From NCBI GenBank assembly GCA_028291515.1, contig JAQGHU010000063.1, positions 62,001 through 126,000 on the forward strand: a stretch of 64,000 bases of DNA, in the 5' to 3' direction. Origin of the DNA: Schlesneria sp. GTDB lineage: Bacteria > Planctomycetota > Planctomycetia > Planctomycetales > Planctomycetaceae. Below the pieces are notes generated by a model, which worked only from the letters and a program-made list of their open reading frames with translations, made no database searches and was not told where the DNA came from. Below are positions 1-64,000 of this stretch, one piece after another. How positions within the stretch are numbered: the first letter of the stretch is position 1; each line of letters opens with the position of its first letter. The position numbers and the translations under genes were made by a program.

Positions 1-589
1 GCACGAGTTGCCAGCGGCTGCTCGTCTTGGCTTCGGTTCGCGCGAAGACAGTCACCCCCACGATATAGACGCCGAGTCCAATCGCGGCCAGCAGTTGAGG
101 TTGACCAAGCAGTCCGGTGCCCCAATTCTGCTGAACGCTCGCTCCCAGTAGCACGTTCAGCAGTCGACAACTCCCCATCGCCAATGGGCCAAGAGGAGTT
201 CGTTTCAGTAAACCGTCGTAGGTCAGAATCGCAACCACGATCAATCCTGCAACCTGCAGGCTGATCATCGTGACGGTCGCTGCTGCGACTAGCCCAATGG
301 CCATCAACACGACCCCGAATACAATCGCCGCGGTGACGGAAATACGACCGGACGGAATGGGGCGACCAGGCCGCTCCTCCGCATCCTGCTTCCGGTCAAA
401 GACATCATTAAAGACCATTCCTGACATGTACAAGCAGCAGGAGGCGAGCAGCAAGCCAAAGAACTTCTGTGGGTCTTCCCAGCCCTTCGGCCCCACAATA
501 TACGCGTGAGTTAACACATAACCGAGGATGATGTCGGCCATCGCCGTGAACACGGTGGGGAGACGAATCAACTGCAAGTAAGCAAGCAT
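1..589 (-). CDS. UbiA-family prenyltransferase (EboC-like), 3' end cut off by window edge
   Basis: The gene starts at 589 and runs off the left edge, leaving about 196 residues. The N-terminus (MLAYLQLIRLPTVFTAMADI) and the Asp-rich first prenyl-diphosphate-binding motif NDVFDRKQDAEERPGRPIPS identify the UbiA superfamily of membrane-embedded prenyltransferases. Several hydrophobic helices follow. The opening LQLIRLPTVFTAMAD resembles the EboC-type branch rather than the 4-hydroxybenzoate enzyme, so the acceptor is uncertain. It is distinct from the second UbiA protein at 4072-4944. The second Asp-rich motif would lie beyond the window. Confidence 0.8.
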   Translation of the reverse strand, partial: MLAYLQLIRLPTVFTAMADIILGYVLTHAYIVGPKGWEDPQKFFGLLLASCCLYMSGMVFNDVFDRKQDAEERPGRPIPSGRISVTAAIVFGVVLMAIGLVAAATVTMISLQVAGLIVVAILTYDGLLKRTPLGPLAMGSCRLLNVLLGASVQQNWGTGLLGQPQLLAAIGLGVYIVGVTVFARTEAKTSSRWQLV

Positions 590-698
590 TCACAAATTCC
601 TTCCAGGTAGAGCGAATGATTATGTCCGCATCAACCCGGATCGTCGAGGACGGTACCAATTTCGATTCGGCCCGCGTAAAACAGAACCAAAGTAGACA

Positions 699-779
699 GC
701 ACACTCCGTGTGCTGAGGGTTTTCTCTGCCACATACATCAACTGTGAACGACCGGCGCACTCGGCACACGGAGTGTGCC
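699..779. repeat. Pair of short GC-rich palindromes (REP-like)
   Basis: Two near-identical hairpins lie in opposite orientation: GCACACTCCGTGTGC at 699-713 and GGCACACGGAGTGTGCC at 763-779. Each is self-complementary with a three-base loop (TCC or GGA), so the pair can also fold on each other. They sit in the divergent gap between the prenyltransferase and the ceramidase-like gene. The type resembles extragenic palindromes I associate with planctomycete genomes; this is an inference from memory. Confidence 0.6.
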
Positions 780-803
780 TTCTACATTGCGAAGGCCAAA
801 CCG

Positions 804-2168
804 ATGCGACTCCTATTGTCGTTCACCGCAATACTCACCATCGCCTTCAGCGACGTGCAGCCCATTCAGGCCGGTTGGAAAGCGGGGATCGCAAAGTCGG
901 TCATCACCCCTAAGCAGCCGATGTGGATGGCGGGGTATGGCAGCCGCACTGGTCCGGCAGAGGGAACTCAGCACGATCTTTATGTCCGAGTCCTCGCCTT
1001 AGAGGACGAGACTGGCCACCGAGGAATTGTGGTCGCCAGCGACACGCTGGGCATTCCACAGGGAATGTACGACGAACTTGCCAAACAATTGAAGCAGAAA
1101 TATGGCCTGGACCGCTCGCAGTTTGTCCTACACGGTTCGCATACTCATTGCGGTCCCGTCCTGCAGAATGCCCTCTACGATGCTTACCCGTTGGATGCTG
1201 CTCAGATTGAGCTGATCGACAGGTACTCGGATTGGCTGACCGCCGAAATCGTCACGACGATCGGTCGCGCCATTCAGGACTTGAAACCCGCCACCCTTTC
1301 TCGCGGACAAGGCACAGCGGATTTCGCGGTGAATCGGCGTACCAATCGCGAACCCGATGTTCCAATGCTGCGCGAACAAAATCTGTTGTTCGGTCCAGTG
1401 GATCACACGGTTCCTGTCCTGGCGGTTCATGGAACCGATGGAGCTTTGCGAGCCGTAGTCTTCGCCTATGCCTGCCACAACACCACGCTGAGCTATATGA
1501 AGTGGTGTGGCGACTACGCTGGATTTGCGCAACTTAATCTGGAGTCGAATCACCCGGGAGCCGTTGCCCTGTTTTGTATGGGATGCGGCGCCGATCAGAA
1601 CCCGCTGCCGCGACGCACCGTGGAACTCGCCGAAGCCTATGGCAAGCGACTTTCCTCTTCGGTGGAAACCGTCCTCTCGGAAAAGATGGAGCCGATCAAA
1701 GCCTCGCTGAAAACGACGCACGAATTTGTCTCGCTACGAATGCAAGAGCTGCCGGACACGGCTGAATTGCAAACGATCGCGAACGGCCCCACCGACTATC
1801 GCCAGCGCTGGGCCGTACGAATGTTGAAGAGAACCACGAAACCGACCGGACTAGAGGAATACCCCTACCCGGTGACCGCCTGGAAGCTGGGAACGGACCA
1901 AATCTGGATCACACTGGGCGGTGAGGTCGTTGTTGACTATTCTCTGCGTCTGAAAAGCGAATTCGGCGAGCGAGCCTGGATCACCGCTTACTCGAATGAT
2001 GTGATGGCGTACATACCGTCGTTGCGAGTCATTCGGGAAGGTGGCTACGAGGGGCAAAGTTCGATGATGATTTATGGCCTTCCCACCGAACGTTGGTCAG
2101 AAGAGATCGAAGAACGAATTGTGGCGACCGTGGGAAAATGTGTCAGGCGAATACAGGCCGACCAGTGA
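804..2168 (+). CDS. Neutral/alkaline ceramidase-like secreted protein
   Basis: A 454-residue protein. The start at 804 is preferred over an upstream GTG at 744 because it has GAAGG eight bases upstream and gives a clean signal peptide (MRLLLSFTAILTIAFS...). The GSHTHCGP motif near residues 110-117 corresponds to the zinc-binding GSHTHSGP stretch of neutral ceramidases, and NRR follows later. The family hydrolyses N-acyl sphingolipids, but at about 450 residues this is shorter than typical full ceramidases (about 700) and lacks an obvious C-terminal Ig-like domain, so the substrate is unproven. Such short paralogues are frequent in planctomycetes. It stands alone between divergent and unrelated genes. 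Confidence 0.8.
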   Translation: MRLLLSFTAILTIAFSDVQPIQAGWKAGIAKSVITPKQPMWMAGYGSRTGPAEGTQHDLYVRVLALEDETGHRGIVVASDTLGIPQGMYDELAKQLKQKYGLDRSQFVLHGSHTHCGPVLQNALYDAYPLDAAQIELIDRYSDWLTAEIVTTIGRAIQDLKPATLSRGQGTADFAVNRRTNREPDVPMLREQNLLFGPVDHTVPVLAVHGTDGALRAVVFAYACHNTTLSYMKWCGDYAGFAQLNLESNHPGAVALFCMGCGADQNPLPRRTVELAEAYGKRLSSSVETVLSEKMEPIKASLKTTHEFVSLRMQELPDTAELQTIANGPTDYRQRWAVRMLKRTTKPTGLEEYPYPVTAWKLGTDQIWITLGGEVVVDYSLRLKSEFGERAWITAYSNDVMAYIPSLRVIREGGYEGQSSMMIYGLPTERWSEEIEERIVATVGKCVRRIQADQ

Positions 2169-2206
2169 TTCATGGGACGAACGAATAGAGGCAAGGACGA
2201 GAATTC

Positions 2207-2638
2207 ATGCGGCCGGTAAAATCATGCGGGGTCATCGTCTTCAGGCGGCAACCCGAAATCTCGTTCCTGTTGATGAAGCACTCTCACCGCTTCGATTTGC
2301 CAAAAGGACATATCGAAGCGGGTGAAACAGAGATCGAATGCGCCCTGCGTGAAATGTGGGAAGAGACCGGCATTCCCACGAACCAAGTCGCCCTCGACTC
2401 AGAATTCCGCTACGAGGAAGTCTACTATCCGATCGAGCCGCGGTTCGGATCCGAACGTGTCGAAAAGACGCTGGTCATCTTCCTGGGATGGGTCGACAAG
2501 GTCGACGAGATTGTGGTCACCGAGCATGGAGGGCACGAATGGCGTGCCTGGAACCCGCCGCACCACATTCAAAAGTTCACCATCAATCCGCTGCTCGCAG
2601 CCGTGCAAACGCACTTCGCCAGCCATCCACCGGTCTGA
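2207..2638 (+). CDS. NUDIX hydrolase
   Basis: A 143-residue protein with a complete Nudix box at residues 34-56: G34, E40 and the REMWEETG core match GX5EX7REUXEEXGU. The opening KSCGVIVFRR and LPKGHIEAGE resemble bis(5'-nucleosyl)-tetraphosphatase and other small Nudix enzymes acting on nucleoside-diphosphate-linked substrates. The exact substrate cannot be read from the sequence. It begins 38 bases after the ceramidase-like gene on the same strand and may be cotranscribed. It converges on mqnE. Confidence 0.88.
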   Translation: MRPVKSCGVIVFRRQPEISFLLMKHSHRFDLPKGHIEAGETEIECALREMWEETGIPTNQVALDSEFRYEEVYYPIEPRFGSERVEKTLVIFLGWVDKVDEIVVTEHGGHEWRAWNPPHHIQKFTINPLLAAVQTHFASHPPV

Positions 2639-2679
2639 TCCCAAGACTCTCTGTTAATGGATTTTCGAGCCTTGGGTGC

Positions 2680-2709
2680 CACGGTTTTGGAGTCTTCGAC
2701 AAGGCCGTG
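2680..2709. terminator. Imperfect hairpin between convergent genes
   Basis: CACGGTTTTGG and ACAAGGCCGTG form an imperfect stem between the NUDIX stop (2638) and the mqnE stop (2743). Position suggests a bidirectional terminator. There is no strong U-tract, so the call is weak. Confidence 0.35.
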
Positions 2710-2742
2710 TCTTCGTGTTTGGGAGGGCGAACTTCTCGTCGT

Positions 2743-3867
2743 CTAGCCCGCCATGACCGAATCACCTACTGTCCACTTGGCTCCATCGCGGATGACTCGC
2801 CGATACAGCGTGTCTCGTTCGACAGGGACTCGTCCAGCCTCGCGAATCAGACGGTTAATGTGATCGACGGTGAGGCCTTCAGGCGTCTTGGCGCCGGCGT
2901 CGTGATAGATGATTTCATGAACCACCGTGCCGTCGAGATCGTCAGCCCCAAAACCAAGCGCGACTTGGGCGATCTGTTCGCCCAGCATAATCCAGTACGC
3001 TTTGATGTGGTCGAAGTTGTCGAGCATGATTCGGGACAGGGCCACGATTCGCAGATCCATTGCTCCGGTCGGCTTCTTGATGTAGTCGAGCCCGGTGTTG
3101 TCCGGATGGAACGCGAGAGGAATAAACGTCTGGAATCCCCCCGTCTCGTCTTGCAGTGACCGCAGTTTGCAAAGGTGGTCCATCCGGTGCTCGGCTCGTT
3201 CGACGTGACCGTACAGCATGGTCGCATTCGATCGTAGCCCCAATTGATGCGCGGTGCGATGGCAGGTGATCCAGTTTTCGGAGTCCGCTTTGTGTTCGCA
3301 AATTTGATCGCGAACTTCTGGATGGAAGATTTCGGCGCCGCCGCCAGGCAATGAACCCAAGCCAGCGTCGACCATCTGCTGCAGGACCCACTCTGTCGAT
3401 TGCTTGGTAATGAAGCTGAACCAGTTAATCTCGACCGCCGTCCAAGCCTTGATATGGATCTCGGGACAGGTCTCGTGAAGCACGCGCACGATATTCACGT
3501 ACCAGTCGAACTTCTTCTGATGATGCAATCCGCCGACGACATGGATCTCGGTCGCCCCTTGCGAGCGTGCCTCAAGAATCCGCTCGCGCAGCATCTCGTC
3601 TGAAAACACGTATGCCTTCTCGGCCTTCAAGTCGGCACGGAACGCGCAGAACCGGCAGCGGTAAACGCAGACGTTGGTCGGGTTCAGATGGATGTTGGTG
3701 TTGTAGTAAGCAAAGTTGCCATTCTTCCGCTCGCGCACCGTGTTTGCCAACCGACCGAGTGTCAGCAGGTCGGCCTCTTTATCCAGGAAGATCCCCTCTT
3801 CCATGGAGACTCGCTGGCCTGCGATGACCTTCTCTTCGATTTGCTTCAGTGTGTCGGCAGCGTTCAT
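2743..3867 (-). CDS. mqnE: Aminofutalosine synthase (radical SAM)
   Basis: A 374-residue radical SAM enzyme. It joins the enolpyruvyl compound made by MqnA to adenosine from SAM, giving aminofutalosine in the futalosine route to menaquinone. The [4Fe-4S]/SAM motif is C67-X3-C71-X2-C74 (CVYRCRFCAF). The block GLHHQKKFDWYVNIVR and the C-terminal LGEQIAQVALGFGADDLDG are characteristic of MqnE rather than MqnC. An upstream in-frame extension to 3915 exists, but the start at 3867 (MNAADTLKQI) fits the family. mqnP lies upstream on the same strand, which supports the pathway assignment. Confidence 0.93.
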   Translation of the reverse strand: MNAADTLKQIEEKVIAGQRVSMEEGIFLDKEADLLTLGRLANTVRERKNGNFAYYNTNIHLNPTNVCVYRCRFCAFRADLKAEKAYVFSDEMLRERILEARSQGATEIHVVGGLHHQKKFDWYVNIVRVLHETCPEIHIKAWTAVEINWFSFITKQSTEWVLQQMVDAGLGSLPGGGAEIFHPEVRDQICEHKADSENWITCHRTAHQLGLRSNATMLYGHVERAEHRMDHLCKLRSLQDETGGFQTFIPLAFHPDNTGLDYIKKPTGAMDLRIVALSRIMLDNFDHIKAYWIMLGEQIAQVALGFGADDLDGTVVHEIIYHDAGAKTPEGLTVDHINRLIREAGRVPVERDTLYRRVIRDGAKWTVGDSVMAG

Positions 3868-3882
3868 AGTCAACTTTTGATT

Positions 3883-3957
3883 CGGAAAGTGGCGGTATTT
3901 CGTTGCAATTGGCAATTGCAGGATTGTAGTCGACCACGTGGTCGACAGCCACTTTCG
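3883..3957. repeat. Nested palindromes between mqnP and mqnE
   Basis: The arms CGGAAAGTGGC (3883-3893) and GCCACTTTCG (3948-3957) are inverted. Inside them are the imperfect palindrome TTGCAATTGGCAATTGCA and an 18-bp perfect palindrome at 3929-3946 (GTCGACCACGTGGTCGAC). The region immediately precedes the mqnE start, so it could be an operator or an mRNA leader structure. It lacks the GTT/AAC flanks needed for a parS site. Confidence 0.6.
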
Positions 3958-4071
3958 AGACGCCGTTGGTGACTTGGAAATCAGATTTCCGAGCCAATTC
4001 GAAAGTCGGACAACCAGGCCCGATCTGCTGGAGTCGTAGTGGTGAGCGCCACGAACAGGCCAGACGGAACG

Positions 4072-4944
4072 CTATCGCCAGCAGAGATCGACGACCCCGA
4101 TCAGCAGCAGGCCGACGCTGATGACAGCGTTCACATTGAAGAATGCCAAGTTGACGCGCGACAGATCGGTCGGTCGAACCAGCCAGTGTTCGTAGAGTAA
4201 CAGTAGAGCCACGGCGCTGATTCCGATCAGGAACACGGTTCCCAGTCCGGCGAAATGCCAGAGCGCGAAGAGCGCGACGATCGTCAATAAGTGACTGACC
4301 AGCGCAATTCGCAATGCAATCGGAATGCCCCAACGCGACGGGATACTATGCAGGTGCTGCGCGCGATCAAACTCCGCATCCTGGCAAGCATACAGAATAT
4401 CGAAGCCACCAACCCAGAAGAAGATCACCGCCGAGAGTAGCGCGGGAACCAAAGCGACTTCGCCCCGGATGGCGATCCAGGTCGCGATCGGCGAGAGCAT
4501 CAAGGCCGCAGAGAGCCAATAGTGACACCAGACTGTGAATCGCTTCGCGAACGAATATCCCAGCAGGAACAGCAAAACCGGGACGGACAATATCAGCGGC
4601 CAGCGATTTGGCAGAAACAACAGAGTCGAAGCCACGAATGCCACCGAGCAACCAATCGTGAAAGCAATCACGCTCGGCAGGCTCAGCAGGCCGGCGGGAA
4701 TATGGCGCCGTGCCGTTCGAGGATTTGCCCCATCAATCTTGCGATCGACAACTCGGTTGAAGGCCATGGCTGCGGACCGCGCGAAGACCATGCACAACAA
4801 AATCCCCAACAACTGCGTCCACTGAAATGGACTGTCAGGCTGGTGCCAGGCCAGGATCGCGGACAGCAACGCAAATGGGAGCGCAAAGACAGTGTGGCTG
4901 AATCGGATCAGCTCCAGCAGGTGACGCAGTTTTTGAATCATCAT
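4072..4944 (-). CDS. mqnP: Menaquinone-pathway UbiA prenyltransferase
   Basis: A 290-residue polytopic membrane protein of the UbiA family. The first Asp-rich motif is N63RVVDRKID71 followed by NPRTARRHIPAG. The second appears as YACQDAEFDRAQHLHSIPSRWG in the C-terminal half. Adjacency to mqnE on the same strand points to MqnP, which prenylates the 1,4-dihydroxy-6-naphthoate precursor in futalosine-pathway organisms, rather than UbiA of ubiquinone synthesis; planctomycetes use menaquinone. Two consecutive ATG codons (4944, 4941) begin the gene. Confidence 0.87.
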   Translation of the reverse strand: MMIQKLRHLLELIRFSHTVFALPFALLSAILAWHQPDSPFQWTQLLGILLCMVFARSAAMAFNRVVDRKIDGANPRTARRHIPAGLLSLPSVIAFTIGCSVAFVASTLLFLPNRWPLILSVPVLLFLLGYSFAKRFTVWCHYWLSAALMLSPIATWIAIRGEVALVPALLSAVIFFWVGGFDILYACQDAEFDRAQHLHSIPSRWGIPIALRIALVSHLLTIVALFALWHFAGLGTVFLIGISAVALLLLYEHWLVRPTDLSRVNLAFFNVNAVISVGLLLIGVVDLCWR

Positions 4945-5048
4945 GAATCTTCGAAGTCTACTCGGACAACAATCGCTGCATTCTAGTCGAATGAAGGCAA
5001 CCTGCCATCTCGCAGCCGAAGTTCAACGACGGTGTATTCCGTGGTTCT

Positions 5049-7199
5049 CTATTTCGCCTCTTTTTCGGTGGGCTTCACCAAAGCGCCCGCGGAGGCGATG
5101 TGAGCCTCGATCTTGCGGACTGCACTTTCGCGACGAGCGAAGACATCAGTCGCTCGGAACTCCCATTTGCGACCTGACAGGTGCGTGATCCAATAGTAGG
5201 CCAGTTCGCGGATCTCGACGTGATTGCTCCGCAGCCAGCTCACTAACTCCAACGAGACGGCTCGGTTCGTTGCGTCTTCCTGTCGGAAGCCCCACAGCAT
5301 CGAATACACTGCCCCCGCTTCGGCAGTCGGGTAATGCTGTTCCAGAATATCCTTCAGAACCGGTCCACGATCGGCTTCACGTGCCAACCAGGTTCGCAGA
5401 CCATCTCGAGCTGCAAATCGACCTTCTTCAAAACTGCATTCTGCCAGCGCCTGGACCATGGCCTGGTAGGCATCGGTGAGAGCCAAACCATGAACCGTCA
5501 GTTCCACGATCTTCGCATTCGAGTCCTTGATCAGCGCCAGCAGCGTCATCTCGATCGGCTGATCGAGTTCAAACTGCTTTTCAAACAGCGCCGAAAATCG
5601 ACGTAATGGAGACTGTTTCCGCTTCTGGGCGTCAGTCCAATCCGGAGTGAAACTCGACGAGACCGGCAGCGGTCGGACACCTTCTGCCACTTGCGGCACG
5701 ATTTCCAGTGCGGATTCGGCCGCGACTTGCTGAGATTGTCCGTCCCCTCCGGTCCATTTCACGTTGCCCGAAAGGACTCGCAAAACACCGACATACCAAT
5801 TGGGGCCGAGAGCTTTTTCATAGTTGACGGGATCGCGAGGAGCGATCTCGACCGTGCAAACCGTGTCCGCCGACAGCAACTCCAGCCGCCAGGTATCGTT
5901 TCCAACCACGATCGAAATGACCGGGCTTTGGCTCGCATCCTTTCGGCTCGACTTCAATATCAGCCGACCTCGGCGAATATCCATCCCGGCCGAAGTGGCT
6001 CGATCCGGTGGCAGCACACGGATCGCAGTGTCACCCAGGACAGTCGCGATGATCCCCCCGCGATCAATGTCCAGCACCGCTTCAAACGGTTCGAGAACAA
6101 TCAACGCCTCATTGGGAGCGATTGCCGATCGCCGTGGCAGCAAGAACCAGTGCTGCTGAGAGTCATCGAAACGCAGCACGACACCGTCATTGGAAATGTA
6201 CTGAACCGGGACCGCGTTCAGAATGGGTGCCGGTTCTTTTCCAGCAGCCGCGTTGGCGGGCACATCGACCACTCCGACCGGCTTCGCGCGAGCCGCTGCG
6301 GCGACCGCGTCCGCCGGTGCATCGACAGGTGGCATTGGCTTGGGTGGGGCGTCCGCAGGGGGCGCGGGATCGAGACCAGGATCCACCACTGGTTTGTCAA
6401 CTGCCGGTATCGATGGGGAAGGGGGGAGGTCCGCCGATGGCGTCGCCGCGATCATTTGATCCGGCTTGATCGTCTTGTCGTCGACCTTCGCGTCTTCATT
6501 CGATTGCTTGTCAGCAACCGATTGTTTCTGACCGGAGTCGCGATCGGTTTTCGTTAGCTCGCGCTTGGCTGCGCTGATACCGGTCAAAAAACCTGTATCG
6601 GAGACCAACAATCCGAGACAGATCAAGATCAGTAGCGCCACGATGGATGCGGGAACGACTCGCTGTGACCACGAACTCTGACGCAAATAATCGGGGATCT
6701 CTGCCGCCGGTTTTGGCTGGGAAGCGACCGAATCGCGCCCATTGACGGAGGCGGCGACCGCTTCGCTGCCATTAGGTGAACGAGGGACATCGACATGCAA
6801 CCGGTCCGTCTGATCGACCGGCCCCAACGCATACAGTCGATCCCGGCTCGCCTCGGAAATTTCCATCGGCCTCCCCATCACGAGGGCCAGCACCTGATGG
6901 CACGAGGCGACTTCGGCCAGCAGTTCGTCGGAAGTCAGCAGCACCTTTTCCACATCAACGACCTGCTCGGGAGGCAGGGTGCTGTCGAGGTACTGCGAGA
7001 CGATGTTCGGATCGATCCCGACGTTGGGACCGCTGACACTGGGGGCCTTCAAGCGGCGTTGGCGGACGACCAGCTTGATCAGGCTGACCAGCTTACCCGC
7101 AACGGCACTCTCCTGGATTTTCTCGCCAATCAGCTTGGTCTCGGCCGGTTCCAGAACGTCATCCAGATAGGCCAGCAAGGTTCGCAATGTCAGACGCAT
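5049..7199 (-). CDS. FecR-like single-pass membrane protein
   Basis: A 716-residue protein. The start at 7199 (MRLTLRTLLAYLDDVLEP) has an AAGGAAA ribosome site; an upstream extension is not needed. The N-terminal 115 residues contain two related helical segments (LAYLDDVLEPAETKLIGEKI and VSQYLDSTLPPEQVVDVEKV) similar in layout to anti-sigma domains but without zinc-ligand cysteines. A transmembrane segment (VVPASIVALLILICLGLLV) follows, then a Lys/Asp- and Pro/Ala-rich linker with DAPPKPMPPVDAPADA, a beta-rich FecR-like region, and a helical C-terminal domain. I infer an envelope-spanning sensor or scaffold; no partner sigma factor is adjacent. Confidence 0.65.
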   Translation of the reverse strand: MRLTLRTLLAYLDDVLEPAETKLIGEKIQESAVAGKLVSLIKLVVRQRRLKAPSVSGPNVGIDPNIVSQYLDSTLPPEQVVDVEKVLLTSDELLAEVASCHQVLALVMGRPMEISEASRDRLYALGPVDQTDRLHVDVPRSPNGSEAVAASVNGRDSVASQPKPAAEIPDYLRQSSWSQRVVPASIVALLILICLGLLVSDTGFLTGISAAKRELTKTDRDSGQKQSVADKQSNEDAKVDDKTIKPDQMIAATPSADLPPSPSIPAVDKPVVDPGLDPAPPADAPPKPMPPVDAPADAVAAAARAKPVGVVDVPANAAAGKEPAPILNAVPVQYISNDGVVLRFDDSQQHWFLLPRRSAIAPNEALIVLEPFEAVLDIDRGGIIATVLGDTAIRVLPPDRATSAGMDIRRGRLILKSSRKDASQSPVISIVVGNDTWRLELLSADTVCTVEIAPRDPVNYEKALGPNWYVGVLRVLSGNVKWTGGDGQSQQVAAESALEIVPQVAEGVRPLPVSSSFTPDWTDAQKRKQSPLRRFSALFEKQFELDQPIEMTLLALIKDSNAKIVELTVHGLALTDAYQAMVQALAECSFEEGRFAARDGLRTWLAREADRGPVLKDILEQHYPTAEAGAVYSMLWGFRQEDATNRAVSLELVSWLRSNHVEIRELAYYWITHLSGRKWEFRATDVFARRESAVRKIEAHIASAGALVKPTEKEAK

Positions 7200-7397
7200 C
7201 GTTGTTTCCTTTCGGACGAATTCCGCCCGTTCCGTCTTCCGCAACCCGTCCCTGCAGACTCGCTACCTTCGACTTTGGGTGGTTCAGGATCGCCACTTTC
7301 CACTATCAGTGGGAATCCGCCTTGGAATCCGTACAAGAATTTCTGAGAATTCCGGAAACGGTTCGTTGCTGTGGGCGTTGAATTCTGGAACTTCCCA

Positions 7398-8209
7398 ATG
7401 AGACTGTGTTTCCGACTCGCTGTGCTTTTCGCGATTCTGCCCGCCACGATGCCGGCATGGGCAGACGACACCCCGGTTCGACACAGGGTGTTGCTGTTGG
7501 GCCAAAAGCCTGATTCCCACCCTGCGACCACCCATGAGTACATGGCGGGGGTTCGGTTGCTGGGACTGCTGCTGGAGCGATCATCTGGAATTCAGACCGT
7601 TGTGGCTCAGGCAGATTCCCCGTGGGAGGCCGGCCCGGAAATGCTCGACGGGGCGGATGCGGCCATTGTGTTTCTGTCGGAGGGTGCCAAGTGGGTCACC
7701 GAAGATGCCAACCGGCTGGCGGCGTTCCAGCGACTGGCAAAACGCGGCGGTGGACTGACCTGTCTGCACTGGGGAATGGGAACTCGAGAGTCCAAACCGA
7801 TCGCCGAATTTACCTCCCTGTTCGGTGCCTGCCACGGAGGGCCGGACAGGAAATACAAGTTCGCCACGCTCGCCGTGAAACCAATGGAAACTCATCCCGT
7901 GACGGCCGGGATCACCCCCTTTGAAGTACGCGACGAGTTCTATTACGCCCTGAAGCAACCAGCCCCCACCCCCCATTGCTCCAAGCTACGATCGACGGGA
8001 CTGACCAGGCGGTCGCGTGGGCCTGCGAACGGCCAGATAGCGGCCGCTCGTTTGGCTTCAGCGGACTTCACTACCACGAAAACTGGAAGCTGCCGGAGTA
8101 TCGCCGGTTGGTCCTGCAGGGAGTCCTCTGGACATTGAAACGCGACATCCCTGAGGGAGGCATTTCGGTCGACATTCGTCCCGAAGACTTGGCACTGCCG
8201 AGCCGATAG
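7398..8209 (+). pseudogene. ThuA-like protein, interrupted by a one-base frameshift
   Basis: The first part (from 7398, signal peptide MRLCFRLAVLFAILPATMPAWA) reads as a ThuA-like trehalose-utilisation/glutamine-amidotransferase-fold protein: HRVLLLGQKPDSHPATTHEY, then a GGGLTCLHWGMG segment and RDEFYYALKQ. At the C5-A-C6 tract at 7963-7974 the frame is lost. The rest of the family sequence (IDGTDQAVAWACERPDSGRS ... FSGLHYHENWKLPEYRR) continues in the frame ending at 8209. Adding one C in the tract restores a single protein of about 270 residues. It may be a real mutation, a sequencing error in a homopolymer, or slippage. Confidence 0.82.
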
Positions 8210-8270
8210 CGCGGACCCGATCCCAAGGCAGACTCTCCTACTGTCCTCACCCAAACCGGACAGCTCTCGA

Positions 8271-9701
8271 TCAACCTTCAATCGGGGGCGCGACGGGGTT
8301 CCTCGCGGGAGTCAGCCGCTCCAGGATCGGCGTCGTGGCGATCGTGGTCACCAGGGCCATCAGGACCATCATCGCGAACAGCGGCGGCGAGATCACTCCC
8401 ATATCGAGCCCGATGTTGAGCACGATCAACTCCATCAGCCCGCGCGTGTTCATCAGGATTCCGAGTGCCGCGGAGGTCCGCCAGTTCAGTCCCGTGAACC
8501 GAGCCGCTACCAAGGTGCCGCCGAACTTGCCCAGCGTGGCGACGAAAATAATCACGCCGCAGAACAGCCAGTCGATCGGTTGCGACAGCAGTCCAATCTG
8601 CGTCCGAGCCCCCGTGAAGGCGAAGAACATCGGCAGCAGCAGGATCGATACGATGTCTTCCAGCTTGTGCCGAAATGATGTCGCCAGCTCGCTGTCATGA
8701 GGGATGATCGCCCCGAGTAGAAATGCGCCGAAGATCGCATGGATCCCGATCGCTTCTGTGATCAGGGCCGAAACCAGGACGGCGATCAAGACCCACGCCG
8801 CCATCGTATTGGACAGGCGTTTTCCTTTTGTCGATTCCAACCAAGCGTGCAACCTCGGCCGAACCACCACGAACATTACCCCAATGTAGGCGGTAGCCAA
8901 CACGATGGTGACGACCGCTCCCTGCAGGTCAGATTGCGTGACTCCGACAACGAACGCCAACAGACACCAGGCCGTGACATCATCCGCCGCGGCACAGCTG
9001 AGAGCGACCACCCCCAACTCGGTCCGCTCCATTTTCATGTCGGTCAGGATTCGCGCCAGGACAGGGAAGGCCGTGATCGCCATCGCGATTCCCAAGAACA
9101 ACGCGAAGCTGGTAAATGTGACCCCCTCCGGTGCGTATCGCGAGTACGCGGCCAAAGCCAAAGCCGCCCCCAGCAGGAAGGGAACCATGATGCTGGCATG
9201 CGAGATCGCCACGGTCGTGTGGGCTCGCTGACGCAACAATTCGGAGTTCAGTTCCAGACCGACCAGGAACATGTACAGGATCACCCCGATCTGCGCCAGC
9301 ACCCCCAGCGTCGGCATGACCGTCGATGGCAGCAGAAACGTGGTGACTTCGGGGGAGATTCGCCCGAGCAGGGACGGCCCCAGCACGATTCCGGCAATCA
9401 CCTCGCCAATGACCCGCGGCTGCCCCAGCTTCTGAAATACGGTCCCGATCACCCGAGCCGTCACCATGATGGTGACGATCGCCAACAAGACCTGCGGGAG
9501 CGTCGAATGCAGATTAGCCTTCTTCGCGACCGGTACCGAGGCTCCCGCGATCGGCTCGGCAATGGTTCGCGCGAACCCCTCGCCAAACGATCGAATCAAG
9601 AAAAACACGCCGACGGCAACCGCCAGCAGGAGCAGGTAGACAATCGTCAGGTGGACAGGGTGGGGTGACTTCGAATCATCAACGGCAGACAGCGGACTCA
9701 A
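8271..9701 (-). CDS. Cation:proton antiporter, CPA2 family
   Basis: A 476-residue polytopic membrane protein. After a first transmembrane helix come FQKLGQPRVIGEVIAGIVLGPSLLG and repeated hydrophobic helices including GIHAIFGAFLLGAIIPHD and a conserved NTRGLMELI segment; these are typical of the Kef/NhaA-fold CPA2 Na+(K+)/H+ exchangers. There is no C-terminal RCK/TrkA-N domain, so it is a transport domain only. The start is a TTG at 9701 preceded by AAGGGTG; no ATG precedes the first helix. A role in pH or cation homeostasis is inferred from the family. Confidence 0.88.
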   Translation of the reverse strand: MSPLSAVDDSKSPHPVHLTIVYLLLLAVAVGVFFLIRSFGEGFARTIAEPIAGASVPVAKKANLHSTLPQVLLAIVTIMVTARVIGTVFQKLGQPRVIGEVIAGIVLGPSLLGRISPEVTTFLLPSTVMPTLGVLAQIGVILYMFLVGLELNSELLRQRAHTTVAISHASIMVPFLLGAALALAAYSRYAPEGVTFTSFALFLGIAMAITAFPVLARILTDMKMERTELGVVALSCAAADDVTAWCLLAFVVGVTQSDLQGAVVTIVLATAYIGVMFVVVRPRLHAWLESTKGKRLSNTMAAWVLIAVLVSALITEAIGIHAIFGAFLLGAIIPHDSELATSFRHKLEDIVSILLLPMFFAFTGARTQIGLLSQPIDWLFCGVIIFVATLGKFGGTLVAARFTGLNWRTSAALGILMNTRGLMELIVLNIGLDMGVISPPLFAMMVLMALVTTIATTPILERLTPARNPVAPPIEG

Positions 9702-9859
9702 TGGGCACCCTTCTGCAGCGGCAGTCTTGGCGAGCGACTTCGAAGCCGTCGCTGGAATCGTTTAGAAACGTTTAAAAGATTCTAGCCGCGACGCGGCCGA
9801 TTTCCATCGGCGGGTGGCCAAGCTTCAGCCTGGTGAGGACGCCGGTTGGGCTCTTCGAA

Positions 9860-10180
9860 TTACGTCTCACGATTATCTAGGCCTTTGATCAGGCCAGAAA
9901 GCATCCGGCTAATTTCTTCCAAGTGGCCCTTGAGGTCGACGTGAGTCGCATCGTCAATCAGATTTCGACGGCGCGCAATTCCAAAGAAGTGTCTTCGGTC
10001 TGGCTTTGTAAAGCGGCCATTCCCTTCAGCGATATTGGCAGAGATGGAGACCGCGGCTCGATTGAGCTGATCGACAAGAAAGCCGTAGCCGCGGGTGAAT
10101 AGTTCAGTCCGCTGGCAAATGACATCTGCGAAGTCGACTGACTTCTGATAGACAACGAGCTTCTCAAAGGCGAACGCCAT
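9860..10180 (-). CDS. S23-type four-helix-bundle protein with probable internal deletion
   Basis: A 106-residue protein beginning MAFAFEKLVVYQKSVDFAD. The block FLVDQLNRAAVSISANIAEG followed by NGRFTKPDRRHFFGIA and the C-terminal EEISRMLSGLIKGLDNRE are hallmarks of the S23/Avd-like four-helix-bundle family. Family members usually carry a further stretch of about 15 residues (a GSVxECxPLLELA-type segment) after FFGIAR. Here FFGIA is followed directly by RRRNLIDD, so most of one helix appears to be missing in frame. The function of solitary members is unknown; relatives serve as accessory proteins of diversity-generating retroelements. A hairpin repeat and tRNA-Pro lie just upstream. Confidence 0.8.
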   Translation of the reverse strand: MAFAFEKLVVYQKSVDFADVICQRTELFTRGYGFLVDQLNRAAVSISANIAEGNGRFTKPDRRHFFGIARRRNLIDDATHVDLKGHLEEISRMLSGLIKGLDNRET

Positions 10181-10197
10181 TTGGTGCTCATAAAAAA

Positions 10198-10281
10198 AGA
10201 GAAGGAGAGTGGAAAGTAGAGAGTAGACCGAGGAGAGCGGGTTAGGCCTTCATCTTGTCTACTTTCTCCGCTCTCCTCTCT
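10198..10281. repeat. Purine-rich inverted repeat upstream of the S23 gene
   Basis: The arm at 10198-10220 (AGAGAAGGAGAGTGGAAAGT...) is imperfectly inverted at 10258-10281. The intervening bases repeat GAGAG and GTAGA words with a short irregular period. It occupies the whole gap between the S23 start and the tRNA-Pro terminator. It could be a leader hairpin or the end of a small mobile unit. Confidence 0.6.
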
Positions 10282-10282
10282 A

Positions 10283-10305
10283 TTTTTTCGCCTGAGGCGA
10301 AAAAA
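10283..10305. terminator. Rho-independent terminator of tRNA-Pro
   Basis: A perfect stem TTTTTTCGCC-TGA-GGCGAAAAAA lies directly 3' of tRNA-Pro on the minus strand. A-tract and T-tract on either side make it a textbook intrinsic terminator working in both directions. Confidence 0.85.
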
Positions 10306-10306
10306 T

Positions 10307-10380
10307 CGGGATGACAGGATTCGAACCTGCGACTTCCTGGTCCCAAACCAGGCGCTCTAGCCAAGCTGAGCTACATCCCG
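10307..10380 (-). tRNA. tRNA-Pro (anticodon TGG)
   Basis: A 74-nt cloverleaf on the minus strand. The acceptor stem CGGGATG pairs with CATCCCG, the D-arm has AGCTCAGCTTGGCTAGAGC, the anticodon stem CCTGG/CCAGG holds the loop TTTGGGA (anticodon TGG), and the T-arm contains GGTTCGAATCC. The 3' CCA is not encoded. An intrinsic terminator follows immediately. Confidence 0.96.
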
Positions 10381-10456
10381 CTCGTGTGGGCGACAGTCTA
10401 GGAGGAGTGTCGCACTTCGTCAACAGCTTCGGCAAAAGTCTTCTTGCCCGAGAAGA

Positions 10457-10480
10457 GACGCGTTCCACGTGGAACGCGTC
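10457..10480. other. parS: parS-like centromere site
   Basis: A 24-bp perfect palindrome whose centre is GTTCCACGTGGAAC. This matches the widely conserved chromosomal parS core GTTNCACGTGNAAC at every fixed position. It lies 57 bases beyond the parB stop codon, between parB and tRNA-Pro. ParB binds such sites and spreads from them to organise the origin region. The match is direct; binding is inferred. Confidence 0.85.
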
Positions 10481-10537
10481 GTTTGGGTAAGATTGAGCCG
10501 AGACAATCAATACTCCATTTACTCCACAAACACTGGG

Positions 10538-11458
10538 TCAGGCCGCTCGGTGCAACTGCCCGACGATCCGTTCGAAGTCATCCGTCGACTGGAAGTCGAT
10601 GATGATCTTTCCCTTGTCCTTGGCGGACAGCTTGATTTCCACGGCCGCTCCCAGCCAGTCTCGCAATTGATCTCGCAGGCTGAGGACATGGGGGGTGAGT
10701 TCGACGACGGCAGTTTCCGACTTTGGCTTCTTCCCCTTCATGGGCAGGACATCGCCGGATTCGGTCAGCAGTTGACGGACCGCTTCTTCGGTCTTGCGAA
10801 CCGAGAGGTGTTCCTTCTGGATTCGCTGGCACATCGCGACCTGCTGGTCGTGATCCTTCAGCGACAACAACGACTTGGCGTGACCGCCCGAGATCTTGTC
10901 GGAGAGCAGATCGCTCTTCACCGCTTCGGGCAGTTCCAGCAGCCGCAGCATGTTGCTGACCGTCGACCGATCAAGGCTCAGCCGGCGTGACAGGTCTTCG
11001 ATCGAACACTGGAACCGGTTGACGTAGTCCTGGAAGGCAGTCGCCTTTTCGAGGACGTTCAGGTCCTGACGTTTCAGGTTTTCTTCGAGGGCGACTTCGC
11101 TGACCTGCTGGTCCGTCAGTTCGAGAACGCGGCAGGGAATCTCCTGCAGACCGGCCTTCTTGGCGGCGATCAGGCGGCGTTCACCAGCGATCAACTGGTA
11201 TCCGCCCCCGGCTGTCCGGACGAGAATCGGCTGCAACACGCCATGCTGGCGAATGCTGTCGACCAGTTCATTCAGGGCGGTCTGGTCGAATTCTTGCCGA
11301 GGCTGGAACGGATTGCGATCAATCAGGTCGACGTGAATCACAGACTGGTCGCCAGCGGAGACCCCGTCCGTATCGTTCATCGCCCCTGTGCCCATCAACG
11401 CGTTCAGTCCGCGGCCCAGTCGTCGCCGTGACGGTTCCTGGATACCAGAGTCATCCAT
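10538..11458 (-). CDS. parB: Chromosome-partitioning protein ParB
   Basis: A 306-residue DNA-binding CTPase-type ParB/Spo0J protein for chromosome segregation. The start at 11458 has AAGGAAGAG upstream and gives the family N-terminus with RRRLGRGLNALMG. IHVDLIDRNPFQPRQEF opens the N-terminal domain, and the GERR motif sits at residues 92-95 (LIAGERRLIAAKKAG). A helix-turn-helix follows at about 150-175 (LSRRLSLDRSTVSNMLRLLE), and the C-terminus is a basic dimerisation region. No parA partner lies in the window, so the usual parAB pair is split. A parS-like palindrome lies just beyond the 3' end. Confidence 0.94.
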   Translation of the reverse strand: MDDSGIQEPSRRRLGRGLNALMGTGAMNDTDGVSAGDQSVIHVDLIDRNPFQPRQEFDQTALNELVDSIRQHGVLQPILVRTAGGGYQLIAGERRLIAAKKAGLQEIPCRVLELTDQQVSEVALEENLKRQDLNVLEKATAFQDYVNRFQCSIEDLSRRLSLDRSTVSNMLRLLELPEAVKSDLLSDKISGGHAKSLLSLKDHDQQVAMCQRIQKEHLSVRKTEEAVRQLLTESGDVLPMKGKKPKSETAVVELTPHVLSLRDQLRDWLGAAVEIKLSAKDKGKIIIDFQSTDDFERIVGQLHRAA

Positions 11459-11595
11459 GATCTCTTCCTTGCATATAAAAACACTCCCGCACCCAAGAGC
11501 GTCCTGGGCTTGGAGCATATCGAATTGGCGAGGGGGGAATTGAGGCCGGGAATGTACTCGCGACCCCCCAGATTCGACAAGACGAAATTCGTGGA

Positions 11596-13254
11596 TCAGT
11601 TGCGGAAGGGTGTGAGTTCTAGAATGCGTCTGCTATCCCCCGTGCCATCGAGCGCAACCAAACTGCTTGTCCTAATTTGAACTCGCTTAATTGTGCTAGG
11701 GCCGGAGAAACTGTTGAAGAGTCCACTGATCGGCAGACTACGAACCAAGAACGTTGGTCGCGGCTGCGGTGATCTGCCGGCATCGGCATCGTTAGTGGGG
11801 ACCGCCAATGGGATCCCGTTCGCCCTGAGGTTAAATACGATTTCAGGAGCTGCATAGACGTAGGCAATTGCTTCGTCTCCTGGAAAGCCTGCGCTCATCG
11901 TGATCTGGCGCATCTCGTTTGCGAATTCGGTCGACTGCCGTGCAACTGTCGTGTGATCCTCCCAAGCGCAGCTGGTCCCCAGCTGGCATCGCGTCATAAT
12001 CGCAACGACGAGCCAGATGGCAATTGAGGCCTCCACCCATTGGGGCGTCCATTGCTGATCGTTCCGGACGGATTTCAAGGCGAAGATTAGGCGGCTGTTG
12101 ATTGCACACTGGACAATGAATCCAGCACCCAGCCAAGCCGCCAGCATCCAAGGCATGACCAGCCGCGGGTACGGGTGATAACACGGTGTCGCCACGGTTA
12201 AGCCGCAGATCCAAGCCAGTAGAGCCCAGTTGACACCGCTCGTTGCCAGTTTCAGTTGTAGGCAATAGCAGGCCAGGCAGGTCGCGAACGTCCCCAATAG
12301 AAGCACGATGACCGGTAGCCATCCCATCCAACTCGGAGACAGATAGCTTGTGAATTGATTTGCGGTAGCTACTGTCCACCCTTCAACGATAGGCCTGAAC
12401 GGCCCATCATAGAAGGCAATGTGATCCAGCTGCCGCGCGGTATTGGTAGACCACTTGGCGAACCCTTCAATGTACTGTTTGTGGTTCGAAGCGACGGCAC
12501 CGTACCCACCATGCTTCTGTAAGCCGATCAGGACGGGCGACCACAGCAGGAATGACAGGCCCCCCACCATGAGCCAGCGTTTGGCGACCTGCAGAAGCTG
12601 ACGTTCCCCTCGAAGCAGAGTCGCCTGCCAGGCCACCCCACCCGACAGTCCGACGGCAAGTGGTAACCAGCCGTTGTACTTGGTCCACCAAGCGAGCGCG
12701 GTAAACAAGGCGGCAAGGATGATCGATCGACGCGTCCCCGTCTGCAGCGCCTGCCAGGTGAAATAGACTCCCCACAGGATGAACAGGCAGACCGGAACGT
12801 CCGTCAGAGCCGCTCGGCTGTAAGACGAATGAAAGTCGCTCGCTGCCACGAACCACGCCGAGACGATCCCGGCGCTTGGTCCGAACCACCGTCGGCCCAC
12901 CCACCACATCGACGGGATCATGGCCAGCCCGGCGATCAGTGACGGGATCATGGGAATGAATCCGGTCGGACGGATACCGCACAATGAGGCGATGATCATC
13001 GTCCATTCAATCGCCGCGGGAAGCAGCGGCGGAGCGTACAGGTGGCGGGCGGGATACTCGTAGCCCTCCTCGGCACCGAACCAGAAGTTCGAGGCGTAGA
13101 CTCCCTCGTCAAAGTGCTCGATCGCCATTCGACTTGGATAGCCCAGACGCAGGATCGCACCGAACAGGATGGCACCGGCCAGGCAGAGAAGTTCGGCTCG
13201 CGCGGGGCGGGATTGCTCGGAGAGGGGAAGCGATGGCGGCATGGCCACGATCAT
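11596..13254 (-). CDS. GT39/PMT-like membrane glycosyltransferase
   Basis: About 552 residues, with many transmembrane helices. The early motif HFDEGVYASNFWF with acidic residues in the first luminal loop, RHLYAPPLLPAAIEW, and the later SRAALTDVPVCLF resemble the dolichyl-phosphate-mannose protein mannosyltransferase superfamily (PMT_2/ArnT-like), which moves sugars from polyprenyl-phosphate donors outside the membrane. The acceptor is unknown. Alternative starts at 13254 and 13242 differ by four residues. The gene is transcribed away from the TPR gene at 13401. Confidence 0.72.
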   Translation of the reverse strand: MIVAMPPSLPLSEQSRPARAELLCLAGAILFGAILRLGYPSRMAIEHFDEGVYASNFWFGAEEGYEYPARHLYAPPLLPAAIEWTMIIASLCGIRPTGFIPMIPSLIAGLAMIPSMWWVGRRWFGPSAGIVSAWFVAASDFHSSYSRAALTDVPVCLFILWGVYFTWQALQTGTRRSIILAALFTALAWWTKYNGWLPLAVGLSGGVAWQATLLRGERQLLQVAKRWLMVGGLSFLLWSPVLIGLQKHGGYGAVASNHKQYIEGFAKWSTNTARQLDHIAFYDGPFRPIVEGWTVATANQFTSYLSPSWMGWLPVIVLLLGTFATCLACYCLQLKLATSGVNWALLAWICGLTVATPCYHPYPRLVMPWMLAAWLGAGFIVQCAINSRLIFALKSVRNDQQWTPQWVEASIAIWLVVAIMTRCQLGTSCAWEDHTTVARQSTEFANEMRQITMSAGFPGDEAIAYVYAAPEIVFNLRANGIPLAVPTNDADAGRSPQPRPTFLVRSLPISGLFNSFSGPSTIKRVQIRTSSLVALDGTGDSRRILELTPFRN

Positions 13255-13400
13255 ACTGGTCCAAGCCGAGATGACCAATCGAGCCTTGCTTCATCCCAGC
13301 TTCCTGAGTGGGAACGATTGGATCGCGAGCCGCTCCCGTCTATGATACTGGAGTTGAACGAATCGATCTGAATCCATGCTCCCGCCGAAAGCTGAATGCG

Positions 13401-13724
13401 ATGCCGACGCACGACGAACTGTACGACGAAGCGATCCGACTGAAAGACCAGGGGAACCTCGACGAAGCCGCGACGAAGTTGTTGGCGATTGTGGCCGAGG
13501 TTCCGACCCACTCCCTGTCGCATTCCGCCCTGGCCGTGGTGATGCAGAAGCTCGGCAAGTTCGACGAAGCGATCGCTCACGCGAAGAAGGTCGTGGAACT
13601 GGAACCAAACGACCCGTTCTCTTTCGCCCAGCTCTCCGTGATCTGCCAACGCTGCGGCCGCATCACCGAAGCCGAAGACGCACTCGCCCGCAACCAGACG
13701 ATGAGTGCCCAGCGCCGCCATTGA
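13401..13724 (+). CDS. Small tetratricopeptide-repeat protein
   Basis: A 107-residue protein made almost wholly of TPR helices: DELYDEAIRLKDQGNLDEAA, SALAVVMQKLGKFDEAIAHA and SFAQLSVICQRCGRITEAED each match the W/L-G-Y-A-P spacing of a TPR unit. It has no signal peptide or other domain, so it is probably a cytoplasmic protein-binding adaptor. A longer upstream reading is possible, but the N-terminus MPTHDELYDEA is the natural start. Confidence 0.8.
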   Translation: MPTHDELYDEAIRLKDQGNLDEAATKLLAIVAEVPTHSLSHSALAVVMQKLGKFDEAIAHAKKVVELEPNDPFSFAQLSVICQRCGRITEAEDALARNQTMSAQRRH

Positions 13725-13741
13725 TTCTCTTCCGGAGTGGG

Positions 13742-13755
13742 GGGACGTAAGTCCC
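13742..13755. terminator. Short hairpin after the TPR gene
   Basis: GGGAC-GTAA-GTCCC lies 18 bases beyond the TPR stop, in a gap between convergent genes. The stem is short and no clear U-tract follows, so it may equally be an extragenic palindrome. Confidence 0.35.
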
Positions 13756-13842
13756 TGGTCCTTCTTCAGGCGTGAGCCCTACTGATGGCGCGGATCTCCT
13801 TGGAAGCCCGAGTTGATTCAACGCGGCTGGCCTTTCGTCGAT

Positions 13843-14241
13843 TCAGCGCGTCAAAATGATCACCCACCCAAGATACGCGGTTTCCACCAAGAGCGTGAAT
13901 GCGGCGGCGACCAGTGGGGTCGACATGTTGGAATCACGGAACCAGAAGTGGGCGGCGAAGCTGCCTGCGTATGGGGCACCGTAATAGACGAATCCCGCGC
14001 TGATGGTCCCGAATACCAAGATGTCGGCGGCAGTGGTCATGGACGATGTACACAGGGCGTAGGTCAGCCACGCCACGCTTGGGATTAAACCCAAGCGTCC
14101 CACTTTTTCAGACAGCGCTAAGGAGTCAAACAAAGCGGCTTGATATTTGTGGTCGCGTCGGAGCACTTGCCGCTCCTCACGCAGTCGTTCTTCCTCGCGA
14201 TCCAGCCGGTCGCGCAATGCCTGCATGTCTACTTCGGTCAT
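13843..14241 (-). CDS. Small membrane protein with N-terminal coiled coil
   Basis: A 132-residue protein not recognised as a named family. Residues 1-35 are highly charged and heptad-like (RDRLDREEERLREERQVLRR), predicting a cytoplasmic coiled coil. Three hydrophobic stretches follow: LGLIPSVAWLTYALC, TAADILVFGTISAGFVYYGA and LVAAAFTLLVETAYLGWVII. It may be an accessory or oligomerising membrane protein; nothing nearby fixes its role. Confidence 0.6.
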   Translation of the reverse strand: MTEVDMQALRDRLDREEERLREERQVLRRDHKYQAALFDSLALSEKVGRLGLIPSVAWLTYALCTSSMTTAADILVFGTISAGFVYYGAPYAGSFAAHFWFRDSNMSTPLVAAAFTLLVETAYLGWVIILTR

Positions 14242-14357
14242 GACAGTCGCCCCAAAGTGGGAGCACCTGGAAGTCGCCGTGACCGATCAGTATTGAGTTT
14301 CGCAGGCTCGCTGACAAGCAGATTGTCGCGAAGGTTGGCCCAGCGAAGCAGGTCCGC

Positions 14358-15179
14358 CTATCGCCGCTGCGGGAAATCGTCTTTCATCCAATTCGTGGAT
14401 TCGACTCGGCCGCCTGCCGCGGGAGCATCCCAGCCTTCATCGAAATCGCTCAGCTTCGCGGATCCCGCGGAGCTCGTCGCTGGAGGAGGTGGGTCGTTGA
14501 TGTCGTCGAGTGGTAGCGGTTCGCCCTCGGCCAGAGGAACGCGACCTCGTGTTTCGATGGTCCCTGGTGCGACCCGCACCAAGTGGGTGGCGTCGAAAAT
14601 TCGCTCATCCGCGGTTGTCAGTTTCGCGTTCAAGACCAGCTGCTCATGCTGAGACGGATGATCGAGTTTGACTGTGAACTGGTAACCGGCACCGGTCAGA
14701 CCGCGAGTCCATTTGCTGCGGCACTCTTCCGCGGTGAAACTCCATTGTCCGACTTGCCGTGCTTGCTCGGGCAGACTGGGATCGATCAGCGTGAGCTGGA
14801 CCGTGCCCGGCAGTTTGATGATTTCGCTGTCGTCATCGACCAGTGCAATGTACGCAACTAGGGCATCATCACCCGGTCGTTCGTCGCGGTTCAAGCCGCC
14901 AGATAAAAGAGAATTGATCTGCAGCTTGCTGGCACGGACCAGTGATTCGGTGTATTCGGCAGCAACGACCCGCTTGCCGGATCGAGCGAGTTCTGCTCGC
15001 AGTTGCTCGGCTTCTCGGCGAGACCGCGCGAGCTCGGTTTGAGTGGCGTCAGCGCGCCGTTCGACTTCGACCAAATGCTCCTGCTGCTCACGAAGGCGGG
15101 CCTGCAACAGGTCCGGTTTGGCCCGTCCCAGGCATCCACAGAGCATCAGAGCCGACATCCATGTCAGCGCGCGTCGCAT
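14358..15179 (-). CDS. Probable lipoprotein with coiled-coil region
   Basis: A 273-residue protein. The start at 15179 (MRRALTWMSALMLCGCLG) is favoured by GGAG nine bases upstream and gives a signal peptide ending in a lipobox-like LCGC. A coiled coil of about 50 residues follows (REQQEHLVEVERRADATQTE...), then a beta-rich domain with VQLTLIDPSLPEQARQVGQW, and a Pro/Asp-rich tail. The general shape matches planctomycete envelope lipoproteins of unknown function. Confidence 0.65.
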   Translation of the reverse strand: MRRALTWMSALMLCGCLGRAKPDLLQARLREQQEHLVEVERRADATQTELARSRREAEQLRAELARSGKRVVAAEYTESLVRASKLQINSLLSGGLNRDERPGDDALVAYIALVDDDSEIIKLPGTVQLTLIDPSLPEQARQVGQWSFTAEECRSKWTRGLTGAGYQFTVKLDHPSQHEQLVLNAKLTTADERIFDATHLVRVAPGTIETRGRVPLAEGEPLPLDDINDPPPPATSSAGSAKLSDFDEGWDAPAAGGRVESTNWMKDDFPQRR

Positions 15180-15282
15180 TCGATCCATCTCCATTACGCA
15201 CAACCGCCGCCCAGGCGGAGAGACCGGGCGGCGGGAGCATAGTCATTTTTGTCCGTTTTGGACAACAGCAGATCGCTCCCGA

Positions 15283-15894
15283 TCAGGTTGCGGCGTTGCC
15301 TGGCAGTGCTGGCAGCTTTTCCAGAACCGAGTCAATCAGGCCGTAACCCTTGGCTTCTTCGGCAGACATAAAATTGTCTCGATCCGTGTCCGCTTCGATC
15401 TTATCCAAGGTTTGACCGGTGTGCTTCAGCATCAATTCGTTCATCCGGCGCTTGGTCCGCAGAACTTCCTTGGCGTGAATTTCCAGTTCAACGGCCGTTC
15501 CCTGCATCCCCGCCAATGGCTGGTGAATCATGATTCGGCTGTTGGGCAGAGCGAACCGCTTCCCCTTCGTGCCGGCGGTCAGCAGCATCGCACCCATGCT
15601 GGCACACTGCCCGAGGCAATAAGTGGCGACGCTGCAGGACAGGAATTGCATCGTGTCATAGATCGCCATCCCCGAGGTGATCGAACCACCAGGGCTGTTG
15701 ATGTACATGTGGATGTCTGACTTGCCGTCTTCGAACTGCAGGTACAGCAACTGGGCGACGATGCTGTTCGCAACGTCGTCGTTAATGGCGCTGCCGAGCA
15801 GAATGATGCGGTCGCGCAACAGGCGACTATAGATATCCATGGCCCGCTCTTCGCGGCCACTCTTTTCAATCACAAAAGGAACAAGTGAGGTCAT
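15283..15894 (-). CDS. clpP: ATP-dependent Clp protease proteolytic subunit (first paralogue)
   Basis: A 203-residue ClpP serine protease subunit. The catalytic triad is visible: S99 in QCASMGAM, H124 in MIHQP and D173 in TDRDNF. The [20 protein letters not shown] block that lines the handle region is conserved. It forms tetradecameric barrels that degrade substrates unfolded by ClpX or ClpA. It is the distal gene of the tig-clpP-clpP order, 61 bases after the other paralogue, so the two may assemble into a mixed barrel. Confidence 0.94.
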
Positions 15895-15955
15895 CGCAGA
15901 CTCGCTGTCATAGTATTAGAAATTTGTTGAAATGACGCTGATGTGTCGGCGAACC

Positions 15956-16576
15956 TCAGGGAGTTTTCACCTTCGCCGGATTCGTCAGGATCTCATCGAC
16001 CAGCCCGTATTCTTTGGACTGCATCGCATTCAAATAGCGATCGCGTCCCGTGTCTTTCGCAATGACTTCGACTGGCTGGCCAGTGTGGCCTGCGAGGATG
16101 TGATTCAGCACATCACGCGTTTCCAGGATTTCTTTGGCTTGAATCTCGATATCCGAGACCTGGCCGCCGACTTCACCGAACGGCTGATGGATCATCATTT
16201 TCGCATGCGGAAGAATGAACCGTTTTCCCTTGCCCCCACCGGCAATCAGGATCGCTCCACCGCTGGCCGCGATACCGACGCAATAGGTGGCGACGTTGCA
16301 CTGCACGAACTGCATTGTGTCATAAATCGCCATCGTCGCGGTCACTGAACCACCGGGCGAATTGATGTAGAAATGAATGTCTTGGTGTTTGTTCTCAGAT
16401 TGCAAATACAGCAACTTCATCACGATGACGTTCGCACTCGCATCGTGAATAGGACCATCCAGAAAGATGATTCGATTTTCCAGGAGCAGATCGCCAATAC
16501 CCATCTGACGCTGGCGCGAATAGTCCCGCGCGGCATTGGCCATGGGCTGGAACGAACGAGACAGCGAATCCAGCAT
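15956..16576 (-). CDS. clpP: ATP-dependent Clp protease proteolytic subunit (second paralogue)
   Basis: A 206-residue ClpP. The triad is S105 in IAASGGAI, H130 in MIHQP and D179 in TGRDRY. The residue after the nucleophile is Gly instead of the usual Met, and GGGKGKRFILPHAK also departs from the standard form. The N-terminus is about ten residues longer than its neighbour's. Tandem divergent clpP genes are known in several phyla and often form hetero-oligomers; that is inferred here. A hairpin separates it from tig upstream. Confidence 0.92.
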   Translation of the reverse strand: MLDSLSRSFQPMANAARDYSRQRQMGIGDLLLENRIIFLDGPIHDASANVIVMKLLYLQSENKHQDIHFYINSPGGSVTATMAIYDTMQFVQCNVATYCVGIAASGGAILIAGGGKGKRFILPHAKMMIHQPFGEVGGQVSDIEIQAKEILETRDVLNHILAGHTGQPVEVIAKDTGRDRYLNAMQSKEYGLVDEILTNPAKVKTP

Positions 16577-16715
16577 TCAGAACCTCTCAACACTAGGGCC
16601 AAAAGAACCTGCTTGGGCGGCACGGACCGAAGAAAACCCAGAATTAGCAGGTCCGCCGGAAGAGTACGCGCCAGGACGCTTCCAGACAAGGCTGACCAGC
16701 GGTTCCACAAACGAA

Positions 16716-16743
16716 TACGGCCGACTGCAGGCAGTCGGCCGTA
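16716..16743. terminator. Perfect hairpin between tig and clpP
   Basis: A 28-base perfect inverted repeat (arms TACGGCCGACTGC and GCAGTCGGCCGTA with AG between) lies 35 bases after the tig stop on the minus strand. It is a likely terminator or attenuator, so the clpP pair probably has its own promoter in the 200-base gap. The downstream U-tract is weak. Confidence 0.65.
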
Positions 16744-16777
16744 GACAAGGGCAATTTATGCGAGCAAACTAAGAGGC

Positions 16778-18250
16778 CTACTCGTCGGCGTCGCCTTCTT
16801 CAGTCGGTTCAACGACCACAGATGACATCCCGCAGACGGACAGCGACAACGCTTGCACGTCGTCCGATGGAGCCGACTTCGGAGCTGGCACGTCCTCGAA
16901 CTGAGCCGATTTCAGGATGAAGTCGACTGCTTTGCGTTCGCGAATCTGTGCTTCGAGGTTCTCGATCACACCGGTCTTGGTCAGACGGGCTCGCACGCGA
17001 CGAGGGCTTTCGCCCCGCTGCACGGCCATCATGTTGATTTCGGATTCGATATCGATCGGGCTGACTTCGATCTTTTCCTGAGTCGCGATTCGGTCCAGAA
17101 CAAAGTGTTCCTTCAGGGCCTGGCGAGTGGAACTGATCGATTGTTGACGCAGTTCGTTCTCACGAGCCAGGATCTGCTGAGTCGTAAATCCGGCCTGCTG
17201 CATTTCGAGAATTTCGCGACGCAGCGCGTTCTCGGTCTGCTTGTTTACCAGCGATTCGGGCAAATCCCAACTGGCGGACTCGGTGATCTTTTCCAGAACC
17301 TGGCGACGGCAAGCCTGACGCTGATCGTAGGTTACTTGTCGTTGCAGCATCCCTTGGATTTCGTCCCGCAATTCTTGTCCGTCTCCATAGCCGACGCGTT
17401 CGAAGAATGCGGCGTTGAGTTCGGGCAGTTGTTGCTGCTGAACGGCAGTCACGTCGAGTGTCACGCTGATCTTCTCGCCGCGCATTTCAACTTGCTCGGC
17501 TTCGTTCGAAATCGTGATCTCGGCGGTCTTCTTCGTTCCGGGGGTGCTGCCAGTCATCAGCTTGTCGAATTCGGTGATCTCTGCATCGCGGAAGCGGATC
17601 GTTGGCTTCAACTGCAGACTGACTGCGGGCAGCTTACGGAATGATTCGCCGTTGCGAGAAAATTCCAGATCGACCATGACGAAATCGCCGGCTTCGGCAG
17701 GGACTTCTCGATCAACGAAAGTGCCATATTGAGCGATAAATCGGTTCAAATAGGCCGAAATATCATCTTCAGAGACTTCGCGAATCGGTCGCTCGATCTT
17801 CAAGCCGCCATAATTCGGCACTTCAAATTCAGGACGAACTTCGACATCGAATTCGTATTCGAAATCGCCTTCGTCGGGGATGCGCAAGCTCTCCACGTCG
17901 AAGTCAGGTTCGTTAATCGGGTCGAGCGAATTTTCGTCGGCCAATTGTTCCAGGCTGGTCATCAGCACGCGCTGGCGAACTGAATCGGCGATCTCTTCCT
18001 TGAACCGGCGCTTGGCCAGCGCGGGAGGAACGCGACCGGGACGGAACCCGGGAACCGAAGCGGTCTGAACGATTTCACCAATCGCTTCGGTCGAGAAGTG
18101 TTCGATGTCGGATCGAGGCACCTTCACGCGGACATGCTTCTTGCACGGACCGACATTCTGGATGTCGACTTCGATCGCCAGACGGTAACGCGATTCGGCA
18201 GCTTCGTTTTCGTTCTGATCTTCTGCCACGGCGGTATCGGCCTCTGTCAC
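16778..18250 (-). CDS. tig: Trigger factor chaperone
   Basis: About 490 residues. Trigger factor binds ribosomes near the exit tunnel and chaperones nascent chains. The ribosome-binding signature appears as GFRPGRVPPALAKRRFKEEI near residue 70, a PPIase-like segment follows (PAEAGDFVMVDLEFS), and a long helical C-terminal chaperone domain completes it. A GTG at 18250 with GAGGAA at ideal spacing is a better start than the TTG at 18256. The gene order tig-clpP-clpP mirrors the tig-clpP linkage of many bacteria; clpX is not in the window. Confidence 0.93.
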   Translation of the reverse strand: MTEADTAVAEDQNENEAAESRYRLAIEVDIQNVGPCKKHVRVKVPRSDIEHFSTEAIGEIVQTASVPGFRPGRVPPALAKRRFKEEIADSVRQRVLMTSLEQLADENSLDPINEPDFDVESLRIPDEGDFEYEFDVEVRPEFEVPNYGGLKIERPIREVSEDDISAYLNRFIAQYGTFVDREVPAEAGDFVMVDLEFSRNGESFRKLPAVSLQLKPTIRFRDAEITEFDKLMTGSTPGTKKTAEITISNEAEQVEMRGEKISVTLDVTAVQQQQLPELNAAFFERVGYGDGQELRDEIQGMLQRQVTYDQRQACRRQVLEKITESASWDLPESLVNKQTENALRREILEMQQAGFTTQQILARENELRQQSISSTRQALKEHFVLDRIATQEKIEVSPIDIESEINMMAVQRGESPRRVRARLTKTGVIENLEAQIRERKAVDFILKSAQFEDVPAPKSAPSDDVQALSLSVCGMSSVVVEPTEEGDADE

Positions 18251-18432
18251 AATCAATTCCTCGCTAGTGATCGCTAAATGCCGCTGTGTATGCCAGCGGA
18301 GAGCTTCATCGACTTTGACCGTTTGACCCGATCAAGAACTTCAGTTCCACCATGACGACGCACCAACACCGGCAACGCGTCGGAGCAACTCTTTTTCAGA
18401 CTTGGGGAACCGGCACGTCGAGGGGAATGAAA

Positions 18433-18504
18433 GCGGGTGATGGGACTCGAACCCACGACAACCACGTTGGCAACGTGGTACTCTACCAACTGAGTTACAC
18501 CCGC
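18433..18504 (-). tRNA. tRNA-Gly (anticodon GCC)
   Basis: A 72-nt cloverleaf. The acceptor stem GCGGGTG pairs with CACCCGC, the D-arm is AACTCAGTTGGTAGAGT, the anticodon stem CCACG/CGTGG carries the loop TTGCCAA (anticodon GCC), and the T-arm contains GGTTCGAGTCC. CCA is not encoded. Confidence 0.96.
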
Positions 18505-19012
18505 ATGGTGCCACCCCGGCGGATGGGAATTATGCCAGTTCGTGCGGGCGCGTCAAGCGACCCAGCCCTAGTTGCTGCCGTGTTCATTATTTCTGACGCC
18601 GTGATCACGTCTATCCGGCCCTATTCGCCTTTGCCCGGAGGCATGTTGCCTTGCCGCAACATCGGCAACGAGGCAACAACGCGCAGCATTACTCACTGTT
18701 GCCATTAGGTTTGCTCCGAATTCCGTCGAGACTGAGACTGGCCGACGTGGATCTCTGGCATCATCGACGACGGATGGCCAGAAGAAATATTCCGCCATTT
18801 CCATAATTCGAAAAACGTCACAAATCGTGTCTGTGTAATTGTTAGTGGATCGAAAATATTCGTTGCGACAAGATTTTGAAACGCGAAAAACACGTTTGGC
18901 ATTCAATCTGCTTTACAACTCGTTCATCCTGCGAAACAAAAAACAACATCGAGACAATTCAGCAGGGTTGTCTCACTGAAAAATGATTCACCACTCAGAA
19001 AGGCCTTACCCA
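18505..19012. other. Gap upstream of the pilin-like gene
   Basis: No convincing gene in 508 bases. The first part holds a GTTGCC/GGCAAC inverted motif (about 18645-18675). The last 230 bases are AT-rich, as expected for a promoter region. At 18897-18912 TGGCATTCAATCTGCT resembles the sigma-54 -24/-12 pattern (TGGCAY-N5-TTGCW) with a mismatch in the -12 half; this is only a suggestion, drawn partly from the sigma-54 control known for some pilin genes. Confidence 0.45.
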
Positions 19013-19342
19013 ATGAAGACTCTCATCGCCCTGATCAATGACGAAGCCGGTTTCATCGTTTCTGCAGAACTCGTGTTGGTCTCGACCATCGCAGTTCTGG
19101 CCATGATCGTCGGTTTGTCGGAAGTCGCCATCAACGTAAACAACGAACTGGAAGACGTCGGTGCGGCGTTCGGATCGATTAACCAGACGTACTGTGTGAA
19201 AGGTATCCTGGGCTGCCAAGGCTACGTCAGCGGGACCGAATTCCGCGACAACATCGATATGTGCGATGCCACCGGAGACATCCAGAGTATCAGCACTCAA
19301 GGCGAAGGTTCCGGCTCAGGTCACGGTTCAGGCCAGTACTAA
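19013..19342 (+). CDS. Small pilin-like (Flp-type) secreted protein
   Basis: A 109-residue protein with AAAGG nine bases before the ATG. The N-terminus MKTLIALINDEAGFIVSAEL followed by a hydrophobic stretch (VLVSTIAVLAMIVGLSEVAI) has the layout of a type IVb/Flp pilin: a short basic leader, Glu at position 5 or so of the mature helix, then the assembly helix. The rest has four Cys and ends in a Gly/Ser-rich tail (GEGSGSGHGSGQY). No secretion machinery is adjacent. It could also be another membrane-anchored small protein; a very strong terminator suggests high expression. Confidence 0.6.
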   Translation: MKTLIALINDEAGFIVSAELVLVSTIAVLAMIVGLSEVAINVNNELEDVGAAFGSINQTYCVKGILGCQGYVSGTEFRDNIDMCDATGDIQSISTQGEGSGSGHGSGQY

Positions 19343-19370
19343 ATCTTGCTAGCTACTCGCTTCGCTCTAC

Positions 19371-19443
19371 CGCACAAAACAATTCGACCGCAGGCCTCTC
19401 GCACCAACGAGACCTGCGGTCGAATTGTTCTTTGGTTTGTGCG
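19371..19443 (+). terminator. Very long terminator hairpin after the pilin-like gene
   Basis: The 17-base arms AACAATTCGACCGCAGG (19378-19394) and CCTGCGGTCGAATTGTT (19413-19429) are perfectly complementary. An inner TCTCG/CGAGA stem and an outer CGCACAAA/TTTGTGCG stem extend the structure. It begins 28 bases after the stop codon. Such stability is unusual and may also protect the mRNA end. Confidence 0.8.
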
Positions 19444-19455
19444 AATCGCTTCTAT

Positions 19456-19585
19456 AAGTTGCCTTCTCGCTCCGTCGAGAAGTAAGCCAACTGCAAATCC
19501 ACGCAGCCAGATGTACCCGGAACGGGATGGCGATCACGACGTCGCGCTCATCGGCTTTCTTCTCGCGGGAGCGAGAAGGCTACTT
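19456..19585. repeat. Inverted pair of a 33-base REP-like element
   Basis: The segment at 19456-19488 (AAGTTGCCTTCTCGCTCC...AAGCC) recurs in reverse complement at 19553-19585 with a few mismatches. Each copy contains its own CTTCTCG/CGAGAAG stem. The pair flanks about 64 bases just beyond the rhaB stop. The layout resembles paired REP elements of other bacteria. Confidence 0.7.
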
Positions 19586-19613
19586 AAAGACTGCCGTTTA
19601 CGTCGTGCCCCCG

Positions 19614-21101
19614 TTACTTCTTCAGGATCGACGAGAATCTCTCGTACGCTTCGTTCCACGCGGTGACGTTTTGCGGCTCGTATCGCTTCATTGTTGACGA
19701 CGCTCGGACCACCGAACGGATCTCGCTGAGTGAACCGACGGCACCTGCCGTTCTCGCTTGGACTAGGATATTTCCGAGTGCTGTCGCCTCGATGGGGCCC
19801 GTGATGACAGGGCGTCCCGTCGCATTCGCAGTGAACTGATTCAGCAATTCGTTCTGAGTTCCACCACCCACGATATGAATCACCTCGACCCGCTCGCCGG
19901 AAAGTTCCTCGAGCCAACCGAGGACCATTCGGTACTTCAGGGCCAGGCTTTCGAGGGCACAGCGGACGATTCCCCCTTCGGTATCTGGAACTTCCTGGTT
20001 CGTCTTTCGGCACCATTCACGAATTGCTTCCGGCATTTCCTGCGGGGCCATGAAGGCTCGATCGTCCGGATCGACAAAAGCTCGGAATGGTTTCGCATCA
20101 CGCGCCACTTGTGCGAGCAATCCATAGTCATAGGGGGTGCCGTTCCGCTCGAACGAGCGTCGGCACTCTTGAACCAACCACAGCCCCATGATGTTTTTCA
20201 GCAGGCGATACGTGCCGTCGATACCTCCTTCATTCGTCACATTCAGTTCGAGAGCTCGCTGCGACAACACGGCGTGGGGCAACTCCAGTCCCATCAGTGA
20301 CCACGTTCCCGAACTGATGTAGGCCCAATTTGCCTTTCCGGTGTTTTCGGTGGGGACCGCCGCGACGGCCGCCGCGGTGTCGTGAGTTGCCGGAGCAACA
20401 ACGTCCAGGCGGGGTAGACCAGTGCGACGAGAGACTTCGTCGCGAAGCGTTCCCAATTTTGTTCCCGGCTCGACCACGTCGCCGAACATCTGGGTCGGCA
20501 GATTCAGCTTGCGGAGCAGGTCGAACGACCAGTTTCTGTCCACGGGATGAAACATTTGCGATGTGGTGGCATTGGTGAATTCCACGACTCGACTGCCCGA
20601 CAACAGCCAGTGAAAGAAATCGGGAATCATTAGGAACCGGTCGGCAAGCTGCATCAAGGGGCCGTTGGTCTGGTTCATGGCGACCATTTGATACAGCGAA
20701 TTGATCTCCATGAATTGCAGCCCGGTCTGCGAGAAAATTTCGCTGCGGGGGACTCGCAGGAACGTCTGCTCCATCGTTCCGCGAGTTCTCTGGTCGCGGT
20801 AGTGGTACGCCTGCCCCAGCATTTCGCCGGTTTTTGACAGCAACACGAAATCGACACCCCACGTATCGACCCCGACGGAAACGATCTGCGATCCGAACCG
20901 CGCCGCGGCTTTCGCAAGTCCGGCTTGAATCTCGGACCACAATCGAACCAGATCCCAGCGCATCGTCTCGGCGAGATGCACGGGGCCGTTGGGAAACCGG
21001 TGCAGTTCTTCCAGCTTCACTCGCTGTCCATCGAACAGCCCGGCCATCACCCGTCCACTTTCAGCCCCAAGGTCAATTGCCAGATAGATTTGCTCGGCCA
21101 T
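19614..21101 (-). CDS. rhaB: Rhamnulokinase (FGGY kinase)
   Basis: A 495-residue FGGY-family sugar kinase that phosphorylates L-rhamnulose. The ATP-binding start [51 protein letters not shown] and [13 protein letters not shown] match rhamnulokinase closely, as does [11 protein letters not shown] for the catalytic Asp region and [20 protein letters not shown] near the C-terminus. GGGAG precedes the ATG. No rhaA or rhaD is in the window, so the pathway is dispersed. Fuculokinase is the main alternative but fits less well. Confidence 0.88.
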
Positions 21102-21490
21102 CGGTCGCTACTCCCGGTTATGCATGTCCTCAGTATTGAGGTGCGTATGATATCGTCGCTCGAATGAAGGCGGGAGCGTCTCCAATCGTCCGGACCGAAG
21201 GCGCCTCTTCTGCGAATTTGATGTCCGTGTTTTAAGCCTTCCAGGGGCCTCTGAACGGCAGGTCGTGCCGATTCCTTTTTTTGGTGTTGGTGGTGGCCCC
21301 CGTTTTTTTGATGAAATCGGTCCAAAACAGGCACTTACAGCAAAAGACGCCCTTGATTCGCATTGCTCCGGTTTTTTGCGGAAGCTACAACCCGCCGTCC
21401 GTTTCTCCCAATTCACATCATGTTTTGATCGCCCCCATCCGGTTTCGGTCGCGGTATGTCCGCGCCCTTACGCACCGCAGAGGTGACTCG
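21102..21490. other. Divergent intergenic region, rhaB / inverse autotransporter
   Basis: 389 bases holding the promoters of both neighbours. A TGGTGTTGGTGGTGGCCCCC run next to two T-tracts (about 21275-21310) is the only conspicuous feature. An open frame continues upstream from the surface-protein gene to 21281, but it has no signal peptide and is not taken as coding. No RNA gene is evident. Confidence 0.4.
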
Positions 21491-24400
21491 ATGTACGTGT
21501 CGACACAGCGGCTCGTTGTTCCAACGACCACAGTCTTGAAGTGCATGTTCTGGCTTAGCCTGGGCACGGCACTGGCGCTCTCTGCGCAGACTGTTCTGGG
21601 ACAAGACAGTTTAGAGCTATTGCCGCGTCCTGAAGTGTTTCGAGCTCAGTATGGTGAAGCACCTCGTGCCCCCGACACGATAGATGCGGCACCAACTCCG
21701 ACACCGAATCTGTCGAAGTCCGATTTTGGCGATGTCGTCGAGGACGGCATCATGTTCGGCGACCAGTTGTCTGGTCGAACGGGCGAGGCCTATGGAGCTC
21801 TGTTCCGAGCTGGCGTTTGGACAGGTCCCGCCGTCGGTCGCACCGACACCATCGTTCCCCTGGAAGTCATGCCTTATGGTTTCATCAACAACGCCATGGT
21901 GTTCGGAAGCTTCCGTGGCTTTCGTGCGGCAACGGATGGTTGGGGAATGAACCTGGGGGGTGGTCTTCGCTACTACTCAGATCGCTGGGACCGAATCTTT
22001 GGTGTGAACGCCTACTACGACTACGACAATTCCAGCGGCGGACTATTCCGCGAAACCGGTTTTGGTCTGGAATCGCTGGGCCAACTGTGGGACATGCGAG
22101 CGAACGCTTACATCCCGCATGCGACGACAGCTCAACTGTTGAAGTCGACACTGGTCGATGGCAGCCAGCGATTTTCTGGCCACCAACTGCTGTACGACAA
22201 CCTGCTCACGTTCGGAAACGCGCTGCGTGGGGTGGACTGGGAAACTGGCGTTCCCATCCCTGGCCGTATCCCAACTCGACACAATCTGAAGGTGTTTGGT
22301 GGGGCCTACTATTACGACGGCAGCACGACGAACGGATTCTATGGTTGGAAGGCGCGCGCTCAAGCTGACGTTGTTCAGAACCTGAACGTATCGCTGGAAG
22401 TCTTAAACGATAAGGTCTTCGCCACCAGCGTCGTGTTCGGTGCCACCTGGACCTACGGTGGATACAAGCAGCCTGAAGGGCAACGTCGCACGCAAATCGA
22501 CCGCATGACGGAAATGGTCCGACGCAACTACAACGTCGTCGTGGCTCAGTTGCCGGTGCTCGACGCTGGCAAAGTCGCGATCAATCCTGTGACGAACAAC
22601 CCCTACTTCTTCGAACACGTCGCCAGCTATGCCAGCACCGTGGGAATGGACGGAACAGTTAACCATCCCTGGCAGAACTTGACGCAGGCCCAGACCGCAC
22701 TCAATGCTGCGATCCCCGTCCCGGCACAGCAGGCCGGCAATATCATCTTTGTCCATGCGAATAGTATTTACAACACGGCTCCAAACAACACTGTGACGTT
22801 GATTCCGACGGTCCGAATCCTTGGTGAAGGTGACGGAGTCATCCATCGCGTCAATGTTCCAGGCGTGGGCCTGATCAACTTGCCGCGAGCCACAACCTTT
22901 GCGAACCGTCCGATCTTCTCGAATCAGGCCGGCAACGCGGTCACGCTCGTCAGCGGCACTGCCGCCGCACCTAGTGAGTTCAGCGGATTCCAGATCGGCG
23001 ATCCCACGGCACCCACCAGCGGGCCGGCCGGGATCGGCATCATCGGGGATGGCGTTGCCAATGTCGTCGTCAATCAGACGGACGTCAACTTTGCTCAGGG
23101 CGATGGCGTCTTCATGAACAACCTCACGGGCCCTGTCGTGATGCTGGGAGACACGATCAACAACATAGGAAACACGGTGACAGCCATCGATGGGCTGCAT
23201 GTCGTTGGTGGCACAGGAAAGCTCTTCTTCGGAGTTGAACCGGTGACGCTGAAGAAAAGCACGATCAATAACACTGGCGGCTATGCCCTGGAGATCGATG
23301 GACTCGCCCGCGGCGGCACGGTTGACATGACGGGTTCGATCATCAACGACGGTCGGTTGGCAACGACAACGGTCCCCGCCCTTACGGGTGGCGGTATCCT
23401 GCTGAACAACATTGACGGGGTGGTCATCGTAGACCAGGCAACGATCGTCAACACCGTGGCAAGTGCCAACACCACTGGTCGAGGCATTGATATTCAGGGA
23501 ACTGCCGCCACGGGAATCACCCCGGCACATGGCCTGGGCCAGATCAGCTTCGTCGGCGGACTCGCCATCGATAATCCGCAGGCGGACGGCATTCGCATCG
23601 AGAATATGCAGGTCGACACCAGTGTCAGTCCGAACCTCGTCTCCGCCGTTCGGTTTGTGCTTCCCAATCCTGTGAATGGGACGCTGGCTCCTGGGATTCG
23701 TATCACGAATCGCAATGCGGGTGGTCTCACCATGCTGAACAATGCCGGCAACATCTCGTTCCTGGAACCGATCTCAATTTCGACTTCGGGGACTCCAATT
23801 CAGGCCGCCATTGATTTTGAAGGGAACTCCGGAAGTGCTTCGTTCCTCTCCATTCTGCCAAGCTCCAGTCCGAACCAGATCGCGATTTCGGGCGGTGGCG
23901 GGAACGGAATTCAGATCGGAACCACTGCTTCCAATACGGGTGCCTTCCGTGTGACTGGTAGTACAAGCATCCAGGACATCGTCGGAACCAGCATCCTGGT
24001 CGGTAATCCTCTGTTCGCACCTCTTAGCGCACCATCCAACCAGGGAACAGTCACGTTCGGCGATGTCACCATCGATCGTCGCGCGGGAAAAGGGATCGAG
24101 ATTGCACATGTTGATCACACGGTCCAGTTCACCGGAATCACTCAAGTTGCAAACACACTGAACAGCTTGTTCACGGCCGTGGATATTCACGACAACGTGA
24201 TCACACCGGCGACAGCGACAACGTCTCGTACTTCGGGTGATGTCACGTTCCGAATTCTCAGCATCCTGGCGGCTCAAGGCCCGCTAGCCAATCCGCCTTC
24301 AGTGCCTCCAGCGCCTCCAATACCTCCGCTGCCTCTTCTCAGAGGTGCTGGCTTGAACATCAACGACAACCCAAGCAGCGTTTCCATCCAGACGTTGAAC

Positions 24401-25966
24401 ATCAACCAGAACAGCCTGGTCGGTAGCGGATTGGCCTTATATGTGAACAATGCAGGTACTCAACCGGCGGTTATCACCACCACCAGCGCGGCGCCAACTC
24501 TGGGTCTCAGCATCGCGGCGGGTAATATTTTCGCGAATGGTGGCGGAGCCGTATTGATCCAAAATTCGGTCATCGGTGTGAATCTGACTTCGGTCAGTTC
24601 AACCAATTCTGTTCAAGACGGAATCTTTCTATCTGACAACATTGGCGTTGCCAGCAGTGTCAACACCAATGGTGTCACGAATCACCCGACAATCTTCACC
24701 GTCAATGGCACGACAGGGGTCCCCGGCAGCGGCGGGTTGATTCAAGGATCGACATTGGAAGGTGCATATATCCTCAACTCTGAAGGTGTCGTCTTTCGCA
24801 ACATGGACTTCAGCGGAAACCACCTGAGCGGTATCTATGCAACCACGCCTTCGTTGACTGTGGCCGGAAATCGAATCACCGGCAACGACGGATTTGGCAT
24901 CAACGTTTATGCGGCGGCCGTTCAACCAACTTCGAGCAATCGAACATTGCAAACAATCGCTCCAGTCTTCAATCTGACTGGATCCACAGTGACGGGGAAC
25001 GGCCAGGTCTTGGGGGCAACACAGGAAGTTCTGTTCACCGCCACGACCTTGGGAACGTATACCGTCAATCTGGGGGCCACCGGCACGGCCGGTCAGAATG
25101 TCATTACTCATGACTTCGTAACCCCTCGCGCCCAGATACCGGTTGGCACCGGGGTGTTTGAACCTCGCGGACCTTCCGTAGCTGGCGTTGCACCAACGAC
25201 AAACGAAGGGATCCTGGTCCGAACCCAGTCTGGCGGGATCGGTTCGACACTCAATCTCACCGCGGTTAACAACCTGATCTCCGTCACACGCACTGTTGCC
25301 GCGGCGGGACCACTTTCTGACATGCAGGTGAATTGGAACGGCATTGTCGCCAAGGGCGTCGTGGAAGGGAACACGTTCAACTTCGGAGCTGATTCCGCAG
25401 AAGGCCTGGTCATCAATCTTCCGTCAACAACCGCATCATCAACCTTCCGCATCGGGGGGAACATCTTCAACTCGCCCTCGGGAGTCGGCACGACAGGGCT
25501 TGATGTGACCACGAATGGCGGCAATGCGAATATCCAGATTGGTGCCTTGGATGGATTCGGAGGCAACCTGTTTACGTTCATTCAACCGGCTAACGGGGTG
25601 ATCATTATTGGAAATCGCGTCGATGACGAAGCGATGCGATTTGCAGTCGGAGCCAACTCCGTCATAAACGTCTTCAGCAACGAGATCGATATGACCGGAA
25701 CAGATCTGGAAGCCATGCAATTCACCACTGTTGCGGGGCCATCCACGGTTCAGATCAATAACAACCTCGTCAATCTGACGGGTGGATTGACGAACCTGTT
25801 CGGCATCCGGTTCTTGACGGTCACCTCGGGAACTTTGAATCTCCAGGGCCCGCTCCTGAACGACATCTCGATCAACGGCCAGACTGGTTCGACCTTCCCA
25901 TGGTTCTTCACGCCAGGCACGGGAACTACCGGCCAGATCAACATCAACGGTGTGCTCGTCCCGTAA
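21491..25966 (+). CDS. Giant surface protein: inverse-autotransporter-like barrel plus beta-helix passenger
   Basis: A 1,491-residue protein. The start at 21491 has AGAGGTG at good spacing and a signal peptide (LSLGTALALSAQTVLGQ). Residues about 75-330 resemble the N-terminal beta-barrel of intimin/invasin-type inverse autotransporters: LGGGLRYYSDRWDRIFGVNA followed by YYDYDNSSGG, alternating strands, and VVFGATWTYGGYK near the end. From about 400 onwards there are repeated short strands with NN/GN turns typical of right-handed parallel beta-helices (e.g. VVVNQTDVNFAQGDGVFMNN). A strong terminator follows. A role in adhesion or surface display is inferred. Confidence 0.75.
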   Translation: MYVSTQRLVVPTTTVLKCMFWLSLGTALALSAQTVLGQDSLELLPRPEVFRAQYGEAPRAPDTIDAAPTPTPNLSKSDFGDVVEDGIMFGDQLSGRTGEAYGALFRAGVWTGPAVGRTDTIVPLEVMPYGFINNAMVFGSFRGFRAATDGWGMNLGGGLRYYSDRWDRIFGVNAYYDYDNSSGGLFRETGFGLESLGQLWDMRANAYIPHATTAQLLKSTLVDGSQRFSGHQLLYDNLLTFGNALRGVDWETGVPIPGRIPTRHNLKVFGGAYYYDGSTTNGFYGWKARAQADVVQNLNVSLEVLNDKVFATSVVFGATWTYGGYKQPEGQRRTQIDRMTEMVRRNYNVVVAQLPVLDAGKVAINPVTNNPYFFEHVASYASTVGMDGTVNHPWQNLTQAQTALNAAIPVPAQQAGNIIFVHANSIYNTAPNNTVTLIPTVRILGEGDGVIHRVNVPGVGLINLPRATTFANRPIFSNQAGNAVTLVSGTAAAPSEFSGFQIGDPTAPTSGPAGIGIIGDGVANVVVNQTDVNFAQGDGVFMNNLTGPVVMLGDTINNIGNTVTAIDGLHVVGGTGKLFFGVEPVTLKKSTINNTGGYALEIDGLARGGTVDMTGSIINDGRLATTTVPALTGGGILLNNIDGVVIVDQATIVNTVASANTTGRGIDIQGTAATGITPAHGLGQISFVGGLAIDNPQADGIRIENMQVDTSVSPNLVSAVRFVLPNPVNGTLAPGIRITNRNAGGLTMLNNAGNISFLEPISISTSGTPIQAAIDFEGNSGSASFLSILPSSSPNQIAISGGGGNGIQIGTTASNTGAFRVTGSTSIQDIVGTSILVGNPLFAPLSAPSNQGTVTFGDVTIDRRAGKGIEIAHVDHTVQFTGITQVANTLNSLFTAVDIHDNVITPATATTSRTSGDVTFRILSILAAQGPLANPPSVPPAPPIPPLPLLRGAGLNINDNPSSVSIQTLNINQNSLVGSGLALYVNNAGTQPAVITTTSAAPTLGLSIAAGNIFANGGGAVLIQNSVIGVNLTSVSSTNSVQDGIFLSDNIGVASSVNTNGVTNHPTIFTVNGTTGVPGSGGLIQGSTLEGAYILNSEGVVFRNMDFSGNHLSGIYATTPSLTVAGNRITGNDGFGINVYAAAVQPTSSNRTLQTIAPVFNLTGSTVTGNGQVLGATQEVLFTATTLGTYTVNLGATGTAGQNVITHDFVTPRAQIPVGTGVFEPRGPSVAGVAPTTNEGILVRTQSGGIGSTLNLTAVNNLISVTRTVAAAGPLSDMQVNWNGIVAKGVVEGNTFNFGADSAEGLVINLPSTTASSTFRIGGNIFNSPSGVGTTGLDVTTNGGNANIQIGALDGFGGNLFTFIQPANGVIIIGNRVDDEAMRFAVGANSVINVFSNEIDMTGTDLEAMQFTTVAGPSTVQINNNLVNLTGGLTNLFGIRFLTVTSGTLNLQGPLLNDISINGQTGSTFPWFFTPGTGTTGQININGVLVP

Positions 25967-25999
25967 ACGGATCAAGGACTCTGGAATTGGCATCGGAAG

Positions 26000-26034
26000 G
26001 TGGGGGACGCAATTGGCGTCCCCCACTGCTTTTT
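26000..26034 (+). terminator. Rho-independent terminator of the surface-protein gene
   Basis: The 11-bp perfect stem GTGGGGGACGC / GCGTCCCCCAC (26000-26026) with a five-base loop is followed by TGCTTTTTC. It is 34 bases after the stop codon. Confidence 0.9.
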
Positions 26035-26098
26035 CCCGGTGTTGATATCGCAAACCTCGGCAGGATCTTCCACGACAACCGCCGGGCCGGGCTATTCG

Positions 26099-27644
26099 CA
26101 ATCGTGTTCGGCACGATGTCTGCGATTCAGATTGTTAGGGTGATTTCGGGTGCAATTGCTTGGTCTTGGTCTGTATTTGGCCGGCGTCGGTATGATCGCG
26201 TTGAGTATTGAAGTGTGCTGCCGAGTCGAATTTCATTCCGAATGTCAGCCGGACTCAGCAGGGACGTGCGGGGGCGTGGACCTGAGCGGTTTTACGTGTG
26301 TCGATGTCGTGTCAGGGCTCGTGGAACGCGCTAACGGTGGCGGGCTTCACGCGCTTTGCGGAGTTCTTCCGAGGCCCGGTGTTTGGCGAGTGCTGCGAGG
26401 AGTTCTGCTTCGGTGGACCACCCTTGCAGGTGCAGGCAGATCAAGTCGAGGCAGACTTTGCCGACGTTCCCTCCAGTGGCTTGAGCCAACAGTAAACAGG
26501 CAATCAGGGCGCAATAAATCTGAATCGCAATCCCTTCGGAACGATTGCTCAACAACCGCTGGCAACCGAGGACATGCTTCAAAAACCGAAAGAACAGTTC
26601 AATTGACCAGCGGAGTTCGTAGATCGCCGCGATGACTTCGGCCGGTACGTCCAGCAGATTGGTCAGGAGAATTACCTGATCAGACGACGTTCGATCCGAG
26701 CGTTGTCGTCCTCGATCGCGTTTGAGGAGCACGATCCGCCGTACGGAATGCTGCACACCGCGGGTGTGTTGGGACGCTGCCAGCCGTCCGACTTCGTCGG
26801 AGATCACACGGGCCGCTTGTGCTTCGAGTGAAAGAGAACGAATCTCAAGGATCTCCAGTGGACGTTCCTGCACGCGCATCACGTAATCCGACTGGGCGGC
26901 CACGATGTCGTTCAGCAGCGCGTATCGTTCATATCCTCGGTCGCAAATGTACACGCACCCCGATTCCAGAGTTTGGGCCAACACCTGGCGTTCATCTCCC
27001 TCACTTCGCACCTGATCTCGAGTCACCGTCGCCTTCGCCGGAATTCCGGCCAGCGGCCGGAACTGTAAATGGATTTTCCACTTTCCTTGACCGCGTCCCT
27101 TCCCCGCCATCGAGACGATCTGAGGCAAAGCCCGCAGCGAACTCCCATCGACGGCGACCAGTCGCTGTGCCAACTCTAGAGGAATACTGTCGGGAATCGT
27201 TCGGCCTGGGCCGGGGCCAGGGTGGGTCTGGGGGAGTTCCGCGATCAGTTCCTGAATCATCGGTTCCAATAAGGCGGGATCAAACACACGCACCGATTCA
27301 GAGAGTGAGCCCAAGGCCACTCGTTCTCCGTCCCCCAGCAACTTCTGGACACGCTTGTACTCCGAAGCCCCCTGCAACCTGCGCAGCGACTGCAGGGCTG
27401 GATTAAAGAAGCTCAACAACACCAGTCCGGCATAGTGCGAATACAGGAATGTCCGATTCGAAGCGGTATCGCACTCGGTCCCCACTTCACGCAGTCGCTC
27501 AAACATCACCTGAGCACGCTTCAGAAATCGACCACCTTCCAGCGTCTCCACCACCAGTTCCGACTCGTCCATCTCTGTCCCTCCTGGAAAGGGACATTTT
27601 GGTTCATCATATGCCTGGCGCAAAAAGCGTGCCGAACACGATTG
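26099..27644. mobile_element. IS4-type insertion sequence, 1,546 bp
   Basis: A 17-bp perfect terminal inverted repeat, CAATCGTGTTCGGCACG, is at 26099-26115 and, in reverse complement, at 27628-27644. Similarity continues inward (TGCG at matching offset). The transposase gene lies between the ends. No target-site duplication is visible (left flank CTATTCG, right flank TGTGTCA), so the copy may be old, recombined, or slightly longer than marked. Confidence 0.85.
26331..27572 (-). CDS. IS4-family DDE transposase
   Basis: A 413-residue transposase that appears intact. The catalytic acidic residues lie in LVAVDGSSLRAL and YICDRGYERYALL, and the IS4 signature Y-(2)-R-(3)-E-(6)-K is present in YELRWSIELFFRFLKHVLG. 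The start at 27572 (MDESELVVETLEGG) has AGGAGGGA six bases upstream; a longer frame to 27623 is unlikely. It lies within 17-bp inverted repeats, with 230 noncoding bases on the stop side. Confidence 0.93.
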   Translation of the reverse strand: MDESELVVETLEGGRFLKRAQVMFERLREVGTECDTASNRTFLYSHYAGLVLLSFFNPALQSLRRLQGASEYKRVQKLLGDGERVALGSLSESVRVFDPALLEPMIQELIAELPQTHPGPGPGRTIPDSIPLELAQRLVAVDGSSLRALPQIVSMAGKGRGQGKWKIHLQFRPLAGIPAKATVTRDQVRSEGDERQVLAQTLESGCVYICDRGYERYALLNDIVAAQSDYVMRVQERPLEILEIRSLSLEAQAARVISDEVGRLAASQHTRGVQHSVRRIVLLKRDRGRQRSDRTSSDQVILLTNLLDVPAEVIAAIYELRWSIELFFRFLKHVLGCQRLLSNRSEGIAIQIYCALIACLLLAQATGGNVGKVCLDLICLHLQGWSTEAELLAALAKHRASEELRKAREARHR

Positions 27645-28035
27645 TGTGTCACCCAGCCGGAGGTTGTGTCATGCAGCCAGACAGGCGCGCGGCGACATAT
27701 GGCTCAATTTGCGAGGGTTACACCACGAAGGACACGAACGGGTCAGAGAACGGAACGCGGAATTCCATCTTCGTGCTCTTCGTGTCCTTCGTGGTAACTC
27801 TCTATCCTCTTCCCCGCCGAGGGAGGTTGTGTCATGCGGCCCAATGCGATTCTATCACACAGGATCGCCTTGAAGACTGCGTACTGTGTACTCCGCACTG
27901 AGTACTCTGCACTGAAGTACTACCCCTCACTCCAGTCCTACACCCTCAGCCGCCTAGTTGTGTCATGCATCGGCGGAAACCTCGTCTCTCGTCCTCCAAT
28001 TTAAAATTTGCATTTCGCAATTTGCAATGTCCGTT
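27641..28035. repeat. Nested short-repeat region beside the IS
   Basis: Noncoding. The word TGTGTCAtGCnGCC occurs at about 27641, 27667, 27829 and 27959 (the last imperfect). Between the second and third copies TTACACCACGAAGGACACGA (about 27718) is inverted as TCGTGTCCTTCGTGGTAA (about 27786-27803). Between the third and fourth is a short-period repeat of GTACT and GCACTGA words. After the fourth is an AATTTGCAATTTGCAA-type palindrome (28000-28030). The remaining bases to 28171 hold the leader of the next gene and nothing else I recognise. Confidence 0.7.
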
Positions 28036-28171
28036 CATACCAGGCGTCACCATCCTCGACCGTGTCAGTTGCGAGCCGGTTGCATCAGTTGATACAAGCC
28101 GCCACACTTGGCAGATTCGTTGAGATCGATAATCCACACCTGAATGACATCGAAACCACGGAGCGATCCGC

Positions 28172-29452
28172 ATGTCCGAGCAACTGGCGTCCCAGCTTTG
28201 TGATGAATTGACCAAGCTGGTCTTGATCGATCCTCACACTCATATCAATCCCCATTCGCCAGCCTCGAAAACGCTGGCAGATATCATGGGATACCACTAC
28301 TACACGGAACTGGCTCATTCGGCCGGCATGCCGAAATCGTACATCGAAGAACCGGGACTGGATCCGCGTACGAAAGTGGGGCGGTTGGTGGAGTCACTCT
28401 CCAACTTGGACAACACGATCCAGGTCAGCTGGCTGGTCGAGTTGTGCCGCAAATTCTTCGGCTTCAACGACGACCGGATTACCCCCTCAAACTGGGAAAC
28501 GCTGTACGACACAGCGGCGGCGAAGATGGCCGAGCCCGATTGGGAAGACCAGTGCTTGCGACAGTCAGGGATCGAACGAGTGTTCCTCACGAATGACTTT
28601 GACGACCCTCTGGAGGGATTCGACACTCAGAAATACATTCCCTGCCTGCGAACCGATGATTTGGTGTTTCATCTCGGCAAGCCCGAGGTGCGTGCTCGTT
28701 TGGCGAAAGCGACGGGAATCGACTTTGTCGGTGGAACAACCCTACGACGCGCGATCGGCAAGTTGTTCGAGCATTTTTCGGCGAAAGGTGTCCGAGCCTG
28801 CGCGATCTCGCTGCCTCCGTCATTCGCTCCTGTCGCGGTGACCGCCAACGAGGCCGATGCCGCACTCAAACTGTTACTGAAGGGCGAATCCCTCAGCTCT
28901 GACGACGCGACAACGGTCAGTCGTTTTGTGTTCTGGACGTTGACCGAGTACTGCGTCGAGTACAAATTGCCGTTTGACCTGATGATCGGAGTCAACCGCC
29001 GCGTCTATCCTGATGGGGTCTTCCAAGGTCAGGATTTGTTCGATCAGCGAGTCTCTCTGATTCAGTACCAGGCACTCTTTAATGCATTCCCGCAGGTGAA
29101 ATTCCCGATTTCGGTGCTCGCCCAAATCAGCAACCAGGAATTGGTCAGCTACAGTTGGATCTTCCCGAATGTCTATACCAACGCTCACTGGTGGTATTCG
29201 AACATCCCTGCCTACATCGAAATCGACACCAAGGCACGATTGCAGGCCGTTCCACGCAACAAGCAGGTAGGCTACTACAGCGATATGTACAAGCTGGAGT
29301 TCGCCTGGCCCAAATTCAGCATGTATCGGCAATGCCTGGCGCGTGTTTTGGCCCAGGATTTTGTAGTCGCGCGGCGGTGGAGCGAGGAGCAGGCCCTCTC
29401 CTTCGGCCGCCAGGTGCTGCGAGGGAACGTGGAGACGATCTTTGGAGTGTAA
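28172..29452 (+). CDS. Uronate isomerase-like amidohydrolase
   Basis: A 426-residue TIM-barrel protein of the amidohydrolase superfamily. LVLIDPHTHINPHSP supplies the first metal-binding HxH; WWYSNIPAYIEIDTKARLQA and VGYYSDMYKLEFAWPKF near the C-terminus resemble glucuronate/uronate isomerase. UxaC interconverts glucuronate with fructuronate in hexuronate breakdown. The protein is shorter than E. coli UxaC (about 470), so specificity is uncertain. GGAG lies nine bases before the ATG. Mannonate dehydratase, a later step of the same pathway, is encoded 26 kb away at 54399. Confidence 0.75.
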   Translation: MSEQLASQLCDELTKLVLIDPHTHINPHSPASKTLADIMGYHYYTELAHSAGMPKSYIEEPGLDPRTKVGRLVESLSNLDNTIQVSWLVELCRKFFGFNDDRITPSNWETLYDTAAAKMAEPDWEDQCLRQSGIERVFLTNDFDDPLEGFDTQKYIPCLRTDDLVFHLGKPEVRARLAKATGIDFVGGTTLRRAIGKLFEHFSAKGVRACAISLPPSFAPVAVTANEADAALKLLLKGESLSSDDATTVSRFVFWTLTEYCVEYKLPFDLMIGVNRRVYPDGVFQGQDLFDQRVSLIQYQALFNAFPQVKFPISVLAQISNQELVSYSWIFPNVYTNAHWWYSNIPAYIEIDTKARLQAVPRNKQVGYYSDMYKLEFAWPKFSMYRQCLARVLAQDFVVARRWSEEQALSFGRQVLRGNVETIFGV

Positions 29453-29642
29453 CCAGCCCTCCTCATTGGCCAATTAATGGCATGGAATCGGTTAACCGCA
29501 GTTTGCCACCTTGCAGATCGATGGTAAGTTCAATTTCGATTCGTATTTAAGTGGTGGGCCGCGTCCTTTCATCATCGAGCGCAGATTCATAGAATCTAAG
29601 CTCGATCCGGCAGCGTAACTTGGGGATTTCGGGACATCGACA

Positions 29643-31346
29643 ATGGCAAAGATCGTCTTGTTGCAAGAAGGTCAGGCGATTCCGTTTGATTTGGCAGGGG
29701 TCGAAACCGTCATCGGGCGACATCCCGAATGCACGTTCCAGATCAACTCCAACATGGTGTCACGCAAGCACGCCAAAGTGACGAAAAGCGGCGAAACTTT
29801 CGTCGTTGAAGATCTGGGAAGCGGCAATGGAACCTTCGTCAATGGAAAGAAAATCGAAGGGCCCACGACCCTGATTCATGACGACCGAATCAAGCTTGGT
29901 CCGATCCTGCTTCGCTTTGAATGGCCGGAAACAGCATTAGCGGTGCCGCCGACAGCTCGGCCACAACCAGCGCCGGAGACCACCGCTGAACCAGCCAAGA
30001 CGGCATTCAACGTCGATCTGAGCGAAGGTGACGAAGATACCTCGACGATCATGGGGACGTTGGATCGGTCGACCGGTTTCGGAAAGCTGGAAGTCAATCC
30101 GGAAGCCAAACTCAAGGGCGTTCTCGAAATCAGCCGAGCCCTGGTGGGGACTGCCGATCTGAACGCACTGCTGCCGAAGATTCTCGACACCCTGTTCAAC
30201 ATCTTCCCGCACGCCGATCGCGGGTGCATTCTGTTTAACGACCCAGTAACCGGCAAAATGGTGCCGAAGGCGATGAAACATCGCCGGGCTGGTGACGACG
30301 AAACCGTCAAACTCAGCCGCACGATTCTGAAGACGGTGCTTGAGGAGAAAACAGGGATCTTGTCGGCCGATGCGGCCAACGATTCCCGCTTCCAAGCCAG
30401 CGAATCCATTTCGAATCTGACCATCCGGTCGATGATGTGCGTCCCGCTGCTGAGCCTGTCGGGCGAGCCCATGGGCGTGATCAACATCGACACGCAAAAT
30501 GCGTTCAATCAATTCCGCACCGAAGATCTGGACTTGTTGATGGCTGTCGCCGGTCAGGCAGCGATGTCCTACGAGCAGGCCAATCTGCTGATCACAGCCA
30601 TGGAGAAGCAGAAGCAGGACAAGGAAATGAACATCGCGATGGGTGTTCAGCGGTCGCTGCTTCCAGAGGAACTTCCCAAGCCGGACGGGTGGGAAATCTA
30701 CGCGTCCTACGACACCGCGCAGGCCGTGGGGGGTGACTACTACGACGCATTCATGCTCGAAGACGGCAAGCACGTCTGTCTCGCCTTCGGCGACGTCGCA
30801 GGGAAGGGCGTTCCCGCGTCATTGGTGATGTCGCGAATTGCGACCGTCGTCACGAATGTGATGACCTTCGTCACCGATGTCCAGGAAGCGATTCTCCGCA
30901 TCAATCATCAGATGTGTACTCGCGCCGTCGAAGGTCGATTCGTGACCTTCGTTCTGCTGGTGATCAATCTCGAAACGGGCGAAATGAAGATCGCCAACGC
31001 CGGTCACATGCCTGTGATGATTCGCAAGACGGATGGAACCATTCAGGAATATGGCGAGGAAGCCGTCGGCGTGCCGATCGGCGTCATCGATGAATACCCT
31101 TACGATGTCCTGATGCGGCCCATTGAGAAGGGCGAAACCTGCGTGATCTATACAGACGGTGTCAGTGAGGCCATGAATCACGCCAGCGATCTGTACGGTG
31201 TGGATCGCTTGCGCGAACTCATGCGGGCCAGTACAGGTGGTCATGCCGAAGACCTTGGCAAAACCATCCTGGCTGACGTGCGCAAGTTCGCCAATGGCCG
31301 TCCACAGAACGACGACATCACCATCATGGTCTTCGGACGGAAATAA
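29643..31346 (+). CDS. FHA-GAF-SpoIIE (PP2C) signalling phosphatase
   Basis: A 567-residue cytoplasmic protein. Residues about 20-80 form an FHA phosphothreonine-binding domain ([23 protein letters not shown] ... [13 protein letters not shown]). A GAF domain spans about 160-305 ([40 protein letters not shown]). A SpoIIE/PP2C serine phosphatase spans about 330-566, with metal-binding Asp in [38 protein letters not shown] and [10 protein letters not shown]. The combination suggests phosphorylation-responsive dephosphorylation of an anti-sigma-antagonist-type partner; no such partner lies nearby. Confidence 0.92.
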
Positions 31347-31377
31347 CGTCGGATCGTTCGGACTGCAGGTCGCAAAC

Positions 31378-32628
31378 TTATCTTGCCTGAGTCGTATGGA
31401 TTGGCAACGAAACCACTCTTGATTGCGGCACCGTGATCATCTGACCGCGAGAAAAGACCGCACCGCTCCACCGAGTCGTCGCCATACCGAGATGATTCAA
31501 GATGGCTCGAGCCAGCAATCCCACCGAGATCAACTGCCCCAGTGGGGCTGTCAGGGACCAGAGGAATCGGCCGCCGACGGCGCGAAAGATCAACGCCATA
31601 TAGATCTGCTGCAGGACGATCGCGGTCGCCGCGGCAGTCAGAGTTCCGTTCCATGCACTGACGACAGTGCCATTCCAACTGGCGACTGCAAGCCATGCGA
31701 ACAACGCCCACGTCGGAATGATCGAGCAGAGAATCAATCTGGTCACGGACAGAACCAGCGCTTTTCGGGGCAGGGCACCATAGAAAATACGGGACCAGCC
31801 GTGCCACGAGTCGCGAACGCTGTCGTACATGCAGGTCCGGTAGATGCCGTCATTTTGCAGGACGATAAGCTTCAGGCCGCTCGACTTCGCGGCTCGCGCC
31901 ATGGCAATATCTTCGCTGATCTGGGCTCGGAAACGGCACCAGCCGCCCAACGAGTCATAGCCGTGACGCGAGATCATCAAGAACGCGCCATTGGCGTAGC
32001 TCGTCCGCAGCTTCGGGTTGTTGACCCTCGCCGGTTGAAACCAGACCATCATCACCGACGAGCAAACTGGGACAGTCATTTGCTCCCATACGGTGTTGAG
32101 CACGAAATGCGGTGTCAGCGACAACAGATCAGCGCCGCGCCGTTGTGCCTCCTGCACTGCCAGCGAAACCCCTGCCTCGGACTGGATCTCACAATCGGCA
32201 TCCACATAGAGCAGCCAGTCACCACTCGCCGATTGGCTGCCAACATGCATGGCGTGGGTCTTGCCGAACCAGCCTGATGGCAGATCCTCAATATGGATCA
32301 CCTGCAACTGGTCTGAGAACTCCAGTTCCAATTGATCGAGGATTTCGCCAGTCGCGTCCGTACTGCGATCATTGATCGCGATGATTTCGAGGTTGGGATA
32401 GTCCTGCCTCAACAATGATCGCAAACAAAGCTCGAAGCAGTCCTCTTCATTGCGACCAGCCACCAATACAGAGACGCGAGGCAGGCCACGTGGCAGAACC
32501 ACCTTGTCCGTGCCAGAGACAACCTGTCGTTGCCTCAATCCATTGATCGTCATGACCAAATAGACGGTCCAAAGTGCCACGACGCACCAGGATCCAATTT
32601 CCCAAAATGAGGCACTCAACATCAACAT
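31378..32628 (-). CDS. Family 2 glycosyltransferase with C-terminal membrane helices
   Basis: About 416 residues. An N-terminal membrane segment is followed by a GT-A domain: PRVSVLVAGRNEEDCFELCL, EIIAINDRSTDATGEIL, and the metal-binding DAD in YVDADCEIQS. SEDIAMARAAKSSG supplies the catalytic acidic residue. Several C-terminal transmembrane helices complete it. The overall form resembles HpnB-like and polysaccharide GT2 enzymes. The start at 32628 (MLMLSASFWEIGS) has GAGGG upstream; ATG at 32655 is an alternative. The sugar and acceptor are unknown. It converges on the SpoIIE phosphatase gene with 31 bases between. Confidence 0.8.
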   Translation of the reverse strand: MLMLSASFWEIGSWCVVALWTVYLVMTINGLRQRQVVSGTDKVVLPRGLPRVSVLVAGRNEEDCFELCLRSLLRQDYPNLEIIAINDRSTDATGEILDQLELEFSDQLQVIHIEDLPSGWFGKTHAMHVGSQSASGDWLLYVDADCEIQSEAGVSLAVQEAQRRGADLLSLTPHFVLNTVWEQMTVPVCSSVMMVWFQPARVNNPKLRTSYANGAFLMISRHGYDSLGGWCRFRAQISEDIAMARAAKSSGLKLIVLQNDGIYRTCMYDSVRDSWHGWSRIFYGALPRKALVLSVTRLILCSIIPTWALFAWLAVASWNGTVVSAWNGTLTAAATAIVLQQIYMALIFRAVGGRFLWSLTAPLGQLISVGLLARAILNHLGMATTRWSGAVFSRGQMITVPQSRVVSLPIHTTQAR

Positions 32629-32817
32629 CGGCGTAGCCCTCTGGGATTGGCCCATCGACAGGGGTTCACGGCGCGCATCGGTTGCGCAGAAATAAAGTCG
32701 TGGCAAGGCGACCGTTCCGTGATCGCCAAACGAGAGATTGCGACAGACCTCCGCCCGAGATTGGTGAGGCGGAAGTCTTCAAGATCGCAAATAGAGAGTT
32801 TTTAAGGAACTTGAGAG

Positions 32818-33156
32818 TTAGATGATGTCGATCGGTTGCTCGACAGGCAGGGCGTGTTCTGGCTTGGCGTATCCCAGGCCACGGACAACTTCCAGGACTT
32901 CGCTCCAGGTTGGGAACATCCGTCCGCTCGTTCGCTTGTATTCGTCCATGGCTTTCATGAATTCAATTTCATCGCCTGAATAATCGCGTTCGCACGTGGT
33001 GGGATCGATTAAACGACGGCGTTCTACTTGTCGACGGGGTGCTTTTCGGCGTTCTTCTGCGACAAACGGCACGTCTTTTTTCGGACGACGATCGCCACCA
33101 ATTCGTCGATTTTGAGCTCGTCTTTCTGCGACAGCGATCTTTTCCATGTCTTCCAT
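32818..33156 (-). CDS. Small conserved-type hypothetical protein, Arg-rich
   Basis: A 112-residue protein with GGAGG nine bases upstream of the ATG at 33156. The first 60 residues are rich in Arg/Lys and Glu (ERRAQNRRIGGDRRPKKDVP, RRKAPRRQVERRRLID). The second half contains FMKAMDEYKRTSGRMFPTWS and EVLEVVRGLGY, a pattern I associate with small planctomycete proteins of unknown function. Nucleic-acid binding is possible from the charge but not shown. Confidence 0.6.
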   Translation of the reverse strand: MEDMEKIAVAERRAQNRRIGGDRRPKKDVPFVAEERRKAPRRQVERRRLIDPTTCERDYSGDEIEFMKAMDEYKRTSGRMFPTWSEVLEVVRGLGYAKPEHALPVEQPIDII

Positions 33157-33377
33157 TGCAGCAAACCTCCATACGCGGACATCGAGGGGGGGCATTCCAT
33201 CGCGGGTGTGGGAGCCATCCATAGCACGATTATGACCGCTACTCTGAGGGTTGCGCGGAAAACGAAGACTGCGAGGACGTGATAAGAAAGAGAAACACTA
33301 ACGTCATCAAATCATACCGGTTGTATGGCTTGTGAGGGCCGCATCGACGCCAGCAGATTGATTGATGAGCCCGGGGC

Positions 33378-35114
33378 CTACTCAAGCCGATCCAGGGCGG
33401 CACCGAATACGACGCGCACACCTTGTTCATCAAACTTGGCAGCCAGGAAGGCGGCGTCAAAGAGTTTCGCGATCTCTTCGATTCGAGACAGATGTTTTTG
33501 AATCCGTTGCCGATCATTCGTCGAGTCAGCCGCCAAATGGCTGGCGATCCAGTCGCCACGCTTGGTGATGACATCACGCAACTGAACAAGGTCGATCCAG
33601 ATCAGTTGCGAAGCGCTGTGAAAGTATTGCTTTTCGTGAGCCGCCAGGCGAGATGTCTTGATAGCATCCTCCCCCTTCGAAGCACCGCGGGTCGCAATGG
33701 CTTGGTGTGATGAAGCCAGCACCAGTCGCTCTGACATCACCAGTGACGCAGGGGACCAATTCTTGATTCCGCTGATCCATCGCTCCATGCCGATTTTCGT
33801 CAATTGAGTTTCCACTAGAACCGGCCCAGCAGAAGCATTGCGCTGATGCGATAAGGCCGCACTCAACAATGTCATTCCAAACTGGATTGCTTGATCCAGA
33901 TTCCTGGAGAGCGAAGGATCTGCACTAATTGAGAAATCGCCAACCAAGTCCACGGGAGAGAGGTCCGTCGAGACTTCGGAAGCTGGAATCAGTGAAACCG
34001 TCCAGTCACGAAGAACTTGGGGCAAAATCTCTGTGAAGGGATCACGCCCTTGAAAAACGCTCCTCAAAACATTTCGTCCTCGATCAAAATCCTCAGATTT
34101 GGCATCGGCGGCGGAAGCCAGCCAGAGTTGTACCCACGGAGTGAGATCCATTCGGGATGAGATCGCGATGACCGAATTGGCGTTGATTCGCTTTGTCCAA
34201 TCGTCTCCATCATTGGTCGAATTGACGAACTGGCGCCAGGCGGTTGGCAGATCGACTCCAGACGTGTCCGCCGCCAAATCCACCACGACCGCATCATCAA
34301 GTCGTATCGCGGCAGACAAGGCGGTCACTCGGTTCACGATCTGCAAAATCCAGGCGGCATCTTTTGACTGCCGCAACCCTTCGTCAATCACTCGGTCCCA
34401 CTTGCGGATGTTCAGAAACAGAAACGCGACCGCATCCTGAGGTAGTTGAGATCGATTCGCCTTGTAGAGCGGCAATTCGCTGAGTAATCGCGTGACTTGT
34501 GCGGCCCCCGTTTGCTGTTGGCCTGCAGCACGAAATTCAATCACCTGCTGAATTCGATGCTCGTGATCGGAGAGTGCGATTGTGCGATCAAAGATCACGT
34601 AATAGACGATCTCGACCGAGTTCGCTGACTTGGCACGCCGAACATACGTCTGCCCTTGGAATTCCTTGGACATAGAGACCTGGCTCGGTTCGAGAGTCGC
34701 CCACGTCTGCAGGGCCTCTGCCAACGCGGCGGCATTGGCTGCCTGAGCAATCACGACCCCTTCCGGGGGCTTTCCCTCAGGCAAGTAGATCGCCAGGACC
34801 AATGATTCCGAACACGCCGCCAGTAGTTGCTCGGAGAGCGACTTCCCCGTGGTCCGACGAACATACTCTTCCAATAACGCCCACTTCTGGAAGCCGCCCC
34901 CGTCGAGAAATCGCCTTACAGGAGGAAACGCTTTGAGACGGGACGCCAAGCGTGAACTTTGAAACTTCGAAAAGGCCGCGTCAGGGTGCTGGACTTCAAC
35001 ACAGACCGCTGCTGCGTCACTGACAAGGTCAATCGGTGCCACCCCATTTGCGAGCACCTCAGCAACCCACATCAGTGGTAACAACACAGGCAATAGATAT
35101 CGAATGAAATTCAT
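33378..35114 (-). CDS. Secreted protein of the ECF sigma operon
   Basis: A 578-residue protein with a signal peptide (MNFIRYLLPVLLPLMWVAEV) and GGAG upstream of the ATG at 35114. Repeated alpha/beta segments such as PEGVVIAQAANAAALAEALQ and VAFLFLNIRKWDRVIDEGLR loosely resemble DUF3352-type proteins; I am not sure of that link. It lies 44 bases after the anti-sigma gene and is probably cotranscribed with it, so it may be a target or regulator of the sigma pathway. There are no catalytic motifs I recognise. Confidence 0.6.
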   Translation of the reverse strand: MNFIRYLLPVLLPLMWVAEVLANGVAPIDLVSDAAAVCVEVQHPDAAFSKFQSSRLASRLKAFPPVRRFLDGGGFQKWALLEEYVRRTTGKSLSEQLLAACSESLVLAIYLPEGKPPEGVVIAQAANAAALAEALQTWATLEPSQVSMSKEFQGQTYVRRAKSANSVEIVYYVIFDRTIALSDHEHRIQQVIEFRAAGQQQTGAAQVTRLLSELPLYKANRSQLPQDAVAFLFLNIRKWDRVIDEGLRQSKDAAWILQIVNRVTALSAAIRLDDAVVVDLAADTSGVDLPTAWRQFVNSTNDGDDWTKRINANSVIAISSRMDLTPWVQLWLASAADAKSEDFDRGRNVLRSVFQGRDPFTEILPQVLRDWTVSLIPASEVSTDLSPVDLVGDFSISADPSLSRNLDQAIQFGMTLLSAALSHQRNASAGPVLVETQLTKIGMERWISGIKNWSPASLVMSERLVLASSHQAIATRGASKGEDAIKTSRLAAHEKQYFHSASQLIWIDLVQLRDVITKRGDWIASHLAADSTNDRQRIQKHLSRIEEIAKLFDAAFLAAKFDEQGVRVVFGAALDRLE

Positions 35115-35158
35115 AAAGACTCCGCCACCAATTTCGACTCGAATCGTGAAGCCCTGGA

Positions 35159-35863
35159 TCAACCTCGTGGGACTTCTGGAGGGACGGTCGTCCACAAGAA
35201 GTCCATTGCTTGTGTGATCTGCGTGCCAATGGATCGCCCAATGGCCGTCACACCTCCAGATGTTTGCTGCTCATCGGGAACGGCAAGGTTCGAAGCGATG
35301 TTGGACATCCTCATATCTCCCCATGGAATCGCTGGCGAGGTGGGAATGACCACAGCCAACTCTCGAGCCGTCGCCGTCGTGTCTGCCGCCAATCCCTGAT
35401 ATTCCGTCCGCAGGTCATCGAACACCGCTGCCATCGATGAAGCGACTTCAGCGGGTGCATCAAGAGCGTGTTCAATGATTGGAGCGGGCCGATCGTGCTC
35501 TTTCCGAGCCAACGATCGATCGATCGATCCTGATCGAAGTGAAACGCCGATCCCCAGCACCGCCAACATGCAGGCGGCCACCGCGACGGGCACCCAACCT
35601 CTCCCCGAACGCACTTGCGAGGTCTGAAGTGTCGATGGCGACAATTGCTCATTCAGAAGTTGGCTCAAGACCGAGGCCGCCAATGAGGGTGGGGTCTCGA
35701 CGGGACGCCATCTCACGACCGCCACGTTCAACAATTGGTGATCACGATAGAGCGCGTGGCAAGCGTCACACGTGCCGACGTGAGCCGCGACCGATTCCGG
35801 CAGCGACTCACCGCGTGTCTCGACTAAGTGCTCGAGCTCTTTTTCAAATGCGGAACAGTTCAT
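35159..35863 (-). CDS. Anti-sigma factor with zinc-finger-like N-terminus
   Basis: A 234-residue protein starting at 35863 behind a strong GGAGGAGGG site. The N-terminal HVGTCDACHALYRDH is the HxxxCxxC zinc-binding anti-sigma motif. A transmembrane helix follows (WVPVAVAACMLAVLGIGVSL), then an extracytoplasmic domain. Its start overlaps the sigma gene's end by 20 bases, showing translational coupling. It should hold the ECF factor inactive at the membrane. Confidence 0.85.
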   Translation of the reverse strand: MNCSAFEKELEHLVETRGESLPESVAAHVGTCDACHALYRDHQLLNVAVVRWRPVETPPSLAASVLSQLLNEQLSPSTLQTSQVRSGRGWVPVAVAACMLAVLGIGVSLRSGSIDRSLARKEHDRPAPIIEHALDAPAEVASSMAAVFDDLRTEYQGLAADTTATARELAVVIPTSPAIPWGDMRMSNIASNLAVPDEQQTSGGVTAIGRSIGTQITQAMDFLWTTVPPEVPRG

Positions 35864-36401
35864 GTCCCTCCTCCGTAACAACGCCTCTTGCTCGCAACAA
35901 ATTCGCCAGTTCGCGTCTGGCCCGGTGCAACCACGTCTTGATGGTCCCATCGGGGCAATTCATGATTTTGGCAACCTCTTGCAGGCTTAACTCTTGCTGA
36001 TGAAATAGCAGGAAACAAGTTCGATATTCGTCTCGCAGTTGTTGTAGCGCCAATTGCAGTTCTTCGGCCAGATCAAATCCCCCCAGTCGCTCATGGCGAG
36101 CAGGTGGGTCCACATCGACAGCCACAGTTTTCGCACGTGTCATACGGCGAGAAAGATGAGTTCGGCAGCGGTTGACAGCGATCGTCAAAATCCAAGGCTT
36201 GAGCGGACGGACTTGATCCCACTGACTCAAATGGCGTACGGCCCGAGCCAAGGATTCCTGGGCGACATCCTCCGCATCTTGCCGATGGCCTAATTGCCGG
36301 AAGCAGAGCGCAAACACCCACCCCTGGAACTGCTCGATAAACGTGCGCAGCCCATCATGATCCCCAGCCAAGCAGCGTTCGACGAGTTCCCGGTCGTCCA
36401 C
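35844..36401 (-). CDS. ECF-type RNA polymerase sigma factor
   Basis: About 185 residues. Region 2 is seen in FRQLGHRQDAEDVAQESLAR and in WDQVRPLKPWILTIAVNRCR; region 4 is seen in QLRDEYRTCFLLFHQQELSL and GTIKTWLHRARRELANLLRA. The reading frame extends to a TTG at 36485, but the GTG at 36401 with AGAAAGG upstream gives the usual ECF length. Overlap with the anti-sigma gene and a downstream secreted protein form a three-gene unit likely to respond to an envelope signal. Confidence 0.88.
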   Translation of the reverse strand: MDDRELVERCLAGDHDGLRTFIEQFQGWVFALCFRQLGHRQDAEDVAQESLARAVRHLSQWDQVRPLKPWILTIAVNRCRTHLSRRMTRAKTVAVDVDPPARHERLGGFDLAEELQLALQQLRDEYRTCFLLFHQQELSLQEVAKIMNCPDGTIKTWLHRARRELANLLRARGVVTEEGHELFRI

Positions 36402-36555
36402 CGCGCGGTTTACCTTTCTCTGGAAAGAGATACCCGCATTGAGACTAAGCGGTTTCAGACGGACCAAGTCGATCGAGTACAGCAAAAAACCAGATTACGC
36501 CGAACTCCCGCAGGAGTTGGCGAAATCTGGTTTGAATGGCCACTCGAAATCGACT

Positions 36556-36759
36556 CTATCGAGAGATCTGTTCTCGCGCGAACTGCCGGGCCAGCTTGTA
36601 GGCATGCCGCAGTGCAAAGAGCCGAGTTTCCATCTGCTCTTCCGTGTAATACTTTCCATCGCTGGACGGAAGTCCTGCGAGAGAAATCGTTAACGGCATC
36701 AGGTCGAGGAATTCACGATATCGTCGCTGCTGTTCTGCAACATTCGGGTCCGCTGACAT
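36556..36759 (-). CDS. 67-residue planctomycete-type hypothetical protein
   Basis: A short gene with GGGAGAC eight bases before ATG at 36759. MSADPNVAEQQRRYREFLDL and GKYYTEEQMETRLFALRHAY have the look of a conserved small helical protein found widely in planctomycetes; I recall similar sequences but cannot name a function. There is no signal peptide or membrane segment. Confidence 0.65.
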   Translation of the reverse strand: MSADPNVAEQQRRYREFLDLMPLTISLAGLPSSDGKYYTEEQMETRLFALRHAYKLARQFAREQISR

Positions 36760-36826
36760 AGGTAAGTCTCCCGTCGGTCAGTCATGGAATGTCAGATTGT
36801 TCCGCGAATCTCCGGCGTATCGCTCG

Positions 36827-37804
36827 TTACCGGGTACGCTTCTGCATGTAGTTCTTGATGATATCCGCGGCCGTGTTTGATGGCTTTTCCTCTGTCTTTG
36901 GCGGACCACCAGCAGGATCAGGTGCTGCTGGCGGAGGCGGTGCCTTGACCCCGGTCGATTCAGGTGAGGGGAGCTTGACCGCAATCGCCGAGTCACTGGC
37001 AGGAGCAGCCGTCGCCTGCTGCGGCATCTGACCCTGTGGATACTGCTGCATTGGATAGCCTGGCATCGCACCGGGATAGGAGGGTTGGCCATATCCTGCG
37101 GGATACTGAGGATACCCCATCTGCTGCTGAGGATATCCCATCTGCTGTTGCGGGTAACCCATTTGTTGTTGAGGATAACCCATTTGCTGTGGAGCGTAGC
37201 CGGGATAGGCAGGGGCCATGCCGGGATAACCCGCAGGCGGCATGGGTGCATATCCAGGATATCCCGCTGGAGGCGCTGCTCCTGGAATGATCGTCGTGTC
37301 CGCCGTCAGACTAGTCGACGTGTCGGTTGTCGGCATTGCGAAACTGGTCGGCAGTTCGAAGGATGTATCGTTGGAAGCGGGAAGATTGTCCATCGACGGC
37401 AATTCGATGGTCGCTGAAGCCGGCGTCACATCCAATTCCGAGGAGCTGAGCCCCATCAGTGGAGCAGGGGCCTCGGGCTCGGCAACAGGGACTTCAGCAA
37501 CGGCGCGCTGGCGGATGACAAGCTCTAACTCGAGCTTACCGATTCCAATCTGGTCTCCCGAATTCAGCGTCAGTTCGCCGTGGAGTGGCTTGCCATTGAC
37601 CCGAGTGCCGTTCGTGCTGCCCAAGTCACGCAGACGTACGGCATAGTCATCGACAGTAAACACACAATGGTGTCGACTGACCAAGTCACTGTTAGGTCGC
37701 AATTGGCAGTCTTGTTCGCGACCAACCAGAAATTTTTTTGTTGAGAGGGGAATCGTTTTCCCCTGGTGTTTTCCACCAAGAATCTTCAATTCAGCCTGCA
37801 GCAT
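36827..37804 (-). CDS. FHA-domain protein with Tyr/Gln/Pro repeat tail
   Basis: A 325-residue protein. The FHA domain occupies residues about 1-95, with FLVGREQDCQLRPNSDLVSR and GSTNGTRVNGKPL giving the phosphothreonine-binding Gly-Arg, Ser-x-x-His and Asn residues. The rest is low-complexity: a Ser/Thr/Pro-rich linker, then a Gly-Tyr-Pro-rich tail containing four GYPQQQM units encoded by 21-bp tandem repeats at about 37111-37192, and a basic C-terminus (ADIIKNYMQKRTR). The tail resembles prion-like or condensate-forming segments; an assembly role is a guess. Confidence 0.85.
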   Translation of the reverse strand: MLQAELKILGGKHQGKTIPLSTKKFLVGREQDCQLRPNSDLVSRHHCVFTVDDYAVRLRDLGSTNGTRVNGKPLHGELTLNSGDQIGIGKLELELVIRQRAVAEVPVAEPEAPAPLMGLSSSELDVTPASATIELPSMDNLPASNDTSFELPTSFAMPTTDTSTSLTADTTIIPGAAPPAGYPGYAPMPPAGYPGMAPAYPGYAPQQMGYPQQQMGYPQQQMGYPQQQMGYPQYPAGYGQPSYPGAMPGYPMQQYPQGQMPQQATAAPASDSAIAVKLPSPESTGVKAPPPPAAPDPAGGPPKTEEKPSNTAADIIKNYMQKRTR

Positions 37805-38163
37805 GAATCAGGCACTCCAGAAAGGCCAAACTAACACCCATCGCCGGCGCGATCGCCAAAGCGTTTCAGCACTGTCCTAAATACCAGGAAGGAAATGCAA
37901 CAGGCGTTCTTTCATTGTCTGTCCTTCAGGAAAATGCGACTGAAAAAGAGTAGTCGCGGGATAATAAAACCCGAGGAAACAACATCTGAACCGACGTTAC
38001 GCTACCGCTCCTTCGAGACACTGTCAACAAGGCCAGAATCGTTAAGAATTGACTAATGAATATGACGTAACCACTTCACTCTAACACAGATCACCCCACA
38101 AAACTACAACGATCTTTGACACATTGCGAAGCCTCTACTGTACACGAATTTGAGCCGGCGATT
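37805..38163. other. AT-rich gap upstream of the FHA gene
   Basis: 359 bases without a gene. On the minus strand TTGACA (38022-38027) is followed after exactly 17 bases by TAGCGT (37999-38004), a possible sigma-70 promoter for the FHA gene with a poor -10. The remaining sequence beside the lplA stop contains no hairpin I trust. Confidence 0.35.
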
Positions 38164-38883
38164 TCAACCTGCGGACAACGAGATTCTTCGGGCCGCTTGT
38201 TCTTCAGCAACTGTCAGCATTCCTGATTCCGAATCGACCGCAACTTTCCGAAGCAGCGATTGTCCAAGCTGTTCTGCCAGTCCGGACAGATCGACAGAGG
38301 GTTGCAAATCGGCAATCCCCAGTAATTCGGGCGTCACTGCTGATGCTTTCAGCAGTAACCCGCCGTGCTGGAGAATCGCGCCACGCCGCCGACGCTGGGC
38401 ACTCCCGAGCACTTTATGCCCGTCCAGCACCAAGTCATGCTCATCTTCCCGAGCAAAGCACAGCACAGGCTCATTCGCGTGCTTCGTCGTCGTTCCACGC
38501 AACGTCAGAACGACGCCTCGCTCATGGAAAACATCAATAAATGCCTGATGGACGATTCGATACAAATCCATCGGTCGTTCGATGAGCCGCTGCGACACAG
38601 GCAGCGCCAGACTGTAGGTCAGTTCGACGTCGTGAACGAGCGTCCCTCCGCCAGACAACCGACGGACTTGGGGAAGTTGCGATAACCTGGCATCGCCAAG
38701 GAGGTCTGCTTTTTTCTGGAAATACCCGAGCGAGACCGTAGGCTCGCGCCAACGATACCACCGCAGAGTGGCAACATCATGGTCAATTGCCGACTGCAGC
38801 AAGATCTCATCGACCGCCATATTCCAGGCACCGGAATTCGCCTGAGCGTCGATCATCTGCCGCACATGAGGCAACTGCACCAT
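38164..38883 (-). CDS. lplA: Lipoate-protein ligase A family protein
   Basis: A 239-residue BPL/LPL-fold protein. NMAVDEILLQSA, VSLGYFQKKADLL, RRLSGGGTLVHDVELTYSLA and DGHKVLGSAQRRRRGAILQHG match the lipoate-attachment family (LplA/LipM/LipB-like). It begins six bases after gcvPB ends. The context, beside gcvPB, gcvPA and gcvH, suggests that it lipoylates GcvH. Octanoyltransferase (LipM-like) activity is equally possible from the sequence. Confidence 0.85.
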   Translation of the reverse strand: MVQLPHVRQMIDAQANSGAWNMAVDEILLQSAIDHDVATLRWYRWREPTVSLGYFQKKADLLGDARLSQLPQVRRLSGGGTLVHDVELTYSLALPVSQRLIERPMDLYRIVHQAFIDVFHERGVVLTLRGTTTKHANEPVLCFAREDEHDLVLDGHKVLGSAQRRRRGAILQHGGLLLKASAVTPELLGIADLQPSVDLSGLAEQLGQSLLRKVAVDSESGMLTVAEEQAARRISLSAG

Positions 38884-38888
38884 GAGCC

Positions 38889-40358
<1,470 letters not shown>

Positions 40359-40424
40359 ATTCAAATCCAGAAGCACAAACAAAAAAAGCGATCAAAGAGA
40401 CTAAACCGAGAAACCGGCCGACGG

Positions 40425-41780
40425 CTAACTGAGGGCAGTGACCAGCCGATCGATTTCGGCCTTCGTTCTCGACTCGGTCACGGCCACCAACAGGCACTGG
40501 TCTCGATCGGCTTCCGAGACCCCTTCCATCGCTGGCAGCCGGCTGAGAGCGGGACCGATGTCGATTCCGGCTGCTGCGGCCTTACGAATGGCAACATCAG
40601 CTCCCAGCGAATACTTCAGCACGAACTCTTTGAAGAATGGTCCGGCAAACATGCGTTCGCAGCCTTCCACCTGACACAATCGGTCTGCGGCATAGTGCGC
40701 TTTGCGGCAACTCAATTCCGCCACTTCTTTCAGCCCCAACGGGCCCAGCAGTGACAGGTACACCGTGGCACGCAGGGCCATCAGCCCCTGATTCGTGCAG
40801 ATATTGCTGGTCGCTCCTTCACGGCGGATATGCTGTTCTCGTGCCTGCAGATTCAGGAAGAAGCAGCGCCTTCCCTGACGATCGACCGTTTGACCGATCA
40901 ACCGCCCTGGCATCTTCCGCACAAACTGTTGTCGGCACGTCAGGATCCCCAGGTAGGGACCGCCAAACTGCAACGGCGTTCCCAGCGATTGACCTTCGGC
41001 AACGGCAATATCAGCGCCGAGTTCGCCGGGGCGTTTCAACAAGCCGACGCTCAAGGGATCGAAGGATTGAACCAGCAACGCACCGTGCTGATGAGCCAAC
41101 TTCCCGATTGAAGCCACGTCCTCCAGACATCCGAAGAAATTCGGGTGCTGCACCAGGATGCAGGCCGTTTGATCGTTGATCACGGCTTCAAGGTCGGCCA
41201 GATTCACCGTGCCGTCGGGCGTCGGCACCACGACCAGTTCGGTTGATTTATTGACCAGATACGTTTGCAGCGTGTGGACGTACTCGGGGTTCGTCGAACC
41301 CACCACGACAACTCGCCCCAGACGCCCGGTACAGCGAATCGCCATCAAGACGGCTTCGGCGGCACCGCTGCCGCCGTCGTACAGACTGGCATTGGCAACA
41401 TCCAGCCCGCTCAGTTCGGCAATCATCGACTGGAACTCGAAGAACGCCTGCAGCGTCCCCTGGCTCGCTTCGGCCTGATACGGAGTGTAAGCCGTATAGA
41501 ATTCGCCGCGCGACGTGATTTCGTCGACGACACTCGGAATGAAATGGTCGTAGGCGCCCCCGCCCATGAAGCAGGCTCGCGACGATGCGCTGGCATTGCG
41601 AGTCGACAGTTCCCGCAGATGCTGCTCCAGCTCTAGCTCGGTAAGAGCTCGTGGCAGATCCAAGGGTTGCTTCAACTGCAGCTCGGCCGGAATCTGATCC
41701 AGCAACGTCTGCAATGAATCGACGCCAATTCGCTGCAGCATCTGCTGTTGCTCGTCGGCCGTGGTGAACAAATAAGACAC
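40425..41780 (-). CDS. gcvPA: Glycine dehydrogenase (decarboxylating) subunit 1
   Basis: About 451 residues, the non-PLP half of the split P-protein. The GTG at 41780 (MSYLFTTADEQQQMLQRIGV) with GGAG nine bases upstream gives the family N-terminus; the frame extends five codons further to a TTG. PYQAEASQGTLQAFFEFQSM and SLYDGGSGAAEAVLMAIRCT are well-conserved blocks. It forms the alpha2beta2 P-protein with GcvPB. Confidence 0.93.
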   Translation of the reverse strand: MSYLFTTADEQQQMLQRIGVDSLQTLLDQIPAELQLKQPLDLPRALTELELEQHLRELSTRNASASSRACFMGGGAYDHFIPSVVDEITSRGEFYTAYTPYQAEASQGTLQAFFEFQSMIAELSGLDVANASLYDGGSGAAEAVLMAIRCTGRLGRVVVVGSTNPEYVHTLQTYLVNKSTELVVVPTPDGTVNLADLEAVINDQTACILVQHPNFFGCLEDVASIGKLAHQHGALLVQSFDPLSVGLLKRPGELGADIAVAEGQSLGTPLQFGGPYLGILTCRQQFVRKMPGRLIGQTVDRQGRRCFFLNLQAREQHIRREGATSNICTNQGLMALRATVYLSLLGPLGLKEVAELSCRKAHYAADRLCQVEGCERMFAGPFFKEFVLKYSLGADVAIRKAAAAGIDIGPALSRLPAMEGVSEADRDQCLLVAVTESRTKAEIDRLVTALS

Positions 41781-41884
41781 GCGATCAATCTCCAAGGGAT
41801 ATGCAGCGGGCCGTTACGACAGTCCATCACATCGCCACGGGATGATAGTGACGTGCATGGCAACGACCAGTGACCAATCGACGA

Positions 41885-42271
41885 CTAATGTTTTTCCGCG
41901 TCGCAGTGAGCTTTATAGGACGTCTGATTCAACAAGGATGACAGTTCACCGGCATTGCTCAGACGCACCTTGATCATCCAGCCAGCTTCGAACGGGCTGC
42001 TCGTCAGCAGGTCCAGGTGATCGGGCAGTTTCTCGTTACGAGCGATGACTTCACCGCTGACAGGTGAATAGACATCGCTGACCGCTTTCACGCTTTCCAC
42101 TTCGCCGAACGGCTGGCCTTGAGTGACCTTTTTGCCGATGGGAGGCAGATCTGCGTAAACCAGGTCGCTTAGCAGATGGACTGCAAAATCACTGATTCCG
42201 ATCGTGGCGACATCACCTTCGACAGCAGCCCATTCGTGAGTCTTGGTGTATTTCAGAGTGGTGGGGTCCAT
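41885..42271 (-). CDS. gcvH: Glycine cleavage system H protein
   Basis: A 128-residue lipoyl carrier. The lipoylated residue is K62 in EVESVKAVSDVYSPVSGEV, and KYTKTHEW opens the domain. It shuttles the aminomethyl group between P- and T-proteins. It is first of the gcvH-gcvPA-gcvPB-lplA order. gcvT is not in the window, so the fourth component lies elsewhere. Confidence 0.96.
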   Translation of the reverse strand: MDPTTLKYTKTHEWAAVEGDVATIGISDFAVHLLSDLVYADLPPIGKKVTQGQPFGEVESVKAVSDVYSPVSGEVIARNEKLPDHLDLLTSSPFEAGWMIKVRLSNAGELSSLLNQTSYKAHCDAEKH

Positions 42272-42359
42272 GCAGGCGAAGTCCTTTCGCGTGAGAGAAA
42301 TTCAAGAGTGTTTCCAATCGAATCTCGCGATCAATTCGCGAGGCTCGATCAACATGTTT

Positions 42360-42824
42360 TTATGGGCATGGCGGCGAAGGCGCGTCTGCCTGCTCGTATT
42401 CCGCAATCTTGGCGATACGACGAGCATGCCGTCCCCCTTCGAATGGGGTCGACAACCAAAGTTCGATCATCCGCGACGCCAGACGCTCGCCCAGCAAATC
42501 TGCCGACAGGCACATCACATTGGCATCGTTGTGTCGGCGACTCATCTCAGCCGAGAGATCGTCGTGACAGAGGGCCGCGCGAACACCTTTGAATTTGTTC
42601 GCCACGATACACATACCAATCCCGGAGCCACAGATCAGGATCGCCCGATCGGCCTTTCCCTCCGAGACGGCCCGTGCTGCCTTGGCCCCAAAATCCGGAT
42701 AGTCGCAGATCTCGGAATTTGTCGGCCCCAAGTCTTGGGCTTCGTGATGCAATTCGATCACCTGGGACAGAATCCTGTCCTTGATGTTGAAGCCACGATG
42801 GTCACTGGCAACCGCGATTTTCAT
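42360..42824 (-). CDS. rpiB: Ribose-5-phosphate isomerase B
   Basis: A 154-residue RpiB/LacAB-family isomerase. The phosphate-binding and catalytic features are SDHRGFNIK near the N-terminus, C65 in CGSGIGMCIVANK, SRRHNDANVMCL and FEGGRHARRI. It interconverts ribose 5-phosphate and ribulose 5-phosphate in the pentose phosphate pathway. It lies 88 bases upstream of gcvH on the same strand, possibly in the same transcript. Confidence 0.92.
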   Translation of the reverse strand: MKIAVASDHRGFNIKDRILSQVIELHHEAQDLGPTNSEICDYPDFGAKAARAVSEGKADRAILICGSGIGMCIVANKFKGVRAALCHDDLSAEMSRRHNDANVMCLSADLLGERLASRMIELWLSTPFEGGRHARRIAKIAEYEQADAPSPPCP

Positions 42825-42850
42825 GAGTCCCGTTCAATTACTTAGCGTTG

Positions 42851-42866
42851 GTGGTCCATAGACCAC
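42851..42866. terminator. Short hairpin between rpiB and the fusion phosphatase
   Basis: GTGGTC-CATA-GACCAC lies 28 bases after the stop (42894, minus strand) of the preceding gene and just upstream of rpiB. It may end the upstream transcript; no U-run follows. Confidence 0.4.
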
Positions 42867-42893
42867 ATCTCGATAGCTTGTCTCTGCTGGTCG

Positions 42894-44006
42894 TTAACTT
42901 GCCCCGATATCATCCAGCAGTTTGAGGATATGTCGTTCAATTTCGGCTTTGCAACTTTCGTATTCCCGACGCGAACCGCCGTAAGGATCGCTCACATCCT
43001 GACGCTCTGCCGACAGCATCCGCACGCGGCATGCCAACTCGGGAAACTCATTCAGGATGACCTGCTGATGTCCGCGCGTCATCGTGACCACATGGTCCGC
43101 TTGAATCAACAAACGCTCGGTCACCGGCTGACTTTCGTGCGTCCGCAGATCGATTCCTTCCCCCTCCAGGACCGAGACCGCTTCGGCAGCGGCTTGCGCA
43201 CCGACCCCCGCCGACAAACCTGCAGAGAGAACGGCATAGCCGCGATCCATCAGTTCGTCATCGGGACATTTTAGCTTCTCCGCCAAGCGCCGACGAAATA
43301 ACGCTTCTGCCATCGGGCTGCGGCAAGTATTTCCCGTACAGACAAAGAGATAGATCTCACTGACTAGGCGATCAATGTTGCGAGCCGAAATCATTCCCTG
43401 ATGCACCAGATCCCATTGCTCCCCCTGAAAACGAACCGTCGTCGTCGGCTCGCCATATCGGCATGGCCCATCGTCAATCACCAATGCGACCTGCTCGCCA
43501 AACATTTCGGCGGCATCGGTCGCGTTCCGGGCCAACTTCAAATTTTTCCCACGGTCCGAAGTGACGACCAACGGAGCAGGGCTTAATTGTTGGACATGTA
43601 AGATCGCTTCGTGGGCAGGGACGCGCAAGGCCACGGCCGATCGATCACCTGACAACAACTGACGAGTGGCCGGTGGAAGCGACTCGAACAGCCCGTTGAG
43701 TGCCGAGGTCTCAAACTCGATCGTCAGCGGACCGGGCCATGCTCGACGAGCCAGCTTGTCGGCCGCAGTCGGCATGTTCGGAACATAATCATGGGCTTCT
43801 TGTGGCGACTTCAGCGCTAAGACAGTTTCACCCGAGGAGACGGAACGAAGTCGTTCGACCCCTTCCTCGCTGAGTGCCCCAGCCGCCGCGATATAACCCG
43901 TTTCAGTCGGAAACGCGACCAATTGCCCCTCAGCCAACAGTTGACACGCGCGATGGATCACATCGCGCGGGTCATCAGCGCTGCGGATCTCAATTATCTG
44001 CGTCAT
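42894..44006 (-). CDS. TsaC/YrdC-like domain fused to low-molecular-weight protein phosphatase
   Basis: A 370-residue fusion. Residues 1-205 have the YrdC/Sua5 fold of threonylcarbamoyl-AMP synthase (FPTETGYIAAAGALSEEGVE, ARRAWPGPLTIEF), but the usual ETVYGLGxxA and KxR substrate motifs are altered (ETGYIAAAG; SSGETVLALKSP), so that activity may be changed or lost. From about 218 onwards it is a low-molecular-weight phosphatase: the P-loop is C223TGNTCRS, and DPYG near the end supplies the general acid. Fusions of this type occur in planctomycetes. A longer N-terminal reading to 44267 is rejected. The substrate (phosphotyrosine or phosphoarginine) is unknown. Confidence 0.85.
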   Translation of the reverse strand: MTQIIEIRSADDPRDVIHRACQLLAEGQLVAFPTETGYIAAAGALSEEGVERLRSVSSGETVLALKSPQEAHDYVPNMPTAADKLARRAWPGPLTIEFETSALNGLFESLPPATRQLLSGDRSAVALRVPAHEAILHVQQLSPAPLVVTSDRGKNLKLARNATDAAEMFGEQVALVIDDGPCRYGEPTTTVRFQGEQWDLVHQGMISARNIDRLVSEIYLFVCTGNTCRSPMAEALFRRRLAEKLKCPDDELMDRGYAVLSAGLSAGVGAQAAAEAVSVLEGEGIDLRTHESQPVTERLLIQADHVVTMTRGHQQVILNEFPELACRVRMLSAERQDVSDPYGGSRREYESCKAEIERHILKLLDDIGAS

Positions 44007-44428
44007 TAGGGCATCCGAGGAAGATCGAGGTGCAACAGGATCGAGCCGACCGGCACCACCACGATTGTTCCGCCCTGCATCAACAGGCCGGAATTTGTAT
44101 CCCGGAAGTGTACCCCTGCCAGCACGGGTGTTCAAGGAGCGGCCCTCCACACTCAAACGCCAACTTATGCAGCCAACGCAAGTTACAACAACACGGAAAG
44201 AGGGCGCGGCGACCAATTGGCCACGCGAAATTCTGTGATTCCGCAGGCCATGGCCAAGCACACGCAAGTCGCCGCGCTCGATTGAAAACGGAGCGTTTTC
44301 GCCGTAGCTTCCCCGTAATATCCTTATTCCTGGTCAGAACTTCCGGTGATCCACCGCAAAACAAATCGAAGTTGATCGATCGATCAGAAACTCTTCGCAA
44401 ATGCAGTATGCAGTCAAGGGAGTGGTCG
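44007..44428. other. Divergent promoter region of the MoxR/VWA cluster
   Basis: 422 bases between the fusion phosphatase (minus) and the first cluster gene (plus). A GAAAACG-GAG-CGTTTTC hairpin lies at 44285-44301. A GATCGATCGATC run is at about 44373-44384. AAGGGAG at 44414-44420 is the ribosome site of the first cluster gene. The open frame continues upstream on the plus strand but lacks a start with a ribosome site and is not taken as coding. Confidence 0.45.
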
Positions 44429-44782
44429 ATGTCCGAAATCGAGGAAGTCGTTGGGACGCTGGATCGGCTGAATTCCGAACTCCAAGATCTCCTCGTCCGG
44501 GGACTGCGAATCTGCGGATCTGAACATCTGCGCCCACTGCGAGGCATCCACAACGAACTCGATCGCATCGGCGCGACTCACCTCGCCGGGCGACTCACCA
44601 AACTGATCTCTGCCATCGAATCGGATAGCCGCGAAGCGGCGGTCGATTTGCTACGGACACAGGCGTCGTTGCGAGTTTTCGAACGAGTCCTCACGTTGAA
44701 AGTCGCCGCGCTAAAACTCGATTCAATGATGGCCATAGCATCTCACGGTGGTGACGAACTGGCTGACGAGGGTGCCGAATGA
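44429..44782 (+). CDS. 117-residue all-helical protein, first gene of the MoxR/VWA cluster
   Basis: The start at 44429 follows AAGGGAG at good spacing. The protein (MSEIEEVVGTLDRLNSELQD...) is entirely helical by composition, with no signal peptide or membrane segment. I do not recognise a family. Residues 17-56 align without gaps to residues 21-60 of the next protein: nine identities, including L22, G25, L26, L37, E43, R46, L52, A53 and L56. This suggests a duplicated domain. The stop overlaps the next start (ATGA), so the two are translationally coupled. It is probably an adaptor or structural subunit of the cluster. Confidence 0.75.
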   Translation: MSEIEEVVGTLDRLNSELQDLLVRGLRICGSEHLRPLRGIHNELDRIGATHLAGRLTKLISAIESDSREAAVDLLRTQASLRVFERVLTLKVAALKLDSMMAIASHGGDELADEGAE

Positions 44783-45882
44783 ATCTCGCCGCGGCCGATC
44801 GCACATTGCTAAAACGTCAACTGACCGATTTGTCGCGGGCTGTTGAAGAGATGTTGCTGACCGGGCTGACGGCCGCCAGCGAATCGACGCGACAAACGCT
44901 CGATGTCACTTTTCGAGAAGCCTCGCGATTGCGCCTGTTGCGGCTGGCGTCAACCTTGCGTGGCGCGAACGAAGAAATTGGTCGCTACGTCACCCAGCAA
45001 AACGAGTTCTCTGCCAAGCGATTGTCTTTCTTTTTGAACCGAGCCTGGATGCTGGGGCAAGGGTTGCTGCAGGCGATCCAGAACCATGACGAAGCCGCTC
45101 TCTCGCGATTACTGTGGACACAACCAACTCGTCCCGTGGAACGACTGGAAGTCGTGACGCTTGGTGTCGGAAAGAAAGTCGCCAAGGGGTCGTTCTGTGC
45201 CTTTGAGTTTCGGCTGCGGGAAATCTCCGGAGCGAATCCATCACGGCTGGTCTGGTCCTGCATCTTCCCACTCAAGGCCGACAACGAAATTCCGTCAGAA
45301 GGCTTTCTGCAGTTGCCTCAAAAGCAGAAGTTCAAGACATCCCTATTTCTGGAACCGAAAATCCTGACGATCACGAATGCGATGATCGCAGACGACGGTC
45401 ACGGCTGCGGACGAATCACACTGACGGACACCAGTACGGTGACCGCGGGAGCGGCCTTCGCTGACTGGTCACGATTCGCCACTTGGTCCCCGGAGCCACT
45501 CGTGGAACGACTGCAGTCGTACGAGCCCGGCCCGCTGGATCTGGAAATCGAACTTCAGGATGAAGTGGTTCTATCGGATTGGACGATCCAGGCACCGCTG
45601 GAAAGGGAACGCGATGGCCAGATGGTCTATCCCATCTTCAGTTCTCACCTGCAATTCGACGCCGTGGCACCATCGGGCAGCGACGGTGCCGCGTTGCGAA
45701 AGCAACTCGACGATCTCGTGAAAGCGAAAACTCGCCCACCTTTGTATGGCTTGTTGCACTTTGATCGCGCCCGGTTCATCCTGCAGCCTCTGGCACTTCT
45801 GACAGAAGCAGGACCAACGTTGATCACCATCTCGTCCGAATCAATCAATAGCAAAGCTCTGCTGAAGACGCTGAAGTTCTGA
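44779..45882 (+). CDS. Helical plus beta-rich protein of the MoxR/VWA cluster
   Basis: A 367-residue protein of no family I can name. Residues 1-115 are helical and resemble the preceding 117-residue protein (AVEEMLLTGL beside ELQDLLVRGL). Residues 120-367 are beta-rich, with VKGS/FCAFEFRLREI-type strands, an ITNAMIADDGHGCGRITLTD segment and a final LLHFDRARFILQPLALLTEA. There are no Cys-pair motifs, so it is not a SWIM zinc-finger protein, which often accompanies related clusters. It overlaps the previous gene by four bases and ends 29 bases before the ATPase gene. It may be the client-binding or effector component. Confidence 0.75.
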   Translation: MNLAAADRTLLKRQLTDLSRAVEEMLLTGLTAASESTRQTLDVTFREASRLRLLRLASTLRGANEEIGRYVTQQNEFSAKRLSFFLNRAWMLGQGLLQAIQNHDEAALSRLLWTQPTRPVERLEVVTLGVGKKVAKGSFCAFEFRLREISGANPSRLVWSCIFPLKADNEIPSEGFLQLPQKQKFKTSLFLEPKILTITNAMIADDGHGCGRITLTDTSTVTAGAAFADWSRFATWSPEPLVERLQSYEPGPLDLEIELQDEVVLSDWTIQAPLERERDGQMVYPIFSSHLQFDAVAPSGSDGAALRKQLDDLVKAKTRPPLYGLLHFDRARFILQPLALLTEAGPTLITISSESINSKALLKTLKF

Positions 45883-45911
45883 CATAAGTTTCACATCGCA
45901 GAAAGCAGCCC

Positions 45912-47084
45912 ATGCCGAAGAAAGCCGCTAAGGAAGAAGTTGACGAATCAGTCGCATCGGTTGCTCTTTCGGATCAACTGCGAGCTCCTGCAGAAATACG
46001 ATACGCCGATCAACTGGAGGCCCTACGCCAGAACGATCAAGATGCGAAGCCCCGAGCCTGGCGACTGTCGCCGCGATCTGTCCTCACCTACATCGTCGGT
46101 GGCAGCACCCTGAAGGCTGAGATCAACGGCAAGAAAGTCGACGTCCCGATTACTCGCAAATTCTTCGGCGAAGATGGCATCGTCGAACGATCGATCGTCA
46201 CTCTCGCTTCTGAACGCGCCCTCTTGCTGATTGGCGAACCGGGGACTGGCAAGAGTTGGCTGTCCGAACATCTGGCCGCCGCCATCAGTGGCACATCCAC
46301 CCTGACGATTCAAGGAACTGCCGGGACGACCGAGGAGCAGATCAAGTATTCCTGGAACATCGCTCGGATTATCGCGGAAGGGCCCAAGCCTGAGAACATG
46401 ATTCCGTCGCCAACGATGATCGCGATGCGGAGTGGGTCCCTATTGCGATTCGAAGAGATCACTCGTTGCGTTCCCGACGTGCAGGATTCATTGGTGTCGA
46501 TCCTGTCCGACAAGGCGATCGCCATCCCAGAGCTGCCCGACGCGAACATGCTATGGGCGAAGCCGGGATTCAACGTCATCGCCACCGCCAACTCGCGCGA
46601 CCAAGGTGTCAACGAACTGTCGGCAGCACTGAAACGACGCTTTAACTATATCTATATCCCCGTCATCGCCGACCAAAAGACGGAAGTGGAAATTGTCCGG
46701 CAGCGATCGGCAGAATTGATCGCCCAATACCAACTTCCCGTGAAGATCAATCCCCCCATCCTGCAGATGCTGGCGACGGTGTTTCGCGAGATTCGCCAAG
46801 GCAAAACCAGCGACGGCGTCAGCATCAAGCAACCAAGTACGACACTCTCAACGGCCGAAGCCATTGGGGTCGCACTGGATTCCGCACTGCATGCGAAGTT
46901 CTTCGGTAGCGGGGCAGTTACCCCTAGCGATGTCGCTCGCAATCTGATTGGCTCGATCGTCAAGGAGGACCAGGCGGACCTCGCCGTTCTGAAAGAATAC
47001 AACACCCTGGTCGCCCGCAAGCGAGGAACTTCTGACCCCAGTTGGAAAGAGTTCCACGACACCCTGGCCGGGCAATTGGGATAG
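45912..47084 (+). CDS. MoxR-type AAA+ ATPase (YehL-like)
   Basis: A 390-residue ATPase. Walker A is GEPGTGKS at residues 108-115; Walker B lies in SGSLLRFEEITRC (about 174-186). The insert GTAGTTEEQIKYSWN and the ALKRRFNYIYIP arginine-finger region fit the MoxR/RavA branch. Paired with a VWA protein two genes downstream, it fits the usual MoxR-VWA partnership, in which the ATPase remodels or inserts metal into a client. Length and neighbours recall E. coli YehL. Confidence 0.9.
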   Translation: MPKKAAKEEVDESVASVALSDQLRAPAEIRYADQLEALRQNDQDAKPRAWRLSPRSVLTYIVGGSTLKAEINGKKVDVPITRKFFGEDGIVERSIVTLASERALLLIGEPGTGKSWLSEHLAAAISGTSTLTIQGTAGTTEEQIKYSWNIARIIAEGPKPENMIPSPTMIAMRSGSLLRFEEITRCVPDVQDSLVSILSDKAIAIPELPDANMLWAKPGFNVIATANSRDQGVNELSAALKRRFNYIYIPVIADQKTEVEIVRQRSAELIAQYQLPVKINPPILQMLATVFREIRQGKTSDGVSIKQPSTTLSTAEAIGVALDSALHAKFFGSGAVTPSDVARNLIGSIVKEDQADLAVLKEYNTLVARKRGTSDPSWKEFHDTLAGQLG

Positions 47085-47135
47085 CACTTACTCAACACCG
47101 ATCTGCAACCGACGGACACGCTGCGGGAGTTTCCA

Positions 47136-49595
47136 TTGCCTGCTGTCACCGATAACCTGCTCGATGCCGATGTGATCGCCGCGCGAGTCGAGGCGGTGTT
47201 GAATAATGAGCTGTACTGGTTTCCAGTACGACATCACTCGGCGGCGGTGGCTCGTCATTTGGAAGCCGTGATTACCGAGCGGCGTCCCAAGGTCGTCTTC
47301 ATCGAAGGCCCCGCGGAAGCTCAGGAATTAATTCCGTTCATCGTCGACGGGGCCACGCGACCTCCGATCGCGATCTATTCGTCCTATCGCGACGACGACA
47401 ACACACTCGGCCTGGCAGGAATCGCCAGTGCCGCAGAGAACATTCCGCCGCGATTCGCCTGCTGGTACCCGATGTTGGCCTACTCGCCCGAATTCGTGGC
47501 GATGCACGCCGCGGCGAAGATCAAAGCCGATGTCGTCTTCATTGATTTGCCTCACTTCGCCCAGATCAAACCGCATCCGGGCTCGGCTCCTGCAATCGAT
47601 CAAGACGAAGACAAAGAGCAGCCGGCGCCGTACGGACCTGCGGATTCAGAACATCTGTTCGTCGAAAGCAGCTTCTATCAGTCGCTTGCCCAGGCGGCGG
47701 GCTATAAGTCGTGGAATGAAACTTGGGACACGCTGTTCGAAAACAACGATCTCGCTTCTGACACCGAGCACTTTCGTCGCGAACTGGCGTCGTTCTGTGC
47801 CGCCGTCCGAGCCACCCTGCCACCGGGTTCGCTCGAAGAAGATGGAACCATCGAACGCGAGCGCCACTTCATGCAGACGATTCGCGCGACCATAGCGGAT
47901 CGAAAGTTGAAGCCGAAAGATGTTATGGTCGTTTGCGGCGGTCTCCATTTGTTCCTCGATCACAACGATCTGGAAGCACCACCTCAACCGCCACAAGGGA
48001 CGATCTATACGACCATCGTTCCCTATTCGTTCTTCCGTGTTTCCGAACTCTCCGGATACGGTGCCGGCAATCGAGCCCCCCAGTTCTATCAGACGGGATG
48101 GGATCTGACGCGTGCGGGCCGCGGTGAGGATCTGCTGTCCGAATACGTTGTTTCCGTCTTGAAGCAGGCCAGGCACGAGGGCTATGCCGCATCTTCGGCA
48201 GACGCGATTTCGATTACACAGCACGCTCGCATGCTGGCCGGACTGCGAGGGCGGGCCAATCCCGTTCTCGACGATATTCAAGATGCCATCATCACGTGTT
48301 GCTGCAAAGGAAACCCCGCGGAAGAAGGACTGCCGCTGCGCCGGGCCATCGACGCGATCAACATCGGCACCAAGATTGGCAAAGTCACCGACAAGATTGG
48401 TCGCCTGCCAATCGTCAGCGACTTTTATGCACAGCTCAGCGATCTCGAATTGGGAGACCTCTTCGATCACGAAAAGCGAATCAACCTGGATCTCGACAAG
48501 CGCCAACCTTTGCAGGAGCGGCGCAGTGTCTTTCTGCACCGGCTACGATTCCTGGAAGTACCACTCGCGGAAATGCGCGAACAGGCACAACCCGATGTCG
48601 TCTCGGGGCTGCTCTTTCGCGAGCGTTGGGCGCTGCGCTGGTCGCCTAAGGTCGAACCCGTACTGGTCGAACAAAACCTGTATGGCGACACTCTGGAAAC
48701 AGCGGTCCTCTCCAAACTGCAGGAACAACTTGCGCTCGCCGGATTGCATGCGGGCGCTGTCTGCAAACACCTGCGTCAAACAATCGACATGGACCTGCCG
48801 AACCTGGTGACGGAAGTCCAATCTGTTTGCGGAACCGCCGTGGACGAAGACCCGCAGTTCATGTCGCTCAGCGAAGGCCTGCGGCATCTGGCGATCATCG
48901 AGCGATATGCGGTTTATCGAAACCTGCGACGCGTCGAGCTGGCAGATTTGATCGTGCGCTGCTTCGATCGAGCCTGTTTCGCAATGCCTGACAGCGCCTG
49001 TGTCCCCATCGATCAGCAAGTCGGCGTGGTGCAGAGCTTGCAATCTCTCGCCGAAATCTTGCTGCGTTACGAGCAGGGCGAAGCAGGGCTGGCACTCGAT
49101 CGCGATGTCTTCGTCGAACATGTCCGCACCTCGGCCGAACATTCGACTGTGCCGTTTCTGCAGGGAGCTTTTCTGGGGATGCTGGCAGAACTACGAGAGC
49201 TCTCTCCGCAGGAATTGGCTGACCGAGTTTCTGCTTACTCGAAGACCAGCCCCGATCAGATGGTGTTCGCCGGCGATTTTCTGGATGGGGTGCTGGCGGT
49301 CTCTCGCACATCGGTGATGCTGGGGGCCGAACCATTGGTGGCAGCGATCGATCAGTTGCTGCGGGCCGCCGAGTGGGACGTTTTCCTGACGATGCTCCCT
49401 CGTCTGCGTGCCGCCTTTGAACGACTTCACGACCGTCAGGTCCATTCTCTCGCCAGCGTTGTCGCACGGCGCTATGGATTATCTCGTGACGAAGGGGATG
49501 AGCTGACTGAGCTGAAGACATCCGTCGAAGCCGCCACATTGATTGCGGACATCGACCGACAAGTTGCCGAAGTCATGACGAAGTGGAGCCTGTAA
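47136..49595 (+). CDS. DUF5682-family protein (YehM-like)
   Basis: An 819-residue protein. The N-terminal YWFPVRHHSAAVARHLEAVI followed by KVVFIEGPAEAQELIPF is the characteristic opening of DUF5682. The function is unknown; there is no membrane segment. The only start that fits is a TTG at 47136, with GGGAG six bases upstream, since the next in-frame ATG is far inside the domain. It lies between the AAA and VWA genes, as YehM does in E. coli (about 760 residues), so it probably bridges or is acted on by the pair. Confidence 0.88.
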   Translation: MPAVTDNLLDADVIAARVEAVLNNELYWFPVRHHSAAVARHLEAVITERRPKVVFIEGPAEAQELIPFIVDGATRPPIAIYSSYRDDDNTLGLAGIASAAENIPPRFACWYPMLAYSPEFVAMHAAAKIKADVVFIDLPHFAQIKPHPGSAPAIDQDEDKEQPAPYGPADSEHLFVESSFYQSLAQAAGYKSWNETWDTLFENNDLASDTEHFRRELASFCAAVRATLPPGSLEEDGTIERERHFMQTIRATIADRKLKPKDVMVVCGGLHLFLDHNDLEAPPQPPQGTIYTTIVPYSFFRVSELSGYGAGNRAPQFYQTGWDLTRAGRGEDLLSEYVVSVLKQARHEGYAASSADAISITQHARMLAGLRGRANPVLDDIQDAIITCCCKGNPAEEGLPLRRAIDAINIGTKIGKVTDKIGRLPIVSDFYAQLSDLELGDLFDHEKRINLDLDKRQPLQERRSVFLHRLRFLEVPLAEMREQAQPDVVSGLLFRERWALRWSPKVEPVLVEQNLYGDTLETAVLSKLQEQLALAGLHAGAVCKHLRQTIDMDLPNLVTEVQSVCGTAVDEDPQFMSLSEGLRHLAIIERYAVYRNLRRVELADLIVRCFDRACFAMPDSACVPIDQQVGVVQSLQSLAEILLRYEQGEAGLALDRDVFVEHVRTSAEHSTVPFLQGAFLGMLAELRELSPQELADRVSAYSKTSPDQMVFAGDFLDGVLAVSRTSVMLGAEPLVAAIDQLLRAAEWDVFLTMLPRLRAAFERLHDRQVHSLASVVARRYGLSRDEGDELTELKTSVEAATLIADIDRQVAEVMTKWSL

Positions 49596-49597
49596 TC

Positions 49598-50758
49598 ATG
49601 TCCACCGACGAACATCTGCTGGCACGCTGGCGTCTGGTCCTCGGCCAGGACGCCGAAAGCCATCAGATTACCTGTGGTCGCGATGCGGAATGCACTCGCG
49701 TCGAAGAACTGGTTGGTTTCTTGTTTGAAGAGGGCGCTGCCGGGGAAAACGGCGGTGGTGGTGGCGGATCCAGTCGGGGCCAGAGTAAGGATCGGACAGG
49801 CGGGATTGGGCCGGGTCATGCCATGAATGTGCCTGAATGGGTCGACGCCGTCTCTGAGTTGTTTCCTCGACAAGCTCGCGAGGTCATGGAGCGAGAACTC
49901 GTTCAGCGACGCGGCATTGCCGAATTGCTGGACGAACCCAAGCTGCTGGAGCGAATCGAGCCCAATGTCGAACTGGTCAAGACACTGCTGACACACAAAG
50001 ACTTGCTGAACGAAAAGACGCGTATCTTAGCTCGCAAGATCATTCAACAAGTGGTCGAAGAACTCAAGAAGAAGATGCAGGTCCAGGTTGAGCAGGCGAT
50101 CACCGGGGCTATCCGTCGCGACAAGCATTCGCCGCGTCGAGTCTTTCGCAATTTGGATCTCAAGACCACGTTGCGGCGCAACCTGCAGCACTATGACAGC
50201 GACTCAGGAAAGTTGCTGGTGGATCGAATGTTCTTCTACGCGGCCGAACGCAACAAGCGTCCGTGGCATGTCATCATCGCGGTCGACCAATCCGGCTCAA
50301 TGCTCGATTCCGCCATCTTCTCTGCGGTCATGGCTTCCATCTTCGCTGAACTTCCGGCGGTCAAGACTTCGCTATTCCTGTTCGATACCGAGATCGCCGA
50401 TCTGACCGATCAAGTCGGCCAGCCAGTCGATGTGTTGCTGTCGATCCAGTTGGGTGGCGGCACGGATATCACGAAGGCACTGGAATACGGAGCTCAACTT
50501 GTCCGCGAACCGGTGCGAACGATCGTCGTGCTGATCACCGATTTCTTCGAAGGCCGCGACGAAAAGGATCTGATCCAGCAGGTGCGTATCATGGCCGATT
50601 CGGGAGTTCGCATGATCGGCCTGGGAGCTCTCGGCTACGACGCTCGTCCGGCGTTCAACAAAACGACCGCGGCCAAATGCCGCAAGGCAGGGATGGATAT
50701 CCTTTCATGCACCCCCGAGAAACTAGCGGAATGCATGGGCCAGATCATTCGTGGATGA
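49598..50758 (+). CDS. VWA-domain protein (YehP-like)
   Basis: A 386-residue protein. The MIDAS metal site is D230QSGS (AVDQSGSMLDS), with T and D in SIQLGGGTDITKALE and VVLITDFFEGRDEKDL. Residues 50-75 form a Gly/Ser linker (NGGGGGGSSRGQSKDR), and 80-170 are helical and charged. The start at 49598 is two bases after the DUF5682 stop, with GGAG upstream, indicating tight coupling. It is the VWA partner of the MoxR ATPase and ends the cluster. Confidence 0.9.
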   Translation: MSTDEHLLARWRLVLGQDAESHQITCGRDAECTRVEELVGFLFEEGAAGENGGGGGGSSRGQSKDRTGGIGPGHAMNVPEWVDAVSELFPRQAREVMERELVQRRGIAELLDEPKLLERIEPNVELVKTLLTHKDLLNEKTRILARKIIQQVVEELKKKMQVQVEQAITGAIRRDKHSPRRVFRNLDLKTTLRRNLQHYDSDSGKLLVDRMFFYAAERNKRPWHVIIAVDQSGSMLDSAIFSAVMASIFAELPAVKTSLFLFDTEIADLTDQVGQPVDVLLSIQLGGGTDITKALEYGAQLVREPVRTIVVLITDFFEGRDEKDLIQQVRIMADSGVRMIGLGALGYDARPAFNKTTAAKCRKAGMDILSCTPEKLAECMGQIIRG

Positions 50759-50854
50759 CGTTGACGCTGAATCATGCTCTTGATATTCAAAGGTGGGCAC
50801 CCTTCAAGACAGGAAGACAGGGCGCATTGCAACACTTCATGGAGGAACGTGCGG

Positions 50855-51313
50855 ATGGGAACCTGCTTCAAGGGCTGGCGGCGAAAGTTAGGAGTGATCA
50901 CCTTGCTGGTCGCTTTAGCGTCTATGGCTGGGTGGCTTCGAAGTGGCCTCGTCCGTGACGACTTCGATATACCATTTACCGCAGACCCGGAGGGTGAGAC
51001 TTGGTGGGGGTTCTCGTCCGAGAATCAGTCAATGACGCTATATCGTTTCGATACCCGCGACGCTGTCTACTCAAACTCCGCGGCAGGATCGATCCAGCAG
51101 GTTGGCTTCACTCTCGACAGCAATCAAGCTGATGGAGCTCCTCAAGAGCTCGTTGCGGCGACGCCACCTATGGGCATCGATTTCACGTTTGAGGTTGAGC
51201 CGATTCCAATCGTGACGCTTCCAATTTGGTCGATCGCGATCCCGCTCACGCTGGTCGCCGCATATCTCCTGCTTGCCAAGCCACGCGCGCACTGTCGCAA
51301 AACGGATGGCTGA
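50855..51313 (+). CDS. Small two-helix membrane protein
   Basis: A 152-residue protein with GGAGGA upstream of ATG at 50855. The N-terminal MGTCFKGWRRKLGVITLLVA is a signal-anchor, an extracytoplasmic segment of about 85 residues follows, and a second helix (IWSIAIPLTLVAAYLLLAKP) lies near the end. It resembles a widespread planctomycete family of unknown function with a GWRRKxGxxTL start. It is 96 bases after the VWA gene on the same strand; a functional link is not shown. Confidence 0.65.
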   Translation: MGTCFKGWRRKLGVITLLVALASMAGWLRSGLVRDDFDIPFTADPEGETWWGFSSENQSMTLYRFDTRDAVYSNSAAGSIQQVGFTLDSNQADGAPQELVAATPPMGIDFTFEVEPIPIVTLPIWSIAIPLTLVAAYLLLAKPRAHCRKTDG

Positions 51314-51398
51314 TGGCACAATAAGACTTTCGGCCGAAAAGTCATGTTCAATACTTCACTCACGTGACCATCCCCTTCAGCCTGTAGCGGTTGGTCAC

Positions 51399-52673
51399 CT
51401 ATTTCGGAACTGGAATCACATTAATCGCGGCAGAGTGCGTCGGCACCAGATGCGGATAGATCTCTTCATCACCGTTGAAGAACTGCAGCCCCCGGATGAC
51501 TAAGATCCGACTGGCTCCAGCGGTCAACGTCAACGACCATTTCGTGGCTTCGGTCGGAGCAAAAGTGACGACTTCGTCGATGGATTTCACAGGCTTCTCA
51601 ACCACCAGCGCAGGGGCTTGATCGTTTGTCTCCAGTCGCATCGCGGTCGCTTCATGATGGATGCCGCTATGCTGCGAATGGATCGCGATCCCAGTCAAAG
51701 TCACCGGCAACGGGAAGGCGATTTCCAGGGTTGCCTTGCCATTGGGAAGCGGCTTCGAATGCCACATGGTGCCCGGGTCGTAGGTAATTCCGGGGCCTGA
51801 ACTGGGCTTGATCTCTTCTCTGATGATATTCACGACCTTGCTGAAAACGTCCTCGCCACCGGTCGTGGTGATTTGCGGATAGAAATCCGGTTGCCCAGGC
51901 AACGTCATGGGACCGAGCGGGACAATTCGTTTGGAGAGCGAATAGCCAACCGGCACGTCGCGGATCGGATTGAATGTCGTCTTCGCAAAGACGCGGTCAT
52001 TCAGCGCCAGGCCTCGGCGATCTTCAGGAATCAAGGCACCCGGCGTACTGCTTGGCTGAAGTCCCTGGCAATGATGGGCCGGGTTGTAAGACATGATCGA
52101 GGCATTCGCCTTCATGTCGTAGCCGTAGACATCCACGTGTGGCAGTCCAAACGCATGCCCGAGTTCATGCTGAAGGGTCGTCTGGAAATGAGTATTGTGT
52201 GTCAATTCCCAGGACGCGATGTACATCATTCCGCCGCCGGTATTGATGCCCCCATTAATGCTGCGACCGCCACCCTCTGGAAAACTGTCCTTTGAGTTCA
52301 TCAACAAGATGCAGAAGACGTACGGACAGTTGAATCGCGTCAGCCGCAAATGGGTGAGCAACTCTGAGACGATGTCCGGCGCCCCTCGTTCGGGAGGCTT
52401 TCGATAGAAATCGAGCGGCCTCTGACCAGAAACGATTTGAACCGTCGGCTCTGCCAACTCAAAGGTATCCCCATCGAGCAATACTCGATAGCGGTCTCGA
52501 GCCAATTGAAGATGCTTCAAAAACAGCTTCTGTTCGTTGGCAGTCGGACTCTTTTCTCCTTGCGGAACAAACGCAACAGGCAGGACTTCGATTCGATCGG
52601 GAAGCGAATAGTCTGACCCGGTTGCGAATCGGGTCAGGACCACGAACACCAGCAGCGCGGAGCGACGAAGCAC
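51399..52673 (-). CDS. Secreted metzincin-like zinc protease
   Basis: A 424-residue protein starting at a GTG (52673) with AAGGGGAC upstream and a signal peptide (MLRRSALLVFVVLTRFATG). The zinc motif HELGHAFGLPHVD near residue 168 matches HExxHxxGxxH, and SIMSYN supplies the Met-turn, so a metzincin peptidase fold is likely. The C-terminal 150 residues are beta-rich (VTLTGIAIHSQHSGIHHEAT) and may be a sugar-binding module. Its substrate is unknown. Confidence 0.8.
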   Translation of the reverse strand: MLRRSALLVFVVLTRFATGSDYSLPDRIEVLPVAFVPQGEKSPTANEQKLFLKHLQLARDRYRVLLDGDTFELAEPTVQIVSGQRPLDFYRKPPERGAPDIVSELLTHLRLTRFNCPYVFCILLMNSKDSFPEGGGRSINGGINTGGGMMYIASWELTHNTHFQTTLQHELGHAFGLPHVDVYGYDMKANASIMSYNPAHHCQGLQPSSTPGALIPEDRRGLALNDRVFAKTTFNPIRDVPVGYSLSKRIVPLGPMTLPGQPDFYPQITTTGGEDVFSKVVNIIREEIKPSSGPGITYDPGTMWHSKPLPNGKATLEIAFPLPVTLTGIAIHSQHSGIHHEATAMRLETNDQAPALVVEKPVKSIDEVVTFAPTEATKWSLTLTAGASRILVIRGLQFFNGDEEIYPHLVPTHSAAINVIPVPK

Positions 52674-52759
52674 GGTTGTCCCCTTGGTTCATGCGATCTG
52701 TTCATTGGCGCGGACAATCCGCGGAACATATCCATCCCAAGGGCTTAACGCCAATCTCG

Positions 52760-54202
52760 CTATGCTGCTGACCGCAGGGTTGCTGGCGGAGGTGGGACCA
52801 GCGAGACCATCTGAATCAACTTGCCGCCCCCTTCAGTCCGCTGGAAGACGTCAACAGGCACGACCTTGAGCTTCACACTTTTGGAGCAATCGAGTCGTGT
52901 CAATGCACTAATGAACTGGTCCGTAATCGAAGCGGCCACGGCCTCGCAAGTCTCTCCCTTTTTAGGGATGAATTTCAATTCCAACTCGTTCTGCACAGCA
53001 TGAATCAACTGGAATTGAGCAACACCTCGTGAACGCAACATGGTGTCCACGACGACTGGAGGACTGAGTAGCTGCCAGTCACTGCGATCGTTCCGCAAGT
53101 AAATCCGGCTGCCTTTTCGGCTGCTGACTTCAACTCTTGGCAACACACTGCCACAGGGGCAAGGTTCGTCGATCACTCGGACACTGTCCTCGACGCGATA
53201 ACGAATGATCGGTTGGACCTTGTTGATCAAGTTGGTCACCAGGACGTGATCGGAGAGTTCACCCGGTCGCGTTGGCTGACCAGAGGCATCCATTGGTTCC
53301 AGGATGCTGTAGTCATTGTTGAGATGCTTATGCCCATGTTGGCACTGAGTCGAAAGGGGCAGGCATTCCGTCATGCCGTAGTGATCGACCAGGATTGTCT
53401 TGGGAAAGGCTTTCAGGATCGTCTCGCGAGCCATCTGTGTCAGGGCTTCGCTACCGACGGACATCAACCCTGGCTCAAAATCGATTTGCCCTCCCTCCAA
53501 GCGATAGCGAGCGAGCATTTCTGCCGCAGTTGGATAAGCGTGCAGATACTCGGGACGATATTTATTCAGGCCGACAGCGATTCGCTCGACGGAATCAACG
53601 ACCGAAAAGAACTTCATTTTCGTGAACGGACCCGCCCAGAGCTCGCCTGACTTGGACGCCTGCCAGGTCATGGAATGCGAATGCTCGGCAGCCAGCGCGG
53701 CAGTGCGAACAGGATTGAAAAGCGTTGTCGCAGCTCGTTGGAGCGTCAACCAATCCCGCATCATTCGTCCCACCGTCGATCCCCGCAGGATCGCCCAGTC
53801 GCGAATCCCGGTGATCATCCACGAAGGATTGCCCATCGTGCCGCTCGACTTGTGAACGATGTACTTGCCGTGCAGAATCGGCAGTTCCAGCCGATGGGGG
53901 CCGGCGTCGGTGGCCACCACCTGATCGAGCGTAACTGCACCTTTGCTGATCGTTTCGTTAAACCGCTCCATCATCGCCAATTTGGTGGTTGGCGGAATAT
54001 CCTCAAGTCGAATGTTGTCCAAATCGATCTGCGTCAGCCGTTCACGCTGAAAAGGATTGTGACGACGAGCATGACGGAGCAGCGACTTGAGACTACTCTG
54101 TCGATAAGCATCGATGAAAGATCGCGAGTTCAGTCGATCTCGCATGAACGCACGGGCCGCGTACGCATAAAAAGTGATGGTGTGATAGGGCACGAGTGAC
54201 AT
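52760..54202 (-). CDS. PaaK/CapK-like AMP-forming ligase
   Basis: A 480-residue member of the adenylate-forming family related to phenylacetate-CoA ligase, CapK and coenzyme F390 synthetase. The P-loop-like motif is VHKSSGTMGNPSWMI; DHYGMTECLPLSTQCQHG and RPGELSDHVLVTNLINKVQP correspond to later core motifs. The substrate is uncertain: CapK-type proteins act in polysaccharide synthesis, PaaK on aryl acids. It lies 86 bases upstream of the protease gene on the same strand. Confidence 0.8.
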   Translation of the reverse strand: MSLVPYHTITFYAYAARAFMRDRLNSRSFIDAYRQSSLKSLLRHARRHNPFQRERLTQIDLDNIRLEDIPPTTKLAMMERFNETISKGAVTLDQVVATDAGPHRLELPILHGKYIVHKSSGTMGNPSWMITGIRDWAILRGSTVGRMMRDWLTLQRAATTLFNPVRTAALAAEHSHSMTWQASKSGELWAGPFTKMKFFSVVDSVERIAVGLNKYRPEYLHAYPTAAEMLARYRLEGGQIDFEPGLMSVGSEALTQMARETILKAFPKTILVDHYGMTECLPLSTQCQHGHKHLNNDYSILEPMDASGQPTRPGELSDHVLVTNLINKVQPIIRYRVEDSVRVIDEPCPCGSVLPRVEVSSRKGSRIYLRNDRSDWQLLSPPVVVDTMLRSRGVAQFQLIHAVQNELELKFIPKKGETCEAVAASITDQFISALTRLDCSKSVKLKVVPVDVFQRTEGGGKLIQMVSLVPPPPATLRSAA

Positions 54203-54398
54203 CCTTGTCGAGTTAAGCGATCCAGTTCCCGCTGATTGGCAATCGGCTCAATACGGTGCCTTGACCAATTTTCATCCGCGGCGCGTTAAAGCCAGCGCGA
54301 TCATTCCCTCAGCACCACCAACTAGCCCCTTGGCTGACGGCTTTGTTAACATTCGACAAACTGTCTCTTCCAACGGACCACACGAAAGTTGCGCGAAC

Positions 54399-55370
54399 AT
54401 GCGACTGGCCACAGTTCTGACGCCGATGTCGTCCGCCAATCTAGCTCTGGCCGCTCAATGCGGGGTGACCGATGTGGTGGGTCGGTATCCGGGCACAAGT
54501 CTGGATGATTTGTTTCGAATGCGCGATCAGATCGAATCGTACGGCATGCGGTTAGCCACTGTTGAAGGATACTTGCCGATCGAAAACCTGAAACTCGGTC
54601 GTGACGACGGGACCGAACTGGCGGCGATGAAGTCGTTGCTGCGAAACATGCAGCGTGTCGGCGTGAAGATCCTCTGCTACAACTTTATGGCCGGAACAGA
54701 CTGGGTACGAACCCGACTGGATTCTCCGGAACGTGGCGGTGCCAAAGTGACGGCATTCAGCCTCGCGGAGGTCGAGCGAGCCCGGTCGTTGAATCAATCG
54801 TCTGGAACTCTAGCAGCAAGCGAGGGCATTACCGCGGACCAGTTGTGGAACAATCTGGAGCGGTTTCTTCGCGAGTTGATTCCCGTCGCTGAAGAGATGG
54901 GAGTCACGATGTGTATGCATCCCGACGACCCGCCGCTGCTGGAGTTGCTCGGCAAAGCTCGCATTATGAACTCGGTCGAGAACTTTGAGCGGCTGGTGGA
55001 ACTCGTGCCGAGTTCCTCCAACGCCATCTGCTTCTGCCAGGGGACTTTTGCCGCTATGGGGTGCGACATCCCGTCGTTGATCCGGCGACTGGGCAAGCAC
55101 ATTCAATATGTCCACTTTCGCGATGTGCGCGGAACTCGCGAGGAGTTCGTGGAAACGTTTCATGACAACGGCCCCACAGACATGGCAGCCGCCATGCGAG
55201 CTTACCGCGACATCGGCTTCTCGGGTCCGATGCGACCCGATCATGTCCCGCAGCTTTACGGCGAAGACGATGGCGAACCGGGATACACGATGCTGGGCCG
55301 GCTGTTTGCGTATGGATACATGCGCGGGTTGATGCACGCCGTATTAGGGGAGAACGAGATTGCAAATTGA
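54399..55370 (+). CDS. uxuA: Mannonate dehydratase
   Basis: A 323-residue TIM-barrel enzyme that converts D-mannonate to 2-keto-3-deoxygluconate. VKILCYNFMAGTDWVRTRLD, GVTMCMHPDDPPL, CFCQGTFAAMG, HIQYVHFRDVRGT and GPMRPDHVPQLYGE are diagnostic and include the metal ligands. The ATG at 54399 fits the family length; an upstream reading to 54261 adds a non-conserved stretch. The last codons and stop are inside a palindrome (55358-55382). It partners functionally with the uronate isomerase-like gene at 28172. Confidence 0.92.
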   Translation: MRLATVLTPMSSANLALAAQCGVTDVVGRYPGTSLDDLFRMRDQIESYGMRLATVEGYLPIENLKLGRDDGTELAAMKSLLRNMQRVGVKILCYNFMAGTDWVRTRLDSPERGGAKVTAFSLAEVERARSLNQSSGTLAASEGITADQLWNNLERFLRELIPVAEEMGVTMCMHPDDPPLLELLGKARIMNSVENFERLVELVPSSSNAICFCQGTFAAMGCDIPSLIRRLGKHIQYVHFRDVRGTREEFVETFHDNGPTDMAAAMRAYRDIGFSGPMRPDHVPQLYGEDDGEPGYTMLGRLFAYGYMRGLMHAVLGENEIAN

Positions 55371-55382
55371 CAATTTGCAATC
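55358..55382. repeat. 25-base palindrome containing the uxuA stop codon
   Basis: Perfect inverted repeat with arms GATTGCAAATTG and CAATTTGCAATC around a single A. The TGA stop of uxuA lies at its centre. The same AATTTGCAATTTG words recur at 28000-28030 and, modified, at 3901-3919. Confidence 0.8.
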
Positions 55383-55434
55383 GCTGCCTTCATCGCTTGA
55401 TCTTGCCGATGCATCAACCTGCGAGAACTGAACG

Positions 55435-58400
55435 TTAAGGCTTGGGAACCACCTTCAAATTGACGGGCATCTCCGCGACCAACAGATTACCCGCCGAAGT
55501 GATCCGAAGTTTGATGTTGGCAACGGGAGTCTCCGCCGCAACCTTCGGAGCCTTCACCATGATCTCGAACTTGTCCTGATCACCAGCGATCGTAGCCCCT
55601 TGAATGACGTAGTCGCCTGGAAGCCCCACCAGTGTCGCTTCAACCGGTCCTGCGAAGCCAGCTGTCCGCTGCAACAGGCCCGTCACCTTGTGATCGGATT
55701 CGGCCACGACAGCCAGCGTCGGATCGTCCGCTTTAGGTGTTACCGCATTCTTGATCTCGGCACGGAAAGGTTGTGAATAGGCCGTCGCCAGCACCCGTTC
55801 CGAATAAGCATGCGGGGTTGCTTCCGCCTTCACGACGAAGTCGATCATCGGTTCGGCGACTTCCAGCGGCACGATCAGTTTCACGGATGACTGTTCAGGC
55901 TCGCCGGGCTGAATCATCCTCGCCGCCACGGAGACAACCGGGAAGTTACCGGCAGCAGGGTTGTTGTTATCTCGTTTACGAACGGGTTCCGTTGATTCCA
56001 ATGTCAGCTTCACCGGCAAGGCGGCAGAACCGTGACCCGCCTGGCGTTTGAGGATCAGTGGGATCTCTGGTGAGGCTCCACGGAACAGCACGAGAGGAAG
56101 TTGCTGCAACTCAATTGAGAGGCCCGTCGATGCCGTCGTGCCAACGGCCATGGTGTCGACGAAGGTCGGGGCGACAACACCCGCCTGAAGCCGAGCGGTA
56201 CTTTTGATCGCCGGATCGACGCCGCTGGATTCGCCAACGATTCGCAACAGCGGAGAAGTACCGTCCGCAGGCTGGCCGGACCTGATCAGCCGCAACAAGA
56301 CTTTCCCCTGCATATTCGCCGCAATTTCGGCGGGCGACACGATGACCGAGTTGTCACCGACGACGCCGAGCTTGATCGGTCCTGCGTAACCCGCACGAGC
56401 GACCTGCATCTCAATCATCGCCGAGCCATCATCGGGAAGATTGATCGTCGGGGTGTTCAGCATCAATGAATACGAAGGCTGGCCGGCTGGTTCAATCACC
56501 AGTCGATAGAAACTGCGCGGGCTACCTCGACCAAACAGATCCCGTACCTGAATCTGGATCTGCGAAACACCAGCGGGCACAGCATAGTCCAGTGTCAAAT
56601 CACCGACCACTGGCTGATCACCCGTCATCGCCACCGGATTGCCCTGCGGATGGGCCAGAACCTTCAGCTCTCCCTCCAACTCAGATGCGATCGTATCCGA
56701 TAGTAAGGTACACCTCAGCGACTGACCGGCAGTCACGTTCAGCACATAGCGATCCTGTTCGCCCTTCGCTGAAATAATTCCACTGATCGCAACCGGCTTG
56801 ATCGGTGCCTGCTTGAACGTCGCGTCGACGACTTGCAATGTTCCGTCGGCCGCCTTGGCCGCCTCGACGACTTCAGTGCCGCGGCTGACGGGTAATGCTG
56901 GCAGTGTAGTGACAACATTGGCTTCGGGAGGGAGGGCGAGCAGCCCCATCCGGCTCTCGGCGGGAACCACAAAAGTACCGCTCAACTTGGTTCCAGGGGC
57001 GAAGCCGGTGCCAACAGGTTGCACGTCGACCGGACCGGCCGACATCGCGGCTGGCAGTACACAGTCGATCAGCTTGAGATCTCCGACCTTCAACCGGAAC
57101 GGATTCTGTCCTGGGGCGTTAAAAGTTAAATCGTGCAATTCGACAGAATAGATTCCATCCCTTGGCAGAATACGTTCGACTCGGGCATCTCCCTTCAGTG
57201 AGCTGTGCCCCCAGCCAATTTCGAGCGGGGTTCCCTCGGGGGATCTGATCTCGACGACAGGATTGGCGACTCCACCGAGCCGCTTCAGTTCGACATCGGC
57301 GACAACTCGCTGACCCTTCGTTCCGGCAAAGTAAACTCGCTGCTGCTGGCCACCCGACAGGGAGCCAAAAAAGGCGGCGGGCAAAGTGGCCGGCTTATCT
57401 GGTGTGACCCCACTGATGGCAACCTCAGGCAGTCGGTCCACAGACAAGGCGACAGACTTGCTGATCCCGATCTGAGATCGAATCCACAAGGGATAGATTC
57501 CCGTCGGCGTGTCTGAGGGGATATTGACGTTCAGCACGAGGCTGGTCGGAGTCGACCCTTCCGCGACTGCGAAGGCGACTCCGGGAAGGGGAAACACAGC
57601 CAGGGGATTGGGGCCTAGATTGCTTCCTGTCACGACTAATTGATTGGGCTGCCCGATCTGCACACCCGGTTGAGACAGTCCCGTAATCACGGGAGAGACG
57701 GTCGGGACCGCCTTATCCTGAGCGATCAGGTCCATCACGTTGGTCCCGGCCACCTCCAGAAACAGCTTCTTCGCTTGCGCGGCGTCTAACGCTGATTGAA
57801 ACAGCGAGAACTCATCGACCACGCAAGACAAATACTCGCCAGCCGCCTCGCTGCGACCAATCGTCACTGGCAGGTTGCTGACCAGGCCGGCGACATTGAT
57901 ATCCTTGATCCAGCCTTGCTTGCCGTCGACATAGCCGTTGGCAGAGGACTTGGGCGTCAATGGTTCTCCGTTGACGAAGAACATGATCTTCAGGTCATCG
58001 ACGTCGGTGTCATCATCCTGCTTGGGTGCGTCGGCAACTTCAAACGTGGCAGTGACATAGACCAGCTTGCGATAGGGGAGGGCTTCTTTCGCGCTGTAAT
58101 TCACGACCTTGTAGTTTGTCCCGTCGTGGATGTAGACCTGGAAGTTATCTCCCTGCATCTGAAAATTGATGCCGTAGTTCGTCGACGCTTTGCCGTTATC
58201 GACACCCCGTTTGGCAACCAGGCCGTGATAACTGGCGTCAGTTGGTTCGGCCAAGTTCACGACGAACAGACCAAAGGAAGCCGCCGTGGGACAACTGACA
58301 TCCGCGCTATTGGCAATCTCCACAAATTGCTGCCGCGCGGCATCGAGTTGAATCGCCTTTTTGCCCCCCTGATTCCAGAAGGGACTGGCGACTCGCGAAA

Positions 58401-58590
58401 GATCGTTGACGAGCTTTCCTTCGTCAGGCACTTGCCCCACCGTGGCGGTATCTTTCGCGGGACCGGCATCCTCATCGAACGTGTAATTGACGACCGCCTT
58501 GGCTCGAACTGCTTCGTCTTGAGCGAATGCCGAAATCGCCAAAAGCGAAAGTGCACAACCTGCAACAGAAAAACGGAAGACATTCAACAT
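55435..58590 (-). CDS. Large secreted multidomain protein (LamG and IPT/PPC-like domains)
   Basis: A 1,051-residue exported protein with a signal peptide (MLNVFRFSVAGCALSLLAIS). Residues about 30-290 resemble a LamG/concanavalin-like domain (VNYTFDEDAGPAKDTATVGQ, VVDEFSLFQSALDAAQAKKL). About 300-385 resembles an IPT/TIG domain (PVITGLSQPGVQIGQPNQLV). Later parts look like repeated pre-peptidase-type beta domains (AISGIISAKGEQDRYVLNVT). No enzyme motif is visible. It is probably a cell-surface or periplasmic carbohydrate-related protein. Confidence 0.7.
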   Translation of the reverse strand: MLNVFRFSVAGCALSLLAISAFAQDEAVRAKAVVNYTFDEDAGPAKDTATVGQVPDEGKLVNDLSRVASPFWNQGGKKAIQLDAARQQFVEIANSADVSCPTAASFGLFVVNLAEPTDASYHGLVAKRGVDNGKASTNYGINFQMQGDNFQVYIHDGTNYKVVNYSAKEALPYRKLVYVTATFEVADAPKQDDDTDVDDLKIMFFVNGEPLTPKSSANGYVDGKQGWIKDINVAGLVSNLPVTIGRSEAAGEYLSCVVDEFSLFQSALDAAQAKKLFLEVAGTNVMDLIAQDKAVPTVSPVITGLSQPGVQIGQPNQLVVTGSNLGPNPLAVFPLPGVAFAVAEGSTPTSLVLNVNIPSDTPTGIYPLWIRSQIGISKSVALSVDRLPEVAISGVTPDKPATLPAAFFGSLSGGQQQRVYFAGTKGQRVVADVELKRLGGVANPVVEIRSPEGTPLEIGWGHSSLKGDARVERILPRDGIYSVELHDLTFNAPGQNPFRLKVGDLKLIDCVLPAAMSAGPVDVQPVGTGFAPGTKLSGTFVVPAESRMGLLALPPEANVVTTLPALPVSRGTEVVEAAKAADGTLQVVDATFKQAPIKPVAISGIISAKGEQDRYVLNVTAGQSLRCTLLSDTIASELEGELKVLAHPQGNPVAMTGDQPVVGDLTLDYAVPAGVSQIQIQVRDLFGRGSPRSFYRLVIEPAGQPSYSLMLNTPTINLPDDGSAMIEMQVARAGYAGPIKLGVVGDNSVIVSPAEIAANMQGKVLLRLIRSGQPADGTSPLLRIVGESSGVDPAIKSTARLQAGVVAPTFVDTMAVGTTASTGLSIELQQLPLVLFRGASPEIPLILKRQAGHGSAALPVKLTLESTEPVRKRDNNNPAAGNFPVVSVAARMIQPGEPEQSSVKLIVPLEVAEPMIDFVVKAEATPHAYSERVLATAYSQPFRAEIKNAVTPKADDPTLAVVAESDHKVTGLLQRTAGFAGPVEATLVGLPGDYVIQGATIAGDQDKFEIMVKAPKVAAETPVANIKLRITSAGNLLVAEMPVNLKVVPKP

Positions 58591-58813
58591 TGGATGATGA
58601 TCCTCAGGGCAGGACGAACTCTCGGTGGGTCACCTGATTTTAAGATCGCATCAGACCCTTTTGAAGTGTAAGAGTCTCGTTATGCGATCAGAACTTGGAA
58701 ACAGTTCACTTCTGGAAGCCGAACGCCCGGTAATTTAATGTCAGTGAATGCTGGGTATACTTCTTGGACTTTCGATAGCTGCTGCGTCCTTGATTCCCCT
58801 TGAGGTTGACCGA

Positions 58814-59566
58814 ATGTCTGCATCGCTTCGTATTCTGGCCATTCACGCGCATCCCGATGACATTGAGCTGCAGTGCGCAGGAACATTGCTTCGCCTGAAA
58901 GAATTGGGCTGTCAGATTTCGATGGCGACGATGACCCCCGGTGACTGCGGCAGCGCTGAATTGGCTGCTGACGAGATCGCCGATGTTCGCCGCGCAGAAG
59001 CGCAACGCGCGGCGGAGATCATGGGGGCCGACTACACCTGCCTGGAATTTCGCGACCTGAGCATCATCGTCGACAACGACAGCCGTCGCCGTGTGACCGA
59101 GGTCATCCGCCGGACGCGTCCGGATATCGTGATTACCGCTCCGCCTGTCGATTACATGAGCGATCATGAGATGACCAGTCGACTGGTTCGCGACGCCTGC
59201 TTCGGTGCCAGTTGTCCGAACTACAAAACTCAGCAGTGGAATCCGGCCCCTGCCACAGAAAAAATCCCCTACCTCTATTATGTCGATCCGATTGAGGGGA
59301 CCGACTACTACGGGAATTCTCAGCGAACAGACTTCGTCGTCGATATCTCAAAGACCATTGAAACGAAGCTGGAAATGCTCGCCTGTCACGCCAGTCAACG
59401 GGAATGGCTTCGGCGTCAACATGGCCTCGACGAATACCTGGATGGCTGCCGCCGCTGGTCTGCCGCACGCGGTAAGGAAATCGGTGCGGCTTACGGCGAA
59501 GCCTTCACTCAACATCGCGGGCATCCCTACCCACACGACAACAAGTTAGTTGACTTGTTGAAGTAG
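58814..59566 (+). CDS. PIG-L/LmbE-family deacetylase
   Basis: A 250-residue zinc-dependent N-deacetylase. The metal motif is AHPDDIE near residue 10, and [19 protein letters not shown] supplies the third ligand HxxxH-type region. The family removes acetyl groups from GlcNAc-containing substrates. GAGG lies eight bases before ATG at 58814. The specific substrate cannot be told; related planctomycete enzymes are often annotated as BshB-like or LmbE. Confidence 0.88.
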
Positions 59567-59634
59567 CTTCAAGCAAAGTCAGACCCGGTCGTCCAGAAAC
59601 TTCGCTTCTGAACGAGCCGGGATCATCAAACAAA

Positions 59635-62600
59635 TCATTCCCAGGCAAGTGGCTTCAACCACGCCGCCTTCAACTCTGCACAATCGGCATCGAGAACCTG
59701 CTTCCCGTCGACTCCGGCCTGCACTCGCTTTGCTGAAGTCGTCTTACCGATCTTCGTGATCGGCAGCCCTTGGAACAGTGCTTCCAATTTGGCCGCCGAT
59801 TCAGGCGTTACTTCAACCAAGAATCGCGTCGTGCTCTCGGAGTAGAGCAGGACCGCGGGATCGGTGATCGTGGAAGAACTCGCCAATGCGGAGAGATCGA
59901 GTTCGACACCGAACCCACCAGCGAATGCCATTTCCGCAGCGGCGACGGCCAAGCCCCCTTCGCTGAGATCGTGACAACTCTTGAGCAGACCATTCTCAAT
60001 CGCCTTGTGCACCGCGACGAAGATTTTTGGAGCCTGTTGCAGATTCACGTGAGGGACCGTGCCACCCTTCAGTCCGTTCACGAGGGCGAAATGGCTGCCT
60101 CCCAGTTCATTCTTCGTGATGCCGATCTGATACAGAACGTTGCCGACAGCCTTCAAATCCATCGTGACGCACTTGCGGACGTCCTCGACCTGCCCGAGGG
60201 CACTGATGAGCAGTGACGAGGGAATCGCGACGGTTTGCTTCTGACCGCTGGCGTCGACATACGAAAACTCGTTGTTCAAGCTGTCCTTGCCGCTGATGAA
60301 CGGCGTGCCGAACGCAATCGCAGTGTCCTTGCAGCCGAGGGCGGCGCGAACGAGTGATCCGAGTGTTTCCGGGCGTTCGGTATTGCCCCAACAGAAGTTG
60401 TCGAGGATCGCGATGCGGCTGGGATCAGCTCCGACAGCCACGCAGTTGCGAACGGCTTCGTCAATCGCAGCGGCGGCCATCCAGTAGGGATCGAAGTCGC
60501 CATAGTGCGGGTTCATGCCATTCGAAACGACAACGCCGCGTTGCGACTTCAAATTCGGTCGCACCACGGCCGCATCAGAAGGACCGTCGCACGCCACACC
60601 GACCAAAGGCTTGATGACTGATCCCGACTGAACCTCGTGGTCATACTGGCGAATGATCCACTCTTTGCTGCAGACATTGAGCGAGCCGAGAATTTTGGAC
60701 AACGAGGCCGACAGACGTGAATGTCCAGCGCTCGCAGATTCACGAATCCGCTCACGCATTAGTGGCTTCGCCGTGGCGGCTGAAATCACTCCAAGGAGCT
60801 TTCCCAGCTCTTCGGCTTCAACTTCACGACCGTTCAATTTGACGATCGGGGAATCAGTGAGCCTATTGACATGAACTTCAACGTTGGCATCCTCGCCAAA
60901 ATGCTTGAGTAGCGCGGCCGATATCGCATGCTCAATGCCAGATTTGGCGTCAGACTCTCGCTGTGCTCGCGTAAGTCTCTGCGACTCGACTTCCTCTTTC
61001 AGGTGCTCATTCAACTCCGGCACCGGCGCATATCCAATTACATCCAGAAAGTCGCGTAGACTGCCTGAAAATTCTTGCAGCGGTATTTCGTTCGGTGGCG
61101 TATACGTCGCATCGCGTACCACCGGCGGACGGCCGTCGTGGAGGAAGGACATCGCGACGTCGCCGACGACTTCACCGTGATAGGTCAGTTTCAAACGGCC
61201 TTCGTTGCCGAACTGGCCGAAAGCGGTCGCTTCGACTCCTTCAGCGGCACAGAGGGCGCGGAATTCTTCCCAGTTCTGTTCGGGGACAGCCAGGACCATC
61301 CGTTCCTGAGCTTCGCTGATCCAGATCTCGGTGTAGGACAATCCAGCATATTTGAGCGGGCACTTGTCGAGCCACACAACGGCCCCGGTATGTTCGCCCA
61401 TCTCGCCCACGGCACTGCTGAAGCCACCCGCGCCGCAATCGGTGATCGCGTGATACAGACCCTTGTCGCGAGCCTGCAGGATTACATCCATCACCATCTT
61501 CTCGGTGACGGCGTTCCCAATTTGAACGGCACCGCCGGAGATCGTTTCGCTCTCGTGCGTCAGTTCGGCGGATGAGAAGGTGGCGCCGTGGATACCATCG
61601 CGACCGGTACGGCCACCGACGGCCACGATCAGATCGCCGGGATGAACTTCCTTTTCAACTTTGTCGACGGGGATCATCGCAGCCGTGCCGCAGTAGACCA
61701 GCGGGTTCCCCAAGTAACGTTCGTCGAAGAAGACCGATCCATTGACGGTCGGAATTCCCATGCGGTTGCCGTAGTCGCGGACTCCCGAGACGACGCCTTT
61801 CATCACCAGCTTGGGATGCAATGTTCCCGGTGGCAAAGCATCGTAGGGGGTGTCCGGCGGCGCGAAACAGAAGACGTCGGTATTGCAGATCGGCTTCGCA
61901 CCCAGGCCCGTACCGAGCGGATCGCGGATGACTCCGCCGAGGCCCGTGTTGGCTCCGCCGTACGGTTCGATCGCTGACGGGTGGTTATGTGTTTCGACTT
62001 TGAAGCAGACGTTCTGTTCGTCGTCGAACTTCACGACCCCAGCGTTATCCTTGAAGACGCTGACGCACCAGTCGTCGGCACCCAACTTTTCGCGGATCGC
62101 GACGGTCGCTCCGAAGACGGTTTCCTTGAGCATGTTCTCAAAGAGGTGTTCGCCGTTTTCGTCGCGATACCGGATGCGACCTTTCAGAGTCTTGTGCGAG
62201 CAGTGTTCGCTCCAGGTTTGAGCAACCGATTCGAGTTCGATATCGGTGGGATCTCGCTGTTGCTCGACCCAGTGCGTTTTGATCGTGAGCATTTCGGCGA
62301 GGCTGAGATAGAGCTGGCCGTGCTTGCTGAGGTGCATCAGCGCGTCGTCGTTCATCGTGCGAATCGGGACGGTTCGCAACTGGAACTTGTATTCCGACCC
62401 CGCTCCGATCTGGTCCATCTGCAGGGGACCAGCGATGACTCGTTCGATGGCGTCGTTCGCGAGGACTCGCTTGGCGATGCGATCGAGGTCTGTATCAGAG
62501 ACGTCCGCTTCGAACCAGTACTTGCGTCCGGTGGCGACGGTATCGACGGCGAAACCGAGATCGGCCAAAGCCTTTTGCGTGCTGAGGGCAACATTGTCGG

Positions 62601-62886
62601 TCACGCCCGGCTTAAATAGCACGTTCAGCAATCGTCCCTTCGACGAAGCCGATTTGGCGGAGACCTGATGGGCAGAAAAAATCTCTGCGACCGGGTCGAC
62701 CAGCAGCGTCGTGGCAGCGCGGGTGACGTCGCTGTTGTTCAGAGAGGCTCCCTGCAGCAGGAACGATCGGGCAGTGGTGACTGTTTTCACACCCGCCACG
62801 CCCAGAGCGTGGGCTTCGCCGACGACTCGCAAGCCATCTCGATCGACTTCCCCTGCGGCTGGCCGAATTTCTACTTCCCAAAGCAT
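59635..62886 (-). CDS. purL: Phosphoribosylformylglycinamidine synthase, PurS-PurL fusion
   Basis: A 1,083-residue protein of purine synthesis. Residues 1-180 carry two PurS-like segments ([40 protein letters not shown]), then the FGAM synthase catalytic body ([60 protein letters not shown]). There is no C-terminal glutaminase, so PurQ must be encoded elsewhere. The start at 62886 ([12 protein letters not shown]) is preferred over an upstream extension. Confidence 0.92.
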
Positions 62887-62962
62887 TCGTGTTTCTCGTT
62901 GATTAAGGTGGCCTGTGTTTGCATCGGGCCAGGGGGCTGACACCCCTCGCTCGGAAGGTCAA

Positions 62963-63820
62963 TTACTCGTTACTCTGCAGCCGTTGTTTGCCTTCGCTCA
63001 ACAACCGCTTGATTTGCTGCCCGTTTTGGGAAGCCAAGGATTTTTTGTAGGCTTCCAACTGGTGTTGTACCGCTTCGATTCCCCGGATGACATGCTGGGC
63101 GTTCTGCAACAGGATGCTGGTCCACAGATCGGGGTCGCCAGCAGCGATGCGAGTCGTGTCGCGAAAGCCGCTACCGGTCAACGGTTGATTCGCTTCAGTC
63201 AATGTCGCAGCCAAGGCCGAGGCCACCAGATGGGGCAAGTGACTGGTCATTGCCAGTGCCTGATCATGATCATCGGGCGACATCTGGACGGTCCGCATGC
63301 CGATTCCTTGCCAGAGGCGCTCCACGCGATTCACTTGCGAGGTTGCGGCGGAAGGGATGGGAGTGACGACGCAGGTTCGACCCTCGAACAAGTTGGCATC
63401 GGCCGCCTCGAATCCCTGGCGGTGCGATCCCGCGATCGGATGGGATCCGACAAAACTGGGGATGTCCTTCAGAGCATCGCAAATCGGCTGTTTGACGCTG
63501 CCAACATCGGTCAACAAGGTTCCGGGACGGGCATATTTGGCAGCCTCGTGAACGCCCTGGGCGACTCGGTCGACGGGGGTGCAAAATACGATGACATCGG
63601 CTTGAGCGGCAGCGGTCGCCAGATCTGTCGAGGTTTTGTCGATCAGGCCGGATTGTCGAGCCAGTTCCAGGCGGGCAGAATCGCGGCCGACTCCGATAAT
63701 CGTCTGGACAAGCTTTCGACTGCGAAGCGCAGCGGCCAGCGATCCGCCGATCAGGCCCACCCCGACGATGACGACAGTTTTTTCCAGCAATTTAGACGGC
63801 GGCTCGCTCATACGCCGCAT
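62963..63820 (-). CDS. tyrA: Prephenate dehydrogenase
   Basis: About 285 residues. The NAD-binding GVGLIGGSLAAALR, CTPVDRVAQGVHEAAKYARP, TDVGSVKQPICDAL and GSHPIAGSHRQGFEAADANL match prephenate/arogenate dehydrogenase of tyrosine synthesis. There is no chorismate mutase or ACT domain. Starts at 63820 and 63811 are both possible; an upstream frame to 63958 runs into repeat DNA. It lies 76 bases upstream of purL. Confidence 0.9.
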   Translation of the reverse strand: MRRMSEPPSKLLEKTVVIVGVGLIGGSLAAALRSRKLVQTIIGVGRDSARLELARQSGLIDKTSTDLATAAAQADVIVFCTPVDRVAQGVHEAAKYARPGTLLTDVGSVKQPICDALKDIPSFVGSHPIAGSHRQGFEAADANLFEGRTCVVTPIPSAATSQVNRVERLWQGIGMRTVQMSPDDHDQALAMTSHLPHLVASALAATLTEANQPLTGSGFRDTTRIAAGDPDLWTSILLQNAQHVIRGIEAVQHQLEAYKKSLASQNGQQIKRLLSEGKQRLQSNE

Positions 63821-64000
63821 TGTAATGAGCCGGGAGGACAAACAAAATCGAAGGGGGTTGATGGGGCTGAGTGGCAAGGGGCGGAACGGAAGAGAAGGCG
63901 AGCCACGGATGAACACGGATTTTAAGGCGTGTTTTGGTGAATGTGGGTGGCGGGACAATGGAGTACGCAGTCCTGAGTAATCAGTTCGGAGTACAGTAGA
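63821..64000. other. Repeat-bearing tail upstream of tyrA
   Basis: No gene seen in these 180 bases. CCACGGATGAACACGGAT (about 63902-63919) is an internally repeated CACGGAT word of a type scattered in planctomycete genomes. The final bases (GTACGCAGTCC ... CGGAGTACAGTAGA) resemble, in reverse complement, the GTACT/GCACTGA repeat at about 27878-27920. Confidence 0.5.

Follow-up and report, generated by a model that had tools for sequence, protein, structure and literature searches.

Results

The window analyzed here is the whole 64,000-nt stretch of Schlesneria sp. DNA, part of contig C91. On its reverse strand lie, one after another, a tRNA-Pro(TGG) gene, a series of hairpin-forming segments and a gene for an S23-type four-helix-bundle protein, the sole family-supported open reading frame (ORF) between the tRNA and the next gene (Table 1). 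The discriminator base at 10306 is at once the last base of the tRNA and the first base of the palindrome that we call H1.

Table 1. Parts of the S23 unit behind tRNA-Pro(TGG), in 5′ to 3′ order along the reverse strand (window positions)
Feature	Position	Strand	Basis
tRNA-Pro(TGG), host RNA gene	10306..10380	(-)	ARAGORN; Rfam RF00005, 68.8 bits
H1, 25-nt palindrome at the tRNA 3′ end, ATTTTTTCGCC-TCA-GGCGAAAAAAT	10282..10306	(-)	sequence
P, first part of the purine left arm, GAGGAGAGCGG	10268..10278	(-)	inverted-repeat search; family swap test with P′
Q, second part of the purine left arm, AGAAAGTAGAC	10257..10267	(-)	inverted-repeat search
P′, proximal pyrimidine right arm, CCGCTCTCCTC	10230..10240	(-)	inverted-repeat search
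Q′, distal pyrimidine right arm, 7-nt period, TCTACTCTCTACTTTCCACTCTCC	10204..10227	(-)	inverted-repeat search; sequence
S23 / four-helix-bundle gene	9860..10180	(-)	106 aa, ATG start; profile matches
Junction of the 42-nt in-frame deletion	9973..9974	(-)	DNA alignment with L157

Hairpins between the tRNA and the S23 gene

An earlier note on this DNA had described a purine-rich inverted repeat upstream of the gene, and this is confirmed at about 10200–10281. A search of 10150–10320 returned perfect 11-nt arms (10230–10240/10268–10278) and 16-nt arms of 81% (10205–10220/10258–10273), all of them 5′ of the S23 ORF; inspection by eye revealed no matching arm 3′ of it. Folded as RNA of the tRNA strand, H1 and the repeat together are far more stable than expected (z = −5.6), none of 200 shuffles being equally stable. 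A search of the genome for the same flanking repeat yielded 11 further matches at E ≤ 1, the weakest at 0.38, and two of the 11 are a single place matched on each strand.

The same note had taken the palindrome next to the repeat for a tRNA terminator. Its polarity is wrong for that role: along the tRNA strand, H1 has a T-run on its 5′ side and an A-run on its 3′ side, with no T-run after it. We therefore discarded H1 as an intrinsic terminator and count the palindrome at 10282–10306 as a regular part of the element. Nor does the repeat correspond to a known RNA: within 9600–10700 the tRNA alone scores above its Rfam gathering threshold, and miRNA-like matches fall far below theirs.

The S23 gene and its deletion

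Both family models recognize the window protein well above their curated cut-offs (PF05635, 23S_rRNA_IVP, 67.4 bits against 33.8; TIGR02436, 64.5 bits against 24). The PF05635 match is split into two stretches, the better of which stops at residue 70, where the earlier note had placed the gap. The full-length ortholog L013/L157 from genome G012 is 120 aa long, is 90% identical to the window protein and reaches 99.3 bits on PF05635. Relative to it, the 106-aa window protein has an in-frame gap of exactly 14 aa (42 nt) that begins after FFGIAR and ends before RRNLID, close to the loss of about 15 residues after FFGIAR proposed in the earlier note. The deletion ends lie in short similar stretches, which is consistent with the slippage between short repeats proposed there but does not prove it. 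The finding that the note had named as refuting its view, close relatives that share the short form at this locus, is not borne out: in G012 the S23 gene at this tRNA has the long form.

An AlphaFold2 model of the window protein (20 sequences, pLDDT 73.7) predicts four helices, at residues 2–25, 33–52, 59–73 and 77–105; the missing residues fall around helix 3, which is short in the model. Comparison with the G012 ortholog gives a dN/dS of 0.053 at a dS of 1.09. Amino-acid change is no faster on the window branch than on the other (two changes against four, with five ambiguous and L166 left out). The short form may thus be recent, tolerated or functional. The solved structure nearest in sequence to the full-length ortholog is 2gsc (XCC0516; E = 1.4e-11). 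As a candidate defence gene, S23 was set aside: the best PADLOC match is at E = 0.058 for the window protein, there is none for the ortholog, and nothing is significant.

The same locus in congeners

In G012, the nearest relative, the same arrangement stands at tRNA-Pro(TGG) with the 120-aa S23; there the left arm is one 7-nt unit longer than in the window. Because the two loci align from the tRNA through S23 into an antiporter-like gene, the insertion predates their split. The copy in the window has thus probably been resident, by inheritance, for longer than the two lineages have been apart, with helix 3 shortened. A look for an empty site at this tRNA in close relatives, as the earlier note had suggested, finds it element-free in nine of the ten other readable genomes of the genus (G001, G002, G003 and G005–G010), G012 being the occupied one; the G011 contig breaks off at the tRNA, the search of G004 returned no match, and G013 and G014 lay outside the searched set. 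At several of the empty sites, a simple GC hairpin and T-run are seen by eye in place of the element (G001 is readable for 45 nt). The genes downstream of tRNA-Pro(TGG) differ, so the right boundary of the unit is not readable from congeners.

A family of S23 units at the 3′ ends of tRNA and tmRNA genes

The window unit belongs to a family with a fixed order of parts: tRNA or tmRNA 3′ end, H1 at the discriminator base, a purine left arm, two pyrimidine right arms, and S23. The family emerged when GTDB species genomes were scanned by pattern with the class-A alignment, the best 80 of 187 matches being kept. Seventy-four of these 80 loci are labelled Planctomycetota or a taxon within it, and four have no such label. 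The remaining two (L225, L231) are window-type S23 loci in metagenome-assembled genomes labelled Gemmatimonadetes and Actinomycetes, where the labels reflect either transfer or binning error.

Among the 73 loci with at least 400 nt of upstream sequence, 47 have an intact tRNA or tmRNA gene in the nearest 400 nt in the orientation of S23, and none has one in the opposite orientation; downstream of S23, a tRNA of any kind lies within 400 nt at 1 of 74 testable loci. H1 was detected in 74 of the 77 related loci analyzed out of the 80. Its start falls within 1 nt of the tRNA end given by ARAGORN in 37 of 47 cases, at −5 to +2 in nine others and at 155 in one. The sequence of H1 is variable while its pairing is kept, the pairing itself being part of the H1 search. 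Host RNAs of the family comprise Pro, Met, Ala and Arg tRNAs and tmRNA.

Sorting the sequence upstream of H1 by short patterns, and so with some chance matches included, gives 47 intact RNA genes, 12 tRNA 3′ fragments, nine degenerate T-loop-like 3′ ends and six loci in no class (n = 74). Two of the 12 fragments (L195, L197) look degenerate by eye; of the six unclassed loci, five, again by eye, end in CCCCG(A) or CTCCA, like tRNA-Pro or tmRNA, and one follows another S23 copy. A degenerate tRNA-Pro-like 3′ end, about AAAAAGTTCAAnnGGTGTCCTGTCGCCCCGA, recurs at unrelated loci, downstream of S23 in L158, L182 and L223 and upstream of H1 in L169, L192, L199 and others.

The right end of the unit is less sharply marked. 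A clean right end defined by a motif of the type AAAAAGTTCAAnnGGTGTC..CCCCGA was rejected as a general rule, since a pattern search located the motif beyond S23 in 7 of 80 loci and it stands upstream of H1 elsewhere. The 3′ end of the host RNA is copied downstream of S23 (at most 2 mismatches in 13 nt) in 5 of the 69 loci searched (out of 74), compared with 0.9% of shuffled flanks; the copies in L177 and L193, among these five, do not resemble tRNA ends. The best downstream match in the window has 3 mismatches, a level met in 7.8% of shuffled flanks.

S23 is under purifying selection: dN/dS was finite in 15 of 17 pairs, ranging from 0.017 to 0.26, with dS above 1 in 7 of the 15 and two pairs saturated. 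These values and the tree below drew on 76 of the 80 proteins, a filter on length and letters having removed L166, L177, L193 and L215.

Pairing and periodicity of the arms

After H1, the arms follow in the order P, Q, spacer, P′, GG, Q′, as parsed in 70 of 74 loci. The spacer measures 40–56 nt in 40 of the 70 and is shorter in the Schlesneria tRNA-Pro loci. Because registers differ between loci, we swapped arms between loci instead of counting pairs column by column. Own partners outperformed swapped ones for both P:P′ (0 of 5,000 permutations as good; 69 of 70 loci above the middle) and Q:Q′ (0 of 5,000; 58 of 70). The arm boundaries had themselves been set so that each locus pairs with itself, a choice that tilts the P test towards own partners. 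The rival pairings also lean a little to their own partners (P:Q′ in 48 and Q:P′ in 41 of 70 loci above the middle). Identity at a lag of 7 nt is 0.44 and 0.50 in the family arms, the highest of any lag tested; all others except 14 are below 0.40.

The interleaved order P-Q-P′-Q′, together with two pairings that both beat swaps, would suit a strict pseudoknot, yet the best nested folds of five sequences pair the left arm mostly with the distal right arm (less clearly in L166). A strict pseudoknot was accordingly not adopted, and a switch of the left arm between the two right arms is just as likely. The arms may form either structure, or may act as DNA. Arm length is about five heptads in many loci, and the solved S23 entries 2gsc and 2rld (PDB) have five chains each; one might speculate that there is one S23 subunit per heptad.

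Heptad arms around other S23 genes

Arms of this kind extend beyond tRNA tails. At other Planctomycetota S23 loci, inverted 5′ and 3′ arms enclose the ORF, and own arms beat all 33 swaps in 23 of 34 loci; the 34 come from 43, of which eight had no ORF by pattern and one had a short flank. The flanks of 14 of the 43 had been seen before the test (11 usable, 9 positive), and the 29 new loci gave 14 positives among 23 usable. Arms scoring at least 16 occur in 23 of 34 S23 loci, compared with 2 of 589 random intervals. Averaged over arms that pass the score and length limits (23 in Planctomycetota, 8 on plasmids), lag-7 identity is 0.60 in the 23 Planctomycetota arms, with 0.59 at lag 14 and 0.27–0.36 at other lags, and 0.66 in the eight plasmid arms. 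At 11 plasmid S23 loci, 10 from cyanobacteria and one from Azospirillum, own arms beat all swaps in nine, L363 being weak; these 11 of 32 plasmid records were picked before their flanks were seen. The heptad sequence itself differs from locus to locus in these operon and plasmid elements.

On cyanobacterial plasmids, heptad-arm S23 genes sit between cas genes (cas6-S23-cas4 in L358 and L362; cas10-S23-cmr3 in L360). At five planctomycete loci from different genera (L009, L027, L029, L031, L037), S23 adjoins genes that by eye from the sequence resemble EutN-type shell-protein genes.

Host-RNA changes, copies and reverse transcriptases

On the tree of 76 S23 proteins (120 columns, 26 open forks), 46 of them labelled by host RNA, the host changes 25 times, against 27.4 with shuffled labels and a least possible number of 8; 22 of 200 label shuffles gave as few changes as observed. 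Close pairs with different hosts include L216 (Arg) with L233 (Pro), at a starred fork, and, more weakly, L207 (Pro) with L214 (tmRNA). Hosts do not all change freely, given that Met and tmRNA are clustered on the tree (three and two changes, as low in 6 and 20 of 500 shuffles). Mutation of the anticodon could explain some of the switches between the three Pro tRNAs, but not changes among Pro, Met, Ala, Arg and tmRNA.

Window-type S23 (best match at least 63% identical) is present in 12 of 59 genomes. Matches to the arm module occur in all 12 of these and in 7 of the 47 others (Fisher p = 4.5e-8), the arm model R1 having been trained partly on the same genomes. Sorting 72 merged arm matches by short patterns places 16 next to a tRNA and 14 next to a T-loop-like motif, chance matches among the latter included; the other 42 adjoin neither. 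Many low-scoring matches among the 42 resemble other heptad repeats, and several high-scoring copies lie away from tRNAs in G022, so the preference for tRNAs is not absolute for copies without S23. Tandem and broken copies of the S23 unit occur in the family.

Two settings deserve separate mention. Dense tRNA arrays in the window genome (L111, L126 and L107; G000:C24, C109 and C92) carry H1 and arm modules without S23 behind several of their tRNAs. In L324 (G005:C129), an intact tRNA-Pro(CGG) is followed about 5 kb on by a tRNA-Pro 3′ fragment, H1, arms and S23, and a second arm module, an arrangement that resembles the insertion of an island at this tRNA gene.

The search for a reverse transcriptase, also suggested earlier, found four RVT_1 matches in the genome and none on the window contig C91. 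RVT_1 matches are present in 54 of the 59 genomes, including all 12 with window-type S23; being near-universal in this 59-genome set, their co-occurrence neither supports nor excludes a retro route, and we do not use it as evidence for one. In G003:C1 there are 15 RVT_1 matches, eight with identical score and open-frame length, which reads as a recent reverse transcriptase expansion.

Discussion

We consider it quite probable that the window holds one copy of a small S23 element, a member of a family lodged at tRNA and tmRNA 3′ ends, and that it works as outlined below. The anatomy of the unit, its position at RNA 3′ ends, the changes of host RNA on the S23 tree, the empty congener sites and purifying selection on S23 are matters of direct comparison. 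Host-RNA turnover near the shuffled level, together with element-free sites in nine of ten congeners, leads us to read the unit as mobile. The earlier suggestion of a small mobile unit with flanking short-period repeats is well supported at the level of the family, by position, host turnover and 7-nt arms, and the family behaves, as judged from its sequences, like a mobile unit that prefers tRNA 3′ ends.

The mechanism we propose is as follows. The S23 unit would be transcribed as the tail of its host tRNA. RNase Z or exonucleases may cut at the tRNA 3′ end during maturation, and RNase III may cut at the arms, as it does for rRNA intervening sequences. Maturation would free a healthy tRNA and so make the insertion harmless to the host. 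The left arm may pair alternatively with either of the two pyrimidine right arms, and the S23 protein, as an oligomeric helical bundle, may bind the heptad arms as RNA or DNA. S23 would then help the unit to reach another tRNA gene, with the machine supplied in trans. We infer joint transcription, cutting at the 3′ end and arms, S23 binding and movement in trans from work on intervening sequences and from tRNA biology.

The main rival is a tyrosine recombinase acting in trans: H1, arms and S23 would form a satellite, a passenger whose att site resembles a tRNA 3′ end and which island integrases move. tRNA and tmRNA 3′ ends are classical att sites, commonly used by genomic-island integrases, and tRNA 3′ fragments, as scored by pattern, precede H1 in 12 of 74 loci, the intact tRNA-Pro(CGG) and the fragment-led unit about 5 kb apart on one G005 contig being a case in point. 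Yet such fragments could be left by islands that do not carry the S23 unit along. Integrases are usually faithful to a single site, whereas this one family uses Pro, Met, Ala, Arg and tmRNA hosts; copies of the tRNA end on the right are rare (5 of 69), and the window unit encodes no integrase, S23 being its only family-supported ORF before the next gene. We give the satellite a modest chance of being correct. Selection, for its part, fits a quite different account, in which the hairpins serve tRNA-tail processing or transcription control and S23 is a vertically inherited host protein behind some tRNAs. Purifying selection, the S23-free arm modules behind several tRNAs of the window genome's arrays and a rate of amino-acid change that is not raised in the window lineage (2 against 4, with 5 ambiguous) speak for a host gene. 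The patchy presence of S23 (12 of 59 genomes), 25 host-RNA changes on the S23 tree, tandem and broken copies, and nine congeners lacking the element at the same tRNA speak against one, and the chance of this account is slim.

Two further possibilities involve a reverse transcriptase. S23 could be an Avd-like accessory of a diversity-generating retroelement, working with a reverse transcriptase nearby; the genome has four RVT_1 matches, and the bAvd and Avd models do match the window protein weakly (E = 0.15 and 0.0099). Both matches are far under the curated cut-offs (13 against 40 bits and 16.2 against 80), none of the four RVT_1 matches is on C91, and RVT_1 is near-universal in the set, which makes this reading very improbable. 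There is a small chance, greater than for the retroelement accessory, that the S23 unit is RNA-borne, landing on free tRNA or tmRNA 3′ ends (or on the genes) with a reverse transcriptase in trans and an oligomer that reads 7-nt units. If so, the 7-nt arms of rRNA, operon mRNA and tRNA tails would be the signature of one mechanism, and the arms would be made and renewed by templated slippage.

The preferred reading, a small mobile S23 element at RNA 3′ ends, has practical consequences. The tRNA-tail family offers dozens of comparable S23 units, mostly in one phylum and with sharp left ends; sharp left ends, empty congener sites and selected S23 genes make mobility and RNA binding testable. The family opens a new approach to S23, a small and still puzzling protein that has been met chiefly in rRNA inserts. 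The heptad-arm pattern also links the rRNA intervening sequence, insertions in operons (cas operons included) and tRNA tails, and we infer from the shared parts that the three settings host one kind of element. If the pattern holds across phyla, many genes that now bear the annotation “four helix bundle protein” could be reassigned to hairpin elements.

Comparison with known systems

Avd of diversity-generating retroelements is a four-helix-bundle relative of S23. The window protein differs from it in falling under the Avd-type family cut-offs and in having no RVT_1 match on its contig. Other heptanucleotide repeats, TAACTGA in Beggiatoaceae (PMC4679880) and GGGAATC in Xanthomonas (PMC4692102), resemble the window arms in having a 7-nt unit, lying between genes and sometimes forming inverted pairs. 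REP/RAYT palindromes (PMC3733652) resemble S23 units in being small, dispersed and possibly mobilized in trans. The terms “S23” and “four helix” are absent from the main texts of all three papers. Among the matches listed from open PMC papers, a set outside which subscription papers and most preprints lie, there were no S23 units at tRNA ends and no general heptad rule, the Coxiella burnetii paper discussed below having heptameric repeats.

Operon-nested S23 elements share with the window unit the protein family and arms of 7-nt period. Unlike the window unit, they keep the ORF inside the hairpin and lie between protein genes, and no tRNA appeared at these loci among the matches listed.

The closest likeness is to the rRNA intervening sequence (IVS), from which S23/IVP proteins have been known for decades. 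PMC4990558 calls the function and origin of such sequences unclear. It describes the IVS of C. burnetii 23S rRNA as having an S23 ORF and a 28-bp terminal stem, as being excised by RNase III, and as carrying heptameric repeats ahead of the ORF whose number is strain-variable. The window unit likewise has hairpin-forming arms, an S23/IVP ORF that reads in the sense direction of a stable RNA, and heptameric repeats just 5′ of that ORF, variable in number; ORF deletions and a sporadic distribution are also common to both, and the IVS is there called a selfish element (PMC4990558). The window unit differs in being appended to the 3′ end of tRNA-Pro(TGG) instead of lying inside 23S rRNA, in having its arms 5′ of an ORF that no terminal inverted repeats enclose, and in possessing H1 in addition to the IVS parts. 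Given its location and unenclosed ORF, we do not class it as a 23S rRNA intervening sequence. By analogy, it seems to work like one, and we read it as an IVS-like S23 element at the tail of a tRNA.
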